DNA of 64,000 bases from Nitrospirota bacterium (GTDB lineage: Bacteria > Nitrospirota > Thermodesulfovibrionia > Thermodesulfovibrionales > UBA6898). Made by a program: the position numbers and the translations under genes. The notes under the pieces were generated by a model. It saw nothing but the letters and a program-made list of their open reading frames with translations. It was not told the DNA's origin and did not search any database. Below are positions 1 to 64,000 of the stretch, piece after piece. How positions within the stretch are numbered: position 1 is the stretch's first letter; the number at the start of each line of letters is the position of its first letter. The DNA is taken from positions 145,705 through 209,704 of the forward strand of contig JACRLQ010000008.1 in assembly GCA_016215155.1 (NCBI GenBank). Reading direction: 5' to 3'.

Positions 1-1313
1 ACGTGATGAGACGGTATATAAAATACAGGGGTTACGACATAACCTACATCAGAAACTTTACGGACATTGACGACAAGATAATAAACCGCGCAAAACAGGA
101 GGGCATCGCGTGGGATGCGGTGGCGCAGAAGTATATTGATGAGTATTACCGCGACATGGACATGCTCGGGGTCGGGAGGGCAGACGTCGAACCAAGGGCG
201 ACTGAATATATCGCCGAGATGATAGAGATTGTAAGCGGACTTATCTCAAAGGGATATGCCTACGAATCCGAAGGCAGCGTATATTTTGAGGTCGCGAAGT
301 TCGGCGGCTACGGCAAGCTCTCAAAAAGGGACCTCGAAGATATGCTGGCAGGCGCCCGCATAGAGGTCAACGAAAGGAAGAAAAACCCGATGGATTTCGC
401 CCTCTGGAAGTCCTCAAAAGAGGGCGAACCGGCGTGGGAAAGCCCGTGGGGGCCGGGGAGGCCGGGCTGGCATATAGAATGCTCGGCGATGTCCCTTAAA
501 CATCTGGGTGTGACCTTTGACATACACGGCGGCGGCGCTGACCTGATATTCCCCCATCACGAAAACGAGATCGCGCAGTCGGAGGCCTTCACCGGAAAAC
601 CGTTCGTCAAATACTGGGTGCATAACGGTTTCATCACAGTTGACAAGGAGAAGATGTCGAAATCACTCGGCAACTTCTTTACGATTAAGGACATCCTCAA
701 TAAATTTGATTCAGAGCCTGTCAGGTATTTCCTCCTTTCGACCCACTACCGGAGCCCGATAGAGTTTTCGGACGAGCAGTTAAAGGAGGCGGAGGCCTCC
801 ATAGACAGATACTATACGACTGTGCTCCGGACCAGGGACTTCCTCGCCCAGGCCGTGACGGTCGAGAAATCCGCTCCGGACGAAAAGGTCCTCGAGGACC
901 TTTTGGGCAGGTTCATCCCCGGCTTCATGGAGGCGATGGACGACGATTTTAATACGGCCCTTGCGATAGGCGGGATATTTGAGCTTATCAGGGTCCTCAA
1001 TAAATATATGGACGGGAAGCCTGCGGGCGCGAAGGCCTCGTCGTTGATAAACAGAGCTCAGGACCTGCTGAAAGAGGCAGGGGGAGTGCTTAATATCTTC
1101 AACCGCACCCCTGAGCAATGGTATAAGGCCCTTATGGTTTCAAAGAATATTTCTTTGACCGAGGCCGACATAGAGGCAAAAATTGCAGACCGCAGGAAGG
1201 CCCGCGCCGACAAGGACTGGACAGCCGCGGACCTGATAAGGAAAGAGCTTGAAGAGAAGGGCATCATTTTGGAGGACAAAAAAGACGGCACGGGTTGGAA
1301 GGTGAAGGTCTGA
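1..1313 (+). CDS. cysS: Cysteinyl-tRNA synthetase, 5'-truncated by window edge
   Basis: Class I aminoacyl-tRNA synthetase that charges tRNA-Cys in the cytoplasm. The readable frame starts at base 3 and runs 436 codons. It begins in the Rossmann fold at RRYIKYRGYDITYIRNFTDIDDK, shown here only as the RNFTDIDDK family signature. The N-terminal HIGH motif and first zinc-binding Cys lie before base 1, so the GTG at base 3 and the ATG at base 6 are internal codons. The zinc-ligand segments WHIECS and FPHHENE are present, and so is the KMSKS loop (EKMSKSLGN) near nucleotide 650. The C-terminal anticodon-binding region is complete and ends WKVKV. A hairpin terminator overlaps the stop codon, so the gene probably ends its own transcript. 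Confidence 0.97.
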   Translation, partial: VMRRYIKYRGYDITYIRNFTDIDDKIINRAKQEGIAWDAVAQKYIDEYYRDMDMLGVGRADVEPRATEYIAEMIEIVSGLISKGYAYESEGSVYFEVAKFGGYGKLSKRDLEDMLAGARIEVNERKKNPMDFALWKSSKEGEPAWESPWGPGRPGWHIECSAMSLKHLGVTFDIHGGGADLIFPHHENEIAQSEAFTGKPFVKYWVHNGFITVDKEKMSKSLGNFFTIKDILNKFDSEPVRYFLLSTHYRSPIEFSDEQLKEAEASIDRYYTTVLRTRDFLAQAVTVEKSAPDEKVLEDLLGRFIPGFMEAMDDDFNTALAIGGIFELIRVLNKYMDGKPAGAKASSLINRAQDLLKEAGGVLNIFNRTPEQWYKALMVSKNISLTEADIEAKIADRRKARADKDWTAADLIRKELEEKGIILEDKKDGTGWKVKV

Positions 1314-1339
1314 AGGGGCCGGACAGCCCGGCCCTTCAG
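1310..1339 (+). terminator. Hairpin terminator after cysS
   Basis: Inverted repeat CTGAAGGGGCCGG (1310-1322) against CCGGCCCTTCAG (1328-1339), with one bulged G and a short loop. It begins inside the last sense codon of cysS. It is followed by a moderately T-rich run rather than a pure U tract, so it is a probable intrinsic terminator. Confidence 0.65.
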
Positions 1340-1418
1340 CTTTCATCATATACGCGCATTCTGTTATTATTACCTTCCGTTATTGAATATTGAGTTTTGT
1401 TTTCAAAGGAGAGAAGCC

Positions 1419-2711
1419 ATGTCCGACCTGAAAAAGATGTATAAGACCATAATGGATGATAATTTCCCTGATGATATGACCATTACCTTTGGGGGCCAGA
1501 CCCTCGTATATAAGAAAAGGGCATGGAAAATACCCGATGAAAAGACCGGGGAACTTATCGAAAAAGGGCTGAGGTATGGAGAAAACCCCGACCAGCAGGC
1601 GGCGCTTTTTGAACTCGTAAACGGAAATCTTCTTCTTTCGGGATGTCAATATATCGCCCCGGGCAACGGGCTTGTCTCGGCGATTTCCGAGGCCGACATG
1701 ATACAGGCCGGCAAACACCCAGGCAAGACAAACCTTACTGACCTTGATAATGCCCTTAATATACTGAAATATCTCACTGACAGGCCTGCTGCCGTGATAT
1801 TGAAGCATAACAATCCCTGCGGGGCTGCCTATGGGAAAAGCGTGTTCGAGGCATATGACAGGGCAAATATGGCGGACAGGATTGCCGCCTTCGGGGGATG
1901 CCTTGTCGTAAACAGGGCCATGGACAAGTCCACCGCTGAAATGGTTTCGTCCAACTACCTTGAGGTTGTGGCCGCCCCTGAATATGAGGACGGGACGGTA
2001 GAGGTCCTTGCTAAAAGGAAGAACCTCAGGATCGTCAGGATACAGAAGATCAATGATCTCGAAAAATACAGGGCAACCCGCTTCATTGACTTCAAGTGTC
2101 TTATCGACGGAGGCATCGTAGTGCAGCAGTCTCCGGTAAACAGGATAAGGACGAAGGAGGATTTTCTTCCGGCCAGGGCCGTTTATAAAGGAAAAGAATA
2201 TGAAATAGAGCGTCAGCCTGACGAAAGGGACTATGACGACATGCTTTTTGGCTGGAACGTGGAGCAGGGCATCACATCAAATTCCGTCATTTATGTAAAA
2301 GACGGCGTTACCGTCGGGATAGGGACAGGCGAGCAGGACCGGGTGGGTGTTGCCGAGATTGCGGTCTTCAAGGCATATACGAAATACGCCGATGCCCTCT
2401 GCTTCAGAAAATACGGCGTCCCCTATAAAACCTTCGAGCTCGAAGCCGGCCAGGGCAGCCGTGATCTGGCGGCCCTTAAGGAGATCGACGAGCAGGCAAA
2501 GAAGGACAGGGGCGGGTTGATCGGGTCAACGATGGTTTCTGACGCCTTTTTCCCGTTCAGGGACGGGGTTGATGTCGGGATCAAGGAGGGTATCCGGGCG
2601 ATTGTTCAGCCGGGTGGCTCCGAAAGGGATTTTGAGGTCATCGAGGCCTGCAACCAGGCAAACCCCAGAATTTCGATGGTCTTTACCGGCCAGAGGGCGT
2701 TTAAACACTGA
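1419..2711 (+). CDS. purH: Stand-alone AICAR transformylase (PurH C-terminal domain family)
   Basis: Phosphoribosylaminoimidazolecarboxamide formyltransferase family, the penultimate step of de novo IMP synthesis (10-formyl-THF plus AICAR gives FAICAR). The family signatures RYGENPDQ (near residue 45) and the catalytic-loop motif LKHNNPCG (near residue 130) are visible. The N-terminal methylglyoxal-synthase-like IMP cyclohydrolase domain of bifunctional PurH is absent: the 430-residue protein starts directly at the transformylase fold. ATG 1419 is chosen because AAGGAGAG lies about 7 nt upstream; an in-frame ATG at 1383 has no ribosome site and adds an unlike sequence. The gene stands alone between a terminator and the rpsL promoter. 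Cyclohydrolase activity would have to be encoded elsewhere or reside in this protein. Confidence 0.9.
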   Translation: MSDLKKMYKTIMDDNFPDDMTITFGGQTLVYKKRAWKIPDEKTGELIEKGLRYGENPDQQAALFELVNGNLLLSGCQYIAPGNGLVSAISEADMIQAGKHPGKTNLTDLDNALNILKYLTDRPAAVILKHNNPCGAAYGKSVFEAYDRANMADRIAAFGGCLVVNRAMDKSTAEMVSSNYLEVVAAPEYEDGTVEVLAKRKNLRIVRIQKINDLEKYRATRFIDFKCLIDGGIVVQQSPVNRIRTKEDFLPARAVYKGKEYEIERQPDERDYDDMLFGWNVEQGITSNSVIYVKDGVTVGIGTGEQDRVGVAEIAVFKAYTKYADALCFRKYGVPYKTFELEAGQGSRDLAALKEIDEQAKKDRGGLIGSTMVSDAFFPFRDGVDVGIKEGIRAIVQPGGSERDFEVIEACNQANPRISMVFTGQRAFKH

Positions 2712-2871
2712 AAATAGTGATTTAATTTTATATTCCGGCGAAAAAACAGCAAAAAACGGTTGCAATAAGTATTTTCCGCATGATATAATTTGAATTCCTT
2801 AACGGACGGCCTTAACAGAAGACCTGTTTTATAGGGTTTTTAGGTAGCATTTCAAAGATCTGCCAAAAAAC

Positions 2872-2900
2872 TTGACAAATAAAAGTTTCTCTGGTAAAGT
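2872..2900 (+). promoter_or_regulatory. Sigma-70-type promoter for the rpsL operon
   Basis: A perfect -35 TTGACA (2872-2877) and a -10 TAAAGT (2895-2900) are separated by exactly 17 bp. They lie 56 nt before the rpsL start in a 245-bp gene-free gap. This is probably the main promoter for rpsL-rpsG-fusA-tuf. Confidence 0.75.
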
Positions 2901-2956
2901 TACAAGGTTTTTCCCAGAGCAGGGCCAATTATTGATTTTCATTTTATGGAGGAAAA

Positions 2957-3328
2957 GTGCCTACTATAGCGCAGTTAGTAAGACATGGCAGAAAGAGCCT
3001 GATAACGAAGACGAAGAGTCCAGCTTTAAAGTCTTGCCCCCAGAAAAGAGGGGTATGTGTCAGGGTTTATACTACTACGCCCAAGAAGCCCAACTCGGCT
3101 TTGAGAAAGGTCGCAAGGGTAAGGCTGACTAACGCCATGGAAGTTACGGCATATATCCCGGGCGTAGGGCACAATCTCCAGGAGCATTCGATAGTTATGA
3201 TAAGGGGCGGAAGGGTCAAGGACCTTCCCGGTGTAAGGTACCACATTATAAGAGGCGCGCTCGATTCGACAGGTGTGAGCGACAGAAGGCGCGGAAGATC
3301 AAAATATGGCACTAAGCGGCCTAAGTAA
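2957..3328 (+). CDS. rpsL: 30S ribosomal protein S12
   Basis: Small-subunit decoding-centre protein of 123 residues, the normal family length. The conserved segment [17 protein letters not shown] carries the lysine equivalent to Lys43, so the sequence is of the streptomycin-sensitive type. The PGVRYH loop that is often methylthiolated on the preceding Asp ([12 protein letters not shown]) is intact. The start is GTG at 2957, preceded by GGAGGA; no ATG fits the conserved PTIAQLVR N terminus. It is the first gene of rpsL-rpsG-fusA-tuf, with 12 nt to rpsG, and is driven by the TTGACA/TAAAGT promoter just upstream. Confidence 0.98.
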
Positions 3329-3337
3329 ACGGAGTAA

Positions 3338-3811
<474 letters not shown>

Positions 3812-3832
3812 AGAGGACAGAGGAGATATATT

Positions 3833-5911
3833 TTGTCAGGAAACATGTTAGAAAAAACCCGCAATATCGGCATCATGGCCCACATCGATGCCGGCAAAAC
3901 GACCACCACCGAGAGGATCCTCTACTATACGGGAGTGACTTATAAGATAGGTGAGGTCCACGACGGGACTGCTGTAATGGACTGGATGGTCCAGGAGCAG
4001 GAACGGGGCATCACCATAACCTCGGCAGCAACAACCTGTACCTGGAAAGACCACCTTATAAATATCATAGATACCCCCGGCCACGTAGATTTCACGATCG
4101 AAGTCGAAAGGTCACTGAGGGTCCTCGACGGCGCGGTAGCTGTTTTTGACTCTGTTGCCGGTGTCGAGCCGCAGTCAGAGACGGTCTGGCGGCAGGCGGA
4201 CAAATATAATGTGCCCAGGATAGCGTTCATGAACAAGATGGACAGGATGGGCGCTGATTTTTATATGTGTGTAGCGAGCATGATCGACAGGCTCGGCGCC
4301 AACCCGGTCGCCATACAGCTCCCGATCGGCGCTGAAGAGAATTTCCGCGGCCCGATCGACCTTGTGAACATGAAGGCCATCTATTGTGATGACGAGACCC
4401 TCGGAGCGAAGTTTGTCGAGGGGGAAATCCCGGAAGAACTGAAGGCGATTGCCGCAGAGTACCGCGAAAAGATGATAGAGGCGATCTCGGACGTTGACGA
4501 AAAGGTCATGGAGAAATTCCTCGGCGGCGAGGAGATTTCCGTTGATGAAATAAAGGCTGCCCTCAGAAAGGGCACTATCGAGATGAAGCTTACCCCTGTA
4601 ATTTGCGGTACGGCCTTTAAGAATAAGGGCGTGCAGCAGCTTCTCGATGCCGTTGTGGATTACCTGCCGTCGCCTCTCGACATACCGGCAGTTACAGGCA
4701 CAGATCCCAATACCGGGAAAGAAGTCATGAGGAAGGCGGAAAACAGCGAGCCTTTCTCCGCTTATGCGTTTAAGATCATGACTGACCCCTTTGTCGGCCA
4801 GCTGGCGTTTATAAGGGTGTACTCAGGAGTCATGACCGCCGGTTCATATATCTATAATTCCACGAAGGACACAAAAGAGCGTGTCGGCCGGCTCCTTAAG
4901 ATGCATGCCAATAAAAGGGAAGACATCAAGGAAGTGGCCGCCGGGGATATAGCGGCAGCTGTAGGTTTAAAGAGCACTCTCACCGGCGATACGCTTTGTG
5001 ATGAAAAAAACCCGGTAATACTTGAGGCGATGGACTTCCCGGAGCCGGTTATATCGGTCGCCATTGAGCCCAAAACCAAGGCCGACCAGGAAAAGCTTTC
5101 ACAGTCACTGGGCAAGCTGACACAGGAGGACCCCTCCTTCAGGGTCACGACTAACGAAGAGACCGGTCAGACCATCATATCCGGCATGGGCGAGCTCCAC
5201 CTTGAGATCATCGTTGACAGGCTTCTGAGGGAGTTCAAGGTCGGCGCTAATGTCGGCAAGCCTCAGGTCGCCTTCAGGGAGACCGTAAGGTCCGCGACGA
5301 AGGCCGAAGGAAAGTTTGTCAGGCAGAGCGGCGGTCGCGGTCAGTATGGTCACGTATATATAGAGCTCCTTCCTCTTGAGCCCGGCAGCGGCTTTCAGTT
5401 CGAGAGCAAGGTCGTCGGCGGCTCGGTCCCCAGGGAGTACTTCAACGCTGTTGAAAAAGGCATCAAGGAAGCGACGGAAAACGGTATCCTTGCCGGCTAT
5501 CCCGTCGTGGATGTCAAGGCCATATTATATGATGGTTCATACCACGAAGTCGACTCTTCGGAAATGGCCTTCAAGATAGCCGGATCGATGGCCTTCAAGG
5601 AAGCAGCAAGAAAGGCAAAACCCGTTATACTCGAACCGATCATGAATGTCGAAGTCGTTACCCCTGAGGATTATATGGGAGATGTCATCGGTGATCTGAA
5701 TTCGAGAAGGGGCAAGATACAGAGCATGGAAAAGAGAGGTAAGGCGCAGGTCATCAGGGCGCAGGTTGCTCTTTCGGAGATGTTCGGGTATGCTACCGAC
5801 CTGAGGTCGAAGACCCAGGGCAGGGCGACCTATACCATGCAGTTTGCGAACTATGAAGAGGTCCCAAAGAGTATTGCTGAAGGTATCATCGCAAAGGTAA
5901 AGGGCGAATAA
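3833..5911 (+). CDS. fusA: Elongation factor G
   Basis: Translocation GTPase, 692 residues, full length. G1 is [14 protein letters not shown]2 includes the [11 protein letters not shown] switch I, G3 is DTPGHVDFT and G4 is NKMDRMGAD. The C-terminal domain IV and V signatures ([28 protein letters not shown]) follow in order. The start is TTG at 3833, because AGGAG at 3821-3825 sits 7 nt upstream. The alternative ATG 3845 would be about 19 nt from it and would remove residues usual at the EF-G N terminus. It is co-transcribed with rpsL and rpsG, and followed after 64 nt by tuf. Confidence 0.97.
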
Positions 5912-5975
5912 TTTAATTATACAGTTATCGGTTTTTTAGAAATTAAGAACTGAAACCAGTAAGGAAGGTGACAAG

Positions 5976-7265
5976 ATGGCAAAGGCAAAATTTGAGAGGA
6001 CGAAGCCCCATTGCAACATAGGAACGATAGGGCACGTAGACCATGGGAAGACGACGTTGACGGCGGCGATCACGAAGGTGCTGGCTATGACGGGTCAGGC
6101 GACGTACCGCGCATATGACTCGATAGATAACGCGCCTGAGGAGAAGGCCAGGGGGATAACGATAGCGACGGCGCATGTTGAGTATGAGACGAACAACCGT
6201 CATTACGCGCATGTTGACTGTCCTGGTCATGCTGACTATGTCAAGAACATGATCACGGGGGCCGCGCAGATGGACGGAGCTATTCTTGTGGTGAGCGCAG
6301 CTGACGGCCCGATGCCTCAGACGAGGGAGCATATCCTTCTTGCGAGGCAGGTCGGGGTCCCGTATATCGTAGTGTTCATGAACAAAACTGATATGGTGGA
6401 CGACCCTGAGCTTCTGGACCTGGTAGAGCTTGAGGTGAGGGAGCTGCTTTCGAAGTACCAGTTCCCCGGGGACAAGATCCCGATAGTGAAGGGGAGCGCG
6501 CTTAAGGTGTCCGAGAGTACTGCTACGGACCCTAAGGCGGAGGATTACAAGTGTATACATGAGCTTATGGCGGCGGTGGACAGTTATATACCGACGCCTG
6601 AGCGTCCTATAGACAAGCCGTTTTTGATGCCGATAGAGGACGTATTTTCGATCTCCGGCCGTGGCACGGTTGTGACGGGCAGGGTGGAAAGAGGTATAGT
6701 TAAGGTCGGCGAGGAAGTGGAGATAGTGGGTCTTGGCGCCACGAAGAAGACTGTAGCTACGGGAGTAGAGATGTTCCGGAAGCTGCTGGATGAGGGGCGG
6801 GCCGGAGACAACGTGGGAGTGCTGCTTAGGGGCATAGGGAAAGAGGACGTTGAGCGCGGGCAGGTTTTGGCGAAGCCCGGGAGCATAACGCCGCATACGA
6901 AGTTCAAGGCAGAGGCGTATATATTGACGAAGGAAGAGGGCGGCAGGCACACACCGTTTTTCAAGGGATACCGTCCGCAGTTTTACTTCAGGACGACGGA
7001 TGTGACCGGGGTGGCTGAGCTGCCTGAAGGGGTCGAGATGGTGATGCCCGGAGACAACGTAAGCATGACGGTGGAGCTTATATCACCGATAGCGATGGAG
7101 AAGGAACTCAGGTTTGCGATCAGGGAAGGCGGCAGGACCGTCGGCGCAGGCGTCGTGGTCGAGGTCCGACAAGCTGCAGAGGAAAAAGTATTGCAGGCAT
7201 TGCAGGCAGCACACGGCGCACAAGGAAACAAAGGCATAACAAGGGGAAAGGTGAAGGGTAAATAG
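5976..7265 (+). CDS. tuf: Elongation factor Tu with unusual C-terminal tail
   Basis: GTPase that delivers aminoacyl-tRNA to the ribosome. G1 is GHVDHGKTT, switch I ends [14 protein letters not shown]3 is [13 protein letters not shown]4 is NKTD, and domains 2 and 3 are complete through [15 protein letters not shown]. Bacterial EF-Tu normally ends within a few residues of that point at about 395-400 residues. This one continues about 30 more residues, Gln/Ala-rich and then Lys/Gly-rich, ending GKVKGK, to reach 429. Codon choice is unlike the neighbours, with many ACG, GCG, GGG and ATA codons where fusA and rpoB prefer ACC, GCC and GGC. It lies between fusA and tRNA-Trp, joining a tufA-type left side to a tufB-type right side. 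The start ATG 5976 has GGAAGGTG upstream. Confidence 0.96.
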
Positions 7266-7334
7266 TGAGGCTCCGCAGTTCAGGGTCTGTTTATTAACTT
7301 TTCACATTTCACGATTTACGAAATATTTTAATAC

Positions 7335-7411
7335 AGGCCAGTAGCTCTAACGGCTAGAGCATCGGACTCCAAATCCGAGGGATGGGGGTTCAAATCCCTC
7401 CTGGCCTGCCA
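7335..7411 (+). tRNA. tRNA-Trp (anticodon CCA)
   Basis: A 77-nt cloverleaf. The acceptor stem AGGCCAG pairs with CTGGCCT, followed by discriminator G and an encoded CCA end. The anticodon loop reads CTCCAAA, giving anticodon CCA. The T-loop GGTTCAAATCC is canonical. It sits between tuf and secE, the classical position of the Trp tRNA next to tufB. Confidence 0.97.
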
Positions 7412-7430
7412 GTATGAAAGAGGGCCGCGA

Positions 7431-7616
7431 ATGATAGAGAAGATAAAGCAGTTTTTCAGGGAAGTTAAAGTGGAGACCCACAAGGTAGTCTATCCGAACA
7501 GGGATGAACTGATCGGTTCGACATGGATTGTGATCATCACCGTCGTTGTCATATCGGTGTTCCTTGGGGTGGTTGACCTCGGTCTCGCCAAGCTTGTCGG
7601 AGTGGCGCTAAGGTAA
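7431..7616 (+). CDS. secE: Preprotein translocase subunit SecE
   Basis: Small single-membrane-span subunit that clamps SecY in the Sec translocon. At 61 residues it has the short form common outside Enterobacteria. An amphipathic N-terminal helix (FFREVKVETHKVVYPNRDEL, with the conserved Val-Tyr-Pro segment) is followed by one hydrophobic helix, TWIVIITVVVISVFLGVVDL. It starts 19 nt after tRNA-Trp and its stop is one base from nusG, consistent with a secE-nusG-rplK transcript. Confidence 0.95.
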   Translation: MIEKIKQFFREVKVETHKVVYPNRDELIGSTWIVIITVVVISVFLGVVDLGLAKLVGVALR

Positions 7617-7617
7617 G

Positions 7618-8145
7618 ATGATGACAAAAAATTGGTATGTTGTTCATACATATTCAGGGTTCGAGGAAAAGGTAAGGATCTCCATTGAAGAGAAGGTGAA
7701 TGTCCTTGGAATAAAGGACAGGATCACCAATATCCTTATACCTACGGAAAGGGTAGTGGAGCTGAAGGCCGGGAAAAAGAAGGTCAGCGACAAGAAGTTC
7801 TATCCCGGGTATATCCTGGTCGAGATGGAGATGGATGACGAGACCTGGCACCTGATAAAAAGCATCCCGCGGGTGACCGGTTTTGTCGGGGGCAAGCACC
7901 CGGTGCCGATCCCTCTGGAAGAGGTCGACATCATCGCCCAGCAGCTCGAAAAGGGTCCTGTCCAGCAGGTCAAAACGCAGTTCCAGAAGGGTGACAATGT
8001 CAGGATTATAGACGGTCCTTTCAGCAACTTTAACGGCTTTGTCGATGACGTTGACATGGACCATGGAAGGCTGCGCGTTATGGTAAGCATTTTCGGCAGG
8101 CAGACACCTGTTGAACTCAATTTTTTCCAGATCGAGAAAAATTAG
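7618..8145 (+). CDS. nusG: Transcription termination/antitermination factor NusG
   Basis: Universal transcription elongation factor that binds the RNA polymerase clamp and bridges to Rho or the ribosome. At 175 residues it is full length. The N-terminal NGN domain opens NWYVVHTYSGFEEKV and includes FYPGYILVEMEMDD. The C-terminal KOW domain holds KGDNVRIIDGPFSNFNGFV. The start is ATG 7618; a second in-frame ATG follows directly at 7621 and cannot be distinguished from it. It is translationally close to secE and lies 35 nt before rplK. Confidence 0.97.
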   Translation: MMTKNWYVVHTYSGFEEKVRISIEEKVNVLGIKDRITNILIPTERVVELKAGKKKVSDKKFYPGYILVEMEMDDETWHLIKSIPRVTGFVGGKHPVPIPLEEVDIIAQQLEKGPVQQVKTQFQKGDNVRIIDGPFSNFNGFVDDVDMDHGRLRVMVSIFGRQTPVELNFFQIEKN

Positions 8146-8180
8146 TCTTTACAGGATAGAAAAGCAGGAGGAATAAAAAG

Positions 8181-8609
8181 ATGGGTAAGAAACAGGTAGT
8201 TGGACAGGTCAAGCTTCAGATATCCGCAGGCAAGGCGACGCCGGCGCCCCCGGTCGGACCGGCCCTTGGTCCCCACGGAGTTAACATAATGGAGTTCTGC
8301 AAGGCATTTAACGCGCAGACCCAGAGCATGGGCGATACAATCATCCCGATTGTAATGACTATTTATGCCGACCGGACCTTTACATTCATAACAAAGACCC
8401 CGCCGGCATCTGAGCTTATCAAGAAGGCGGCAGGCATCATAAAGGGTTCCAGCACGCCGAACAAGGAAAAAGTGGGTAAGCTTACTTCGGCGCAGGTAAG
8501 AGAGATAGCACAGACAAAACTGCCAGACCTTAACGCGTATTCTGCGGACGAGGCGATGAGGATAATCGCCGGGACCGCCAGAAGCATGGGCGTTGAGATC
8601 AGCGACTAA
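8181..8609 (+). CDS. rplK: 50S ribosomal protein L11
   Basis: GTPase-associated-centre protein that binds 23S rRNA near the thiostrepton site, and the partner of RelA-type stringent factors. At 142 residues it has the normal length. The N-terminal [20 protein letters not shown] includes the conserved proline-rich hinge, and [10 protein letters not shown] closes the C-terminal RNA-binding domain. The ribosome site AGGAGGA lies just before ATG 8181. It is followed 13 nt later by rplA; in other bacteria L1 represses the pair by binding near the rplK start. Confidence 0.98.
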
Positions 8610-8622
8610 TCCGGAGGTTCAA

Positions 8623-9306
8623 ATGGGCAAGAAGATAAATGCAGCCAGTGAAAAGGTTGACAGGGAGAAGGAATATTCCATCGATGAGGCGGTAACGCTT
8701 GTAAAAGAGTCGGCGTTTGCCAAATTCGATGAGACGGTCGACCTGGCCTTTAATCTCGGGGTCGACCCGAGGAAATCGGACCAGATGGTGAGGGGTACGG
8801 TTGTGCTCCCCCATGGGACCGGCAAGACCGTAAGGGTGCTTGTCTTTGCAAAGGGCGAGAAGGAGAAAGAGGCCACGGACGCAGGGGCTGACTATGTCGG
8901 CGCCGACGATCTTGTCGAAAAGATCACGAAAGGGTGGTTCGATTTCGATAAGGTAGTGGCAACGCCTGATATCATGGGTGTGGTCGGAAAACTCGGCAAG
9001 GTGCTAGGCCCGAGAGGTCTCATGCCCAATCCGAAACTTGGCACAGTCACCTTCGACGTCGCCAAGGCCGTAAAGGACATCAAGTCCGGCAAGGTGGAGT
9101 TTAAGACTGAAAAGGCCGGGGTGGTGCATGTCCCTATCGGAAAGGTGTCTTTCGACAAGCAGAAGCTGGTCGATAACGCCAAAACGATAATCGACTCCGT
9201 TAACAAGGCGAAGCCGGCAACCAGCAAAGGGAAGTACATGAAGAAACTTTATATATCATCGACCATGGGCCCCGGCCTGAAGGTCGATATCAGTTCAGTT
9301 CTTTAA
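8623..9306 (+). CDS. rplA: 50S ribosomal protein L1
   Basis: L1-stalk protein and translational repressor of rplK-rplA in well-studied species. At 227 residues it has the usual length. Conserved motifs include [40 protein letters not shown] and the C-terminal [15 protein letters not shown] 8623 is selected because CCGGAGG lies about 6 nt upstream and the protein then begins [11 protein letters not shown]. An in-frame ATG 30 nt earlier lies inside rplK and has no ribosome site. Confidence 0.97.
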
Positions 9307-9523
9307 AATAAAACAGTTTTTTATAACCGGACATTATGTCCGTTACATATTAGTCAGAGACAGCAGGCGGTAAACTTAATTTGGTCATAAGCAATTTAAG
9401 ACCATGCCTGCCGAGGCTAAGATCAGGCAGTAAAACAGGGAGCAAGATATGCGGGTTTTTTCATAGTTTCGCATTTTCCGCTTCATATTTTCTCTGCAGT
9501 GTCTCTGGGAAAGGAGGTCTAAA
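9307..9523 (+). promoter_or_regulatory. Probable ribosomal protein L10 leader (rplJ-rplL mRNA leader)
   Basis: A 217-nt gap between rplA and rplJ with several pairing segments. One example is ATGCCTGCC and its flanks facing GATCAGGCAG around 9402-9431, followed by a T-rich stretch (GGGTTTTTTC near 9453). L10(L12)4 binds such a leader to repress translation in many bacteria. No full covariance fold was computed, so the call rests on position and visible stems. Confidence 0.5.
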
Positions 9524-10042
9524 CTGAACAAGCAAGAAAAGGCAGTACAAATAGCTGACCTTAAGGACAAATTCTCGAAGGCAAAAGCGGTTGTATTTAC
9601 GGACTACAAGGGTATGACCGTCGCTGAACTCACCCAGCTCAGAATCCTGCTTAAAAAGTCGTCTCTCGATTACGGTATTGTTAAAAATACACTTGCCAGG
9701 ATCGCGTCCAGGGACACCGGTGTCGCCGTGGCGGAAGAGCATTTTAAAGGACCGGTAGGCATGGCGATAGGCTATGACGATCCTGTTTTGGTCGTAAAGA
9801 AGATCCTCGAATTTTCAAAAGGCAATGAAAAGCTGAAAGTCAAAGGCGCCGTTGTCGAGGGCAGGTTCTGCGGGGCGAAAGAGGTCAAGGAGATCGCCGA
9901 ACTTCCGTCAAGGGAGATTCTTCTTTCGATGATGGCCGGCGCATTCCAGGCACCGCTTTCGAAGATGGCAGGCGCTCTGGTGGCAACGGTCACAAGCTTT
10001 GCATACGCCGCCACGGCCCTTAACAGCAAGAAAAGCAACTAA
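9524..10042 (+). CDS. rplJ: 50S ribosomal protein L10, predicted CTG start
   Basis: Base of the L12 stalk, which binds 23S rRNA and several L7/L12 dimers and represses its own mRNA. The conserved N terminus (initiator followed by NKQEKAVQIADLKDKFSKA, then FTDYKGMTVAELTQLR) begins at a CTG codon at 9524. A perfect AAGGAGG (9511-9517) sits 6 nt before it. No ATG, GTG or TTG occurs at this point; the first ATG (9614) lies 30 codons inside the conserved domain and has no ribosome site. With the CTG start the protein is 172 residues, the family norm. The C terminus that carries L12 dimers ends ATALNSKKSN. It is followed after 36 nt by rplL. Confidence 0.93.
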   Translation: MNKQEKAVQIADLKDKFSKAKAVVFTDYKGMTVAELTQLRILLKKSSLDYGIVKNTLARIASRDTGVAVAEEHFKGPVGMAIGYDDPVLVVKKILEFSKGNEKLKVKGAVVEGRFCGAKEVKEIAELPSREILLSMMAGAFQAPLSKMAGALVATVTSFAYAATALNSKKSN

Positions 10043-10078
10043 AAAATAAAACAGAGTTAAACCAAGGAGGTTTTTATA

Positions 10079-10456
10079 ATGTCTGTCACAAAGGAACAGG
10101 TTTTTGAATTTATCGATAACATGACCATTCTGGACATGTCAAAGTTCATAAAGGAGTTTGAGGAGAGATACGGCGTGACCGCAGCCGCACCTATGGCGGT
10201 GGCCGCCGCTGCGCCCGCCGCTGCTGCCGCTGTAGCTGAAGAGAAGACCAGCTTCGATGTCATACTCTCAGGCGCGGGAGACAAGAAGATACAGGTGATC
10301 AAGGTCGTCAGAGAACTTACCGGTCTCGGACTCAAGGAGGCCAAGGACCTGGTTGACGGCGCTCCAAAGCCGGTCAAAACCGGAGTATCCAAGGAAGAGT
10401 CCGCCTCGATGAAGGCGAAGCTTGAAGAGCAGGGAGCGATTGTAGAGATTAAATAG
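10079..10456 (+). CDS. rplL: 50S ribosomal protein L7/L12
   Basis: Multicopy stalk protein that recruits translational GTPases. At 125 residues it has the usual length. It has the N-terminal dimerisation helix pair ([20 protein letters not shown]), an Ala-rich flexible hinge ([12 protein letters not shown] region) and the globular C-terminal domain with [20 protein letters not shown]. The ribosome site AAGGAGG lies upstream of ATG 10079. An attenuator-like hairpin follows before rpoB. Confidence 0.98.
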
Positions 10457-10479
10457 TTTTCCTAATTTTAACGGGGAAA

Positions 10480-10518
10480 CGGAGACAGGGAGCACCGGCT
10501 TCCTGTCTCCGGTTTTCT
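10480..10518 (+). terminator. Attenuator-like hairpin between rplL and rpoB
   Basis: The perfect 10-bp stem CGGAGACAGG (10480-10489) / CCTGTCTCCG (10502-10511) with a 12-nt loop is followed by GTTTTCTGTTTT. A partial terminator at this place is known in other bacteria, where it lowers rpoBC expression relative to the ribosomal stalk genes. Its efficiency here is inferred. Confidence 0.65.
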
Positions 10519-10552
10519 GTTTTCCCGCATCATTTATCGGGGAAGGAGATAT

Positions 10553-13500
10553 ATGGCAAGGGTGCTTAGAGAAAGAAAAAGTTTTGGAAAAGTGCCTCAG
10601 TTCCTTGAGGTGCCGAACCTTATCGAGATACAGAAACGGTCGTACGACAAATTTCTGCAGAAAGATGTGCCTCTGGACAAGAGGGAGGACACCGGGCTTC
10701 AGGCGGCCCTGCTTAGTGTATTCCCGATTTCGGACTACAATGAAACGGCCGAAATAGAGATTATAGGATATACGGTCGGAGAACCCAAATATAGTGTCAG
10801 GGAGTGCCTGCAGAAGGGCACGACCTTTGCCGCGCCAATAAAGACGAAAGTAAGGCTGAACCTGTTCGAGATCGATACGGCCGGCAAAAAGAAGCTCAAG
10901 GAGGCCAAGGAACAGGAAGTATATATCGGCGAGATGCCTTTAATGACGGATACGGGGACATTTATTATAAACGGGACCGAGCGGGTTGTCGTTAGTCAGC
11001 TCCATCGCTCTCCCGGTGTTTTCTTCAGCCATGACAAAGGAAAGACGCACGCAAGCGGCCGGCTGCTTTATTCCGCAAGGGTAATCCCGTCCCGCGGTTC
11101 CTGGCTGGATTTTGAATTTGACGCGAAAGATATCCTTTATGTGAGGATCGACAGGCGCAAGAAGCTCCCCGCGACTATCGTTCTTAAGGCCCTCGGATAT
11201 TCCAATGAGGACCTCCTTAAGACATTTTATCCGGTGGACACCATTGTGATAAAGGGAAGCAGGGATTTTTCCATAGAGATCAGCAGTGTGCTGGCAGGTC
11301 AGAAGTCTTCAAAAAATATCATGTCTTCCGACGGCAAAGAGGTGATCGTCAAGGAAGGCAGCAAGATCACCAAGGGCGCGCTCAAGAAGATGGAGGCGGC
11401 CGGGATAAAGACGATCCCCATCACCAAGGAAGAGATAGTCGGCAGGATCACGCTTAAGGATATCGTAGATCCCACGACGGGCGAAATAATACTTGAGGGC
11501 AATGAGGTGCTTGGCGAAGAGGCGTTCAACAAGGTCCTTGCGACCAAGATGGACAGACTGAACCTGCTTTTTATAGACAACGTGCATTATCTCTCGTCCC
11601 TCAGGGACACACTTCTTACTGACAAGGTCCATAACCAGGAAGAGGCGCTTATCGAGATTTACAAGAAGCTGAGGCCTGGTGAGCCGCCTACGATAAGGGC
11701 TGCGAGAGATCTGTTTAACGGGCTCTTTTTTGACCCTAAACGCTACGACCTTTCGCCCGTCGGCAGGTTGAAACTTAACAAAAGACTCGGACTCGATGTC
11801 GGTCTTGAGACCAAGGTCCTCACGGACAAGGACATCGTCGAGATAGTCAGGTATATTCTGAGCCTGAGGACCGGCAAGGGAGAGGTTGACGACATCGACC
11901 ATCTCGGCAACAGAAGGATCCGGGGAATCGGCGAACTCCTCGAAAACCAGTTCAGGATAGGGCTGGTAAGAATGGAGCGGGCCATCAAGGAAAAGATGAC
12001 CCTGACCGAACTTGAGACCGCGATGCCCCACGACCTCATAAACTCCAAGCCGGTTATGGCGGCGATAAAGGAATTTTTCGGTTCGAGTCAGCTGAGCCAG
12101 TTTATGGACCAGACGAACCTCCTTTCGGAGATCACCCACAAGAGGAGACTCTCCGCACTCGGTCCCGGCGGTCTGACCAGGGAAAGGGCAGGGTTCGAGG
12201 TCAGGGACGTCCATCCGACACATTACGGGCGGATATGCCCGATCGAGACACCTGAAGGCCCGAACATCGGTCTTATCACCTCGCTTGCTTCATACGCGAG
12301 GGTGAACGACTACGGGTTCATCGAGGCGCCCTACAGGAAGATCGAAAACGGCAGGGTAACGCAGAAGGTCGATTTCTTTTCGGCGATTGACGGTGAAAAA
12401 TACATGATTGCGGAGGCAACCTCCGCTGTCGATAAAAAAGGGAACCTGATAGGAGAATCCGTCTCCACCAGGCAGGGCGGTGACTTCAGAATGGTGACGC
12501 CACAGGAAGTTCAGTATATGGACGTGTCACCCAAACAGGTAGTAGGTATATCCGCCGCGCTTATCCCGTTTCTCGAAAACGACGACGCAAACAGGGCCCT
12601 TATGGGTTCTAACATGCAGAGGCAGGCCGTGCCGCTTCTGAAGCCGAGCGCCCCGATAGTCGGTACAGGCATGGAGTATGTTGCCGCCAGGGACTCCGGC
12701 GCGCTTGTCGTTGCCAAAAGGGAAGGCAGGGTCGAGAGCGTCGACGCATCCAGGATCGTCGTCAGGGTCACGGGTGAGGAAACCGGTGTCGATATCTATA
12801 GTCTGATAAAGTTCCAGAGGTCCAACCAGGCGACCTGCATTAACCAGAGACCGATCGTAAATGTCGGCGATATGGTTGAAAAGGGAGACATTTTGGCGGA
12901 CGGCCAGTCAACGGACCTCGGTGATCTCGCCCTCGGGCAGAACGTGCTCGTGGCCTTCATGCCGTGGGGCGGGTATAACTTCGAGGACGCGATACTCTTG
13001 AGCGAAAGGCTTGTGAAGGAAGACATATACACTTCCGTGCATATAGAAGAGTTCGAGGTCGAGGCGAGAGAGACAAAGCTCGGGTCTGAGGAGATAACCA
13101 GGGACATTCCAAACTTTGGAGAAGAGGCCCTCAAAGACCTGGACGAAAGCGGCATTATAAGGATCGGCGCCGAAGTCAAGCCGGGAGATATCCTGGTCGG
13201 AAAGGTCACGCCCAAGGGCGAGACCCAGCTGACCCCTGAAGAAAAGCTGCTCAGGGCCATCTTCGGTGAAAAGGCCGAGGAGGTAAAAGAGAGCTGTCTT
13301 TACGTTCCCCCGGGTATCGAGGGCACGGTGGTCGACGCGAGGATCTTCTCCCGGAAGGGGATAGCAAAGGACGTCCGCGCAAAGAGCATAGAAGACGATG
13401 ATATACAGCGGCTCCAGAGGGACCTTGAAGAAGAGATCAAGGTGATCAAGGAAGAGAAGTTCAAGAAGATCAGGTCACTGCTTGCGGGCCAGCGCGCTGC

Positions 13501-14554
13501 CGAAGACGTGAGGCATCCAAAGACGAAGGAGTTTATCTTCTCAAAGGGCAAGCTGATAAACGAAAAACACCTAGAGAGCGTCAAGGACGAACACCTTATA
13601 AGGATCAAGGTCGACAAGGCCGATCTGCAGGAAAAGATCGAACAGGTCAACTCTGACGCCAATCACTCCATAAAGGTGCTTGAGGCGAAGTACGATGAGA
13701 AGGTCGAGCGGGTCAGGAAGGGCGACGAACTGCCTCCCGGGGTGAACAAGCTCATCAAGGTCTATATAGCCATGAAGCGGAAGGTCCAGATCGGGGACAA
13801 GATGGCCGGCCGTCACGGCAACAAAGGCGTTGTCGCGACTGTAATGCCTGAAGAAGATATGCCTTTTCTGCCTGATGGCACGCCGGTGGATGTTGTGCTG
13901 AACCCCCTGGGTGTCCCTTCCCGTATGAACGTAGGGCAGATACTCGAGACCCATCTCGGGCTGGCTTCTAAAATGCTGGGGCTGCATGTCGCTACCCCTG
14001 TTTTTGAGGGCGCCAAAGAGTCTGAGATCAGAAAGATGCTCGAGGAAGCCAACATGCCTGTCAGGGTACAGGGCATTGATACGAGGCTGATGGAGCCGGT
14101 CGAAAAGAAGGACCGCGAAAAGCCGATGCCGGGGCAGGTGGAGCTTCGTGACGGCAAGACGGGCGAGATGTTCGAGAGGCCGGTTACAATCGGATATACC
14201 TATATGCTTAAGCTCCACCATCTGGTCGATGACAAGATCCACGCCAGGTCGATCGGGCCATATTCGCTGGTGACCCAGCAGCCCCTTGGAGGAAAGGCCC
14301 AGTTCGGCGGACAGAGGCTGGGAGAGATGGAAGTCTGGGCACTCGAAGGCTACGGCGCTGCATATACGCTCCAGGAATTCCTTACAGTCAAAAGCGATGA
14401 CGTTACCGGAAGGGCCAGGATGTATGAGGCCATCGTTAAAGGAGATGCCACGCTGGAGCCCGGCGTCCCCGAATCTTTCCACGTATTAATAAAAGAACTC
14501 CAGAGTCTCGGACTTGACGTAGAGCTTCTGGAGAAAAAGAAAAAGGGGGAATAG
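10553..14554 (+). CDS. rpoB: RNA polymerase beta subunit
   Basis: Catalytic core subunit, 1,333 residues. It opens [20 protein letters not shown]. The rifampicin-pocket region ([20 protein letters not shown], then [10 protein letters not shown]) and the [15 protein letters not shown] motif are intact. The active-site segments [14 protein letters not shown] and [12 protein letters not shown] and the clamp-connecting [21 protein letters not shown] are also present. The rifampicin-contact residues look wild type (D, H, R and S of [15 protein letters not shown]). The start ATG 10553 follows GGGGAAGGAG. The stop is immediately followed by the rpoC start with no spacer, so the two are translationally coupled. 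Confidence 0.98.
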
Positions 14555-18661
<4,107 letters not shown>

Positions 18662-18686
18662 ACAGAACACTTCTATAGTATTTATT

Positions 18687-18721
18687 AGAAGCCCCCTGAA
18701 GCTTTGCTTCAGGGGGCTTCT
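18687..18721 (+). terminator. Strong intrinsic-type terminator after rpoC
   Basis: A perfect 16-bp stem AGAAGCCCCCTGAAGC / GCTTCAGGGGGCTTCT with a 3-nt TTT loop. No long U tract follows, but the stem is the strongest hairpin seen in the window and sits 25 nt after the rpoC stop. Confidence 0.85.
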
Positions 18722-18841
18722 GCATCTTGCGGCATAGTTGTATGTTATCCGTCCTATCTTTCAATTTACCCCTTGTCATCTGGTATCATTAACGGATGGG
18801 AATCATTGAAATCATAAGGTATCCTTACATGCAGGCATCAT

Positions 18842-21292
18842 ATGCGCACTAATATCGTATTGTTCGGGCTGATTATTTTTGTGGTGTCCGTGATCATAAC
18901 CCTGAATATCTTCTTTCAGCAGAGTTACCAGGGGGAGATGGCCGAGCAGTTCAGCCGCGAAAAGCAGCTGATCGCGCGGTCGGTAGCAAAAAGTATCAGC
19001 GATGAGATCGAGCACCTTGAAGACGAAACGATAAGGTTTGCCCGCCTTCTTTCGGCCAGGGGACTGGAGAAAAGGGGTATAGATATTTTCGTAAAAGACA
19101 CCTTCTCGGAGATCGACGAGGACGAGGGGATCGTGCTTAAAATATTCGACAATAGCGGCAGTGTTCTGTTTAATTCGTCCGGCATGAAATCTGACGCCGA
19201 CGACGAGGAACATCTCGAACTCGCCAAACTTGTGCGGCCCGGCGAAGTCCAGTTTCACGATATGGTAGAGGAGGGACGGAAACTCGTGCTGATGACGCCG
19301 GCCGCCAAAAAAGGGGGCACGGCAAAAGGCTACATCATGATCGATATACCTCTCGACTCCATCAGCCGTAAATTCCTGGAGCCGATCAGGACCGGCAGCC
19401 GCGGCTACGCCTGGATGATGAACGGAAACGGGACGCTCCTGTATCATCCTACCGAAACCAGCATGGTCGGCAAGAACATCTACAGGGCCGACAAGACCTG
19501 TTTCGACTGCCACAAGTCGTTCGACCTCGAAAAGAAGATCCTGGGCAGCGACGAGAAGGGATTCAGCTCTTATATAGCCCCCAGGGGAGAGGACAAGATC
19601 ATCGCTTTTGCCCGCGCGAAGGTTTCCCATATGTCATGGATAATATGTGTTTCGATGCCATATTCGGAGGTCACCTTCAGTATCAGAAAGAGCATGCAGC
19701 TTCATTCTCTTTTGGCCATATCGATCTTTCTTACCACCCTGGCGTTTGCCTTTGCCGTGGTGTCTATGAACAGGCAGAGGATAAAGGCCGAGGAGAAGGC
19801 GAAGCACCTGGAGACCCACCAGCAGCTCGAAAAAGAGATCCTGCAGACGAAGGACTACCTCGAAAATATACTGGAGAGCACCGAGTCGAAGATCATGGTG
19901 CTTGACAGGGAGATGAAAATAAAGATGATAAATTCAGCCCAGGAGCGGATCTGCGCCGCAAGCAAACGGGACATCGTAGGGCAGGACTTCTTCAAGGTCT
20001 TTCCGATGGACCGGGACAAAGACCTCGAATCCATGAAAAATATACTTGTCCGGTGCCTAAACGGCTTAAGCCACAGGATAAGCAATTATCATTTTCATGA
20101 GGGAGACAGGACACTTTTTCTGAACATCAGCATCAACCCGCTTGTCATACATGGCGAAATAGAAGGCATAATACTTTCGAGCAGTGATGTCACCGAGGAG
20201 GTCAAGCTCAAGACGAAGATCCAGGAGTACGCCCTGCGGCTCGAAGAGATGGTGGTCACAAGGACGGATGAGCTCAGGGGAGAGAAGGAAAAGCTGGACG
20301 CGATCGTAAGCGCCATCGAAGGCGGGCTCTGCGTCTTCGACAAGGGGAAAGAGACCGCGGTATGGGCCAACAGGACTATCCAGGACTGGATAGGGAAGCA
20401 GGAACAGGATGGGATTACCCTGTCGGATATTTACGGCGGAGACGCCCTTTACAATGCGATCGTCGACAACCGCCTGCTCCGGGAGGTACTCTACCGCGAG
20501 TTTGGAAACAGAAAGGGCTATTTCCAGATCACCTCGACCCCCATCGTCGCCCCCGCCGGCCACGGCAGGACGCTCATACTGATCCAGGACATAACCGAGA
20601 TGAAGAGGATGGAAGAAAGGATGATGAATTCCGAGAAGCTGTCCGCGCTTGCGAGGATCTCCGCGGGAGTGGCCCATGAGATAGGGAACCCCCTGACGTC
20701 GATATCGTCATATGTGCAGATCCTGAGGGAGATGGAGCACGACGAGTTTACCAGGGAGAGCCTCGATACCATAGCAAAACACATAAACAGGATCGCCGAT
20801 ATCGTGAGGCAGATGTCGAGTTTTACAAAGACCAGGGCCTCCGACCTCAGGCATTATGACGTCGATAATCTCGTCAACCAGACCCTGGACCTGGTCAAAT
20901 ACGACAAGCGCATGAAACACATCCGCACCAGCAAAGATATCCCGCCGGGCCTGCCGCATGTAGCGGCCGATGAGACGCAGCTTATACAGGTGCTCATGAA
21001 TATCATTTTGAACGCGGCCGACGCCATGCCCAGCGGAGGTGAACTGAATATACAAGCGAAGAGGATGGAAAGCGAAATCGAGATAGCGGTAACGGATTCC
21101 GGCAGCGGCATCCCGACAGAGTATCTCGAAAAGATATTCGACCCTTTTTTTACGACAAAGGAGATGGGCACGGGGCTCGGGCTTGCGGTAAGCTATAGTA
21201 TAATAAAAAGTTACCAGGGGGACATCCTGGTCGAAAACAGGCCCGAGGGCGGGACTATTTTCAGGATCAGGCTGCCATATTATGAAAGCTGA
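18842..21292 (+). CDS. Sensor histidine kinase with periplasmic haem-c motif and two PAS domains
   Basis: Membrane two-component kinase, 816 residues. The first transmembrane helix is at residues about 5-25. It is followed by a periplasmic Cache-like sensor of about 260 residues containing CFDCH (C220, C223, H224), a c-type haem attachment motif. The second helix is near residues 285-310. Then come a coiled coil, PAS 1 (about 335-450), a coiled coil, PAS 2 (about 485-595), a HisKA box with the phospho-acceptor in AHEIGNP (H612), the N box MNIILNAADAMP and G boxes DSGSGIP and GTGLGLAVSYS. All catalytic motifs are intact. It ends LPYYES. The last codons lie inside an 18-bp repeat that also forms the start of the partner regulator 3.5 kb away. 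ATG 18842 lacks a clear ribosome site. The haem suggests redox or gas sensing; the ligand is unknown. Confidence 0.9.
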   Translation: MRTNIVLFGLIIFVVSVIITLNIFFQQSYQGEMAEQFSREKQLIARSVAKSISDEIEHLEDETIRFARLLSARGLEKRGIDIFVKDTFSEIDEDEGIVLKIFDNSGSVLFNSSGMKSDADDEEHLELAKLVRPGEVQFHDMVEEGRKLVLMTPAAKKGGTAKGYIMIDIPLDSISRKFLEPIRTGSRGYAWMMNGNGTLLYHPTETSMVGKNIYRADKTCFDCHKSFDLEKKILGSDEKGFSSYIAPRGEDKIIAFARAKVSHMSWIICVSMPYSEVTFSIRKSMQLHSLLAISIFLTTLAFAFAVVSMNRQRIKAEEKAKHLETHQQLEKEILQTKDYLENILESTESKIMVLDREMKIKMINSAQERICAASKRDIVGQDFFKVFPMDRDKDLESMKNILVRCLNGLSHRISNYHFHEGDRTLFLNISINPLVIHGEIEGIILSSSDVTEEVKLKTKIQEYALRLEEMVVTRTDELRGEKEKLDAIVSAIEGGLCVFDKGKETAVWANRTIQDWIGKQEQDGITLSDIYGGDALYNAIVDNRLLREVLYREFGNRKGYFQITSTPIVAPAGHGRTLILIQDITEMKRMEERMMNSEKLSALARISAGVAHEIGNPLTSISSYVQILREMEHDEFTRESLDTIAKHINRIADIVRQMSSFTKTRASDLRHYDVDNLVNQTLDLVKYDKRMKHIRTSKDIPPGLPHVAADETQLIQVLMNIILNAADAMPSGGELNIQAKRMESEIEIAVTDSGSGIPTEYLEKIFDPFFTTKEMGTGLGLAVSYSIIKSYQGDILVENRPEGGTIFRIRLPYYES
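21273..21290 (+). repeat. Left 18-bp direct repeat (attL-like)
   Basis: TGCCATATTATGAAAGCT, identical to 24767-24784. It covers the final codons of the sensor kinase. The base after it differs between copies (G here, A on the right), which changes the kinase stop from TAA to TGA. Confidence 0.85.
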
Positions 21293-21446
21293 CATTAAAG
21301 GCCTTCACACAGCATCACCTGATATCACACAGTGTTATTTTATGCGGGTTTGCAGTTTTCTGAACATCCGGTGATACCGTATATCATCAGGTGAAGTACT
21401 AAAAAACTACATAATATTTTTCCTCTGTTAAAATAGGGTATCAGGA
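21288..21446 (+). repeat. Element repeat, copy 1
   Basis: An imperfect repeat of about 150 bp starting GCTGACATTAAAGGCC and ending with the ACATAATATTTTT...GTTAAAATAGGGTATCAGG segment. It shares its left part with copy 2 (22059-22208), with only a few differences over the first 85 bp, and its right part with copy 3 (22682-22750). It contains CATCACCTGAT facing ATCCGGTGATA, the degenerate form of the inverted repeat that is perfect in copy 2. The 303-nt gap 21293-21595 holds only this repeat and a promoter-like run with three TTGAC boxes near 21503-21535. Confidence 0.8.
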
Positions 21447-21595
21447 GATGCTGCTAAGCATGCCCAGGTAAACTATAAAACCGGACATTTCTATTTTGCC
21501 TTGACATCAGTTGACTTTTCCGTTGACATTTTATTAGGCCTATGGCAACATTATAAAAATATTTTTTATGGTTATATCTGCTAGGAGGTAATAGC

Positions 21596-22051
21596 ATGAC
21601 TACGAAGATAGCAATATTGACTGTTGTTTTTATTGTTTTAGCGTCGGGGGCCTATGCGGAGTCAGGGATTGAAGTGAACGGGGATCTCAAAATAGGTGGA
21701 TCAGGTGTGCTCAGATTTCCCGACGGAACATATCAAAACAGTGCCGCAAGAATGATATATGGCACTGTTGGAAGTAACGGAACCATCTACACGGGGACTG
21801 GATTTTCGGTTACACATACAGGCGGAACCGGAGGCTATTTGCTGACATTTGCTGCGGATGCCATTCCCATCAGTTGCCAGGTAACTGCCGCGAGTACTTA
21901 TGACACTCTTTGTAATATTTATACAACCAAATTTTCATGTGGTACAGAGTGCCTGCCTAATAACAGGGCTAGCGTTTCTTGCGGGTTTAACCTCGCTTCT
22001 ACGGATAACGCAGTTGATTCTAGTTTTCAGTTCCTGTGTTTTATGCAATAG
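21596..22051 (+). CDS. Small secreted protein with FPDGT motif
   Basis: 151 residues with a clear signal peptide: a short basic start, the hydrophobic core IAILTVVFIVLASGA and a likely cleavage after AYA. The mature part begins ESGIEVNGDLKIGGSGVLRF and contains the FPDGTYQNSAA motif, which recurs in bacterial secreted and tail-fibre-like repeat proteins. It has five or more cysteines in its C-terminal half, suggesting disulfides. A strong AGGAGG lies 6-7 nt before ATG 21596. It lies inside the integrated element downstream of repeat copy 1. Function unknown. Confidence 0.7.
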   Translation: MTTKIAILTVVFIVLASGAYAESGIEVNGDLKIGGSGVLRFPDGTYQNSAARMIYGTVGSNGTIYTGTGFSVTHTGGTGGYLLTFAADAIPISCQVTAASTYDTLCNIYTTKFSCGTECLPNNRASVSCGFNLASTDNAVDSSFQFLCFMQ

Positions 22052-22058
22052 CCTAATC

Positions 22059-22208
22059 GCTGACATTAAAGGCCTTCACACAGTATCACCTGATATCACA
22101 CAGCGTTATTTTATGCGGGTCTGCAGTTTTCTGAACATCAGGTGATAGCAGGTATTATCAGGTGAACTACATAAAAACTACATAATTCTTTGTATATAGG
22201 GTATGATA
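22059..22208 (+). repeat. Element repeat, copy 2
   Basis: Starts GCTGACATTAAAGGCC directly after the secreted-protein gene. It contains a perfect 11-bp inverted repeat, TATCACCTGAT (22084-22094) and ATCAGGTGATA (22137-22147), spaced by 42 nt. A further ATCAGGTGAA occurs at 22158-22167. It leads into the TumE-like fragment at 22219. Confidence 0.8.
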
Positions 22209-22218
22209 TAACTACCAT

Positions 22219-22290
22219 ATGAAATCAGAGCTTATTCTCCATGACAAGGTTAAGTATGCGGGCGGGGGCATTTATCGAGAGGTGAACACT
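22219..22290 (+). pseudogene. N-terminal stub of a TumE/DUF6516-type toxin
   Basis: The 24 codons in frame before the antitoxin start read like the first strand and turn of DUF6516 (TumE) proteins (MKSELILHDKVKYAGG). In intact systems that toxin gene lies directly upstream of this kind of helix-turn-helix antitoxin. The rest of the toxin is missing, so the stub now runs in frame into the antitoxin. Recognition is by eye from a short stretch. Confidence 0.4.
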
Positions 22291-22671
22291 ATGAAGGTTA
22301 AGAATGTGACCATAGGGATAAAGAGCGTCAGGGATGTCTTAGAGGATACAGGAGATGTTATGGCCCGGATCGAGCGCGGGGAGCGGGTAAGCAGGAGAAA
22401 GCCGGGTGTCTATTTCGAGAATCTTGATGTTATGCGAAAGGCGATAACAGCCGAACGGCTGCGACTTCTTAAGGTCATCAAGGATAATCACCCGGAATCA
22501 CTGTATGCGCTGGCAAAGATGCTTGAAAGGAACCTGAAAAACGTATCGGATGATGTCAGGTATCTTGCTGATTTGGGCCTGATAGAACTTGCCAAGGGCA
22601 AGACCAACGGACGCGAAAAGACAACGCCTATTGTCCGATATGAAAAAATCAGGGTTGAGATAGCGGTATAG
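22291..22671 (+). CDS. HTH antitoxin-like DNA-binding protein (HVO_A0114/TumA type)
   Basis: 126 residues. The N-terminal part MKVKNVTIGIKSVRDVLED is followed by a C-terminal winged helix-turn-helix (LLKVIKDNHPESLYALAKML, then VSDDVRYLADLGLIEL). This layout matches HVO_A0114-family DNA-binding proteins that act as antitoxins to TumE/DUF6516 toxins. ATG 22291 is chosen because GAGAGGTG sits just upstream; the longer frame from 22219 carries the toxin stub. The cognate toxin is reduced to a stub, so the protein may now be an orphan regulator. The perfect inverted repeat in repeat copy 2 is a possible binding site. Confidence 0.7.
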   Translation: MKVKNVTIGIKSVRDVLEDTGDVMARIERGERVSRRKPGVYFENLDVMRKAITAERLRLLKVIKDNHPESLYALAKMLERNLKNVSDDVRYLADLGLIELAKGKTNGREKTTPIVRYEKIRVEIAV

Positions 22672-22681
22672 GGAGGTGTTC

Positions 22682-22750
22682 CCTGATATCACAGAGTGTT
22701 AAAAAACTACATAATATTTTTCCCTCTGTTAAAATAGGGCATCAGGAGGT
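22682..22750 (+). repeat. Element repeat, copy 3 (partial)
   Basis: Contains CCTGATATCACAGAGTGTT and then the same right-hand segment as copy 1 (AAAAAACTACATAATATTTTT, shown as shorter pieces AAAAAACTAC and ATAATATTTTT, then CTGTTAAAATAGGG). The middle palindromic part is deleted. It ends in ATCAGGAGG, which serves as the ribosome-binding site of the antitoxin at 22756. Confidence 0.75.
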
Positions 22751-22755
22751 GTACT

Positions 22756-22938
22756 ATGCAGGCCGTTGAAAGGGAAGAGCTGAAGGAAATCATGAGGGAA
22801 GTTATCCGGGAAGAAATGTTGACGCTCGCTCTGAACCTTATCCCTTATGTATCAGATGAAGAGCAGAAGGGAATGGAAGCCATGGCTATTGACCAGAGCG
22901 GGGACTTTGTAAGCGGTATGTCATGGCTTGGACGTTAG
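22756..22938 (+). CDS. Antitoxin of RelE-type pair
   Basis: Acidic protein of 60 residues. The amphipathic helical N terminus (REELKEIMREVIREEMLTLA) suits dimerisation or toxin binding. The C terminus (DFVSGMSWLGR) overlaps the toxin start by 16 nt. The ribosome site AGGAGG, supplied by repeat copy 3, lies 7 nt upstream. The antitoxin role is inferred from its size, charge and tight overlap with the toxin rather than from a named family. Confidence 0.7.
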   Translation: MQAVEREELKEIMREVIREEMLTLALNLIPYVSDEEQKGMEAMAIDQSGDFVSGMSWLGR

Positions 22939-23204
22939 ACTTCAAGCGTGATACTCTAAAATTCCTTTCCAAGCAGGACCAGGACACACAGCAGCAGATC
23001 AGGGTTGCACTCAATACCCTTCTTGATTCACTCGACAAAAATATTGTACCTATTACAGGCCTGGATATGAGACGACTAAAGGGCAAGTGGTCGGGATTTA
23101 TCCGTCTGAGGCTCGGCAAGATCAGAGTGATAATGAAGATAGATACTGCATCCAAGATTGTACAGGTACATAGTATAGATTACCGGGGCCAGGTGTATAA
23201 ATAA
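22923..23204 (+). CDS. RelE/ParE-superfamily toxin
   Basis: Basic protein of 93 residues with the RelE fold pattern. The start WTLDFKRDTLKFLSKQD is followed by two helices and then LDMRRLKGKWSGFIRLRLGKIRVIMKID, the arginine-rich sheet typical of mRNA interferases. It ends with a Tyr-containing strand (VHSIDYRGQVYK). ATG 22923 lies within the antitoxin gene, so translation is coupled. It is the only apparently intact TA pair in the element and could stabilise it. RelE rather than ParE activity cannot be decided by eye. Confidence 0.8.
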   Translation: MAWTLDFKRDTLKFLSKQDQDTQQQIRVALNTLLDSLDKNIVPITGLDMRRLKGKWSGFIRLRLGKIRVIMKIDTASKIVQVHSIDYRGQVYK

Positions 23205-23233
23205 GTCAGTTTAGGGGTAGGGGTCCCTTCTGA

Positions 23234-23314
23234 CTGCTTATCTATAAAGTGAATCGGAAGGCCGGGGAGAGCGTCTTTGAGAGAACCGGGACACATTCAG
23301 AGTTATTCGAGTAA
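23234..23314 (+). pseudogene. C-terminal remnant of a YafQ/RelE-type toxin
   Basis: 26 codons encoding LLIYKV...ERTGTHSELFE followed by a stop resemble the last strands of YafQ-type mRNA interferases (LLIY...RTGTHSDLF in the family). An in-frame TGA precedes them and no start or N-terminal domain is present. The rest of the gap 23205-23491 shows only a 33-codon open stretch (23322-23423, ending VKYLDD) that may be another gene fragment. Confidence 0.5.
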
Positions 23315-23491
23315 AAAGGCTATGAGGCATGACCCCATTGCACTGGGGATATCTCTGGAAGTCCCAGACCCGGACGACTGGCTGGAGGGGATGGAACACT
23401 TAGTGAAGTATCTGGACGATTAGGAGTATTAGGAAAAGGGGTCCTCGGGTCTTTTTAATAATTCTGAGATAAAGTATAATGGTTCAGGAAT

Positions 23492-23728
23492 ATGGAAGAA
23501 ATAACAAAAGAGAAGGCCTTAGAAATAGCAGCGAAGCATCTTGCAAAACAAATACCTGGCCGACTTTCCTTTTGTGAGAGACCAGCCGGAGCCTACATTC
23601 AGGGCAATTCTGACGACTATTACTGTATATTTGTTGAATCATTATCACCGTGTGTCGGGGCCGGGCAATATGTCTTTGTTTCTAAAGTTTCAGGTAAGGT
23701 TGCGTTCGCTGGCCTTCTTGATGAATAG
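23492..23728 (+). CDS. Small hypothetical protein (possible immunity-like fold)
   Basis: 78 residues: an acidic helix EEITKEKALEIAAKHLAKQI followed by strands ending YVFVSKVSGKVAFAGLLDE. The helix-then-sheet pattern recalls small YrhB/Imm35-like proteins, but the resemblance is weak. The start ATG 23492 has only AGGA nearby. It lies inside the integrated element with no partner gene visible. Confidence 0.45.
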   Translation: MEEITKEKALEIAAKHLAKQIPGRLSFCERPAGAYIQGNSDDYYCIFVESLSPCVGAGQYVFVSKVSGKVAFAGLLDE

Positions 23729-23864
23729 GATTTAAGGAAAAAAAGAGGGGGAGAATGAATCGGCTTCAGTCGGCTGCCCATGGTTGGATATGGTTATAAT
23801 TGCGGATATTCTTATGCACGTTCCATTCTTTTGATTATCATAAATACTTCTATGGGAGAGCATA

Positions 23865-24371
23865 ATGATCAAGTTTGGTAAGGGGTTAGTAGAGCATGAA
23901 AGGAAACTAATCGAGCAAGAAAGAAAGCGAGCTATACTTTTTTTATCAAAAATAAATAACCTAAAAATTTGGATTAACATTTGGATTGAACATGATCGCA
24001 AAGTTATCAGTGGCGTTGTTAATAGTATTATTAATGGGACTTACAAAAAAAATAAACATCTATTATTAGGTGGCCGATTTAGTTTCGACGACAACGTAGA
24101 GTATTTATTTGATGATATTTATGCTATCAGTTTTGAGCCGTTTTCTTTAGAAGAGGAAGCTTTCCGTAAAGACTGGATTGTTAATTTTAACAGCTCTATC
24201 TATGGCGATGAAGCAAACAGATCATGTTTTGTTTTATTTTCCGATACTGATTTAAAACCGCAGAATTTCAATGTGAATACTCCGTTAGACCAGTTTGTAC
24301 CCTTTGGTGGCGTGTTTAGGAACTTTAATTCGAGGTATTATGAAATCATTTCAAGGGCTCTAAAAAAATAA
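23865..24371 (+). CDS. Hypothetical AT-rich protein
   Basis: 168 residues with no recognised family. A Lys/Glu-rich N-terminal helix (GLVEHERKLIEQERKRAILF) is followed by an aromatic-rich mixed region (FSFDDNVEYLFDDIYAISFE) and no signal peptide or transmembrane segment. Base composition is much more AT-rich than the flanking core genes, consistent with recent acquisition within the element. ATG 23865 has a weak GGGAG about 10 nt upstream. The 90 nt after it carry nothing recognisable. Confidence 0.5.
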   Translation: MIKFGKGLVEHERKLIEQERKRAILFLSKINNLKIWINIWIEHDRKVISGVVNSIINGTYKKNKHLLLGGRFSFDDNVEYLFDDIYAISFEPFSLEEEAFRKDWIVNFNSSIYGDEANRSCFVLFSDTDLKPQNFNVNTPLDQFVPFGGVFRNFNSRYYEIISRALKK

Positions 24372-24462
24372 TCTGGTTTTTTATTTCTTGCGAGAACCAC
24401 GGAGAAATAAAAAGGAGAATATCAAAATAACATGCCAACTGCACTAAGGGGGGAGCCTCTAA

Positions 24463-24726
24463 TTTATACAGGGAATTCATACTGGCAAAGTCAGCACTCA
24501 TAGTCTTAGACATACCTTTGCGTCATTATCTATCATGGCCGGGGCCGCTGAAGGGACAGTGCAAAAGATACTCGGGCATCAGTCAGGCCGGATGACTCGA
24601 CATTATACGCACCTGTCACCGGGGTTCATGCAGGCTGAAATAAACCGGATTCAGAGCGCTTTTGAAAACAAAAGTGCTAAAAAACAACATAATGAAGCGG
24701 ACGAAAGTTTAACGGCAATAAAATAA
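24463..24726 (+). pseudogene. C-terminal fragment of a tyrosine recombinase (integrase)
   Basis: The fragment encodes the active-site half of a phage-type integrase: HSLRHTFASL (the H-x-x-R box), then KILGHQSGRMTRHYTHLSP, which contains the conserved Gly-His and the nucleophilic Tyr. Upstream the same frame is closed by stops at 24460 and 24445, and the N-terminal and first catalytic Arg regions are missing. It ends 40 nt before the right 18-bp repeat. Placement at the edge of the insert supports it as the integrase that once moved the element. Confidence 0.8.
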
Positions 24727-24766
24727 TTGTATAATATCAGGTGGTTTAATCTTTAATGGTAATAAG

Positions 24767-24784
24767 TGCCATATTATGAAAGCT
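24767..24784 (+). repeat. Right 18-bp direct repeat (attR-like)
   Basis: TGCCATATTATGAAAGCT, identical to 21273-21290. It contains the ATG start (24776) and first codons of the sigma-54 regulator. Confidence 0.85.
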
Positions 24785-25897
24785 AAAACATATAACATAC
24801 TGATCGTCGATGACGAACGCGACATCTGCCGTGCGCTGGAATTCCTTCTGACAAGGGAAGGCATAAACGAAGACGTGAAGATGACCGTAAGAAGGCTCCT
24901 TGAGCACAAGAAGGTGCTGATGGAGAATATCGCGCTGAGGCAGCAGTTGAGCCAGCATTTCGGCTGCAAGGAATTTATAGGTGTTTCCCCGCAGATCAAC
25001 AAGGTCTTCGAGGTGCTTGAGAAGGTCATCCCCACCAGAAGCAATATCCTCATACTGGGCGAAAGCGGCACGGGCAAAGGCGTGATCGCGGAGGTGGTAC
25101 ACTGTAACAGCCAGAGAAAGGACAAACCGTTTATCTCGATCAACTGTTCGGCGATCCCGGAGAACCTGCTGGAGAGCGAACTGTTCGGCTATCGGAAGGG
25201 CGCCTTTACAGGGGCCGCGTCCGACAAGAAGGGCCTCATCACGATGGCGGACCAGGGCACCCTTTTTCTTGATGAAATAGGAGACATGCCGATAGGGCTC
25301 CAGGCCAAGATCCTGAAGGTGCTTGAATCAGGAGAGGTGATGCCGGTGGGTGATACAAAGGCCACGTTTGCCGACGTGCGGCTGATAGCGGCCACAAACA
25401 AGAACATAGAAGAACAGATCAAAAAAGGCCTCTTCAGGGAGGACCTTTACTACAGGCTCAATGTGATTGAAGTGACTGTGCCTCCGCTTAGGGAAAGACG
25501 TGAGGACATCGCAGCGCTGGCTCGGCACTTCACGGAGAAATTCAGCAAAGAAAACAATAAAAAGGTGATCGATATAGCGGACGAGACGATGGAACTGCTT
25601 TATGGCTATTCGTGGCCAGGCAATATCAGGGAGCTTAGAAACGTGATGGAGCGGGCCGTGGTCCTTGCCGGGTCAGACAGGATTATGCCTGAGGACCTTC
25701 CGCACAAGATCAGGGACCAGCAGGGGTTTAAAAGTCTGGTCACCCTCAAAGACAGGCTCGACCATTACGAGGAGAAGATAATAAAAGACTCCCTCAGGGT
25801 CAACGACTGGAACAAAGAGGCCACCTCGCAGGAACTGGGGGTCGACCTGGCCACTCTCTACAGGAAGATCAAGAAACTCGGGATTTCGGATAATTAG
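24776..25897 (+). CDS. Sigma-54-dependent regulator with internally deleted receiver domain
   Basis: NtrC-family regulator and evident partner of the haem kinase. It is 373 residues, about 80 shorter than usual. The receiver starts normally (ILIVDDERDICRALEFLLTREG) and then jumps to the post-receiver linker (INEDVKMTVRRLLEHKKVL). The phospho-acceptor Asp, the switch Thr/Ser and the Lys are lost, in frame. The AAA+ domain is complete: Walker A GESGTGKG, canonical GAFTGA loop (KGAFTGAA), Walker B GTLFLDEIGDMP and the arginine-finger region. A Fis-type helix-turn-helix closes the protein (KEATSQELGVDLATLYRKIK). It could be constitutive or unresponsive; an assembly error is an alternative. Confidence 0.9.
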   Translation: MKAKTYNILIVDDERDICRALEFLLTREGINEDVKMTVRRLLEHKKVLMENIALRQQLSQHFGCKEFIGVSPQINKVFEVLEKVIPTRSNILILGESGTGKGVIAEVVHCNSQRKDKPFISINCSAIPENLLESELFGYRKGAFTGAASDKKGLITMADQGTLFLDEIGDMPIGLQAKILKVLESGEVMPVGDTKATFADVRLIAATNKNIEEQIKKGLFREDLYYRLNVIEVTVPPLRERREDIAALARHFTEKFSKENNKKVIDIADETMELLYGYSWPGNIRELRNVMERAVVLAGSDRIMPEDLPHKIRDQQGFKSLVTLKDRLDHYEEKIIKDSLRVNDWNKEATSQELGVDLATLYRKIKKLGISDN

Positions 25898-26023
25898 ATT
25901 TTGTCGCGGAAACCTAAAAAAGTTTTTTCAGGAAGCATTGTTATTTCGACGACAGGAGAAATCTCTGCCTTAAGATTTCTCACTCATAACAAATCAAAAT
26001 AAGGCGCGGCGCCCTCCCCGGCC

Positions 26024-26053
26024 TTGAAAAAAAACAGGGTGCTGTGCTAATCT
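26024..26053 (+). promoter_or_regulatory. Candidate promoter for rpsB-tsf-pyrH-frr
   Basis: -35 TTGAAA (26024-26029) and -10 TAATCT (26048-26053) are spaced 18 bp apart. The roughly 120-nt leader before rpsB that follows could host ribosomal-protein feedback. Nothing else recognisable lies in the 280-nt gap 25898-26177. Confidence 0.5.
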
Positions 26054-26177
26054 TTATAACCCAAAAGACCTGTATTAACGGGTCAAAAATTCACACGCCG
26101 GCTAATATTACTGCCTTGTGGTCCTTTATAAGGGTTAGGCAGGAAAGGCGGAGGATAAAACCATAGGAGGAAGCACA

Positions 26178-26945
26178 ATGGTAGCATCGATGAAAGAATT
26201 GCTGGAGGCCGGTGTACATTTCGGCCACCAGGTAAAGCGCTGGAACCCGAAGATGAAGAAATATATCTTCGGCGAGAGAAACGGTATCTATATCATCGAC
26301 CTCCAGAAGACCCTCAAAGGTCTTGAGGAGGCCTACAGCTTCGTCAGAAGCGCCTCGGCAGCAGGTCAGGGCGTACTTTTTGTCGGGACAAAGAAACAGG
26401 CACAGGACGCCGTGGCTGAAGAAGCCAACCGGTCATCCTCATATTATGTCAACCAGCGCTGGCTGGGCGGCATGCTCACCAACTTCCTTACCTGCAAAAA
26501 GAGCATAGAACGGCTTAAAAAAATCGAGGCGATGAAGACTGACGGCACTATGGCGCTCCTCCCCAAAAGAGAGGCCGCCTCGCTCGAAAAAGAGCGGGTC
26601 AAGCTCGACAGAAACCTCTCCGGCATCAAGGACATGAAGGAACTGCCCGGAGTAATTTTCATTATCGACCCCAAGAAGGAAAGGATCGGCATAGCCGAGG
26701 CGCGTAAGCTCTCCATTCCCATCGTGGCGGTTGTCGATACAAACTGCGACCCCGACGAAGTGGACCATGTCATCCCCGGCAACGACGACGCCATCAGGGC
26801 GATAAAGCTCCTTGCATCGAAGATTGCCAACGCGGTCATCGAGGGGCGTGAGGCAACAGCCAAGGAGGCCCAGCTCAAGGCCGAGGCCGCGGCGAAGATG
26901 GAGGAAAAGACCCAGACCGAGACGGCCCCGGAGGTGGCGGCATGA
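26178..26945 (+). CDS. rpsB: 30S ribosomal protein S2
   Basis: 30S protein that bridges head and body, 255 residues. The start [22 protein letters not shown] is the family signature, followed by [21 protein letters not shown] and the second signature [25 protein letters not shown]. There is an Ala/Glu-rich C-terminal tail. ATG 26178 follows AGGAGGA; the codons before MKELL are MVAS. The stop overlaps the tsf start by 4 nt (ATGA), giving coupling of the classic rpsB-tsf pair. Confidence 0.98.
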
Positions 26946-27811
26946 CGGCCATATCCGCTGAAGTCGTAAGAGACTTGAGGGAAAAGACAGGGGCCGGCAT
27001 GATGGAATGCAAGAAGGCCCTGGTCGACGCCGGCGGCGACACCGAAAAGGCCCTCGACCTCCTCAGGCAGAAGGGGCTTGCATCGGCAGCGAAAAAGGCC
27101 TCCCGCAGCGCGTCGCAGGGCCTGATCACCATTTCCGCCTCCGACACGGTCTATGCGATGTCCGAGGTCAACTGCGAGACCGATTTTGTGGCCAAAACAG
27201 ATGATTTTATCGGGCTTGTCGCGGATATAAACGCATATCTCCTGGCCACTCCGGCCGCGGCCGTCGATGACCCGAAGATCTCGGACCTGATCAAGGCAAA
27301 GATTGCCAAGCTGGGTGAAAATATAGTTTTCAGGCGTTTTGAAAGGTTTGACATATCCGGCAAGACTGCGGCAATCGGCTCCTATATTCATATGGACAAG
27401 ATAGGGGTTATGGTCGAGGCCTCCTGTGAGCAGCCGGCGCATGCCTCAAGCGAAGTAATGAAAACCCTCCTTAAAGATGTGGCGATGCATGTGGCTGCCG
27501 CAAACCCCACCTTTTTGTCCCGCGAAACAGTGCCCCAGGATGTGCTTTCCCGCGAGAAGGATATATACCGGGCGCAGGTTGAGGGCAAGCCTGCCAATGT
27601 GCTCGATAAGATTGTTGAGGGAAAGGTCGAGAAGTTCTATTCCGATGTCTGCCTTGTTGATCAGATATTTGTCAAGGACCCCGAGGGCAAGAAAAAGATA
27701 AAGGATGTTGTTACAGAGGCCGGCAAGTCTCTGGGCGGAAAAATTTCTCTTGAAAGGTTCGTGCGCTTTCAGCTTGGGGAGGGCCAGCCGGCTGAACCGA
27801 AGAGCTGCTAG
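26942..27811 (+). CDS. tsf: Elongation factor Ts
   Basis: Guanine-nucleotide exchange factor for EF-Tu, 289 residues. It has the UBA-like N terminus with [19 protein letters not shown], the EF-Tu contact [10 protein letters not shown] (after NCE), and the full two-lobed core including the coiled-coil region. It ends with an extension rich in Glu, Pro and Lys. Translation is coupled to rpsB by a 4-nt overlap. It is followed by pyrH after one base, an arrangement conserved in many bacteria. Confidence 0.97.
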
Positions 27812-27812
27812 T

Positions 27813-28565
27813 ATGACCATGCGCCTCAAATATACACGCATACTCGTCAAGGTAAGCGGTGAAGCCCTTATGGGCGACAAAGGCTACGGCATAGACGCCG
27901 GCACCGTGGACTTCCTCGCCAGGGAGCTTAAAGACGTGGCCTCCCTCGGGATCCAGGTTTCGGTCGTCATCGGCGGGGGCAATATCTTCAGGGGAGTACA
28001 GGCCAGCCTCGAAGGCATGGAGAGGGCGTCCGCCGACTATATGGGCATGCTGGCGACGGTAATAAACGCCCTCGCCCTCCAAAATGCGCTCGAAAAACAC
28101 AACGTGCCGACACGGGTGCAGTCCGCCATAGAGATGAGGGAGCTCGCCGAGCCCTATATAAGGCGCAAGGCCGTCCGCCACCTCGAAAAGGGCCGCATCG
28201 TAATTTTCGCCGCCGGCACCGGAAACCCTTATTTTACTACGGACACCGCGGCTGCGCTCCGGGCGATGGAGATAGGCGCCGACATAATACTTAAAGGCAC
28301 CAAGGTTGACGGTGTCTATTCATCCGACCCTGTTAAAGACCCCAAGGCCACCAAGTTTGCTGAACTTACCTATATGGAAGTGCTCAAAAGGGGCCTTGGC
28401 GTGATGGATTCCACCGCGGTATCTTTATGTATGGACAATAACCTCCCTATTGTGGTATTTAATTTAAAGGGGAAAGGAAGCATAAGGAAGGTGGTTGAAG
28501 GCAGAAAAGTAGGCACTATTGTTAGGGGGACCAATGATCCAGGAACACAGAAAAAAGCTCAATGA
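27813..28565 (+). CDS. pyrH: UMP kinase
   Basis: Bacterial UMP kinase of the amino-acid-kinase fold, which phosphorylates UMP to UDP. At 250 residues it is slightly longer than the usual 235-245. Motifs: [13 protein letters not shown] (nucleotide site), [49 protein letters not shown] and [17 protein letters not shown] 27813 is one base after the tsf stop. A longer open frame reaches back into tsf but would add residues not found in the family. The 3' end overlaps frr by 32 nt. Confidence 0.96.
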
Positions 28566-29091
28566 CAGGATGAACGGCGCCATAGAGGCGCTGAAAAAGG
28601 AGTTTTCAAGCGTCAGAACAGGCAGGGCCTCCCTGGCCCTTCTGGATGGTCTGGCCATAGACTATTATGGAACGCATACCCCTATCCAGCAGCTCGCCAA
28701 TCTGAGCGTCCCTGAGCCGAGGCAGATCGTCATCCAGCCCTGGGAGCACAAGATAATCCCTGAGATCGAGAAGGCCATCATGAAGTCCGACCTTGGGCTT
28801 ACCCCCATGAATGACGGCAAGATGATCAGGATAAACATACCGACACTCACGGAAGAGCGGAGGAAACAGCTTGTAAAGGTCGTAAGAAAAAGGGCCGAGG
28901 AGGGCAAGATAGCCGTCCGCAATATCCGGCGGGACGCCAACGAGGAGCTGAAAAAGCTCGAGAAGGAAAAACACCTGAGCGAAGACGATGCCAAAAAGGA
29001 ACACGACGATATACAGAAGATCACGGACGCGTTCATCAAGAAGATCGACGAGATAGTTGAACATAAAGAAAAAGAGATAATGGAGGTTTAA
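28534..29091 (+). CDS. frr: Ribosome recycling factor
   Basis: Splits the post-termination ribosome together with EF-G. At 185 residues it has the standard length. Conserved segments are [16 protein letters not shown], the central [18 protein letters not shown] and [21 protein letters not shown] 28534 is preferred because AGGGGGA lies 6 nt upstream and MIQEHRKKL matches the family start. An in-frame ATG 15 nt earlier is less well placed. The 32-nt overlap with pyrH suggests translational coupling. Confidence 0.97.
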
Positions 29092-29095
29092 TGCG

Positions 29096-29233
29096 ATGAA
29101 CAGTAATTTCATGCTAAAGGTTGAAGACGCGAAGCTGCCTGATATACAGAAGGCCCTCCAGCAGGCAGGCATCAAGGTAAGAAGCATAATAGAGACGTTC
29201 AAGGAAGAAACGAAGAAGGAAGAAACGCAATAA
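29096..29233 (+). CDS. Conserved-looking 45-residue ORF
   Basis: A short basic and acidic protein (starts MNSNFMLKVEDAKLPDIQKA, ends EETKKEETQ) predicted as one strand plus one or two helices. It has GGAGG at 29082-29086, about 9 nt before ATG 29096. Its stop overlaps the next ATG (TAATG), which is strong contextual support that it is translated. It has no recognised family. The first half could pack as a small beta-alpha unit. Confidence 0.6.
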   Translation: MNSNFMLKVEDAKLPDIQKALQQAGIKVRSIIETFKEETKKEETQ

Positions 29234-29895
29234 TGGCATTAAAGAAACAGCCCGGAGCGAAGCAGGCGAACAGGAAAACATCTGCCCCCGCCCCGGCAAA
29301 AAAGACTGTGGCCAAAAAGCCCCCTGTTTCGGGAAAAAAGAACCAGACGGTAAAACCCGTTTCAGGGCCGGACGCAAAGACGGCCCCGAAGCAAATAAGC
29401 GGGAAATCCCCTGAAGTCAGGACCGCACCGCTTAAACAGAAAGAGACCCAGAAAAAAGGGAGTTCATCCCCTCAAAATAAAGTGAGGAACGTTATAAAGA
29501 ATATGCCACCAGAAAGAGACAGGATGCAGGACCTCAAGACAGCGCTTCTGAAGAAAAAAGAGGCGATAGTAAAAGAGGCCAAAGACGAAATAGCGAAATA
29601 CGTAAGCGGTGAAAACAGGCAGCTTGTCGATACGGCGGTGGATGAGGGGGACTGGGCAACAGTGGACATCTCCGAGGACATCAACCTCATGAGGCTCGAC
29701 GCCCACCGGAGACTGATGCTTGAAATTGACGAGGCCCTGAGGAAGATCAGGGAAGGGACCTACGGTATATGTGAGGAGTGCGGCGAAGAGATCAGCGAAA
29801 AGAGGCTGAATGTAATGCCGGCGGCAACCCTATGCATCTCCTGCAAGGAAAACAGGGAGCAGTTAGAGGCAGTAGCCAAAGAAGAGACCGACTGA
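29233..29895 (+). CDS. DksA/TraR-type zinc-finger protein with long basic N-terminal extension
   Basis: 220 residues. The last 130 match the DksA/TraR family: a coiled-coil region (MQDLKTALLKKKEAIVKEAK), the linker with LDAHRRLMLEIDEALRKI, and the four-Cys zinc finger CEECG...CISC. The first 85-90 residues form a Lys/Pro/Ala/Ser-rich low-complexity tail absent from E. coli DksA. DksA binds the RNA polymerase secondary channel and modulates rRNA promoters with ppGpp. Whether this paralogue does so is unknown; the acidic tip residues differ (DEGDWATVDISED here). Its start overlaps the upstream 45-residue ORF. Confidence 0.85.
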   Translation: MALKKQPGAKQANRKTSAPAPAKKTVAKKPPVSGKKNQTVKPVSGPDAKTAPKQISGKSPEVRTAPLKQKETQKKGSSSPQNKVRNVIKNMPPERDRMQDLKTALLKKKEAIVKEAKDEIAKYVSGENRQLVDTAVDEGDWATVDISEDINLMRLDAHRRLMLEIDEALRKIREGTYGICEECGEEISEKRLNVMPAATLCISCKENREQLEAVAKEETD

Positions 29896-29963
29896 CAGAC
29901 CCCCCGATACGTCCTGCCGTTTCAGTTGACCACAAATATCAAAATCTATTTCCAACAACCGCG

Positions 29964-31265
29964 CTAATACGGATAGAAGAAAAAAAAGACAAGGGAGAGC
30001 CCCGCGAGGAACCAGAGCCCCGCGGGCACCTCTTTCCATCTCCCTGACAGGGTTTTAATTAACGGATGAAGGACGAACCCCGCTGTCATTCCTATCCCTA
30101 TGTTATAGGTAAAGCTCATAAGGACGATGATCGTAAACACCGGTAAAAGATCGGTCAGGTCATCGAAATCAAGTTTTCTTATCGAAGTAAGCATGAGCAT
30201 CCCCACGATGACCAGCGCCGGGCCATACGCATAAGGAGGCACCGCGGCGAAGACAGGTCCGAAAAAAAGGGCGCTGAGAAAAAGAAACGCGGTGACGACG
30301 GAGGTAAGTCCGGACCTGCCCCCCGCCTCGATCCCGGCTGCCGACTCTATATAGGCCCCTGAGGTCGTCGTGCCCAAGACCGCTCCGGCCATTGTGGACA
30401 GGGAATCGCAGAGCATCGGTTTTTCGATTTCCGGGAGGTTACCCCTGTCATCGAGAAACCCCGCCTTATAGGAAAGGCCGATTAGTGTGCCCATTGTGTC
30501 CACGAAGATCATTACCAGCATAGTCAGTATCACCGGGAAGGCCTCAAATTTCATGGCCCCCGCTATATCGAGTTTCGAAAATACGGGAGCGAGTGAGGGC
30601 GGGGGTTCGACTATCGCCCCGGAAATTTTTATCATGCCGGTAAAAATAGCGGCTAACGTCACTGAAATTACCCCTATAAATATCGCCCCCTTCACTTTCC
30701 GTATCATCAATATGCCCATTATCATGAACCCTAGGACAGAAAGAATGACGGTTTTATCAGTAAAGTTGCCTACATGAACGGGGGCCCCCGGGACACCAAG
30801 CTTTACTATGCCGGCTTCATTGAGACCGATAAAGGTAAGAAAAAGTCCAATGCCGGCGCTGAAGGCGATCTTCAGTTGCTCAGGGATCGAATTAACCAGC
30901 CAGGTCCGGATCCGAAGGAGGGTGAGCACCGCAAAGAGAAGTCCGCTTATGAAGATCGCGCCGAGGGCGGTCTGCCAGCTGTATCCGAGCACTTTAACGA
31001 CCGTAAACGCGACAAACGCATTCTCCCCCATGTAGGGCGCAACGGCGAATGGTCTTTTCGCGTACAGGCCCATCATCAGCGTGCCGACAAAGGCGGTGAG
31101 GATCGTGGCCGTCATCGAGGCGCCAAAGGGGATCCCTGCCGCCTCAAGGATTTTGGGGTTCACAATAACAATGTACGACATGGTAATAAAAGTTGTCGCC
31201 CCTGCGATGACTTCCTGTTTGATACTGGTGTTGAGCTCTCTCAGCCTGAAATATCGGGAGATCAT
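29964..31265 (-). CDS. NCS2-family adenine/guanine/hypoxanthine permease
   Basis: Inner-membrane proton-coupled purine transporter of the AzgA/AdeQ/GhxP branch, 433 residues. It starts with the branch-typical FRLRELNTSIKQEVIAGATT followed by TFITMSYIVIVNP. About 12 hydrophobic segments, the MGENAFVAFTVV substrate-binding stretch and GTTTSGAYIESAAGIEAGGRSG are visible. It lies 51 nt downstream of the efflux permease in the same direction, so it may be at the end of that transcript. No purine riboswitch is visible in the short gap. The exact substrate cannot be told. Confidence 0.92.
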   Translation of the reverse strand: MISRYFRLRELNTSIKQEVIAGATTFITMSYIVIVNPKILEAAGIPFGASMTATILTAFVGTLMMGLYAKRPFAVAPYMGENAFVAFTVVKVLGYSWQTALGAIFISGLLFAVLTLLRIRTWLVNSIPEQLKIAFSAGIGLFLTFIGLNEAGIVKLGVPGAPVHVGNFTDKTVILSVLGFMIMGILMIRKVKGAIFIGVISVTLAAIFTGMIKISGAIVEPPPSLAPVFSKLDIAGAMKFEAFPVILTMLVMIFVDTMGTLIGLSYKAGFLDDRGNLPEIEKPMLCDSLSTMAGAVLGTTTSGAYIESAAGIEAGGRSGLTSVVTAFLFLSALFFGPVFAAVPPYAYGPALVIVGMLMLTSIRKLDFDDLTDLLPVFTIIVLMSFTYNIGIGMTAGFVLHPLIKTLSGRWKEVPAGLWFLAGLSLVFFFFYPY

Positions 31266-31316
31266 TAAGTCCGCCTTCTGGCCATTTTGTCAGTTTATCC
31301 GCATCAGCTTACGGTC

Positions 31317-32510
31317 TCAGTTGGAGCGGAGCGCGACGATCGGGTCCAGCCTGGAGGCCTGACGCGCCGGATAAAATCCGAAAAAGATGCCGACTACCGA
31401 GGACACCCCTACCCCAAGGAAGATCGCCATATAGGATACCCCAAACTGCCACTTTGCAAAATAGGCGGCGAGATAGGACCCTCCCACCCCGACCAGGATG
31501 CCGAAGAGTCCCCCTATCATAGAAAGGATTATCGACTCCATAAGAAACTGGCCCATAATATCGTTCTGCCTTGCACCCAGGGCGCGGCGGATACCTATCT
31601 CCTTCCGCCTTTCAGTCACTGATACCAGCATCACGTTCATGACGCCGACCCCGCCGACTATGAGCGCTATGCTGCCGATGGCGCCCAGAAGCAGCGTAAA
31701 CATCTGCATCTGCTTTTCCATCTGGGCGATCACTTCCTCCGGAGAGCTGATTTTGACATTAGCGGTCACATTTTTTGTGAAGAATTCCTTCACCTCGGCC
31801 TGGGCGGTGCGATGAGACGCCCCGGGACGCACTCTCGCGGTGATATTTGTAATGTCCCAGAGGTTTTTCACCCTCATGGCCGTCGATATATGGATATACA
31901 CGGTCTGATTGGGGTCGAATGTCCTCATGCCTCCCGGGGTTGAGCTGTCCATCGTCCCGATTACCGTAAAGAGGAGATCATTGACCTTGATCGTCCTGCC
32001 GATAACGTCGCCTGCTCCCAGCCCCTGAAGTTTCTGGTACGCGCCGTTTCCAAGTACGCAGAAATGGCTGTTTTCGTCGAGGTCGGATATGAAACGGCCC
32101 TTCAGCACCTTCACCTTATTGATATCGGGAAAGTTTTCGGTCACCCCGAGCAATACCAGACCATCGAGTTTTTTTCCGGAGAAACTCATCTCACCTCCGA
32201 GGTTGACATTCGGCGAGACCTGGTCTATCGAAGGACATGCGGCGGGGATCGAAAGCGCTTCCTTAAGCCCCAGAAAATCCCTTTTTTTCGACGCGCCTCC
32301 CGCGTCAGCCGCCGGGTCTTTGCTAATATTTAGTATGTCGGTCCCCATTTCCCTGAACTGCGTCATGACCTCGGCCTGGACTATCTTGCCTATCGATACC
32401 ATCGCGATGACCGAGCCGATGCCGATGACTATGCCTATGAGGGCAAGTATCGTCCTTTGCTTCGCCGAGGAGAGGCTTCTTACCGCTTCCTTGAGGTTGG
32501 CCCTGAATAT
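31317..32510 (-). CDS. MacB/FtsX-type ABC transporter permease
   Basis: Inner-membrane permease of the MacB fold, 397 residues. An N-terminal helix (TILALIGIVIGIGSVIAMVSI) is followed by a large periplasmic domain of about 210 residues. Three C-terminal helices in the FtsX domain follow, with the signature VSVTERRKEIGIRRALGARQ. The ATPase is a separate gene, unlike E. coli MacB. The start MIFRANLKEAVRSLSSAKQR at 32510 overlaps the last base of the ATPase stop; a longer in-frame start 48 nt upstream lies inside the ATPase gene. It acts with the upstream ATPase, adaptor and TolC as a tripartite pump. Confidence 0.93.
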   Translation of the reverse strand: MFRANLKEAVRSLSSAKQRTILALIGIVIGIGSVIAMVSIGKIVQAEVMTQFREMGTDILNISKDPAADAGGASKKRDFLGLKEALSIPAACPSIDQVSPNVNLGGEMSFSGKKLDGLVLLGVTENFPDINKVKVLKGRFISDLDENSHFCVLGNGAYQKLQGLGAGDVIGRTIKVNDLLFTVIGTMDSSTPGGMRTFDPNQTVYIHISTAMRVKNLWDITNITARVRPGASHRTAQAEVKEFFTKNVTANVKISSPEEVIAQMEKQMQMFTLLLGAIGSIALIVGGVGVMNVMLVSVTERRKEIGIRRALGARQNDIMGQFLMESIILSMIGGLFGILVGVGGSYLAAYFAKWQFGVSYMAIFLGVGVSSVVGIFFGFYPARQASRLDPIVALRSN

Positions 32511-33178
32511 CATTGCTCGATTATCGTCCCGTCTTTCATATAGACAAAGCGTTTGCACTGTTTCGCGATGCCGGGGTCATGGGTGATTATAACGACAGTG
32601 ATGCCTTCCTCTTCGTTGAGGCGCCTGAAGAGGTCCATTATCTCCTGTCCCACTTTTGTGTCGAGGGCGCCGGTGGGTTCATCCGCGAGGATAAGAGACG
32701 GCCTGCCGGCGATCGCCCGCGCGATCGCCACCCTCTGCTGCTGGCCGCCGGAGAGTTCCGTGGGATTGTGCGACGCGCGTTCGTGCATGTTGACTTTTTT
32801 TAGATATTCGAGCGACCGCGTTCTTATTTCCTGTTCTCTCTCCCCCCTGTATATGAGCGGCAGGCCTACATTATCAAGGGCGCTCAGCCTGGGCAGAAGA
32901 TGATATTGCTGAAAAACAAACCCGATGCTCCTGTTTCTTATCCGCGAGAGGTTATCGTCGTCGGTATAGGTCACCGGGGTCCCCATGATCGCATAAGTCC
33001 CGGATGTGGGCTTGTCAAGAAGGCCAAGGATGTTCATCAGGGTCGATTTCCCGCACCCTGAGGGCCCCATTATGGCCATAAGCTCGCCGGTGACGACCTT
33101 GAGATTAACGCCTTTTAAGATCTCGATCTCGGTCGGCCCGATCCTGTATGATTTCCTTATATCTGACAGCTCCAGCAT
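32510..33178 (-). CDS. MacB/LolD-type ABC transporter ATPase
   Basis: 222 residues, one nucleotide-binding domain. Walker A GPSGCGKST, Q-loop FVFQQYHLLPRLSALDNV, signature LSGGQQQRVAIARAI, Walker B LILADEPTGALD and H-loop ITHD are all intact. The family subtype (NILGLLDKPTSG, EPTGALD) is that of MacB/LolD exporters working on periplasmic or outer-membrane substrates. It lies 5 nt after the PAS-adaptor stop and overlaps the permease start, so it belongs to a tightly coupled efflux operon. Confidence 0.96.
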   Translation of the reverse strand: MLELSDIRKSYRIGPTEIEILKGVNLKVVTGELMAIMGPSGCGKSTLMNILGLLDKPTSGTYAIMGTPVTYTDDDNLSRIRNRSIGFVFQQYHLLPRLSALDNVGLPLIYRGEREQEIRTRSLEYLKKVNMHERASHNPTELSGGQQQRVAIARAIAGRPSLILADEPTGALDTKVGQEIMDLFRRLNEEEGITVVIITHDPGIAKQCKRFVYMKDGTIIEQ

Positions 33179-33183
33179 CGCGG

Positions 33184-34944
33184 TTATAGCAGAATCTCTT
33201 CTCCGGCTTTGAGCCCCTTCAGGATTTCGACCGAGTCAAGGTTCGTGGTCCCGGTCTCTACCTCCTGCCTTTGCCCGTCTTTCCGTACGACATACCTTTT
33301 GCCTGAGTCGGTTTTTACCGCTGACACGGGCACCATAATGGCGTCGGCTTTTTCATATATGACTATCTCCAGATTGGCCGACATGCCTACGAATATCATT
33401 TTTCTCTGCTCGGGCGTTATGTTATCGACCGCGATGACGAGATCGAAAGACGGGGCCCCGCCTCCTCCGCCCTGGGCCCTGCTCGCCTGGGAGGAAACAG
33501 CCCTGACAGCCCCGTTGAGCGTAACGTCGGAGAAGGCATTCCCCGTGACCCTGACCTTCTGCCCGTCCTTTATCTTTACGACATCGATCTCATCCACCTT
33601 CGAACGGACCGAAAAGCCCGATAGGTCTCCTATAGTGACCAAAAGTTCCCCCTGTTGATAAGAGATCCCGTTTTCGACACGACGGCCTTCTTTTCCGTCC
33701 TGCCCTCCGGCCGGCATTATCACCACACCCGATACCGGCGCTTTTACTACCGCCTGGCTTATCTGGGACTCAAGCTCCCTGAGGCGCGACTGCGCGATCT
33801 TCATCTCAAGGGCGGCGATATTTTTATGCTCCGGGGCCGCCTTGCCCAGGGCCGACTTAAGCTCTTCCTCGGCGCTCTGGTAATCGAGCTGCTGGCCGAG
33901 ATATTGCTGCCTGACACCCTCATATTCCGTTGCCGGGACGATCCCTTTTTTAAAGAGCCTTTCTGTTTCCTCGAGGTTTTTTTTCTGGTTTTCGAGGCTC
34001 AGCTTTGCCTTGCTCAGGGAGCGGCGCGCCCTTGCGACCTCCGGGCTGCTTTCCCAGTCGTCGAGTTCCCTGACCTTTTCTACGGCCTTTATGTACGATG
34101 CCTTTGCCTCGCTGAGTTTGACCTCCGCCTCCGAGGTGTCCATTATTACCAGGGCCTGCCCCTCCTTTACGATGTCCCCGTAATGAAACCGTACCTCACG
34201 CACCTTCCCCAAAATCGGGCTCGTGACATTGATGATATGGATGGGGTCGAGGGCGCCGGTTACCTGGAGCGCCGATGAAAACTGCCGGGCATTGACGGTG
34301 AATGTTGCCGGCGCCTGCGCGGAAGCCCCCGGGCCAGGCCCGCCCGCCTTTTCGGGGCCAAGTTTCCTGTTCCAGGTAAATAGGCCAATACCTACAAACA
34401 GGATAATGCTGAATACGGTCGCAGCCGTGCGGATGACCTGGACTTTCCGGAGCGCCGCTTCAAGCCCTGCGTTGGCCTCCTCGGTCTTGAGATACGCGTC
34501 CTGCAATTCCCGGTGCTTGGACTTAAGCTCATCGGTAAGTCTTACCTCGGCATCTCTGAGGTCTTTGAGCTCACTGATGTCGGTAAAGACGGCGATAACC
34601 CCTACTTTCTTTAGCCCCCCCTCTGCCTCCGAGTGAAGAAAGGACGTCCTCAGCGACAGAGCGATGGTTTTCCCACCCGTATTGAAAGTTACGGTGCGGT
34701 TATGGACGACCGAGGCATCATAAATGGCGTCCAATATGGCCTGGTTAAAGTCGTCGTTGCCCTCACGCTCGAAGAAGACCTCCGCGAATTTTTTCCCGAG
34801 TACATCTGCCTTGTTCATACCCAGTATCCCGGCAGCCGGCGCGTTAAAGGTGATGATCTGGCCGGTGAGGTCGATCGTCATCACCCCGTCGGTCATGTTT
34901 TCGAGGATGTTCCGGGATATTACGGTGTCCTGCTCATTGTTCAT
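33184..34944 (-). CDS. PAS domain-membrane fusion protein chimera (efflux adaptor)
   Basis: 586 residues. Residues about 8-130 form a PAS domain (ILENMTDGVMTIDLTGQI, then GVIAVFTDISELKDLRD, the classic PAS end). Residues about 130-170 are a coiled coil. Residues about 172-195 are a membrane helix (TAATVFSIILFVGIGLFTW). The rest is a MacA/HlyD adaptor: lipoyl halves (VREVRFHYGDIVKEGQALVI and VVKAPVSGVVIMPAGG), a long alpha-hairpin, and a beta-barrel ending GLKAGEEILL. The topology puts PAS in the cytoplasm and the adaptor in the periplasm. Start and stop overlap or abut TolC and the ATPase. The frame is continuous, so the fusion is encoded and not an annotation join. Adaptors normally have only a short N-terminal tail. 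Confidence 0.93.
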   Translation of the reverse strand: MNNEQDTVISRNILENMTDGVMTIDLTGQIITFNAPAAGILGMNKADVLGKKFAEVFFEREGNDDFNQAILDAIYDASVVHNRTVTFNTGGKTIALSLRTSFLHSEAEGGLKKVGVIAVFTDISELKDLRDAEVRLTDELKSKHRELQDAYLKTEEANAGLEAALRKVQVIRTAATVFSIILFVGIGLFTWNRKLGPEKAGGPGPGASAQAPATFTVNARQFSSALQVTGALDPIHIINVTSPILGKVREVRFHYGDIVKEGQALVIMDTSEAEVKLSEAKASYIKAVEKVRELDDWESSPEVARARRSLSKAKLSLENQKKNLEETERLFKKGIVPATEYEGVRQQYLGQQLDYQSAEEELKSALGKAAPEHKNIAALEMKIAQSRLRELESQISQAVVKAPVSGVVIMPAGGQDGKEGRRVENGISYQQGELLVTIGDLSGFSVRSKVDEIDVVKIKDGQKVRVTGNAFSDVTLNGAVRAVSSQASRAQGGGGGAPSFDLVIAVDNITPEQRKMIFVGMSANLEIVIYEKADAIMVPVSAVKTDSGKRYVVRKDGQRQEVETGTTNLDSVEILKGLKAGEEILL

Positions 34945-36407
34945 TTCTCTGCTCCAGGTGCGTCATGAAGTATTATGCCCCATCTCTCAAGCGTAGTGCC
35001 GAGGGTCCGGTCCATTTCGGCCAGGGCGTTCTGATAGCTTATCACAGCCGCGAGCTCACTGCTTTGAGCGTTCACAAGGTCGTTCTGGTACGATACGAGC
35101 TGGAAGTTGGTGGACCTGCCGGCCTTAAGCTTTTCGGTCTCTATCTCAAGTTTCTTCTCTGAAAGGACCCGGGCCTGACTTGCAAGCTTCACCTGCCTGA
35201 GCCTCATCTCCACGTTCCGGACAATGTCCTGCACCTCTATCTCTATCGTCTCCCTGAGCTTTAAAAGATTGGTCTCATCTTTTTCAAGACCGATTTTAGC
35301 CGAGATATATCCCTGTTCGAGGGTGAGGTCTCTAAAGGGGACGGTCAATTTCAGACCCATGTTCCAGCTTCTTGTCGTGCCGTCCGCCCCGGCAGATCCG
35401 GGCCCCGACCTGACCCCGTCGAAGCCTCCCGTAAGTGAGAGGTCCCACAGCATATTGTTTTTTGCAAGCATCACGTTCATTTTGGATATCTCCAGCCGGA
35501 GAAGGGAACTCCTGTAGTCAGGCCTGTTTTCAAGGGCGGTCTTCCTCGCTGCCTCGTAGTCGAGGCCTACCGGCTCCGCGGAAACCTTCTCCGAGGGGGT
35601 TATCCTCGTCCTTTTGTCTATGTCGAGCAGCTTTATCAGGGAAAGCCGCGCCGAATCGAGGTTGTTTTCGGCCTCGAGGAGACTGAATTCCCGGTTCGCC
35701 ACGTCGGCCTCGGTCTGGAACAGCTCGACCTCTGCCATACGTCCCGCGTTTATGAGTTCACGGTTTATCATCACAAGGTCCGTCGCGCGCCGCACCGACT
35801 GGCGCGTTATATCGAGCTGTTCCCCGGCCTGAAGGTAGGTGCGGTAGGCTGTTATCACGGAACTTACAAGGTCAATCGTGGCCGCTTTCAGTGACAGGAC
35901 ATTGACCTCTTCGTTTATGCGCGCGGTCCTCACGGATGCGGTCGTTACGTCTATCCCTCCACCTTTTAAGAGGGGCTGGGCAAAGGCCGCGCTCCAGGAC
36001 CGGTCCCTGACAGTGCCGGAACCGTCTGTCCTGTTTAAGACCTCGGCAAGCGACAGATTGATCCGGCCGCCTGTCGGCACCGTCTCGCTGACGGACAGGG
36101 CGGCCCCCGCGGTCTTTGTTTTCACTGTCGTGCCGCCGCCACCGGCAGAGGCCTCCCCGGCTGAAGTGACGAGCACGGGCCTCGGGAAAAATTTGTCCTC
36201 AGCCACTTTAAGGTCGAACCTCTGGACTATGCGGTCGCGGTAGACATTTTTAAGCGACAGGTTGTTCTTCAGGGCAAGCCCGATTGTCTGAGAAAGAGAC
36301 AGTGTCAGGTCGGAGCCATGCGAGGGCAGGTCATTTCCAAAAACAGTCGCGGGGGACGCCATAAGAAGCAAAAAAATAAAAAAAGTCCTCAGCCGGTAGC
36401 CGGTCAT
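34941..36407 (-). CDS. TolC-family outer membrane efflux protein
   Basis: 488 residues with a signal peptide (hydrophobic FFIFLLLMASPATVFG, cleavage probably after GFG/N near residue 24). Two repeated TolC-type halves with long heptad helices follow (for example LSLSQTIGLALKNNLSLKNV at the start of the mature protein). Such proteins form a trimeric beta-barrel and periplasmic tunnel that docks to an adaptor. No lipobox is present. It overlaps both the sigma-54 activator upstream and the PAS-adaptor downstream by 4 nt (ATGA), implying coupled translation. Confidence 0.93.
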   Translation of the reverse strand: MTGYRLRTFFIFLLLMASPATVFGNDLPSHGSDLTLSLSQTIGLALKNNLSLKNVYRDRIVQRFDLKVAEDKFFPRPVLVTSAGEASAGGGGTTVKTKTAGAALSVSETVPTGGRINLSLAEVLNRTDGSGTVRDRSWSAAFAQPLLKGGGIDVTTASVRTARINEEVNVLSLKAATIDLVSSVITAYRTYLQAGEQLDITRQSVRRATDLVMINRELINAGRMAEVELFQTEADVANREFSLLEAENNLDSARLSLIKLLDIDKRTRITPSEKVSAEPVGLDYEAARKTALENRPDYRSSLLRLEISKMNVMLAKNNMLWDLSLTGGFDGVRSGPGSAGADGTTRSWNMGLKLTVPFRDLTLEQGYISAKIGLEKDETNLLKLRETIEIEVQDIVRNVEMRLRQVKLASQARVLSEKKLEIETEKLKAGRSTNFQLVSYQNDLVNAQSSELAAVISYQNALAEMDRTLGTTLERWGIILHDAPGAEK

Positions 36408-37675
36408 TTGACGCCTGCGCCAATCGGGGCCGTCTCTTTCGGGTCGAGCCCGTATTTTAATATCTTTTTTCTGAGCCCCTCCCTGCTTAAGCCCAGACGC
36501 CTTGCCGTCTCGGACTTGTTGCCACCGGTGTCACGAAGAATTTGCAGTATCAGCTCAATCTCCCTGCCTTTGAGGATGCTCAAGAAAGGCCCGGGCGCTT
36601 TTTGCGAGATGAAATAGGCATGCACCTCCTCAGAGAAGTCCTGGAAGCCTATTGTATCGGTGACGGACAGGGCAACGGCCCGTTCGACTTCATTTTTAAG
36701 TTCCCTAACATTCCCCGGCCAGGGGTAGGTCGTAAGTCTGTCAAGTGCCTCAGGGTCGAACCTGCGGTTTGACATCTCCTGTCGTAAAGAGACGGTCTTA
36801 AGAAACAGGTTAAGAAGAAGGGGGATATCATCGGCGCGCTCCCTCAGAGGGGGCACATGGAGCTGTACGACATTGAGACGGTAATACAGATCTTCCCTGA
36901 AATGCCCTGCGGCGGCCTCATCCCGGACCCGGAGGTTTTTATTAGTCGCGGCGATGACCCTGATATCAACGGGGACGGACACCCTTCCGCCAAGTTTATC
37001 GACCGTCCGTTCTTCGATGACGCGCAGGACCTTTGCCTGGGCGTTAAGGGGCATGTCTCCGATTTCATCGAGGAAGAGGGTGCCGCCCGACGCCTGCTCG
37101 ATCCTGCCTGTCCTTCCGTCAACCCCGGTGGCAACGCCTTTTTCTATGCCGAAGAGCTCGGCCTCAAGGATGCTCTCAGGGAGGGCCGAACAGTTGAGGG
37201 CCACGAAAGGTTTATGAGACCGGCTGCTGCTGAAATGCAGCGACTTCGCGATCAGTTCTTTGCCGGTGCCGGTTTCTCCGGTGATGAGCACGTTCACCGC
37301 GGTGTCGGCGATCCGCCTGATCATGCTCCTCAGCTCCTGGATGCGGGGGCTCTTTCCAATTATCTGGTCGGGAGAAAAACTCTCTCTTATCGTCCTTTTC
37401 AGCGTCCTGTTTTCGCTGTCGAGCCGCTGTTTTGCAGAACTCAGCTCGGCATGGGCCTTTTTCAGGTCCTCGATCATCTGCTCAAGATGGAATTCCCTGG
37501 CCTCGACCTTGACCATCATCATGCCGAACGATTCGGCAAGCCTGCTGATGCTCTCCGGATAACTCCCCGTCTTGGTAAGCTCGAAGAGCTCGGCGTATCT
37601 GCCGTAGTGCCCTTTTGCCATATCTTCCGTCAGCACTATAAGCTGGTTCAATAACTTGTCAACTTCTCTCTTCAT
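36404..37675 (-). CDS. Sigma-54-family activator with non-canonical GAFTGA loop
   Basis: 423 residues. The N-terminal 80 residues form a HAMP-like/coiled signalling segment (ISRLAESFGMMMVKVEARE), not a receiver. The AAA+ domain has Walker A GETGTGKE, Walker B GGTLFLDEIGDMP and arginine-finger region FREDLYYRLNV. The Fis-type helix-turn-helix is at the end (NKSETARRLGLSREGLRKKI). The sigma-54-contacting loop reads GVATGV instead of GAFTGA, so the phenylalanine that touches sigma-54 is missing. It is the first gene of the efflux operon and overlaps tolC by 4 nt, so it likely regulates its own operon. No convincing GG-N10-GC promoter was seen upstream. Confidence 0.9.
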   Translation of the reverse strand: MKREVDKLLNQLIVLTEDMAKGHYGRYAELFELTKTGSYPESISRLAESFGMMMVKVEAREFHLEQMIEDLKKAHAELSSAKQRLDSENRTLKRTIRESFSPDQIIGKSPRIQELRSMIRRIADTAVNVLITGETGTGKELIAKSLHFSSSRSHKPFVALNCSALPESILEAELFGIEKGVATGVDGRTGRIEQASGGTLFLDEIGDMPLNAQAKVLRVIEERTVDKLGGRVSVPVDIRVIAATNKNLRVRDEAAAGHFREDLYYRLNVVQLHVPPLRERADDIPLLLNLFLKTVSLRQEMSNRRFDPEALDRLTTYPWPGNVRELKNEVERAVALSVTDTIGFQDFSEEVHAYFISQKAPGPFLSILKGREIELILQILRDTGGNKSETARRLGLSREGLRKKILKYGLDPKETAPIGAGVK

Positions 37676-38005
37676 TGATTAACGACCCGTGTATAGATAT
37701 TTTGGAGCATGCACCTCAACCCCCGGCGGCCCTGCATAAAGCAGGGATGTCCTTAGCCCGGCAGTTACCATATAAGGGTACAGGAAATAAACAAGTTTTT
37801 CAAACATGATTATGTATGGGGAGTGACCATTCAGGGACCCTGGGAATCCATCTTTGAAAAATCTCTCCTAATTTTATTTTTTTTGCTATACTTTCCTGAC
37901 ATATTGCCGGACTGACATATTGCCGGACAGTGCAAAATTCTGTAACTATACTTAAAAAGTGGAATACCACAACGTATAAGTTGCATATTGAGGGGAGAGA
38001 TTAAA
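37676..38005 (+). other. Divergent intergenic region with a 16-bp tandem duplication
   Basis: This 330-nt gap separates the minus-strand efflux operon from the sulfotransferase. It holds a perfect tandem pair of TGACATATTGCCGGAC at 37897-37912 and 37913-37928, and a small hairpin CCCTGC-ATAAA-GCAGGG near 37730. Promoters for both directions must lie here; no clear -35/-10 pair stands out. Confidence 0.6.
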
Positions 38006-39004
38006 ATGTCATTGTTCATGATCGGCACACAGAGGTCAGGCTCCAACCTTCTCAGGCTGATGCTTAATCAGCAGCCGGCCATCGCCGCCCCTCATCCGCC
38101 CCATATCCTCGAGCGTTTCATACCGCTTCTGCCTTTGTACGGCGACCTTCAGGACGATAAGAATTTCGACCTGCTGATTGACGATGTCTGCCGTATGATT
38201 GAGCTTAATCCGGTGCCCTGGGAAGGGGTCACCCTGGACCGTAAAACAGTCAGGGACTGCTGTTTCAGCCGGTCGCTTATGGCCGTCTACGGCGCGGTGC
38301 ATGACCTGTTATGCGAGGCCAAGGGGGCGTTCGTATGGGTCTGTAAAAGCCTCGCCAATGTGCATTTCCTGCCGGAGATTACCGGGCATTTCGCTGATGC
38401 GCGTTTCATCTATCTCTTCCGCGACGGACGCGATGTCGCGTTGTCCTTCAGGAAGGCCGTCGTGGGGGAAAAGAGTTTTTATCATATAGCAAAACAGTGG
38501 CACGCGGAACAGCGGCTGGCCCTCGATCTGAGGGACCGGAGCGACCCATCCTGTTTCTTCTCCCTGAGTTACGAACAGCTTACCTCCGATACTGAAAATA
38601 CCCTCAGGAACCTTATGACCCATTTCCGGATCCCCTTTTCTGAAGAGATGCTGAGGTTTAATATCTCGGAGGACGCCTTTGCTACGGCAAAATCCGGTTC
38701 ACTATGGGCGAACGTCGTGAAGCCCGTGATGAAGGAAAATACCCGCAAGTTTATCGCCGAGGCCCCGCTGCCCGACATCCGGACCTTTGAGTCAGTCGCG
38801 GGGGAAAGCCTCGACCGCCTCGGATATGAACGATATGCCGCAAAAAAGGGTGAAGAGATAAAGTTCACGGAGGCGGATCTCCTCGGGTTTGAAGCGGAAA
38901 ACAACAGGCTGAAAAAAGAGATAAGCTCAAAACTCACTGAAGTGGAACTGCAGCTTCGCAGGCCCCAGCAGCAGCTCATAGAGGAAATAAAGGCCAGGAG
39001 GTGA
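38006..39004 (+). CDS. Sulfotransferase-family protein
   Basis: PAPS-dependent sulfotransferase fold, 332 residues. The 5'-phosphosulfate loop is at the N terminus (FMIGTQRSGSNLLRLML), and the 3'-phosphate-binding motif is FIYLFRDGRDVALSFRKAV. There is a helical, charged C-terminal tail (EAENNRLKKEISSKL) that may form a coiled coil. ATG 38006 follows AGGGGAGAGA; a TTG 18 nt earlier overlaps that ribosome site. The acceptor is unknown; bacterial relatives sulfate carbohydrates, lipids or peptides. The stop overlaps the start of the chromate-type transporter. Confidence 0.88.
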   Translation: MSLFMIGTQRSGSNLLRLMLNQQPAIAAPHPPHILERFIPLLPLYGDLQDDKNFDLLIDDVCRMIELNPVPWEGVTLDRKTVRDCCFSRSLMAVYGAVHDLLCEAKGAFVWVCKSLANVHFLPEITGHFADARFIYLFRDGRDVALSFRKAVVGEKSFYHIAKQWHAEQRLALDLRDRSDPSCFFSLSYEQLTSDTENTLRNLMTHFRIPFSEEMLRFNISEDAFATAKSGSLWANVVKPVMKENTRKFIAEAPLPDIRTFESVAGESLDRLGYERYAAKKGEEIKFTEADLLGFEAENNRLKKEISSKLTEVELQLRRPQQQLIEEIKARR

Positions 39005-40302
39005 ACAGCCGTCCTGAAGGACCTGGGGGCATTGCGGACCGGCGGATGCTGCAAGACAGCCCGGCGGAGGGACAGACTGATTTGGGCGAGGTTGGCCCGG
39101 GGATCAGTTTATGGTCTTTGTTCCGGACATTCCTCAAAATCGGGAGTATCGCCTTTGGCGGGTTTACCGCTTTAATCGCGGTTGTAGATGACACCGTTGT
39201 CCGGAAGCGCGGGCTGATGCGGGAAGAAGAGATGCTCGACGGCGTCTCGCTTGCGATGATGCTTCCCGGGCCTGTGGCGGTCAACGTGGTCACGTTTGTC
39301 GGCTACCGGTTAAGAGGCGGTTTAGGGGCACTGGTGAGCGCCGTTGGCGTTATCCTTCCGTCGTTTCTGCTTATAATTGGACTTTCCATCTTCTATGTGC
39401 GGTATGGCGAAGTGCCGGCCGTAAGCAGCGTTTTTTCGGGATTTGTGCCCGCTGTGACCGCGATAATCATAAATACCGCCTGGGGTATGAGTAAAAAAAA
39501 CATTAAGACCATGGCCCAATTTCTCACCGGCCTCGCGGCGGCAGCGGTTCTGAGTACTGTCGGAGGGTTTTATTCGACCCTGCTCATAATACTGTGCTCC
39601 GGCCTCCTCGGGAGACTTATTTTCTATCGTCCCGGGCAGACGTCCGGCGCAAGTGCCGAAGATCCAGGTAAGGCCGATAAAACAGTGGCGGGCCGACCGG
39701 GCTCCATGAAAGGCTTTGTTTTTTCGATGCTTCTGCTTTCAGGCGTCCTTCTGACATTTTCGTTGCCCTTGCAGGCCCTTCCGAATGATTCTTACGGAAG
39801 GATCTTTATAACTTTTTCGGGCATGAGCCTGATGCTCTTTGGAGGAGGATTCGTCTTTATCCCCCTTATCCAGAAGATTGTGGTGGACGGGATCCACTGG
39901 GTCACACAACCCGAATTCACGTCCGCAATAGCCATGGGGCAGGTGACCCCCGGCCCTATCCTTATAAGCGCCGCTTTTATAGGCTATAAGGTGAAGGGTT
40001 TTTTCGGGGCACTGCTCGCAACCGCGGCGATTTTTTTTCCTCCAGCGCTTCTTATGGTAAACTGTTCCCAGGTGCTTGATCGCATAAAGGGGTCTGAAGG
40101 CATACAGGCAGCCCTCAACGGGGTACGCCCTGCCGTGGTGGGCATGATATTTTCTGCCTCCCTCGTGATCGGCCGGGGCGCTGTGTTTCACTGGGGCACC
40201 CTGTTGATTTTTATGCTTGCGCTTGTTTCACTTTTAAAGTTCAGACTGGACGTCGTCTGGATCATCCCGGCTGCCGGGGCGCTTGGCGTGCTTATTTACT
40301 AA
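39001..40302 (+). CDS. chrA: Chromate (CHR) family transporter
   Basis: 433 residues with two homologous CHR domains in tandem. Domain 1 has FLKIGSIAFGGFTALIAVV and MMLPGPVAVNVVTFVGY. Domain 2 has MLFGGGFVFIPLIQ and AMGQVTPGPILISAAFIGY. About 10-12 hydrophobic segments are present. The start is GTG 39001, within the TGA overlap of the sulfotransferase and behind AGGAG; the first 35 residues are a hydrophilic extension. CHR proteins export chromate and perhaps sulfate. Coupling to a sulfotransferase makes an oxyanion such as sulfate a reasonable alternative substrate. Confidence 0.88.
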   Translation: MNSRPEGPGGIADRRMLQDSPAEGQTDLGEVGPGISLWSLFRTFLKIGSIAFGGFTALIAVVDDTVVRKRGLMREEEMLDGVSLAMMLPGPVAVNVVTFVGYRLRGGLGALVSAVGVILPSFLLIIGLSIFYVRYGEVPAVSSVFSGFVPAVTAIIINTAWGMSKKNIKTMAQFLTGLAAAAVLSTVGGFYSTLLIILCSGLLGRLIFYRPGQTSGASAEDPGKADKTVAGRPGSMKGFVFSMLLLSGVLLTFSLPLQALPNDSYGRIFITFSGMSLMLFGGGFVFIPLIQKIVVDGIHWVTQPEFTSAIAMGQVTPGPILISAAFIGYKVKGFFGALLATAAIFFPPALLMVNCSQVLDRIKGSEGIQAALNGVRPAVVGMIFSASLVIGRGAVFHWGTLLIFMLALVSLLKFRLDVVWIIPAAGALGVLIY

Positions 40303-40347
40303 ACAGTGGGACTGTAAATTAGTTCGATCGAAAGGACACTAAAAGAC

Positions 40348-42384
40348 ATGGTCAGGAATTACGTCCAGAGAGTAATCATCTGTCTGCTGGTAGGCATGCT
40401 CCAGCTCGTTGCCGCGGCTTCCGCCTTTGCAGCTTCTGAGCAGGACGCTCATGGCAAAAACGGACAGGCGCTGCGCGCGGCCGCTGACCCTGACAACGGA
40501 AATAAGGTGGTAAGGATGGCCGCGGTAGCTATACGGGGGAAGGAAAAGGCGGTCGAACAGTGGCAGCCGACCGCGGATTATCTGTCGAAGAATATACCCG
40601 GCTATACGTTTATCGTCGAGCCGTATGAGTGGGCCGGGATGAGGGAGGCGGTAGCAAAGGGACGGGCCGACTTCATCGTAACAAACCCGGGTATGTATGT
40701 TGAGTTCGAGGCCAAATATGATGTAAAGCGCGTCGCCACGCTTGTGAATGTCCGGAAGGGCAAAAGACTGACATCTTTTGGAGTGGTCCTTTTCCGGCGG
40801 GCCGACAGAAACGATATCGGCAGCATAAAGGACATAAAGGGTAAAAGACTGGCCGCCGTCGAGGAGTCCTCCTGGGGGGGCTGGCAGATAGGATGGCACC
40901 AGCTTCTGGAACTGGGCATCAATCCTTACAAGGACCTGCGCGAACTCGCCTTCGTCGGGAGCCACGACAAGGTGGTATATGCGGTGCGTGACGGCAAGGC
41001 CGACATAGGCAATGTCCGGACCGACCTCCTTGAGCAGATGGCCTCGGAAGGTAAGATCAGGCTGGAGGATTATAAACCGGTATATCTTAATACCGAGTAC
41101 GGGGACAAGTTTCCGTTCTGGCTGAGCAGCAAGCTCTATCCGGAGTGGCCGATGGGAGCGGCAAAGGACACTGACATGGAACTGAACGAGAAGGTGGCGA
41201 TCGCTCTGATGCGGATACCGCCGGACCACCCGGCCGCAAAGGCCGGCCGCTATGACGGCTGGACCGTGCCTTCAAATTATCAGCCCATACATGAAGTCCT
41301 CAAGGTGCTCAAGGTAACGCCTTATGAGCATTACGGGGAGATCACCCTTGGGGCTGTAATCGAAAAATACTGGAAGGAACTGGTGCTGGCCCTGCTCCTT
41401 GGATGTCTTCTGGTTTTTGCGGCATTCTATTTCAGGAGGCTTAACCAAAGGCTGACGTCAACCCAGGCTGAACTCGAAAAAGAACTCCATGGCCGTATGC
41501 TGGCGCAGAAGGAACTGCAGATCTACTCCGCCGAGCTTCAGACAACAAACGACGAACTTGAGAGTAAACTTGTTCAGATCAGACAGATGCAGGACCAGAT
41601 CATCATGCAGGAAAAGATGGCGTCTCTGGGGAGCCTTACCGCCGGCATCGCGCATGAGATAAAAAACCCCCTTAATTTCGTGATCAATTTTTCTGAACTT
41701 ATCATCGACATAGCCAGGGAACTCGGCGAAGAACTCGATGCCCATATGGACAAGTTCGATGAAGGGACAAAAAAATATCTTTCCGAAGTTTTGGGGGACC
41801 TCTCCTCGAATGCCGCGAAAATCAACGCGCATGGAAAGCGGGCGGACGGTATAGTCCGGAACATGCTCGACCACTCCCGGGGCGTTACCGGTGAGCGCAG
41901 AAATACCGACATCAACACATTCGTGGACGAGTATGTACAGCTTGGGTATCACGGCATGAGGGCCAGTGACCCGGGCTTCAATGTTTTTATCCGGACGGAT
42001 TTTGATCCGGCGGCCGGGTCCGTTGACATCATCCCCCAGGATTTAAGCAGGGTCATCCTCAACATCGTAAACAATGCCTGTTACGCGGTGCGCGAGAAAC
42101 AAAGGACCTCTGACGGGGAATTCAAGCCGACCATCAGCGTCTCTACCAAGGGGCGCGCCGATGGGGTGGATATAACGATCAGGGACAATGGAACGGGTAT
42201 GCCGAAGGAGACGATAGAGAAGGTCTTTACACCTTTTTTTACGACCAAGCCCGCCGGCTCCGGCACCGGCCTTGGAATGTCGATGAGTTACGATATAGTC
42301 GTGCAGGGCCATAAGGGGACGCTGCAGATTGAATCGGAAGAAGGCCAATACACCGCCTTTATCATAGGACTGCCCCGGGCATAA
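40348..42384 (+). CDS. PhnD-type periplasmic-binding sensor histidine kinase
   Basis: 678 residues. A signal peptide or first helix lies at about 8-29. A PhnD-like phosphonate/TtrS-type binding domain follows at about 50-330 (ITNPG-type segment FIVTNPGMYVEFEA and LAAVEESSWGGWQIGWHQLL). A membrane helix is at about 346-368 (LVLALLLGCLLVFAAFYF). Then come a coiled coil, a HisKA box AGIAHEIKNPLNFV with phospho-acceptor H436, the N box ILNIVNNACYAV, G1 DNGTGMP and G2 GSGTGLGMSMSYDIV. A PhnD-type sensor is the layout of tetrathionate sensor TtrS, but the ligand here is unknown. It lies 111 nt upstream of the receiver-PP2C gene, its likely target. Confidence 0.92.
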   Translation: MVRNYVQRVIICLLVGMLQLVAAASAFAASEQDAHGKNGQALRAAADPDNGNKVVRMAAVAIRGKEKAVEQWQPTADYLSKNIPGYTFIVEPYEWAGMREAVAKGRADFIVTNPGMYVEFEAKYDVKRVATLVNVRKGKRLTSFGVVLFRRADRNDIGSIKDIKGKRLAAVEESSWGGWQIGWHQLLELGINPYKDLRELAFVGSHDKVVYAVRDGKADIGNVRTDLLEQMASEGKIRLEDYKPVYLNTEYGDKFPFWLSSKLYPEWPMGAAKDTDMELNEKVAIALMRIPPDHPAAKAGRYDGWTVPSNYQPIHEVLKVLKVTPYEHYGEITLGAVIEKYWKELVLALLLGCLLVFAAFYFRRLNQRLTSTQAELEKELHGRMLAQKELQIYSAELQTTNDELESKLVQIRQMQDQIIMQEKMASLGSLTAGIAHEIKNPLNFVINFSELIIDIARELGEELDAHMDKFDEGTKKYLSEVLGDLSSNAAKINAHGKRADGIVRNMLDHSRGVTGERRNTDINTFVDEYVQLGYHGMRASDPGFNVFIRTDFDPAAGSVDIIPQDLSRVILNIVNNACYAVREKQRTSDGEFKPTISVSTKGRADGVDITIRDNGTGMPKETIEKVFTPFFTTKPAGSGTGLGMSMSYDIVVQGHKGTLQIESEEGQYTAFIIGLPRA

Positions 42385-42404
42385 AGAGCGGACCAACAAG
42401 TTCC

Positions 42405-42470
42405 CTCGCCCCTCGCTTAAAGCGCCTACTTTTGGTGGGGGAGAGGGTTAGGGTGAGGGGTATTTCGTAT
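42405..42470 (+). repeat. REP-like dispersed repeat fragment
   Basis: CCCTCGCCCCTCGCTTAAAG faces GGGGGAGAGGGTTAGGGTG across a short spacer, giving an imperfect GC-rich palindrome in the kinase-phosphatase gap. The GAGAGGGTTAGGGTGAGGGG core is a widespread REP-type sequence in bacterial genomes. It might also stall or terminate transcription. Confidence 0.45.
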
Positions 42471-42495
42471 AATTATAGAGTAGCGAGGAAACTGA

Positions 42496-43665
42496 ATGAC
42501 AAAAAAAATACTGGTGGTGGACGACGAGCCTGATCTGGAGGAACTCATACTCCAGAAATTCAGGCGAAAAATAAGAAGCAATGAGTTTGAATTTCTCTTC
42601 GCCCGAAACGGCCTGGAGGCGCTTGCCAAGCTCCAGGGCAATGATGTGGATATGGTCCTGACAGACATTAATATGCCCGAAATGGACGGCCTGACCCTGC
42701 TTGAGGAACTGCTGAAACTCCCGACCCTGACGAAGGCGGTGGTGGTTTCGGCGTACGGCGACATGAATAATATCCGTACCGCCATGAACCGGGGGGCCTT
42801 TGATTTTGTTACCAAACCGATAGATTTCAGGGACCTTGAACTCACGATAGACAAGACCCTTTCTGAGCTCAAGGCCCTCAAGGACGGACGCCGGGCCTCT
42901 GACACTTTAAATGCCCTCCAGCAGGAGATGGAACTGGCCGGCAGGCTTCAGCAGACCATACTTCCGAAATTTTGCCCCATACGCGACGACATGGCGCTTT
43001 TTACGAAGATGGCGCCTGCGAAAGATATCGGAGGCGATTTCTTCGATTATTTTTTTATAGATGAAGACCACCTGGGGGTTGTAATCGCCGATGTGTCGGG
43101 CAAGGGAGTGACCGCCGCCATGTTCATGGCCGTAAGCCGCACCTTGCTCCGCTTTACGGCGCTCCAGGGGACGGACGTCGTCTCCGTGCTGGCGCATGTA
43201 AACAACCTCCTTTGTATCGACAACGACATGTCGATGTTCGTTACGGTTTTTTACGGCATACTCGATCTGAAGAAAGGGGAATTCCGCTACGCAAACGGCG
43301 GACATTTCCCGGCGATAAGGATGTCAGGGGACGGCAAAATCGAATTTCTGCCCCAGACCAGGGGGATAGCCCTTGGTGTAATGGAGGGGATGGAGTTTGA
43401 GGAGGGACGGGTCGGCCTTTCAGACGGCGACCTCCTTTATCTTTTCACGGATGGAATCTCTGAAGCAGAAAATCCAAACGGCGAATTTTTCGAGACGCAG
43501 AGGCTCATGGATTACCTCACGGGACAGCTAATCGGGATGACCCCCGAGAGGATCGTGACGGGTGTCCATAACGCCGTGAAGGAATTTGCCGGGGCCGCCG
43601 AACAGTTTGACGACATGACGCAGCTGGCGCTCCAGTACAGGCCCGGCGGCAATCAACAGGGTTGA
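42496..43665 (+). CDS. Response regulator-PP2C (SpoIIE/RsbU-type) phosphatase
   Basis: 389 residues. The receiver domain is at 1-125, with the acidic pair DD (residues 9-10), phospho-acceptor D57 in LTDINMPEMDG and the Lys in FVTKPIDF. A helical linker follows. The PP2C/SpoIIE phosphatase domain has KDIGGDFFDYF, VIADVSGKGVTAAMFM and DDMTQLAL metal-binding motifs. Such proteins dephosphorylate a STAS antagonist when activated. The start ATG 42496 follows GAGGAAAC. The kinase just upstream and the STAS and RsbW genes just downstream make a complete partner-switch pathway. Confidence 0.93.
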   Translation: MTKKILVVDDEPDLEELILQKFRRKIRSNEFEFLFARNGLEALAKLQGNDVDMVLTDINMPEMDGLTLLEELLKLPTLTKAVVVSAYGDMNNIRTAMNRGAFDFVTKPIDFRDLELTIDKTLSELKALKDGRRASDTLNALQQEMELAGRLQQTILPKFCPIRDDMALFTKMAPAKDIGGDFFDYFFIDEDHLGVVIADVSGKGVTAAMFMAVSRTLLRFTALQGTDVVSVLAHVNNLLCIDNDMSMFVTVFYGILDLKKGEFRYANGGHFPAIRMSGDGKIEFLPQTRGIALGVMEGMEFEEGRVGLSDGDLLYLFTDGISEAENPNGEFFETQRLMDYLTGQLIGMTPERIVTGVHNAVKEFAGAAEQFDDMTQLALQYRPGGNQQG

Positions 43666-43805
43666 GACTACTGATTATATATGCGCGCACGGACACTGAA
43701 AATAATTAATGTTCCGGTGAAATTCCATGTTATACTGTTTCTTGATGCGGCCGGCTGAGCCGGGGCATACTCGAAGTTACAAGCTTATAATGGAGGTGTA
43801 AGGCT

Positions 43806-44138
43806 GTGGAGATAAACACAAAGAAGACAGGCAATATACTTGTCGTTTCACTGAAGGGGAGGATGGACGCCGTATCGTCGCCCGGGTTTGACGGCAATCT
43901 GCTTGAATGGACGACCGCAGGAGAAAACAACTTCATAATAGACCTGAGCGCGCTTGAATATATAAGCAGCGCCGGCCTTCGGAGTCTTCTGTCCGCCGCA
44001 AAGCAGATTAAGGCCAGGGATGGTAAACTCATGCTTTCGGGGCTCAGCGGAGCGGTACAGGAGGTTTTCAAGCTTTCCGGATTTTATTCGATATTCCAGA
44101 TATTCGCCTCGGAGACTGAAGCCCTTCAGTCGGTTTAA
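43806..44138 (+). CDS. STAS-domain anti-sigma factor antagonist (RsbV type)
   Basis: 110 residues, one STAS domain. NILVVSLKGRMDAVSSPGF opens the fold. FIIDLSALEYISSAGLRSLL carries the conserved Ser phosphorylation site (S54/S55) at the start of helix 2. The start is GTG 43806 with GGAGGTG about 9 nt upstream. The stop overlaps the RsbW-type kinase ATG (TAATG). In partner switching, the dephosphorylated STAS protein sequesters the anti-sigma kinase. Confidence 0.93.
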   Translation: MEINTKKTGNILVVSLKGRMDAVSSPGFDGNLLEWTTAGENNFIIDLSALEYISSAGLRSLLSAAKQIKARDGKLMLSGLSGAVQEVFKLSGFYSIFQIFASETEALQSV

Positions 44139-44560
44139 TGGTCCCGCTGGCCGAAATAAGGGTCCCCGCGAGGATAGAAAACCTCCATGCACTGATCGAA
44201 ACCATAACCGGATGCGCCCGGCAGCAGGGGTTTGATCAGAAACGTATCGGGGAGATAGACCTTTCGGCGGAAGAGGCCCTTGTAAATGTCATAAGCTATG
44301 CCTATGGCGGGGGAGAGGGCGAGGTGTCCGTAGTCTGCGGACTGGACGACGGAGGGGACCTCAACGTTGAGATATCCGACTCCGGGGCGCCTTTTGATAT
44401 CCTGGCCCGTGATGAGCCGGATACGACCTCGGCGCTTGACGAGCGGCAGATCGGCGGGTTGGGCATCTATCTGATGAAGAAACTTATGGACGATGTGCAA
44501 TACCGCAGAATAGAAGACCGCAACGTCCTGACCTTCAGGGTGCTTAAAAAAAAGGACTGA
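44138..44560 (+). CDS. Anti-sigma regulatory factor, serine kinase (RsbW type)
   Basis: 140 residues, one HATPase_c fold of the SpoIIAB/RsbW class. The N box is DLSAEEALVNVISYAYGG, the G1 box is ISDSGAPFDIL, and the G2 box is GGLGIYLMKKLMDDVQY with an ATP-lid. It should phosphorylate the preceding STAS protein and bind a sigma factor or other target. No sigma factor gene lies in this cluster, so the output is not encoded here. A weak hairpin (GGACT...AGTCC) follows the stop. Confidence 0.92.
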   Translation: MVPLAEIRVPARIENLHALIETITGCARQQGFDQKRIGEIDLSAEEALVNVISYAYGGGEGEVSVVCGLDDGGDLNVEISDSGAPFDILARDEPDTTSALDERQIGGLGIYLMKKLMDDVQYRRIEDRNVLTFRVLKKKD

Positions 44561-44662
44561 CCGAAAGTCCCTGCCCGCACAGCGTATCCAGCAACCGGCT
44601 GCGTTCAAATTGACATTTCTTAAAACCCGTCTTTTTCGTAAATCAAGCTTGTGTTATTATAT

Positions 44663-44682
44663 GGTAGTACAGGGTAATACAG
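44663..44682 (+). promoter_or_regulatory. Candidate RHH antitoxin operator (10-bp tandem repeat)
   Basis: GGTAGTACAG directly followed by GGTAATACAG, overlapping the space between a TATTAT -10-like box (44655-44660) and the AGGAGG ribosome site. Short tandem repeats at the promoter are typical binding sites for ribbon-helix-helix antitoxins, so this is probably the autoregulatory site of the TA operon. Confidence 0.5.
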
Positions 44683-44695
44683 AAGGAGGTCGTTT

Positions 44696-44941
44696 ATGCC
44701 GTCAAGACAGAGATCCATAATGACTATATCAGTGCCGCCTGCAATGGCCAGGGAATATCGCGAGCTTGCAAAAGAGAAGGGAGAGAACTCCAGTGAGTTT
44801 TTCCGCGAGATATTCACCTACTACAAGCAGCAGAAACTGAAGCGGGATTTGGCGGATATCCAGCAATATGGCGAAGCCAGGGCCCGGAAGGCAAAACTTA
44901 CCGAAAAAGATATTGAGCGTCTTGTATTTGCCGGACGATAG
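44696..44941 (+). CDS. Ribbon-helix-helix antitoxin
   Basis: 81 residues. The N-terminal ribbon-helix-helix pattern is RQRSIMTISVPPAMAREYRE, followed by a second helix (SSEFFREIFTYYKQQKL). The C-terminal charged helix (TEKDIERLVFAGR) probably wraps the toxin. The AAGGAGG site is 8 nt before ATG 44696. The stop overlaps the PIN toxin start (TAGTG). Autoregulation through the tandem repeat just upstream is likely. Confidence 0.85.
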   Translation: MPSRQRSIMTISVPPAMAREYRELAKEKGENSSEFFREIFTYYKQQKLKRDLADIQQYGEARARKAKLTEKDIERLVFAGR

Positions 44942-45348
44942 TGTTGAAAGTTGTCTTTGATACAAACATCTATATCTCTGCTTTTATAACTCCCGGCGGG
45001 CACGGTGAAATTGCCTATCAAAAGGCGATAGATGGTGAGATCCAGCTTTTTTCGTCCGTTCCTATACTGACCGAAATGGCAGGTAAGCTTCAGGATAAGT
45101 TCAAGTGGGATGCGGAGCATGTCACCGAGGCCGTTAGACACATTGCGGCAGTGGCGGTTGTCCTTAAACCTAAAAAGCGCCTGTCCGTACTGGCAGATGA
45201 GCCGGATAATCGTGTCCTCGAATGTGCTGCAGAGGCAGGCGCTGAGGTCATCGTTACCGGAGACAAACATTTGCTGAAGCTTGATTCATATAGGGGGATT
45301 GGAATTATAACTCTGGCAAAGTTTTTGGAGAATGAACCGTCATCTTAA
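44941..45348 (+). CDS. PIN-domain toxin
   Basis: 135 residues, the 'putative toxin-antitoxin system toxin component, PIN' family. Acidic nuclease residues are visible at VVFDTNIYISAF (D8), LTEMAGKL (Glu), VLADEPDNRVLECA (Asp/Glu) and IVTGDKHLL (Asp). These proteins are Mg-dependent RNases. The start is GTG 44941 overlapping the antitoxin stop, or TTG 44944. The pair opens the accessory region that continues on the opposite strand with a DUF1016 nuclease and an AAA/subtilase pair. Confidence 0.88.
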   Translation: MLKVVFDTNIYISAFITPGGHGEIAYQKAIDGEIQLFSSVPILTEMAGKLQDKFKWDAEHVTEAVRHIAAVAVVLKPKKRLSVLADEPDNRVLECAAEAGAEVIVTGDKHLLKLDSYRGIGIITLAKFLENEPSS

Positions 45349-45363
45349 TTTTCTAAAAAGCCT

Positions 45364-46398
45364 TTAATTGATTTTCTTCATTTCAGCTTCAAGCAGGTGC
45401 CGTTCTCTTTGCAGCTCTTCTTTCAGTTCTTTCTCCGATGGAAGATAGAGTTTATACTTAGAAGCGAAAAGGTTCTTGCTGCCCTTAAGAAGCGTATACT
45501 TTGCCATCGCCTCATTTTTTTTTGCGCAAAGGATCAAGCCGATAGTCGGGTTGTCTCCCGCGAGCTTCATTTCTTCCTCGAAATAACGGATATAGAAATC
45601 CATCTGTCCGACATCCTGATGAATAAGCTTGCCGACCTTAAGATCGATGAGAACAAAACATTTGAGGATATAGTTGTAGAAAAAAAGGTCAATGTAGAAG
45701 TGGTCGCTGTCTATTGTTATTCTCTTCTGACGGGCAACGAATGAAAACCCTTTGCCGAGTTCAAGGAGAAAATCATGGAGTTTGTCGATCAGCCCCTGCT
45801 CCAGTTCATTTTCGAGATACTTCTTGTTCTCCTTCAACTCAAGGAATTCCAAAACATAGGGGTCTTTGATAATATCTTTCGTCTCAGGTCCCGGCTCAAG
45901 CTTCTGTATTTCCGCCGTTACCGTTTTTTTATCCCGACTTGCAAGGAGGCGTTCATAATAAAATGAGTTAAGCTGGCGCTCAAGCTGCCGGGTAGACCAG
46001 TTGCCTGTAATGCACTCCTCCAGATAGAATTCACGGGTAGATTCTTTTTCCACGCGCATCAGCAGGCGGTAATGTGTCCAGCTTAATTGGCTACGCAGTG
46101 CGTCGCCAATTGGAAAAGCCACATAAAACTGTCGCATGTTTTTAACGTTTGAATAGTCAAACCCCTTGCCGAACTCAGAAGTGAGACGCGCCGAAAGCTC
46201 TTGAAGCAGATACTCGCCATATCCAGCCTTTGCCTTTCCCTTCTGCTCCTCCTCGACAATAATCCTGCCGATGTTCCAATATGCCTGCACCATTGCGAAG
46301 TTGACAGCGCGATAGGCTTGCGAACGGGCCTGCTCAAGGACTTCCCTGATGGTCTGATAGGTCGATTCCATTGATTTCGTGGTCTTCAATTTCTTCAT
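45364..46398 (-). CDS. DUF1016 (YhcG-type) PDDEXK nuclease family protein
   Basis: 344 residues. The N-terminal DUF1016 helical region contains VQAYWNIGRIIVEEEQ and the FDYSNVKNMRQFYVAF motif. The C-terminal PDDEXK-like core has FVARQKRITIDSDHFYIDLFFYN, FVLIDLKVGKL and MDFYIRYFEEEM, giving the D-x(n)-D-x-K acidic/Lys triad. Members are found beside restriction-modification and other defence genes. It is transcribed toward the PIN toxin and lies 62 nt downstream of a small gene and the AAA/subtilase pair. It could be part of that transcript. Confidence 0.88.
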   Translation of the reverse strand: MKKLKTTKSMESTYQTIREVLEQARSQAYRAVNFAMVQAYWNIGRIIVEEEQKGKAKAGYGEYLLQELSARLTSEFGKGFDYSNVKNMRQFYVAFPIGDALRSQLSWTHYRLLMRVEKESTREFYLEECITGNWSTRQLERQLNSFYYERLLASRDKKTVTAEIQKLEPGPETKDIIKDPYVLEFLELKENKKYLENELEQGLIDKLHDFLLELGKGFSFVARQKRITIDSDHFYIDLFFYNYILKCFVLIDLKVGKLIHQDVGQMDFYIRYFEEEMKLAGDNPTIGLILCAKKNEAMAKYTLLKGSKNLFASKYKLYLPSEKELKEELQRERHLLEAEMKKIN

Positions 46399-46460
46399 AT
46401 TAGCCCCCTCCCCTCCGCAATCGCAATCCTTTTATCCAAGGATACGTATATGTTAAGCAT

Positions 46461-46724
46461 TTAACTTTGGTCGCAACACGGCAGGGATAACTGATGCTTG
46501 TTCTTCAACCGTAAAACTCTCTTAGTGTAAAAAGAATCCAGTCTCCTGTATTGAAATTCCAAAGAATTTTTGTCTGTATATTTCATATCATGCTTTGGGA
46601 AAAAATCTATTTTCTGCCTTCCGACATATTTATATCGGCTATTTTTATTGTTCGGTTTCTCTATAAGCCGCTCGATTAGTGGCAGGCACTTTTCGGCGAG
46701 GGCTTCCTTATCTCGATTTGTCAT
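46461..46724 (-). CDS. Small hypothetical protein between subtilase and DUF1016 genes
   Basis: 87 residues, basic and hydrophilic: MTNRDKEALAEKCLPLIERL, a middle part rich in Lys/Tyr/Asp, and a C terminus ending SLPCCDQS. It has no signal peptide and no recognised family. Spacing is 95 nt to the upstream subtilase and 62 nt to the downstream nuclease, all in one direction. It may be a third component of the IetAS-like locus or a gene remnant. Confidence 0.4.
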   Translation of the reverse strand: MTNRDKEALAEKCLPLIERLIEKPNNKNSRYKYVGRQKIDFFPKHDMKYTDKNSLEFQYRRLDSFYTKRVLRLKNKHQLSLPCCDQS

Positions 46725-46819
46725 ATGTGTAACATTTCAACGCAAGGGCGGGACGGGCAGAGAGAACCTTTTCTGTGTTAATCCCGCATCGACATCCACT
46801 TGTTCAGTCCTTCTTGTTT

Positions 46820-49399
46820 TTATGTGGGTATAACCGGCACTGCGGGTCTGATGCGTGTCCGAATCTCATTGTAAATTGAAATTTCTATATCCTCCGCAAC
46901 TTCAAGCGTTGCGACAACCGCATAACGGACGGTATCAGTCAACTCCCCTGCATCTGCACGACAGTTCACCTGAAATTGAAAAAGATCGTTTTCAACAAAA
47001 ATAGACGCCTTTTTCCCCTCAAGAATTTCGTGCTGAACTGTACCGCGTTTGGCAGCACGAAAATCCGCTTCCTCCCGTTCAACCAACAACTTTTCCAGCT
47101 GCTCCTCACGAGGGTCGAAGGACAGTGCGGCTTTTCTGTATGACCGATGAGAAGAGTTTATAGGGGAAAACCAAGCCAGAGTGATCGTCAAACGTCTCCA
47201 AATTCTTTGGCCGCTTAAACTTGGTGGAAGAGGCACAGAATAAATATGCCCGTCATCACATCCAATTGAGCCATATCCTATGAGCGTGGCCCGTTGGTCA
47301 GTGCATGAATATACACGCTCAGGAGCGATATACCCATACCCAAGAAATCTGTGAATATTTTCTCTAACCTTACCCTTCTTAGAAATGGGCTTCAGCAGTT
47401 TTTCTAATACATCGTGTGTGTCACCCCAACTCGCACTGTGAATACTTAATGCCTTCAGGAGCACTGGCATATATTGTTCACTTATCGCCGCTCCTGCGCC
47501 AGCCTGACGCAGATTATCAAGCACAGCATATAGCTGTGCTGCGATGCGTGAAGTCAAGGCCGCCGCATTACTCGTGCCACGAGAATATCGCGTCGCAGAC
47601 AAATATCCAGGCTGCCTTCCGGGGCTTGCAATGCTCTGACCGGTCGCACGAGTTGATTCGCTAATTTGCAGTGTTGCACTGTCATGCATGGTACCCATTT
47701 TTTCGAGGTACAGTTGCTTGCCACTCTTAAAAAGAGCATCAGGTTTGATTGAACGCCTGAAGCCAAGACCCAATGAATTGATAGGAGAAGGCATGTGAGG
47801 CGAAACATACGGATTGATAAGATTTCCAGTAGTGCCAGCTGGCGAGCTATCGTCATGAGCGCCTGCAATGGTGAGAGAATTAATTGATTCAGCAGGGGAT
47901 AAAAGGCGGCTGTGGACCCCGTTGGCAAAAACTGAGCGTACAACCAACGCTTCTAATTCTTCGCCGTTCACAGTACTCAGGGCTTCCCGCCTGATACTCA
48001 GTTCAATATCATCAAGCTTATTACCTGCACTGACAACAAATAACACATTATATTTCCATGCCAACCAATCGAGGAGCCTTGCCCATGGGCTAAGATACTG
48101 AGTTAGTGGGCGCGATGGATCACAAACAGACAGGTTAATGATCCTTACAGTCGGGGCTGTTGCAGGTTCGCCTCCATCCCCCTCAAATATGCGTTTTACA
48201 GCTCTGTGCACCAAGTCAACGGCCAACTCGTCTTCCGGTACTAACTCTACGGGACCTTGCCAATTTCGGTAATCCGGCTTTAAGATGGGCCTTACGTAAA
48301 GCGGCCTTCCCATCGGTGGCGCGCCTGCATCAAGTTCATCGTGAATTATGAGCGACGCCATAGCTGTTCCGTGGTGCCGCTCATGAGCGGGGTATGTCTG
48401 ACTCCAATTATCGGGATCATCAACAATGAGGCGCCCAGAAAGTAAATTGTGATTTTCCAATGGAAGGCCGTCCAGAAGTGCAACTACAGGAGTTCCTACA
48501 GGGAGCTGCGCTGTTGGGAGTGCCGATCCCGGCAAAGGATCGTCTTGAGGAACTGCAACGGCAGCTTGTCCCGAAGGCCGGAAAAACATGACTTGATCAC
48601 AGCGAACGAGTTGTGTCACCGGATTATCGATTATTTCTTTAATTGCGTTTATTGGCAATTCCGCCAAGATACTGTGATATGCGATTTCCTTTATTACGCC
48701 CTGTTTTATAAGCCTGCCGCCTTTGTCAATCAAAAGATTTTTTATCACTTCAGCAGTGTGATGCTGGGCGCTTTCATTTTCTTTGTACCAGAGTTCTATT
48801 TCAAAACGTACGATCTGCATACCTCTTGTAGCTCGCATTTCCCAATCGTCTAAAATACCAGTTTTTTTCAGGCGGTCTTCAATTCCCCATTGCCGAATCT
48901 CCCTGAGGTGGTGAAACAGATCTTTCCATTTTGCTCTGCCGCGTTCTAATACCACAGCAGGATCCGCTTTATATTTACCCCACATCGATAATAGTTCAGC
49001 TATTGCGGTTTGATTAGTTATGACTAAGTAAAGGCGGCCATTTAACACCTTGTCTCTGTGCTTCTCGTCAGCATAGAAATCTTCATCAGGCGGGATGTCT
49101 TCCTCATCCCATTCCCCGAGCCATTCCATTCCTGGAATTGACCTAACTGCTGTTATAAAGTCCGCCACAGTCCCCACGGTCTCAAGAACAAGTACCTGTT
49201 CAAAAACAGCCCCGGTCGGCTGTGCGATAAGTTCTGCACGGCGCGCTTCAAATGTCTGTTCTATATTTTCAAACTTCGGGGTTAAACGATTACTTTGGCG
49301 GTCAGGCGACGGATAACGAAACGAACTAGGGGGGAAAGATTTTTTGGAGCGGCCTATTTTTGTGGGAGTGGGAAAGATCAGGAGAGGTTTATCGGGCAT
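46820..49399 (-). CDS. S8 subtilisin-like protease of IetS type
   Basis: 859 residues. The subtilase triad is D310 (VVALLDGLPLENH), H343 (RHHGTAMASL) and S610 (SRGTSNAAAL); the oxyanion Asn is N460 (FVVSAGN). There is no signal peptide, so it is cytoplasmic. A roughly 300-residue N-terminal region of unknown fold precedes the protease core, and a beta-rich domain follows it. The start abuts the AAA ATPase stop with no gap. An intracellular subtilase paired with an AAA ATPase is the layout of IetAS, known first as a plasmid maintenance (TA-like) pair and later as an anti-phage system. Assignment rests on architecture and order. Confidence 0.85.
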   Translation of the reverse strand: MPDKPLLIFPTPTKIGRSKKSFPPSSFRYPSPDRQSNRLTPKFENIEQTFEARRAELIAQPTGAVFEQVLVLETVGTVADFITAVRSIPGMEWLGEWDEEDIPPDEDFYADEKHRDKVLNGRLYLVITNQTAIAELLSMWGKYKADPAVVLERGRAKWKDLFHHLREIRQWGIEDRLKKTGILDDWEMRATRGMQIVRFEIELWYKENESAQHHTAEVIKNLLIDKGGRLIKQGVIKEIAYHSILAELPINAIKEIIDNPVTQLVRCDQVMFFRPSGQAAVAVPQDDPLPGSALPTAQLPVGTPVVALLDGLPLENHNLLSGRLIVDDPDNWSQTYPAHERHHGTAMASLIIHDELDAGAPPMGRPLYVRPILKPDYRNWQGPVELVPEDELAVDLVHRAVKRIFEGDGGEPATAPTVRIINLSVCDPSRPLTQYLSPWARLLDWLAWKYNVLFVVSAGNKLDDIELSIRREALSTVNGEELEALVVRSVFANGVHSRLLSPAESINSLTIAGAHDDSSPAGTTGNLINPYVSPHMPSPINSLGLGFRRSIKPDALFKSGKQLYLEKMGTMHDSATLQISESTRATGQSIASPGRQPGYLSATRYSRGTSNAAALTSRIAAQLYAVLDNLRQAGAGAAISEQYMPVLLKALSIHSASWGDTHDVLEKLLKPISKKGKVRENIHRFLGYGYIAPERVYSCTDQRATLIGYGSIGCDDGHIYSVPLPPSLSGQRIWRRLTITLAWFSPINSSHRSYRKAALSFDPREEQLEKLLVEREEADFRAAKRGTVQHEILEGKKASIFVENDLFQFQVNCRADAGELTDTVRYAVVATLEVAEDIEISIYNEIRTRIRPAVPVIPT

Positions 49400-50386
49400 C
49401 TATTTTGCTTTTTCCTTTTTTGAGGGTAAAACAAATCTGGTTTCCCACTGTTTAATCCGTTCGTCAACAATTTTTTTGATATTGCTATCGGGCAATGAAA
49501 GTGTATTCCTTCTTAAGATGTCAGTACAAAAATCTTCGAGTTCAGCAAAACTAGCTCCCTCTAATCTTTTTGCAAGAACATTAAGGGAATGCCCAAGTTG
49601 GTTTTTCAAGCGCTTCTCAAACCTAATTAACCACTCTTCAACCTGAGATATACTCGGTTTGGGCAATAACATTTTCAGTTGAAATCTCCTCCATACGGCC
49701 CGGTCCAAAAGTTCAGGATGGTTACTTGCAGTTACTACCACTACATAGCTTGGCAATGTGTCAATTTGCATAAGAAGCGAGCTCACCACCCGTTTGATTT
49801 CGCCAGTTTCATGAACGTCACCTCTCTCTTTCCCTATTGCATCAAATTCATCAAAAAAGAGGACACAATTACGTGTTCGGGCGTATTCGAACAATTTTTT
49901 AAGTCGGGTAGCGGTTTCGCCTAAGTAACTTCCTATTATTCCTTCATATCTTACGACAAAGAATGGAACCATTAATTCTTGTGCAATAGCTTCAGCAAGA
50001 GATGTTTTCCCATTACCAGGCGGCCCAGCCAATAATATGCGATTTCTGGGTTCAAGATTATATGAATGTAATAATTCTCTCCTTTGGTGTTCCTCTATTA
50101 ACTCTTTGCATTCAGTCAGAACCATACCGGGCAGTATCAAATCCTGCAAAGAAATCTTAGGTTGAATATCAAACAGGAGATTCTGAACTTTTTCATCTAT
50201 GCCATTTGTGGTTAGCTGGTAAGATGATCCGTTTGACTTTATATTTCCAATCAAACGGTCTGCCAAAACATGATGTTGCTTGGCTCGTTCTTCGGCTGCC
50301 AGAGCTTCGACTGTTTTCTTAAATAAGGCGTGATCGCCGCTGCTTCCTGCTTTAACCAAATTTATCAATAAGTCTGCCCGTGCCAT
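49400..50386 (-). CDS. AAA ATPase of IetA type, partner of the subtilase
   Basis: 328 residues with a single AAA domain related to the FtsH/spastin-like group: Walker A GPPGNGKTS (residues about 121-129), pore-loop region YEGIIGSYLGETATRL, Walker B CVLFFDEFDAIGKE, sensor region VVVTASNHPELLD and RAVWRRF with Arg residues. The N-terminal helical part (residues 1-90) lacks a known domain. ATG 50386 (MARADLLINL) is preferred; an in-frame ATG 39 nt earlier lies in a region with no ribosome site. It probably unfolds or activates the adjacent protease, or gates its target recognition. Confidence 0.85.
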   Translation of the reverse strand: MARADLLINLVKAGSSGDHALFKKTVEALAAEERAKQHHVLADRLIGNIKSNGSSYQLTTNGIDEKVQNLLFDIQPKISLQDLILPGMVLTECKELIEEHQRRELLHSYNLEPRNRILLAGPPGNGKTSLAEAIAQELMVPFFVVRYEGIIGSYLGETATRLKKLFEYARTRNCVLFFDEFDAIGKERGDVHETGEIKRVVSSLLMQIDTLPSYVVVVTASNHPELLDRAVWRRFQLKMLLPKPSISQVEEWLIRFEKRLKNQLGHSLNVLAKRLEGASFAELEDFCTDILRRNTLSLPDSNIKKIVDERIKQWETRFVLPSKKEKAK

Positions 50387-51232
50387 TATGTTGATATCAT
50401 AAGAAAGAAATAGACACAAATGCAATAACCATTCGCCAGGCTATCCTCGTTTCCTATATAGTCAATAAAACTGTCACAAAGTGAAGGAAAATCACCACCG
50501 GAAGGTTCAGTTTCGCCTGTTGAAAGAGGTTCTGGGGAAAGTGAAATGAAAACAATAGGTGCTGTGAAGTCGCGGGTAGTGGGCTAGTTTGAAATGGAAG
50601 TAATATTTTTAACAGCAGATTGAATTAAGAATTGCGTCGGCTTGCACACGCTGGGCACCAACAGTTGGTATCAGTAAACTGTTTATGAACTAACCCATTG
50701 AAGTTCCTTAAGATTGGTCACACCCCATCTTGTTCCACGTCTTCGGAAATCACTGGATAAGGCCTGTAATGTTTTTTCATGGCATTTAAATAGAGTCTGT
50801 GTATAAAATAAGAAGTCGTCATCCTTGGCCTGCCCCTGGGATCCGGAACATCCTGAAAACAATGGATTCCCGCCTTCGCGGGAATGATGGAAAAAAACAA
50901 TAATGGCAGTTTATACACAGCCACTAAATAAAAAATGCAGCCGGGTGAATATTTCTATTCATCGAACCGCCGTGGCAGCTCTCCCAACCGCAGTTATAAT
51001 TTATCGTAAATGCGAGACAAAATCAAGGGGAAAGGTGTCATAAATAGATTTAATAGGTCTTTACTTGTCTAATAAAGAAATAATATTTTCAAGCACCCAC
51101 AAATGATCTGTAGCCCCTGCTTCAATACAGGGCGTAAATCTTAACATCTGATGAATAGGGCCAGTTGTTCAAAACCTTGGATTCAGCCCCTTCAAATTGA
51201 CTCGAATCTTCTATATTGGTTAATATTTCGGT
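50387..51232 (+). other. Gene-free stretch between defence pair and dnaE
   Basis: About 850 nt with no supported gene. It contains a MITE-like repeat (50784-50932) and otherwise AT-rich sequence without a convincing promoter or terminator. The ATPase promoter must lie in its left part, reading leftward. The 300 nt before dnaE show no ribosome site for dnaE. Confidence 0.6.
50784..50932 (+). mobile_element. MITE-like non-autonomous element
   Basis: Imperfect terminal inverted repeats of about 24 bp: 50784-50807 ends TCTGTGTATAAA and 50910-50932 begins TTTATACACAGCCAC, facing each other. The 149-bp unit has no ORF and carries an internal hairpin ATTCCCGC-CTTC-GCGGGAAT (50866-50885), a REP-like palindrome common in bacterial genomes. 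No transposase gene is nearby. The parent insertion sequence cannot be named by eye. Confidence 0.6.
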
Positions 51233-54200
51233 ATGCATTTACACTCGGATTACGTCTCCCTCCACCTCCATACAGAATACAGTCTCTTAGACGGGGCGAT
51301 CAGGATAAAAGAGCTCGTCGGGCGGGCGAAGGAGTTCAGGATGCCGGCCCTCGCGATGACCGACCACGGCAACCTGTTCGGAGCCGTAGAATTTTATAAG
51401 CAGGTAACCAAGGCCGGGATAAAGCCGATAATCGGCTGCGAGGTCTATGTGGCGCCGGGAAGCAGGCTCGACCGGGGCGGCAGCGAAAACGACGAACAGC
51501 ACTCCTTTCATCTGATTCTCCTTGCAAGGGACAACGCCGGGTACCGGAACCTCGTCACCCTGGTCACGAAGGCGTATCTTGAGGGTTTTTATTATAAGCC
51601 CCGGATAGACATGGCCCTGCTTGAACAGTATAGCGGCGGCCTGATCGGCCTTTCGGCCTGTCTGAAGGGCGAGATCCCTTATTGTCTTCGGAAAGGTCTT
51701 ATCGACAGGGCGCGGGAGAGGGCCCTCCAGTTTAAACATATCCTCGGGCCTGAAAACTTCTATTTCGAGATACAGGAAAACGGCCTCCCGGAACAAAAAG
51801 AGGTAAATAAAAAAATTATCGAGCTGGCAGGCGAGCTCCACATAGGGCTTGTCGCGACGAATGACTGTCACTACCTGAAAAAAGAGGACGCCAAGGCCCA
51901 TGACGTGCTCCTTTGCATACAGACGGCGAAGACCCTTAAGGACGCGAACCGGATGAAACTCAGTTCTGACGAGTTTTATTTCAAGTCTCCTGAGGAGATG
52001 AAAGAGGCCTTCAGGGAGGTACCCGAGGCGATCTCAAATACAATAGCAATAGCAGAGAGATGCAACGTGGAATTCAAACTGGGGGAGAGCCTTCTGCCGC
52101 GGTTTAAAGTAGAAAGCGGGGAGACCCCGGATGAGTTTCTTCATAATCTGGCTGTTTCCGGTCTTAAGGAGAGGTTCAAGGGAAAGGAAGTCCCCCAGGT
52201 CTATAGCGACAGGCTCGATCATGAACTTTCCGTCATCAGCAAAATGGGGTATGCCTCGTACTTCCTCATCGTCTGGGACTTTATAAGCTATGCCAGGAAG
52301 AAGGACATACCTGTGGGGCCGGGTCGAGGCTCTGCCGCGGGCAGCCTTGTCTCATACTCCGTAGGGATAACCGAGATAGACCCCCTCCAGTACAATTTGC
52401 TGTTTGAGAGGTTTCTGAATCCCGAAAGAATCAGCATGCCTGATATAGACGTGGACTTCTGCCAGGACAGGAGGGGCGAGGTCATCCAGTATGTCTCTGA
52501 AAGATATGGAAGGGACCATGTCGCGCAGATTATAACCTTCGGCACGATGGCGGCCAAGGCGGCGATCAGGGACGTAGGCCGCGCCATGGATATTCCCTAT
52601 GCCGAGGTGGACCGCATCGCGAAGCTTGTTCCGACTACGCTTAAAATAACGATAGAGCATGCCCTGAGGGACGAGCCCCAGCTCAGAGACCTCTACGACT
52701 CAGATCCACAGGTCAAGGAGCTGCTCGATATCGCGATGAGGCTTGAGGGCCTCAACAGGCACGCCTCGACGCATGCCGCCGGGATCGTCATATCTCCCGT
52801 GCCGCTCACTGAATACACCCCGCTTTACAAGAGCCCCTCCGACGAAAGCATAGTCACGCAGTTTGACATGGGTTCCGTCGAGGGGATGGGGCTTCTGAAA
52901 TTTGACTTCCTCGGGCTCAAGACCCTGACGGTAATACAAAAGACGCTTCAGTTGTTGAAGCTGGGCGGCAGGGAGATAACGCTGAATGACATTCCGCTCG
53001 ACGATAAAGAGACGTACGACCTCCTCAGCTCGGGGCATACCACGGGGGTCTTCCAGCTCGAAAGCGCGGGCATGAGGGACATCCTGGTCAAGATGACACC
53101 CAACCGGTTTGAGGACCTTATAGCCCTCGTGGCCCTGTACAGGCCCGGTCCGATAGGCAGCGGGATGATAGACGATTTCATAAAAAGGAAAAAGGGGAAG
53201 GTGGCGGTCAAATATGACCTGCCCCAGCTGAAGGAAATCCTTGATGAGACGTACGGGGTCATCCTGTATCAGGAACAGGTCATGCGCATCGCCAACAAGC
53301 TCGCGAACTTTTCCCTTGGGCAGGCGGACATACTCAGAAAGGCGATGGGCAAGAAGAACGCCGAGGTCATGTCGAAGCAGAAGGAGCACTTCGTGGGCGG
53401 CGCCGTAAAAAACGGGATATCGGAAAAGAAGGCCGAAAAGATTTTTGATCTGATCGCCATGTTCGCGGAGTACGGGTTCAATAAATCACATTCGGCGGCC
53501 TATGCCTACGTCTCCTTCCAGACCGCCTATCTGAAGACGCATTACCCGGTCGAGTTCATGGCGGCGACCTTAAGCGCCGACATGAACGATACCGACAAGA
53601 TCGTGAAGTCGATAAACGAATGCCGCAAGATGAAGATAGGGATACTCCCGCCGGACATAAATATGTCCGACAAGGAATTTAAGGTCGTGGACAATGTCAT
53701 CAGGTTCGGGCTGGCGGCCGTCAAGGGTGTCGGCGAGGCCGCGATCGAATCGATCATAGAGGTCAGAAATGAGGGCGGTCCCTTTAAATCAATATCCGAC
53801 TTTGTCTCCAGGGTGGACACCCGCAAGGTCAACAAAAAGGTCCTCGAAGGGCTTGTGAAGGCGGGCGCCTTTGATTCCTTCGGAATAACCAGGGCCTCGG
53901 CGATCAACACCGTCACGGATATACTAAACGGCGGCGAAAGGCTCAAGAACTCGGGGCAACAGAGCATCTTCGGCGATGAAATACCCGAACCGGCAACGGC
54001 CGCGTTCGATGAGTGGGACGAGATGGAACTCCTCCGGAACGAGAAAGAGGCGCTCGGGTTTTATATCACGGGCCATCCCCTGACGAAATACAGCAGGGTC
54101 CTCGAAAAAATGAGGGCAAAAAGGACTGTAGACCTTGAGGCGTCGCCTGACAAAGAGGAGGTCGTTATCGGAGGGGTCCTGAGGACGATTAAGAAAAAGA

Positions 54201-54646
54201 ATGTGAAATCGACCGGTGACCTTATGGCCTATATCACGCTCGAGGACGACGAAGGCAGCATCGAGGTGATCGTCTTTTCAGAGTTATACAAGAGTGTAAA
54301 TATGCTTTTGAAAAAAGACGCGATAGTCCTGGTCAAAGGGAGCATAGACAGGGACGAAAAGGGCGCGCGCCTGAGGGCACGGGAGATCGCAACGCTCGAA
54401 CAAAACGGGATTGACGGATATAAACGGATGGAGATATCCTTCGGCGCGCCGGGCTCTTCGGGAGAGAGGCTGAGGGAGATCAGGTCGCTTGTGGGCCAAT
54501 ACCCCGGCAGCTGCAAGCTTTATCTGAGGATAAGACTTAACGGCGCCCAGACGGTTATCGCAACGGACGTCGGCCTTAAACCCGACAGGACGCTGATCAC
54601 CTCAATAGAAAACCTGGTCGGACGCGGATCGGTGACGTTTACATGA
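51233..54646 (+). CDS. dnaE: DNA polymerase III alpha subunit
   Basis: Main replicative polymerase, 1,137 residues, DnaE1 type. The PHP domain opens [21 protein letters not shown]. The catalytic palm contains the three acidic residues in [13 protein letters not shown] (two) and the DFLGLKTL segment. [15 protein letters not shown] and the finger motif [19 protein letters not shown] are typical. A tandem HhH region and OB-fold ([20 protein letters not shown]) are at the C terminus. ATG 51233 gives the expected N terminus but has no clear ribosome site. The last 4 nt overlap accA (ATGA). Confidence 0.96.
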
Positions 54647-55626
54647 TAAAATATTATCTCGATTTTGAAAAGCCCATAGAAGACCTTGAACTGAAGATCG
54701 AGGAGATGAGGCGTATCTCGGACGGCAAAGACGTCAACCTTTCGGGCGAGGTCAGGAAACTGGAAAAGAAGGTCAGGGACCTCTGCACGGAGATATACTC
54801 GAACCTTACCCCCTGGCAGAAGACCATGCTCGCACGCCACCCTGACAGACCATACACGCTTGATTATATCTCCGTTATGGTAGAGGACTTCATGGAGCTC
54901 TTCGGGGACCGGCGTTATGCCGACGATAAGTCGATAGTGGGCGGAATAGGGAGGATCGGCGGCGAAAGCGTCGTGGTCATCGGGCACCAGAAAGGCCGCG
55001 GCACAAAGGAAAGAATAATGCGGAATTTCGGACAGCCCCATCCTGAAGGGTACAGGAAGGCCCTGAGGCTCATGAAACTCGCGGAGAAATGTAAAAAGCC
55101 CGTTATCACCTTTGTCGATACCCCCGGGGCCTACCCTGGTCTGGGCGCGGAGGAGAGGGGTCAGGCGGAGGCGATAGCCACCAACCTCCAGGAGATGTCC
55201 GCCCTGCGGACACCCATTGTTTCCATCGTAATTGGTGAGGGCGGAAGCGGCGGCGCTCTGGCCCTCAGTGTGTCGGACAGGCTTTTTATGCTGGAGCATT
55301 CGGTCTATTCCGTGATATCACCCGAGGGCTGCGCGGCGATACTTTTCAGAAAAAACGGCGACATTTCACAGGACGAGTATTCGAAGGCGGCCGAAGCGCT
55401 GAAACTTACCGCCCAGGACCTTTTGAATTACAGGATAATAGATGATATTATACCTGAGCCCACGGGCGGGGCCCACCGTGACATAAAGGAAACGGCCGAT
55501 AAAATTACGGAGAGGATCATGAGCTCCCTTTCCGAGCTTAAGATAAAGACCCCCTCGAAGCTCGTCGAGGACAGGTTCAAGAGGCTGAAAAAGATAGGCA
55601 GTCTTGCCAAAACAAATACTGATTAA
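54643..55626 (+). CDS. accA: Acetyl-CoA carboxylase carboxyltransferase subunit alpha
   Basis: Transfers CO2 from carboxybiotin to acetyl-CoA with AccD, the first step of fatty-acid synthesis. 327 residues, standard length. The N-terminal [19 protein letters not shown], the crotonase-like motif [21 protein letters not shown], the oxyanion segment [20 protein letters not shown] and the signature [15 protein letters not shown] are present. It is translationally coupled to dnaE by a 4-nt overlap, an association seen in several bacterial groups. A lipoprotein gene follows 16 nt later. Confidence 0.97.
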
Positions 55627-55642
55627 TGAGAGCGGAGGTCCA

Positions 55643-56182
55643 ATGAAAAAAATTATTTTAGTCACCACTGTCCTGCTGGCTTTTTTTGCCTGTTCGAACA
55701 AGGAGGAAAAGCCGCAGTATCAGTTCCCCGCGGGAGGCGGTCCGATTCAGGCCGGGCCTGTTCAGGGGGGCGACGACATAAAAATGCTTAAGGAGCTTCT
55801 GGCAAAAGACCCGAAGAACCTCAACGCCTGGATAACCCTTGGGAACAAGACGATGGACAGCGGCAGATATAACGAAGCGGTCGAGGCATACGGCAAGGCC
55901 CTTGAGATCGACCCCAAGAACGTGGATGTAAGGGTTGATTTCGGCACCTGTAACCGAAGCATCGGCAGACCGGATATCGCCGCGAAAGAATACAGAAAGG
56001 CCATTGAGATGAACCCCAATCACCTCAACGCGCATAAGAATCTGGCGGTGGTGCTGGCATATGACCTCAAGGACAGTGCCGGGGCGATAAAGGAGTTCGA
56101 AAAGGCCCTCCAGATAGCTCCGGGCGCGCCCGATGCCCCGCAGATAAAAATGGAGATAGAACGACTTAAGTCCGGGAAATGA
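55643..56182 (+). CDS. TPR-repeat lipoprotein
   Basis: 179 residues. The lipoprotein signal is MKKIILVTTVLLAFFACSNK, where the lipobox LAFFAC gives a lipidated Cys at residue 17. After a Gly/Gln/Pro linker there are about three TPR units (for example AWITLGNKTMDSGRYNEAVE and AYGKALEIDPKNVDVRVDFG). The protein is probably a scaffold at the inner face of the outer membrane, or anchored in the inner membrane. ATG 55643 is chosen because GCGGAGG lies upstream and the signal peptide begins there; a longer frame overlapping accA has no signal. Confidence 0.85.
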   Translation: MKKIILVTTVLLAFFACSNKEEKPQYQFPAGGGPIQAGPVQGGDDIKMLKELLAKDPKNLNAWITLGNKTMDSGRYNEAVEAYGKALEIDPKNVDVRVDFGTCNRSIGRPDIAAKEYRKAIEMNPNHLNAHKNLAVVLAYDLKDSAGAIKEFEKALQIAPGAPDAPQIKMEIERLKSGK

Positions 56183-56192
56183 TCAGCCCCGG

Positions 56193-57995
56193 ATGATCGA
56201 GAAACTGGCTGATGTCCCTGAGCGGCCGGGTGTATATATCTTCAGGGACGCCGACGGCAGGGTCCTGTATGTAGGGAAGGCGAAGGGGCTTAAGAGCCGG
56301 GTAAGAAGCTATTTCCAGAAGTCATCAGCCCTTGACGACAGGAAACAGGCGATGATGAGGGTTGTAAAAGACCTCGAGTTCACCGTAACAGGGAATGAAC
56401 TCGAGGCCTTTATTTTAGAGGCGACCCTTATAAAGCAGCTCAGACCCCGGTATAACATACTTCTTAGGGACGATAAAAGTTATCCCTACCTCAGGCTCTC
56501 GCTCAATGAAAAGTGGCCCCGCCTCGAGGTGGTCCGCCGGGTCAAAAGAGACGGCTCCAAATATTACGGTCCTTATGTGCCTGCCGGGGACATGTGGAAC
56601 CTCCTTTCTTTCATAAGGAGCAGCTTCAGAATCCCGACCTGCAACTATTCGCTGGACAAGCGGATGCGGCCCTGCATCCAGCATCAGATAAAAAGGTGCA
56701 TGGCCCCCTGCGATGGAGGCGTGGACCACGATGAATATATGGAGATCGTGCGTCAGATCCGGTTTATCCTTGAGGGCAGGGACAAAAAACTCCTCGATAG
56801 TCTGGAGCGGAAGATGTCGGGTTATTCCGATGAGATGAGGTTCGAAGAGGCCGCTTTGATGAGGGACAGGATCAGGGCGATAAAAAGGGTGTTTGAGACC
56901 CAGAAGATGGTAGCCCCTGAACTGGGCGATGCCGATGTTATCGGCCTCTTCCGTGAGGGCGGAAGGGCGGCCTTCAAGATGTTCTTTATCAGAAACGGGA
57001 TAATGACCGGGTACCGTCAGTTTGTCTTCAACAATCCGACCGGTGAGACGGACAAATACCTTATGAAGAACCTCATAGAGCAGTTTTATCAGAAAGAGAT
57101 AATCCCTCCTCCTTTGATTATCTGTTCTGTAACGCCTGAAGACTCGCCCATACTCTCTCAATGGCTTTCGGACAAAAAAGACGGGGCCGTGAAGATCACG
57201 GTCCCCGTTCGCGGCATTAAGAGAAAGTTGATCGGGATGGCCATAGATAATGCCGGTGTCTTCCTTAAGACACAGAAGGGTCAGGTCGATGACAGGACTG
57301 TCGACGACGGGTTGACCCGACTTCTCGGCCTGAGGGCCGCACCGTCCGATATCGGGGCCTTTGACATCTCGAACATCTCCGGAGCTGAGCCGGTCGGATC
57401 ATATGTGTACTGGGCTGACGGCGACTTCAGAAAAGACAACTACCGTCATATCAGGATGGATGCCGTGGCAGGCCCTGACGATTACGCTATGATGAAGGAG
57501 ATGGTAAAAAGGACATTCAGACAGTCCGAAGAGGGCAAAGAGGGCGCGGGCCGCGCCCTTTCCGTGCCTGACCTCCTGGTCATAGACGGAGGGAAGGGAC
57601 AGCTTGAGGCCGCCTGCAGGGCGCTCAGTGAATCAGGGATACACACAGCGGTCATAAGCATCGCAAAAGACCCGGACAGGGCTTTCATTCCGGGGCGCGC
57701 GGACCCTGTGAATCTCGGTGAAGGGGATGCTGCATCTCTGCTTCTAAGGAGGATCAGGGATGAGGCCCACCGCTTCGCGATAGGTTATCATAAAAAGCGG
57801 AGGGCGAAAAGAACTTTCGAGTCTCCCCTTGAGGCGGTCCCCGGCATCGGCAGAAACAGAAGGCTCCAGCTGCTCAGGCATTTCAGGAGCCTGGACGCCA
57901 TTCGGGGCGCCTCTATTGAGGAATTAGCGTCAGTTAAGGGCATCAATCATGCTCTTGCTGAGAAGATATCCGAACTGTTGAAAAAAAACAAATGA
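56193..57995 (+). CDS. uvrC: UvrABC nuclease subunit C
   Basis: Makes the dual incision in nucleotide excision repair with UvrB. 600 residues, normal length. The GIY-YIG domain is GVYIFRDADGRVLYVGKAKGL. The Cys-containing segment IQHQIKRCMAPCDGG follows, then the UVR domain (SDEMRFEEAALMRDRIRAIK), the RNase H-like C-terminal nuclease (FDISNISGAEPVGSYV and VIDGGKGQLEAA), and a final helix-hairpin-helix pair (LEAVPGIGRNRRLQLLRHF). It starts 11 nt after the lipoprotein and overlaps the PfkB kinase start by 4 nt. Confidence 0.97.
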   Translation: MIEKLADVPERPGVYIFRDADGRVLYVGKAKGLKSRVRSYFQKSSALDDRKQAMMRVVKDLEFTVTGNELEAFILEATLIKQLRPRYNILLRDDKSYPYLRLSLNEKWPRLEVVRRVKRDGSKYYGPYVPAGDMWNLLSFIRSSFRIPTCNYSLDKRMRPCIQHQIKRCMAPCDGGVDHDEYMEIVRQIRFILEGRDKKLLDSLERKMSGYSDEMRFEEAALMRDRIRAIKRVFETQKMVAPELGDADVIGLFREGGRAAFKMFFIRNGIMTGYRQFVFNNPTGETDKYLMKNLIEQFYQKEIIPPPLIICSVTPEDSPILSQWLSDKKDGAVKITVPVRGIKRKLIGMAIDNAGVFLKTQKGQVDDRTVDDGLTRLLGLRAAPSDIGAFDISNISGAEPVGSYVYWADGDFRKDNYRHIRMDAVAGPDDYAMMKEMVKRTFRQSEEGKEGAGRALSVPDLLVIDGGKGQLEAACRALSESGIHTAVISIAKDPDRAFIPGRADPVNLGEGDAASLLLRRIRDEAHRFAIGYHKKRRAKRTFESPLEAVPGIGRNRRLQLLRHFRSLDAIRGASIEELASVKGINHALAEKISELLKKNK

Positions 57996-58951
57996 AAGAT
58001 GAAGGTGCGAAGATGAAAAATATCTATATCTCGGGATCACTTGCCTATGACAGGATTATGGATTTCCCCGGCAGGTTCTCGGACCATATACTCCCTGACA
58101 AGATCCACATTTTGAATGTCTGTTTTACCGTAAACGGGATGGTCGAAAAATACGGCGGCACGGCCGGCAATATCGCCTATTCGCTGGGGCTCCTGAAGGA
58201 GGACCCCTGTGTCATAGCGTCCATAGGAAAAGACTATGAAAGATATTTCGACTGGCTGAAGGAAAACGGCATATCGTTTGAGCATATAAAGATCGTCCCC
58301 TCTGAATTTACGGCAGGGGCTTACATAACTACGGACCGGGCCGACAACCAGATCACAGGGTTTAACCCCGGGGCGATGAGGCATGAAACCGACTACGGGT
58401 TCGAGGGCGCGGACCCTCAAAAGGCGGTGGTGCTTATCGCGCCGGGTAACCTCGCTGACATGATGAATTACGCCCGGAAGTCCAGGGAAAAGGGGCTCAG
58501 GTATATCTGTGATCCGGGCCAGTCACTTACGCTCTGGGACGGCGCGGGCCTGAGGGAATGGATAGCAGGCTCCTTTATTCTCATCTCGAACGATTATGAG
58601 CTGGAGCTTATCATGAAGATGACCGGTCTGGATATCAAGGCCCTGTCGGGTATGACGGAACATCTCGTTACAACACTCGGGGAAAAGGGCTCGGTTATAA
58701 GAAGCAGGGGGGCTGAAACCTTCATTCCACCCGCAAAGGCGGGCGACGTGGTCGATCCTACCGGCGCCGGGGATGCCTATCGCGCGGGCCTTGTAAAGGG
58801 TCTGTCGCTTGGAATGGACATGGTTAATGCTGCAAAGATGGGGGCGGTTGCGGCGGTGTATGCGATAGAACACTACGGTACCCAGGAGCATCGTTATACG
58901 TATGAGGAGTTTATGGAGAGGTATAAGACAAATTTTGGGGCGTTCGCATAG
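57992..58951 (+). CDS. PfkB-family carbohydrate/nucleoside kinase
   Basis: 319 residues of the ribokinase (PfkB) family. The motif-1 area is EKYGGTAGNIAYSLGLL, and the C-terminal motif DVVDPTGAGDAYRAGLVKG contains the catalytic Asp. The closest family by layout is the bacterial adenosine/fructose kinase type. ATG 57992 overlaps the uvrC stop; an internal ATG at 58013 preceded by GAAGG gives a start MKNIYISGSLAYDRIMDFPG nearer the family norm, so the true start may be the latter. The substrate is uncertain. Confidence 0.85.
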   Translation: MKDEGAKMKNIYISGSLAYDRIMDFPGRFSDHILPDKIHILNVCFTVNGMVEKYGGTAGNIAYSLGLLKEDPCVIASIGKDYERYFDWLKENGISFEHIKIVPSEFTAGAYITTDRADNQITGFNPGAMRHETDYGFEGADPQKAVVLIAPGNLADMMNYARKSREKGLRYICDPGQSLTLWDGAGLREWIAGSFILISNDYELELIMKMTGLDIKALSGMTEHLVTTLGEKGSVIRSRGAETFIPPAKAGDVVDPTGAGDAYRAGLVKGLSLGMDMVNAAKMGAVAAVYAIEHYGTQEHRYTYEEFMERYKTNFGAFA

Positions 58952-59104
58952 AATACGTACTTAAAATCTATTAATCTTTCTTATTACCGTTATTAAAATA
59001 ATTTTTATAGTTTGGACTATAAATTTTATAATTTTTATGGTTTAATATCTTTGCTATCTTTTTTACCTATTTTAATCTGAATTTATTTAAGCAGGGGGAA
59101 AAAT

Positions 59105-62100
59105 ATGATCAATACATCTGCAACTTGCGAGCACAGGGACAGGTTTAATTTTAAAGCTACGGCCGGGACCCTGTTGTTTATCATCATTACGGCGGGGTTA
59201 TTCCTATTTACGCTTGCACCACCTGTCGTTGCAGACACCTATCCTCCGGTTTGGGGCTCGGGCACTGCCAATGAGGCGGCCGGGCCGATCCATTTTGCCC
59301 CTGCTGCCTGGCCGGGCGAACCTGCTGACCCCGTAAATTGCGGTGTGAACTGCGGAGACTGGAAACCTTATACCAGGTTCCAAAGCGACATAGCCGACCC
59401 CAGAGTCCAGGACCCCTCAAACGGCGGCACAGCTCCCCAGAATTATGTAAATATAGCCTCTTCATGTATAGACAAGACATTACCCAGTATTTATTATTAT
59501 CTCTATAAGGCCGCAGACCCTAAAGACGATGTAATCTTCTTCCGCTGGCGTGTCGAGCAGATCGCAAACAATTACGCCACCGGTCCGTCTGCAGGCTCTC
59601 ATGGGGCTACCGATCCCTGGAGCTCGGCCTTATGGTCGGTTCTTTTTGATGTCGACGGAGACGGCTACCTGGATCTTGCGGCGCACCTGGACGGGTCATC
59701 GGGAGCGCCTGCAACCGCGGTAGACCGGATCGCCGGAATATGGAGCATGACTCCTACACAATCACTGGATTATCTGACTGACCTGAATGTAAAACTGATC
59801 GCCCATAATCCTACGGCCTTCACGTCCGGAAGCACGATCCTCAATTTTCACGACAATTACCCTTCTTCTTCTTCGCCTAATACCACCTGGCCTAGCGGGG
59901 ATATTGCAAACAGCTGGGACTATGGCACGACGCGCGCGAAACTCGTAAGTTCAAATTCCTGTAATGAATATTTTGTTGACTACCAGATACCGGTCAGGAT
60001 GCTCGATGCGTCTTCGACCGGGCCGACAAACCCTCATTTAAATGGCCCGAAGATCACCCGCAGCACTCCGATTTCGATGATCTTCTGTACCGCCAACAGC
60101 CTGAACAACCCTTTCCAGAAGGATTGCGCGCTCAGGAAGGCATGGATCGGGGCTGCCGGACAGCCCGCCCCTTTTGGAGACTATCTTTCGTTTGACCAGA
60201 CCGAACCATACTCCCAGCCGATCGTATCGAGTGTTACCGCCTCGGCACCTTCCGGCTGTCCCGGAAGCTATTCGCTGACGGCGAAGGTCCAGGATACCCT
60301 GGCGGTTGTAAATGGCGTTGTGGTCCCTTCGGTGAAGGCGGTTGATTTTTACTATTGGTATGATGCCAATGGCGATGGAGATACTACGGGCGACATTGGA
60401 AGCGCATGGACAAAGGTCACTCCCGGCGCTACGCTCACCTCAGGCACAATGAATACCTGGACGGCCTCCTGGGATGCCTCCGGACTTCCCAAAGGCAAAT
60501 ATCTGATCGGGGTGCAGGCGGTGGATGACAACACGAAGGTTGATGACGGCGTAACGCCGTCGGGCATCGACAACCGCACATTTTCCTATGTGGTAGGTGA
60601 TGCTTCGAACCGTATATATATCGACCCCACTTCATATGTAACGCTGCCTGCCCATTCTCCGGCGATGACTCCGGGCAGCACCGAAAACTGGTATGGCAAT
60701 CCCGCCATAACCGGCACGCAGACCGCGCTCGTAGGTGTCGCCCTGAATAACTGCGGGAAGGCCCCTACGATAACGAAAAGTGTGAGCAACGCAAACCCCA
60801 CTGCCGGAAGTACTGTTGATTTTACGCTCACTATTACGAATGAATTACTCACTGATATTACCCTGAGCCAGATATCCGATGTTCTACCGGCGGGGTTTAG
60901 TTTCAACTCAAATCAGGCGGGAGGCACACTATCGCCTTCTTCATCTCCCTCAGCGAATGCAACTGGAACGATCACATGGACCTTCCCAAATACGACTATC
61001 GGGGCCAGCGGAGGCACAGCTACGCTTATTTTCCGGGCGAACGTCACCAGCGTGCCCGGCACCTACTCAAACACCGCAACCGCAACGGCGAGCTTTGGTA
61101 CGCTCATGAGCGACCCTGTGCAGCTCAGCGTCGGCACACCGCGTCTGACGATCAGCAAGACTCCCAGTACCTTCATCGCGACCCCCGGGAGTACGGTTAC
61201 CTATACCATTACTTATTCGAATGACTCGCCTGCAAATACGACTGGTGTTACTATCACCGATACACTGCCCACGGGACTGACCTATGTCTCAAGCAGCTGC
61301 ACCGGAACATGCACGTATACCTCGGGTACAAGGACCATTGACTGGACGATAGGCAGCCTCGCATCCGGAGAAGGTCCTTACAGCGTTACATTCCAGGCAA
61401 CGGTTGACAATCCTTATACCGGGGCCGCGACCAACCAGAACACCGCTACCATCAAAAGCCCCCAGACCACGGATGCGTCCTCAACAGCCTCTGTCTATGT
61501 TGATATGCCGAGGCCTTTGCTGACCTTAAAGAAAACGGCCGGCGCCGCGCTTGTTGCTCCGGGGAGCAACGTCACCTTTACCCTCGCTTATACAAACAGC
61601 GGTAACGCAACCTCTTCCAGTACGGTACTGAGCGATCCCCTGCCGAGCGGCTTTACATATGTCTCTGCTACAGGTTCGCCCACCTCTGTACCAAGTGTGG
61701 GCGGCAACGGAACGGTCACTTGGACAATAGGTAGCCTGGCTGCGGGAGCGTCCGGATCAGTTACAGTTACTGTCCAGGCAAGCAATCCCTTCACCGGTGC
61801 AGCGAATCCGGCGACGAACACGGCAAGCATCTCATCGACTCAAGTTACCACCCCGGTAACCGACAGCGCCAATGTTGGAGTAACTCAAAGCGGATCGTTA
61901 TGCAGTAATTATTACTTCCATTCGACCACAACCAATGTGGGCAATGGGGCGGACGGTGGAACTCGAAAGATAGCAAACATTACGTCGCCCACCAGCGAGA
62001 CCGCATCGACGATTTCGTTTAATGCAACGACAACTCCTGCTTTCTTGGCGAGTTTTTTCCAGGACCCTCCTACAATAAATGATGTAAATTTCTCGGGGAA

Positions 62101-64000
62101 CATTTCGACTTCATTCTATGTAACCAAGAGTTCCGGGCCACAATTGAAGATGGACGTGTATGTTTACGACTATAACCCTGTTACGGGCACGAAGACCTCG
62201 CTTGGGTCAAGCAGCTTTACACAGACGGGCAGCGGTACAAACCAGTTGTTTACCTTTACGTTGCCTCTTTCCGGCACTCTGCAAAAGGACCATCGAATTT
62301 TATGGTGGTTTGATGGCTATTCGAATAACATTACGACGATGACGTTCAACTATGATGGCACTGCAAGTCCAAGCGGCGCAAGCTTTTGTGTGACTCCCCC
62401 TGCCAATCTCATTCTCGAAAAATCGGCCAGCGCCGTCTCGGTGCAGAATGGTCAGGCCGGCCAGACCATTACCTATACCCTTAATTACGCCAACACCAGC
62501 GGCAGTACACAAGCCACTAACGTTGTATTGTCGGATATCCTGCCTGCCGGGACGACCTATGCCTCATCTTCCCCGGCGGCAACGACAAACCCCGGTGTAG
62601 GAAATAACGGCACAGTGACCTGGGACCTCGGCACTGTGGCTGCCGGCGGCTCCGGCAGTGTTACGGTGACGGTCAACGTTGACACCAACCTGTCGGCGTA
62701 TAATTTACTGACGAATACATCTTCCATTCTAAGTGACCAGACTGCTGCTGTTACCGCCACGGCCTCTACCACGGTGTTGGGTAACGGCGATCCCGGCGGC
62801 ACACCGAACGTTATCATATCCAAACAGGCCAGCGATACCCTGCTCGTTCCCGGCAATACAGTGACCTACACCCTGACAGCGGTCAATGCAGGGAATAAGA
62901 TGGCCACCGGCGTGGTTGTAACCGACAACTTCCCGGACGACACTTATTTTACTTACGGCGGCTGCAGCACCGCGACCGGCGCCTGCAGTGAGACGCCAAG
63001 CGGTACGCTTACCTGGAACCTTGGTACTTTAGCCCCCGGGGGAAGCGCTGCATTGACCTTTACAATGACCGTCGGCGCGAATCCACCCTCCGGTGTCACG
63101 ACCAAGGACAATACGGCATCATTAACGTATTCCGGCGGCGGGGTTGGTTCGGCGACGAGCAATACTGTCACCGTGTCGATCAGTACTAATCCCAATCTGT
63201 CCATTACAAAGGAAGTTGCGCCTCTGGGCACACGGACGCCCGGCGATACGCTTACATATACTCTCACCATAGTCAACAACGGCACAGGCAGCGCAAGCGA
63301 TGTAGTGGTCACTGACCCGATACCTTCAAATACCGGTTTCAAAGGTCCTATTACCGCAAGTCAGGGCACAGGCAGTTTCGATGCGATCAATAACCGGGTG
63401 GTATTTTCAGTCGGCACCCTGGCAGCCGGCGCCGGCGCTACGCTTGGCTTTGAGGTGACTGTCAACAGCCCTCTGAACAATGGCGCGACAAGCATGTCCA
63501 ATACAAATACAGCCACAGTGTCTTCTACAAACGCGGCCACAAGACAGAGTTCAGTTTCTTCCACGGCTAGCGCAAGCCCGGTCCTGTCGATAACCAAGTC
63601 AGGTCCGACGTCCGCTGCATACCCTGCAGCGGTCCTCGCGGCTGCAGCTGATTCCGCCACCACGCTTTTTATTTCAAGCAGTGCACAGTTGAGCATCGGT
63701 CAGCACGTAAAAATCGGAATCCAGACTGCACAGATTACCGGTCTGACCGCAGCGAGCATTTTGGTGGATACTGCAATTACTGCTCCAATAAATTCCGAGG
63801 TAATCGGCAGTGTCACCTATGACCTGCTCTATCAGAACACGGGCAACGCTAATTCGACATCTACCATAGTGACGGACACGTTGCCGTCCGGACCGCCGGC
63901 CCTGACGTATTTTTCGGTGTCTCCGGCGCCAACGTCGAATCCGGGTGTCGGTAACAGCGGCGATATAACCTGGAACCTGGGCACCCTGGCCCCCGGGGCT
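59105..64000 (+). CDS. Giant secreted DUF11-repeat protein, 3' end beyond window
   Basis: 1,632 codons without a stop; the frame was checked at both ends of the stretch. A signal or anchor helix lies near residues 22-43 (LLFIIITAGLFLFTLAPP). An N-terminal domain of about 500 residues follows, with a calcium-type DVDGDGYLD motif (residues 182-190). There are then at least seven DUF11-type beta-sandwich repeats starting near 60763, 61138, 61516, 62404, 62807, 63196 and 63583. Each begins [LI]x[IL]xK and holds TVTYTITYSN-like and GTVTWTIGSLAAG-like strands. Repeats 3 and 4 are separated by a different domain of about 180 residues, and repeat 7 has an insert of about 50 residues. The protein is probably a surface or exported adhesin. 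Start ATG 59105 follows AGGGGG. Confidence 0.85.
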   Translation, partial: MINTSATCEHRDRFNFKATAGTLLFIIITAGLFLFTLAPPVVADTYPPVWGSGTANEAAGPIHFAPAAWPGEPADPVNCGVNCGDWKPYTRFQSDIADPRVQDPSNGGTAPQNYVNIASSCIDKTLPSIYYYLYKAADPKDDVIFFRWRVEQIANNYATGPSAGSHGATDPWSSALWSVLFDVDGDGYLDLAAHLDGSSGAPATAVDRIAGIWSMTPTQSLDYLTDLNVKLIAHNPTAFTSGSTILNFHDNYPSSSSPNTTWPSGDIANSWDYGTTRAKLVSSNSCNEYFVDYQIPVRMLDASSTGPTNPHLNGPKITRSTPISMIFCTANSLNNPFQKDCALRKAWIGAAGQPAPFGDYLSFDQTEPYSQPIVSSVTASAPSGCPGSYSLTAKVQDTLAVVNGVVVPSVKAVDFYYWYDANGDGDTTGDIGSAWTKVTPGATLTSGTMNTWTASWDASGLPKGKYLIGVQAVDDNTKVDDGVTPSGIDNRTFSYVVGDASNRIYIDPTSYVTLPAHSPAMTPGSTENWYGNPAITGTQTALVGVALNNCGKAPTITKSVSNANPTAGSTVDFTLTITNELLTDITLSQISDVLPAGFSFNSNQAGGTLSPSSSPSANATGTITWTFPNTTIGASGGTATLIFRANVTSVPGTYSNTATATASFGTLMSDPVQLSVGTPRLTISKTPSTFIATPGSTVTYTITYSNDSPANTTGVTITDTLPTGLTYVSSSCTGTCTYTSGTRTIDWTIGSLASGEGPYSVTFQATVDNPYTGAATNQNTATIKSPQTTDASSTASVYVDMPRPLLTLKKTAGAALVAPGSNVTFTLAYTNSGNATSSSTVLSDPLPSGFTYVSATGSPTSVPSVGGNGTVTWTIGSLAAGASGSVTVTVQASNPFTGAANPATNTASISSTQVTTPVTDSANVGVTQSGSLCSNYYFHSTTTNVGNGADGGTRKIANITSPTSETASTISFNATTTPAFLASFFQDPPTINDVNFSGNISTSFYVTKSSGPQLKMDVYVYDYNPVTGTKTSLGSSSFTQTGSGTNQLFTFTLPLSGTLQKDHRILWWFDGYSNNITTMTFNYDGTASPSGASFCVTPPANLILEKSASAVSVQNGQAGQTITYTLNYANTSGSTQATNVVLSDILPAGTTYASSSPAATTNPGVGNNGTVTWDLGTVAAGGSGSVTVTVNVDTNLSAYNLLTNTSSILSDQTAAVTATASTTVLGNGDPGGTPNVIISKQASDTLLVPGNTVTYTLTAVNAGNKMATGVVVTDNFPDDTYFTYGGCSTATGACSETPSGTLTWNLGTLAPGGSAALTFTMTVGANPPSGVTTKDNTASLTYSGGGVGSATSNTVTVSISTNPNLSITKEVAPLGTRTPGDTLTYTLTIVNNGTGSASDVVVTDPIPSNTGFKGPITASQGTGSFDAINNRVVFSVGTLAAGAGATLGFEVTVNSPLNNGATSMSNTNTATVSSTNAATRQSSVSSTASASPVLSITKSGPTSAAYPAAVLAAAADSATTLFISSSAQLSIGQHVKIGIQTAQITGLTAASILVDTAITAPINSEVIGSVTYDLLYQNTGNANSTSTIVTDTLPSGPPALTYFSVSPAPTSNPGVGNSGDITWNLGTLAPGA

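What the first reader, a model, noticed from the sequence alone, without database searches (positions are those of the whole stretch)
46820..50386. IetAS-type AAA ATPase/subtilase locus with possible extra genes
A cytoplasmic subtilase with full D-H-S triad abuts an AAA ATPase, the layout of IetAS. Here a small unknown gene and a DUF1016 nuclease follow in the same direction, and an RHH/PIN pair lies next door. The extended set might be a larger defence system in which the nuclease is an effector.
Basis: partly seen in the sequence, partly recalled or inferred. Interest (0 to 1): 0.6.

Follow-up and report, generated by a model that had tools for sequence, protein, structure and literature searches.

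The report
Ordinary two-gene IetAS defence pair
A bacterium of the phylum Nitrospirota carries an intact copy of a known two-gene stress or anti-phage module (an ATPase and a protease), and the extra genes beside it are unrelated neighbours or broken gene remnants, so the proposed larger system is not supported.

Summary
The AAA ATPase and subtilase are real, abut exactly, and match PADLOC's IetA and IetS models very strongly (503 and 1068 bits). All catalytic residues are conserved in 32-35 homologues from many phyla. They belong to a divergent IetAS clade: both fall far below the cut-offs of the NCBIfam equivalogs. DUF1016 lies near this clade's IetAS in only 1 of 29 other loci with at least 2 kb of downstream sequence, and there it overlaps a type I RM hsdS gene. 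Six close DUF1016 relatives have no IetAS beside them, and the RHH/PIN pair accompanies no other IetAS locus examined. The 'small unknown gene' is the C-terminal end of a ~307-aa gene; the rest is missing here. Upstream lies a second wreck: an intact DUF3800-VI RNA whose DUF3800 gene is decayed. So an ordinary IetAS pair sits in a low-GC variable island next to dnaE, between gene remnants. The likely mechanism is a toxic cytosolic protease (IetS) held in check by an ATPase (IetA) and released by phage or plasmid stress; this is inferred from relatives. Noted in passing: five IetAS loci elsewhere are directly followed by type III RM genes.

The parts
49400..50386 (-). IetA: AAA ATPase, 328 aa (ATG start; the TTG at 50425 is not supported by homologues)
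   Evidence: PADLOC PDLC04232 IetA 502.8 bits, PF00004 112 bits; Walker A G121-T128, Walker B D179-E180, N222, R233/R234 invariant in 35 homologues, M1 in 97%; AlphaFold2 pLDDT 80
46820..49399 (-). IetS: cytosolic S8 subtilase, 859 aa, starts directly after the IetA stop codon
   Evidence: PADLOC PDLC04233 IetS 1067.7 bits, PF00082 50 bits; D310, H343, S610, N460 invariant in 32 homologues; subtilisin fold for residues ~300-690
46461..46724 (-). 87-aa open frame: C-terminal remnant of a ~307-aa gene, not a functional partner
   Evidence: 62% identity to the C-terminus of the L061 protein (L061:1468-2391 minus); N-terminal part absent from the window; no PADLOC, Pfam, NCBIfam or plasmid match
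45364..46398 (-). DUF1016 / YhcG-type PD-(D/E)XK protein, intact but unlinked neighbour
   Evidence: PF06250 196 bits, PF17761 160 bits, PADLOC candidate PDC-S02 491 bits; near IetAS in only 1 of 29 other loci
44696..44941 (+). RHH (CopG-type) antitoxin-like protein, independent of IetAS
   Evidence: PF01402; not found at other IetAS loci
44941..45348 (+). PIN-domain toxin-like protein, convergent with DUF1016
   Evidence: PF13470, TIGR00305; not found at other IetAS loci
50938..50990 (-). DUF3800-VI RNA (Rfam RF02915), three-way junction; relic of a former DUF3800 gene locus
   Evidence: 54.2 bits against gathering score 35, full-length match; directly upstream of DUF3800 genes in L149-L151
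50699..50781 (-). decayed DUF3800 gene remnant downstream of the RNA
   Evidence: tblastn of the L150 DUF3800 protein, 59% over 27 residues, E 7e-6 in the 7.3-kb region
50785..50932 (.). 148-bp element with 23-nt terminal inverted repeats lying between the RNA and the DUF3800 remnant
   Evidence: inverted repeat I2; only this pair in the window, none in 100 shuffles

Best explanation
The feature is a complete two-gene IetAS module of the PADLOC PDLC04232/04233 clade. It was acquired in a variable, low-GC island between a SpoIIE/STAS/HATPase gene cluster and dnaE. Its neighbours (gene fragment, DUF1016 nuclease, RHH/PIN pair, DUF3800-VI RNA with decayed DUF3800 gene) are independent island cargo or wreckage. 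Proposed mechanism: IetS is an intracellular subtilase kept harmless by the AAA ATPase IetA; infection, or loss or disturbance of the module, relieves that control, and proteolysis of cell or phage proteins arrests the cell. Shown here: gene content, adjacency, conserved catalytic and ATPase residues, strict IetA-IetS linkage and lack of linkage of the neighbours. Inferred from relatives: antitoxin/toxin roles and abortive defence. Not known: trigger and protease substrate.
For: PADLOC IetA and IetS hits. S8 triad and AAA motifs invariant across 32 and 35 homologues from Nitrospirota, Desulfobacterota, KSB1, Actinomycetota, Pseudomonadota and others. IetA lies immediately 5' of IetS in nearly every locus with full sequence. 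DUF1016 occurs in 1 of 29 loci with at least 2 kb downstream, and there beside hsdS. Six DUF1016 relatives lack IetAS. The small ORF is a gene fragment. Orphan DUF3800-VI RNA with decayed gene. GC3 of 0.35-0.55 in the island against 0.67-0.71 in the flanking core genes. Different genes upstream of dnaE in two genus relatives. Published relatives: SgiAT of SGI1 and IetAS of pTiC58 act as protease toxin and AAA antitoxin (PMC5006074).
Against: The pair scores far below NCBIfam's equivalog cut-offs for the antiphage IteS and IteA (73 of 900 bits and 221 of 510 bits), so function by identity to the phage-tested pair cannot be assumed. No phage data exist for this clade in what I could read. The IetS model has only moderate confidence (mean pLDDT 66).
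Confidence: 0.85

Rival explanations
1. A larger four-gene defence system: IetAS senses infection, and the protease activates the DUF1016 nuclease (helped by the small protein), which degrades nucleic acid as the effector.
For: Same strand and order; the nuclease is intact and in PADLOC's candidate family PDC-S02; one other locus (L034) also has a DUF1016 gene downstream of IetAS.
Against: 1 of 29 loci; in L034 the DUF1016 overlaps an hsdS gene and is only 34% identical; the small gene is a fragment; 421-bp gap; six DUF1016 relatives lack IetAS; DUF1016 is found in 20 of 61 related genomes, in several copies in some, whether or not IetAS is present.
Confidence: 0.03
2. IetAS here acts mainly as an addiction (toxin-antitoxin) module that stabilises a mobile element or island rather than as a phage defence.
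For: The published SgiAT and pTiC58 pairs stabilise an island and a plasmid (PMC5006074); 96 plasmid records carry relatives; this locus lies in a low-GC variable stretch.
Against: No integrase or transfer genes were seen beside the window's pair; PADLOC and NCBIfam list the family as antiphage. The two roles are not exclusive.
Confidence: 0.35
3. The pair is a domesticated proteostasis protease (an ATPase feeding a protease) with no defence role.
For: IetA's AAA domain is close to Cdc48/FtsH-type ATPases.
Against: Sporadic distribution (1 of 61 relatives; 30 of 396 in the phylum, many of them weak), plasmid carriage and decayed neighbours point to mobile cargo.
Confidence: 0.08

Closest known systems
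IetAS, PADLOC clade PDLC04232 (IetA) / PDLC04233 (IetS)
   Same: Full-length matches at 503 and 1068 bits, two-gene order AAA then S8, all motifs
   Different: Only ordinary sequence divergence (37-56% identity of the window IetS to the 11 relatives aligned)
NCBIfam IteA/IteS antiphage equivalogs (NF042959 / NF042956)
   Same: Same two domains and order; partial matches
   Different: 221 and 73 bits, far below curated cut-offs of 510 and 900
SgiAT of Salmonella genomic island 1 and IetAS of pTiC58 (PMC5006074; Yamamoto 2009 cited there)
   Same: AAA antitoxin plus subtilisin-like toxin operon
   Different: Not aligned here; clade relationship to the window pair was not tested
DUF1016 / YhcG PD-(D/E)XK proteins (PF06250/PF17761, PADLOC candidate PDC-S02)
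   Same: The neighbouring gene is a full-length member
   Different: Not part of the IetAS module; no linkage

Membership tests
IetAS (PADLOC definition) | AAA ATPase matching an IetA model | tested here: met
   PDLC04232, 502.8 bits, 1.2e-151
IetAS (PADLOC definition) | S8 subtilase matching an IetS model, adjacent and same strand | tested here: met
   PDLC04233, 1067.7 bits; start codon directly follows the IetA stop
IetAS (PADLOC definition) | Intact catalytic triad and Walker motifs | tested here: met
   D310/H343/S610, N460; G121-T128, D179-E180, R233/R234
IetAS (PADLOC definition) | Toxin-antitoxin behaviour or anti-phage protection | not testable with these tools
   Only relatives were tested experimentally (PMC5006074)
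NCBIfam antiphage IteA/IteS equivalogs | Score above the curated cut-offs | tested here: not met
   221 of 510 and 73 of 900 bits: not filed as a member of these equivalogs
Extended IetAS + small gene + DUF1016 system | Recurrent linkage of the extra genes to IetAS | tested here: not met
   DUF1016 in 1 of 29, with hsdS; small gene and RHH/PIN in none
Extended IetAS + small gene + DUF1016 system | Small gene is a complete gene | tested here: not met
   C-terminal fragment of a ~307-aa protein
DUF1016 / PDC-S02 | Full-length DUF1016_N plus YhcG_C domains | tested here: met
   PF17761 and PF06250 above cut-offs
DUF3800-VI RNA (RF02915) | Covariance model score above gathering | tested here: met
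   54.2 against 35 bits, positions 1-52 of 52

The most novel reading that the evidence does not exclude
In this one lineage the DUF1016 nuclease has been recruited next to IetAS as an accessory effector, giving a locally assembled IetAS-nuclease combination.
Probability: 0.03. Interest if true: 0.45.

Novelty: new member of a known kind. Interest (0 to 1): 0.15.

Why it matters
It removes a false lead: the four-gene order does not recur as a unit. It also shows how island wreckage can look like an operon, with one 'gene' of the set being a fragment and an RNA motif left without its gene. The survey gave a positive contrast: elsewhere IetAS pairs are directly followed by type III restriction-modification genes, which is a better candidate for an extended IetAS system.

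Tried and rejected
Plasmid and phage searches for the small ORF or its full-length relative: no match. Viral contigs with IetS: none. Solved structures for IetS and DUF1016 by sequence: none. Empty-site comparison on the left flank: the SpoIIE/STAS/HATPase cluster is not conserved in the genus, so only the dnaE side could be compared. Filing the small ORF as DUF3800: rejected as unproven, since its full-length relative has no Pfam, NCBIfam or PADLOC match. DUF3800-VI RNA at other IetAS loci: none in 8 loci searched; the second batch exceeded the size limit. Promoter and terminator scans were at chance level.

Full report
What is there. On the minus strand, an AAA ATPase (49400-50386) is followed without a single spacer base by an 859-aa subtilase (46820-49399): the junction reads ...AAA TAG ATG CCC. 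PADLOC names them IetA (PDLC04232, 503 bits) and IetS (PDLC04233, 1068 bits). Pfam gives AAA and Peptidase_S8. Aligned with 31 other IetS and 34 other IetA proteins, the serine-protease residues D310, H343, S610 and the oxyanion residue N460 never vary, nor do the Walker A, Walker B, sensor asparagine and arginine positions of IetA, apart from one substitution at N125 (97%) and one at F178 (97%). IetA's first Met is conserved in 97%, so the gene most likely starts at 50386 and not at the TTG at 50425.

Clade. The NCBIfam equivalogs for the antiphage pair are matched only weakly (221 of 510 and 73 of 900 bits). Plasmid relatives from Shewanella and Rhizobium fall in the same PADLOC clade as the window (993 and 824 bits). 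So this is a good member of a divergent IetAS clade and not of the NCBIfam equivalogs.

Test of the extended system. I collected 34 other loci of this clade from whole genomes, genome contigs and plasmids. In 29 of them at least 2 kb beyond IetS was held. A profile of DUF1016 proteins found one in a single locus, L034 (95% upper limit about 18%). There it is 34% identical to the window's protein and overlaps the end of an hsdS-like gene (named from its sequence; not run through a family search) that itself starts at the IetS stop, so its context is type I restriction-modification. Conversely, stretches of 12-18 kb around five close DUF1016 relatives (L086, L087, L088, L090, L091) hold no IetA or IetS, nor do the shorter stretches around two more (L058, L059); elsewhere in this report I count these as six or more relatives without IetAS. 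DUF1016 is common (20 of 61 related genomes, several copies in some), whereas IetAS of this clade is found in only one of those 61, the window's own. The RHH and PIN genes and the small ORF are at none of the other IetAS loci; the RHH/PIN pair is also on the opposite strand.

The small gene. Its 87 residues align at 62% identity with the C-terminus of an intact 307-aa protein in another genome of the order (L061:1468-2391), and tblastn of that full protein finds nothing else of it in the window. A third genome carries a broken version as well (L062). It is a truncated relic between IetS and DUF1016. The full-length relative has no family match, so I leave it unnamed.

The other flank. Rfam finds a DUF3800-VI RNA at 50938-50990 minus, full length, 54.2 bits. 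Searching 396 genomes of the phylum gave five others, one of them below the cut-off. In L149, L150 and L151 the RNA sits a few tens of bases before a DUF3800-type gene; the L151 protein is above the Pfam DUF3800 cut-off, the others resemble it by sequence. In the window that gene is gone except for a 27-residue stretch around 50700-50781 (59% identity, E 7e-6), and a 148-bp element with 23-nt inverted ends lies between the RNA and this stretch. IetAS is thus framed by two dead genes, in a low-GC stretch (GC3 0.35-0.55 against 0.67-0.71 in the flanking core genes) next to dnaE. Two genus relatives carry different genes upstream of dnaE.

How it likely works. Published relatives behave as a protease toxin and ATPase antitoxin: SgiT acts as the toxin and SgiA as its antitoxin in E. 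coli, and the pair helps keep its island when an IncA/C plasmid is present (PMC5006074). Phage protection by IetAS is from the defence literature (Gao and colleagues 2020, own knowledge; not readable here). By analogy IetA restrains IetS, and infection or loss of the module releases proteolysis and growth arrest. The AlphaFold2 model of IetS is of moderate confidence (pLDDT 66). Its residues ~300-690 match subtilisins, and in several alignments the part before residue 300 (from ~195) lies over subtilisin propeptides, which would fit built-in inhibition, but this is tentative. Trigger and substrate are unknown.

A more promising extension seen elsewhere. In five IetAS loci (L067, L068, L075, L076, L077) the S8 gene is followed on the same strand, within about 70 bases, by a type III methyltransferase and then a type III restriction-like gene. 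Two of these carry the window's IetS clade and three another clade. So the neighbourhood method does detect recurring partners when they exist, which strengthens the negative result for DUF1016.

Noticed in passing
L067:3578-11564, L068:189-9285, L075:3666-11343, L076:220-8370, L077:2525-11321: IetA-IetS is directly followed, same strand, by a type III RM methyltransferase (Mod) and restriction-like (Res) gene in five genomes of the phylum, across two IetS clades; possibly an extended IetAS-type III RM operon. L077 also has a RhuM-like (PDC-S05) gene between Mod and Res.
   Followed up: partly
50938-50990 minus: DUF3800-VI RNA (RF02915) whose DUF3800 gene is decayed; an RNA motif that has outlived its gene. 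In L149-L151 the RNA directly precedes the DUF3800 gene.
   Followed up: yes
50785-50932: 148-bp element with 23-nt terminal inverted repeats and an internal ATTCCCGCGAAGGCGGGAAT hairpin, lying between the RNA and the DUF3800 remnant.
   Followed up: partly
L061:1468-2391 minus: 307-aa protein of no known family, with only decayed or truncated relatives in two other genomes of the order.
   Followed up: partly
21000-26000: Another low-GC stretch (0.41-0.46 against about 0.53) in the window, perhaps a second island.
   Followed up: no
L095:6994-10445: A Klebsiella plasmid carries a relative of the pair broken into several frames, a natural loss of function.
   Followed up: no
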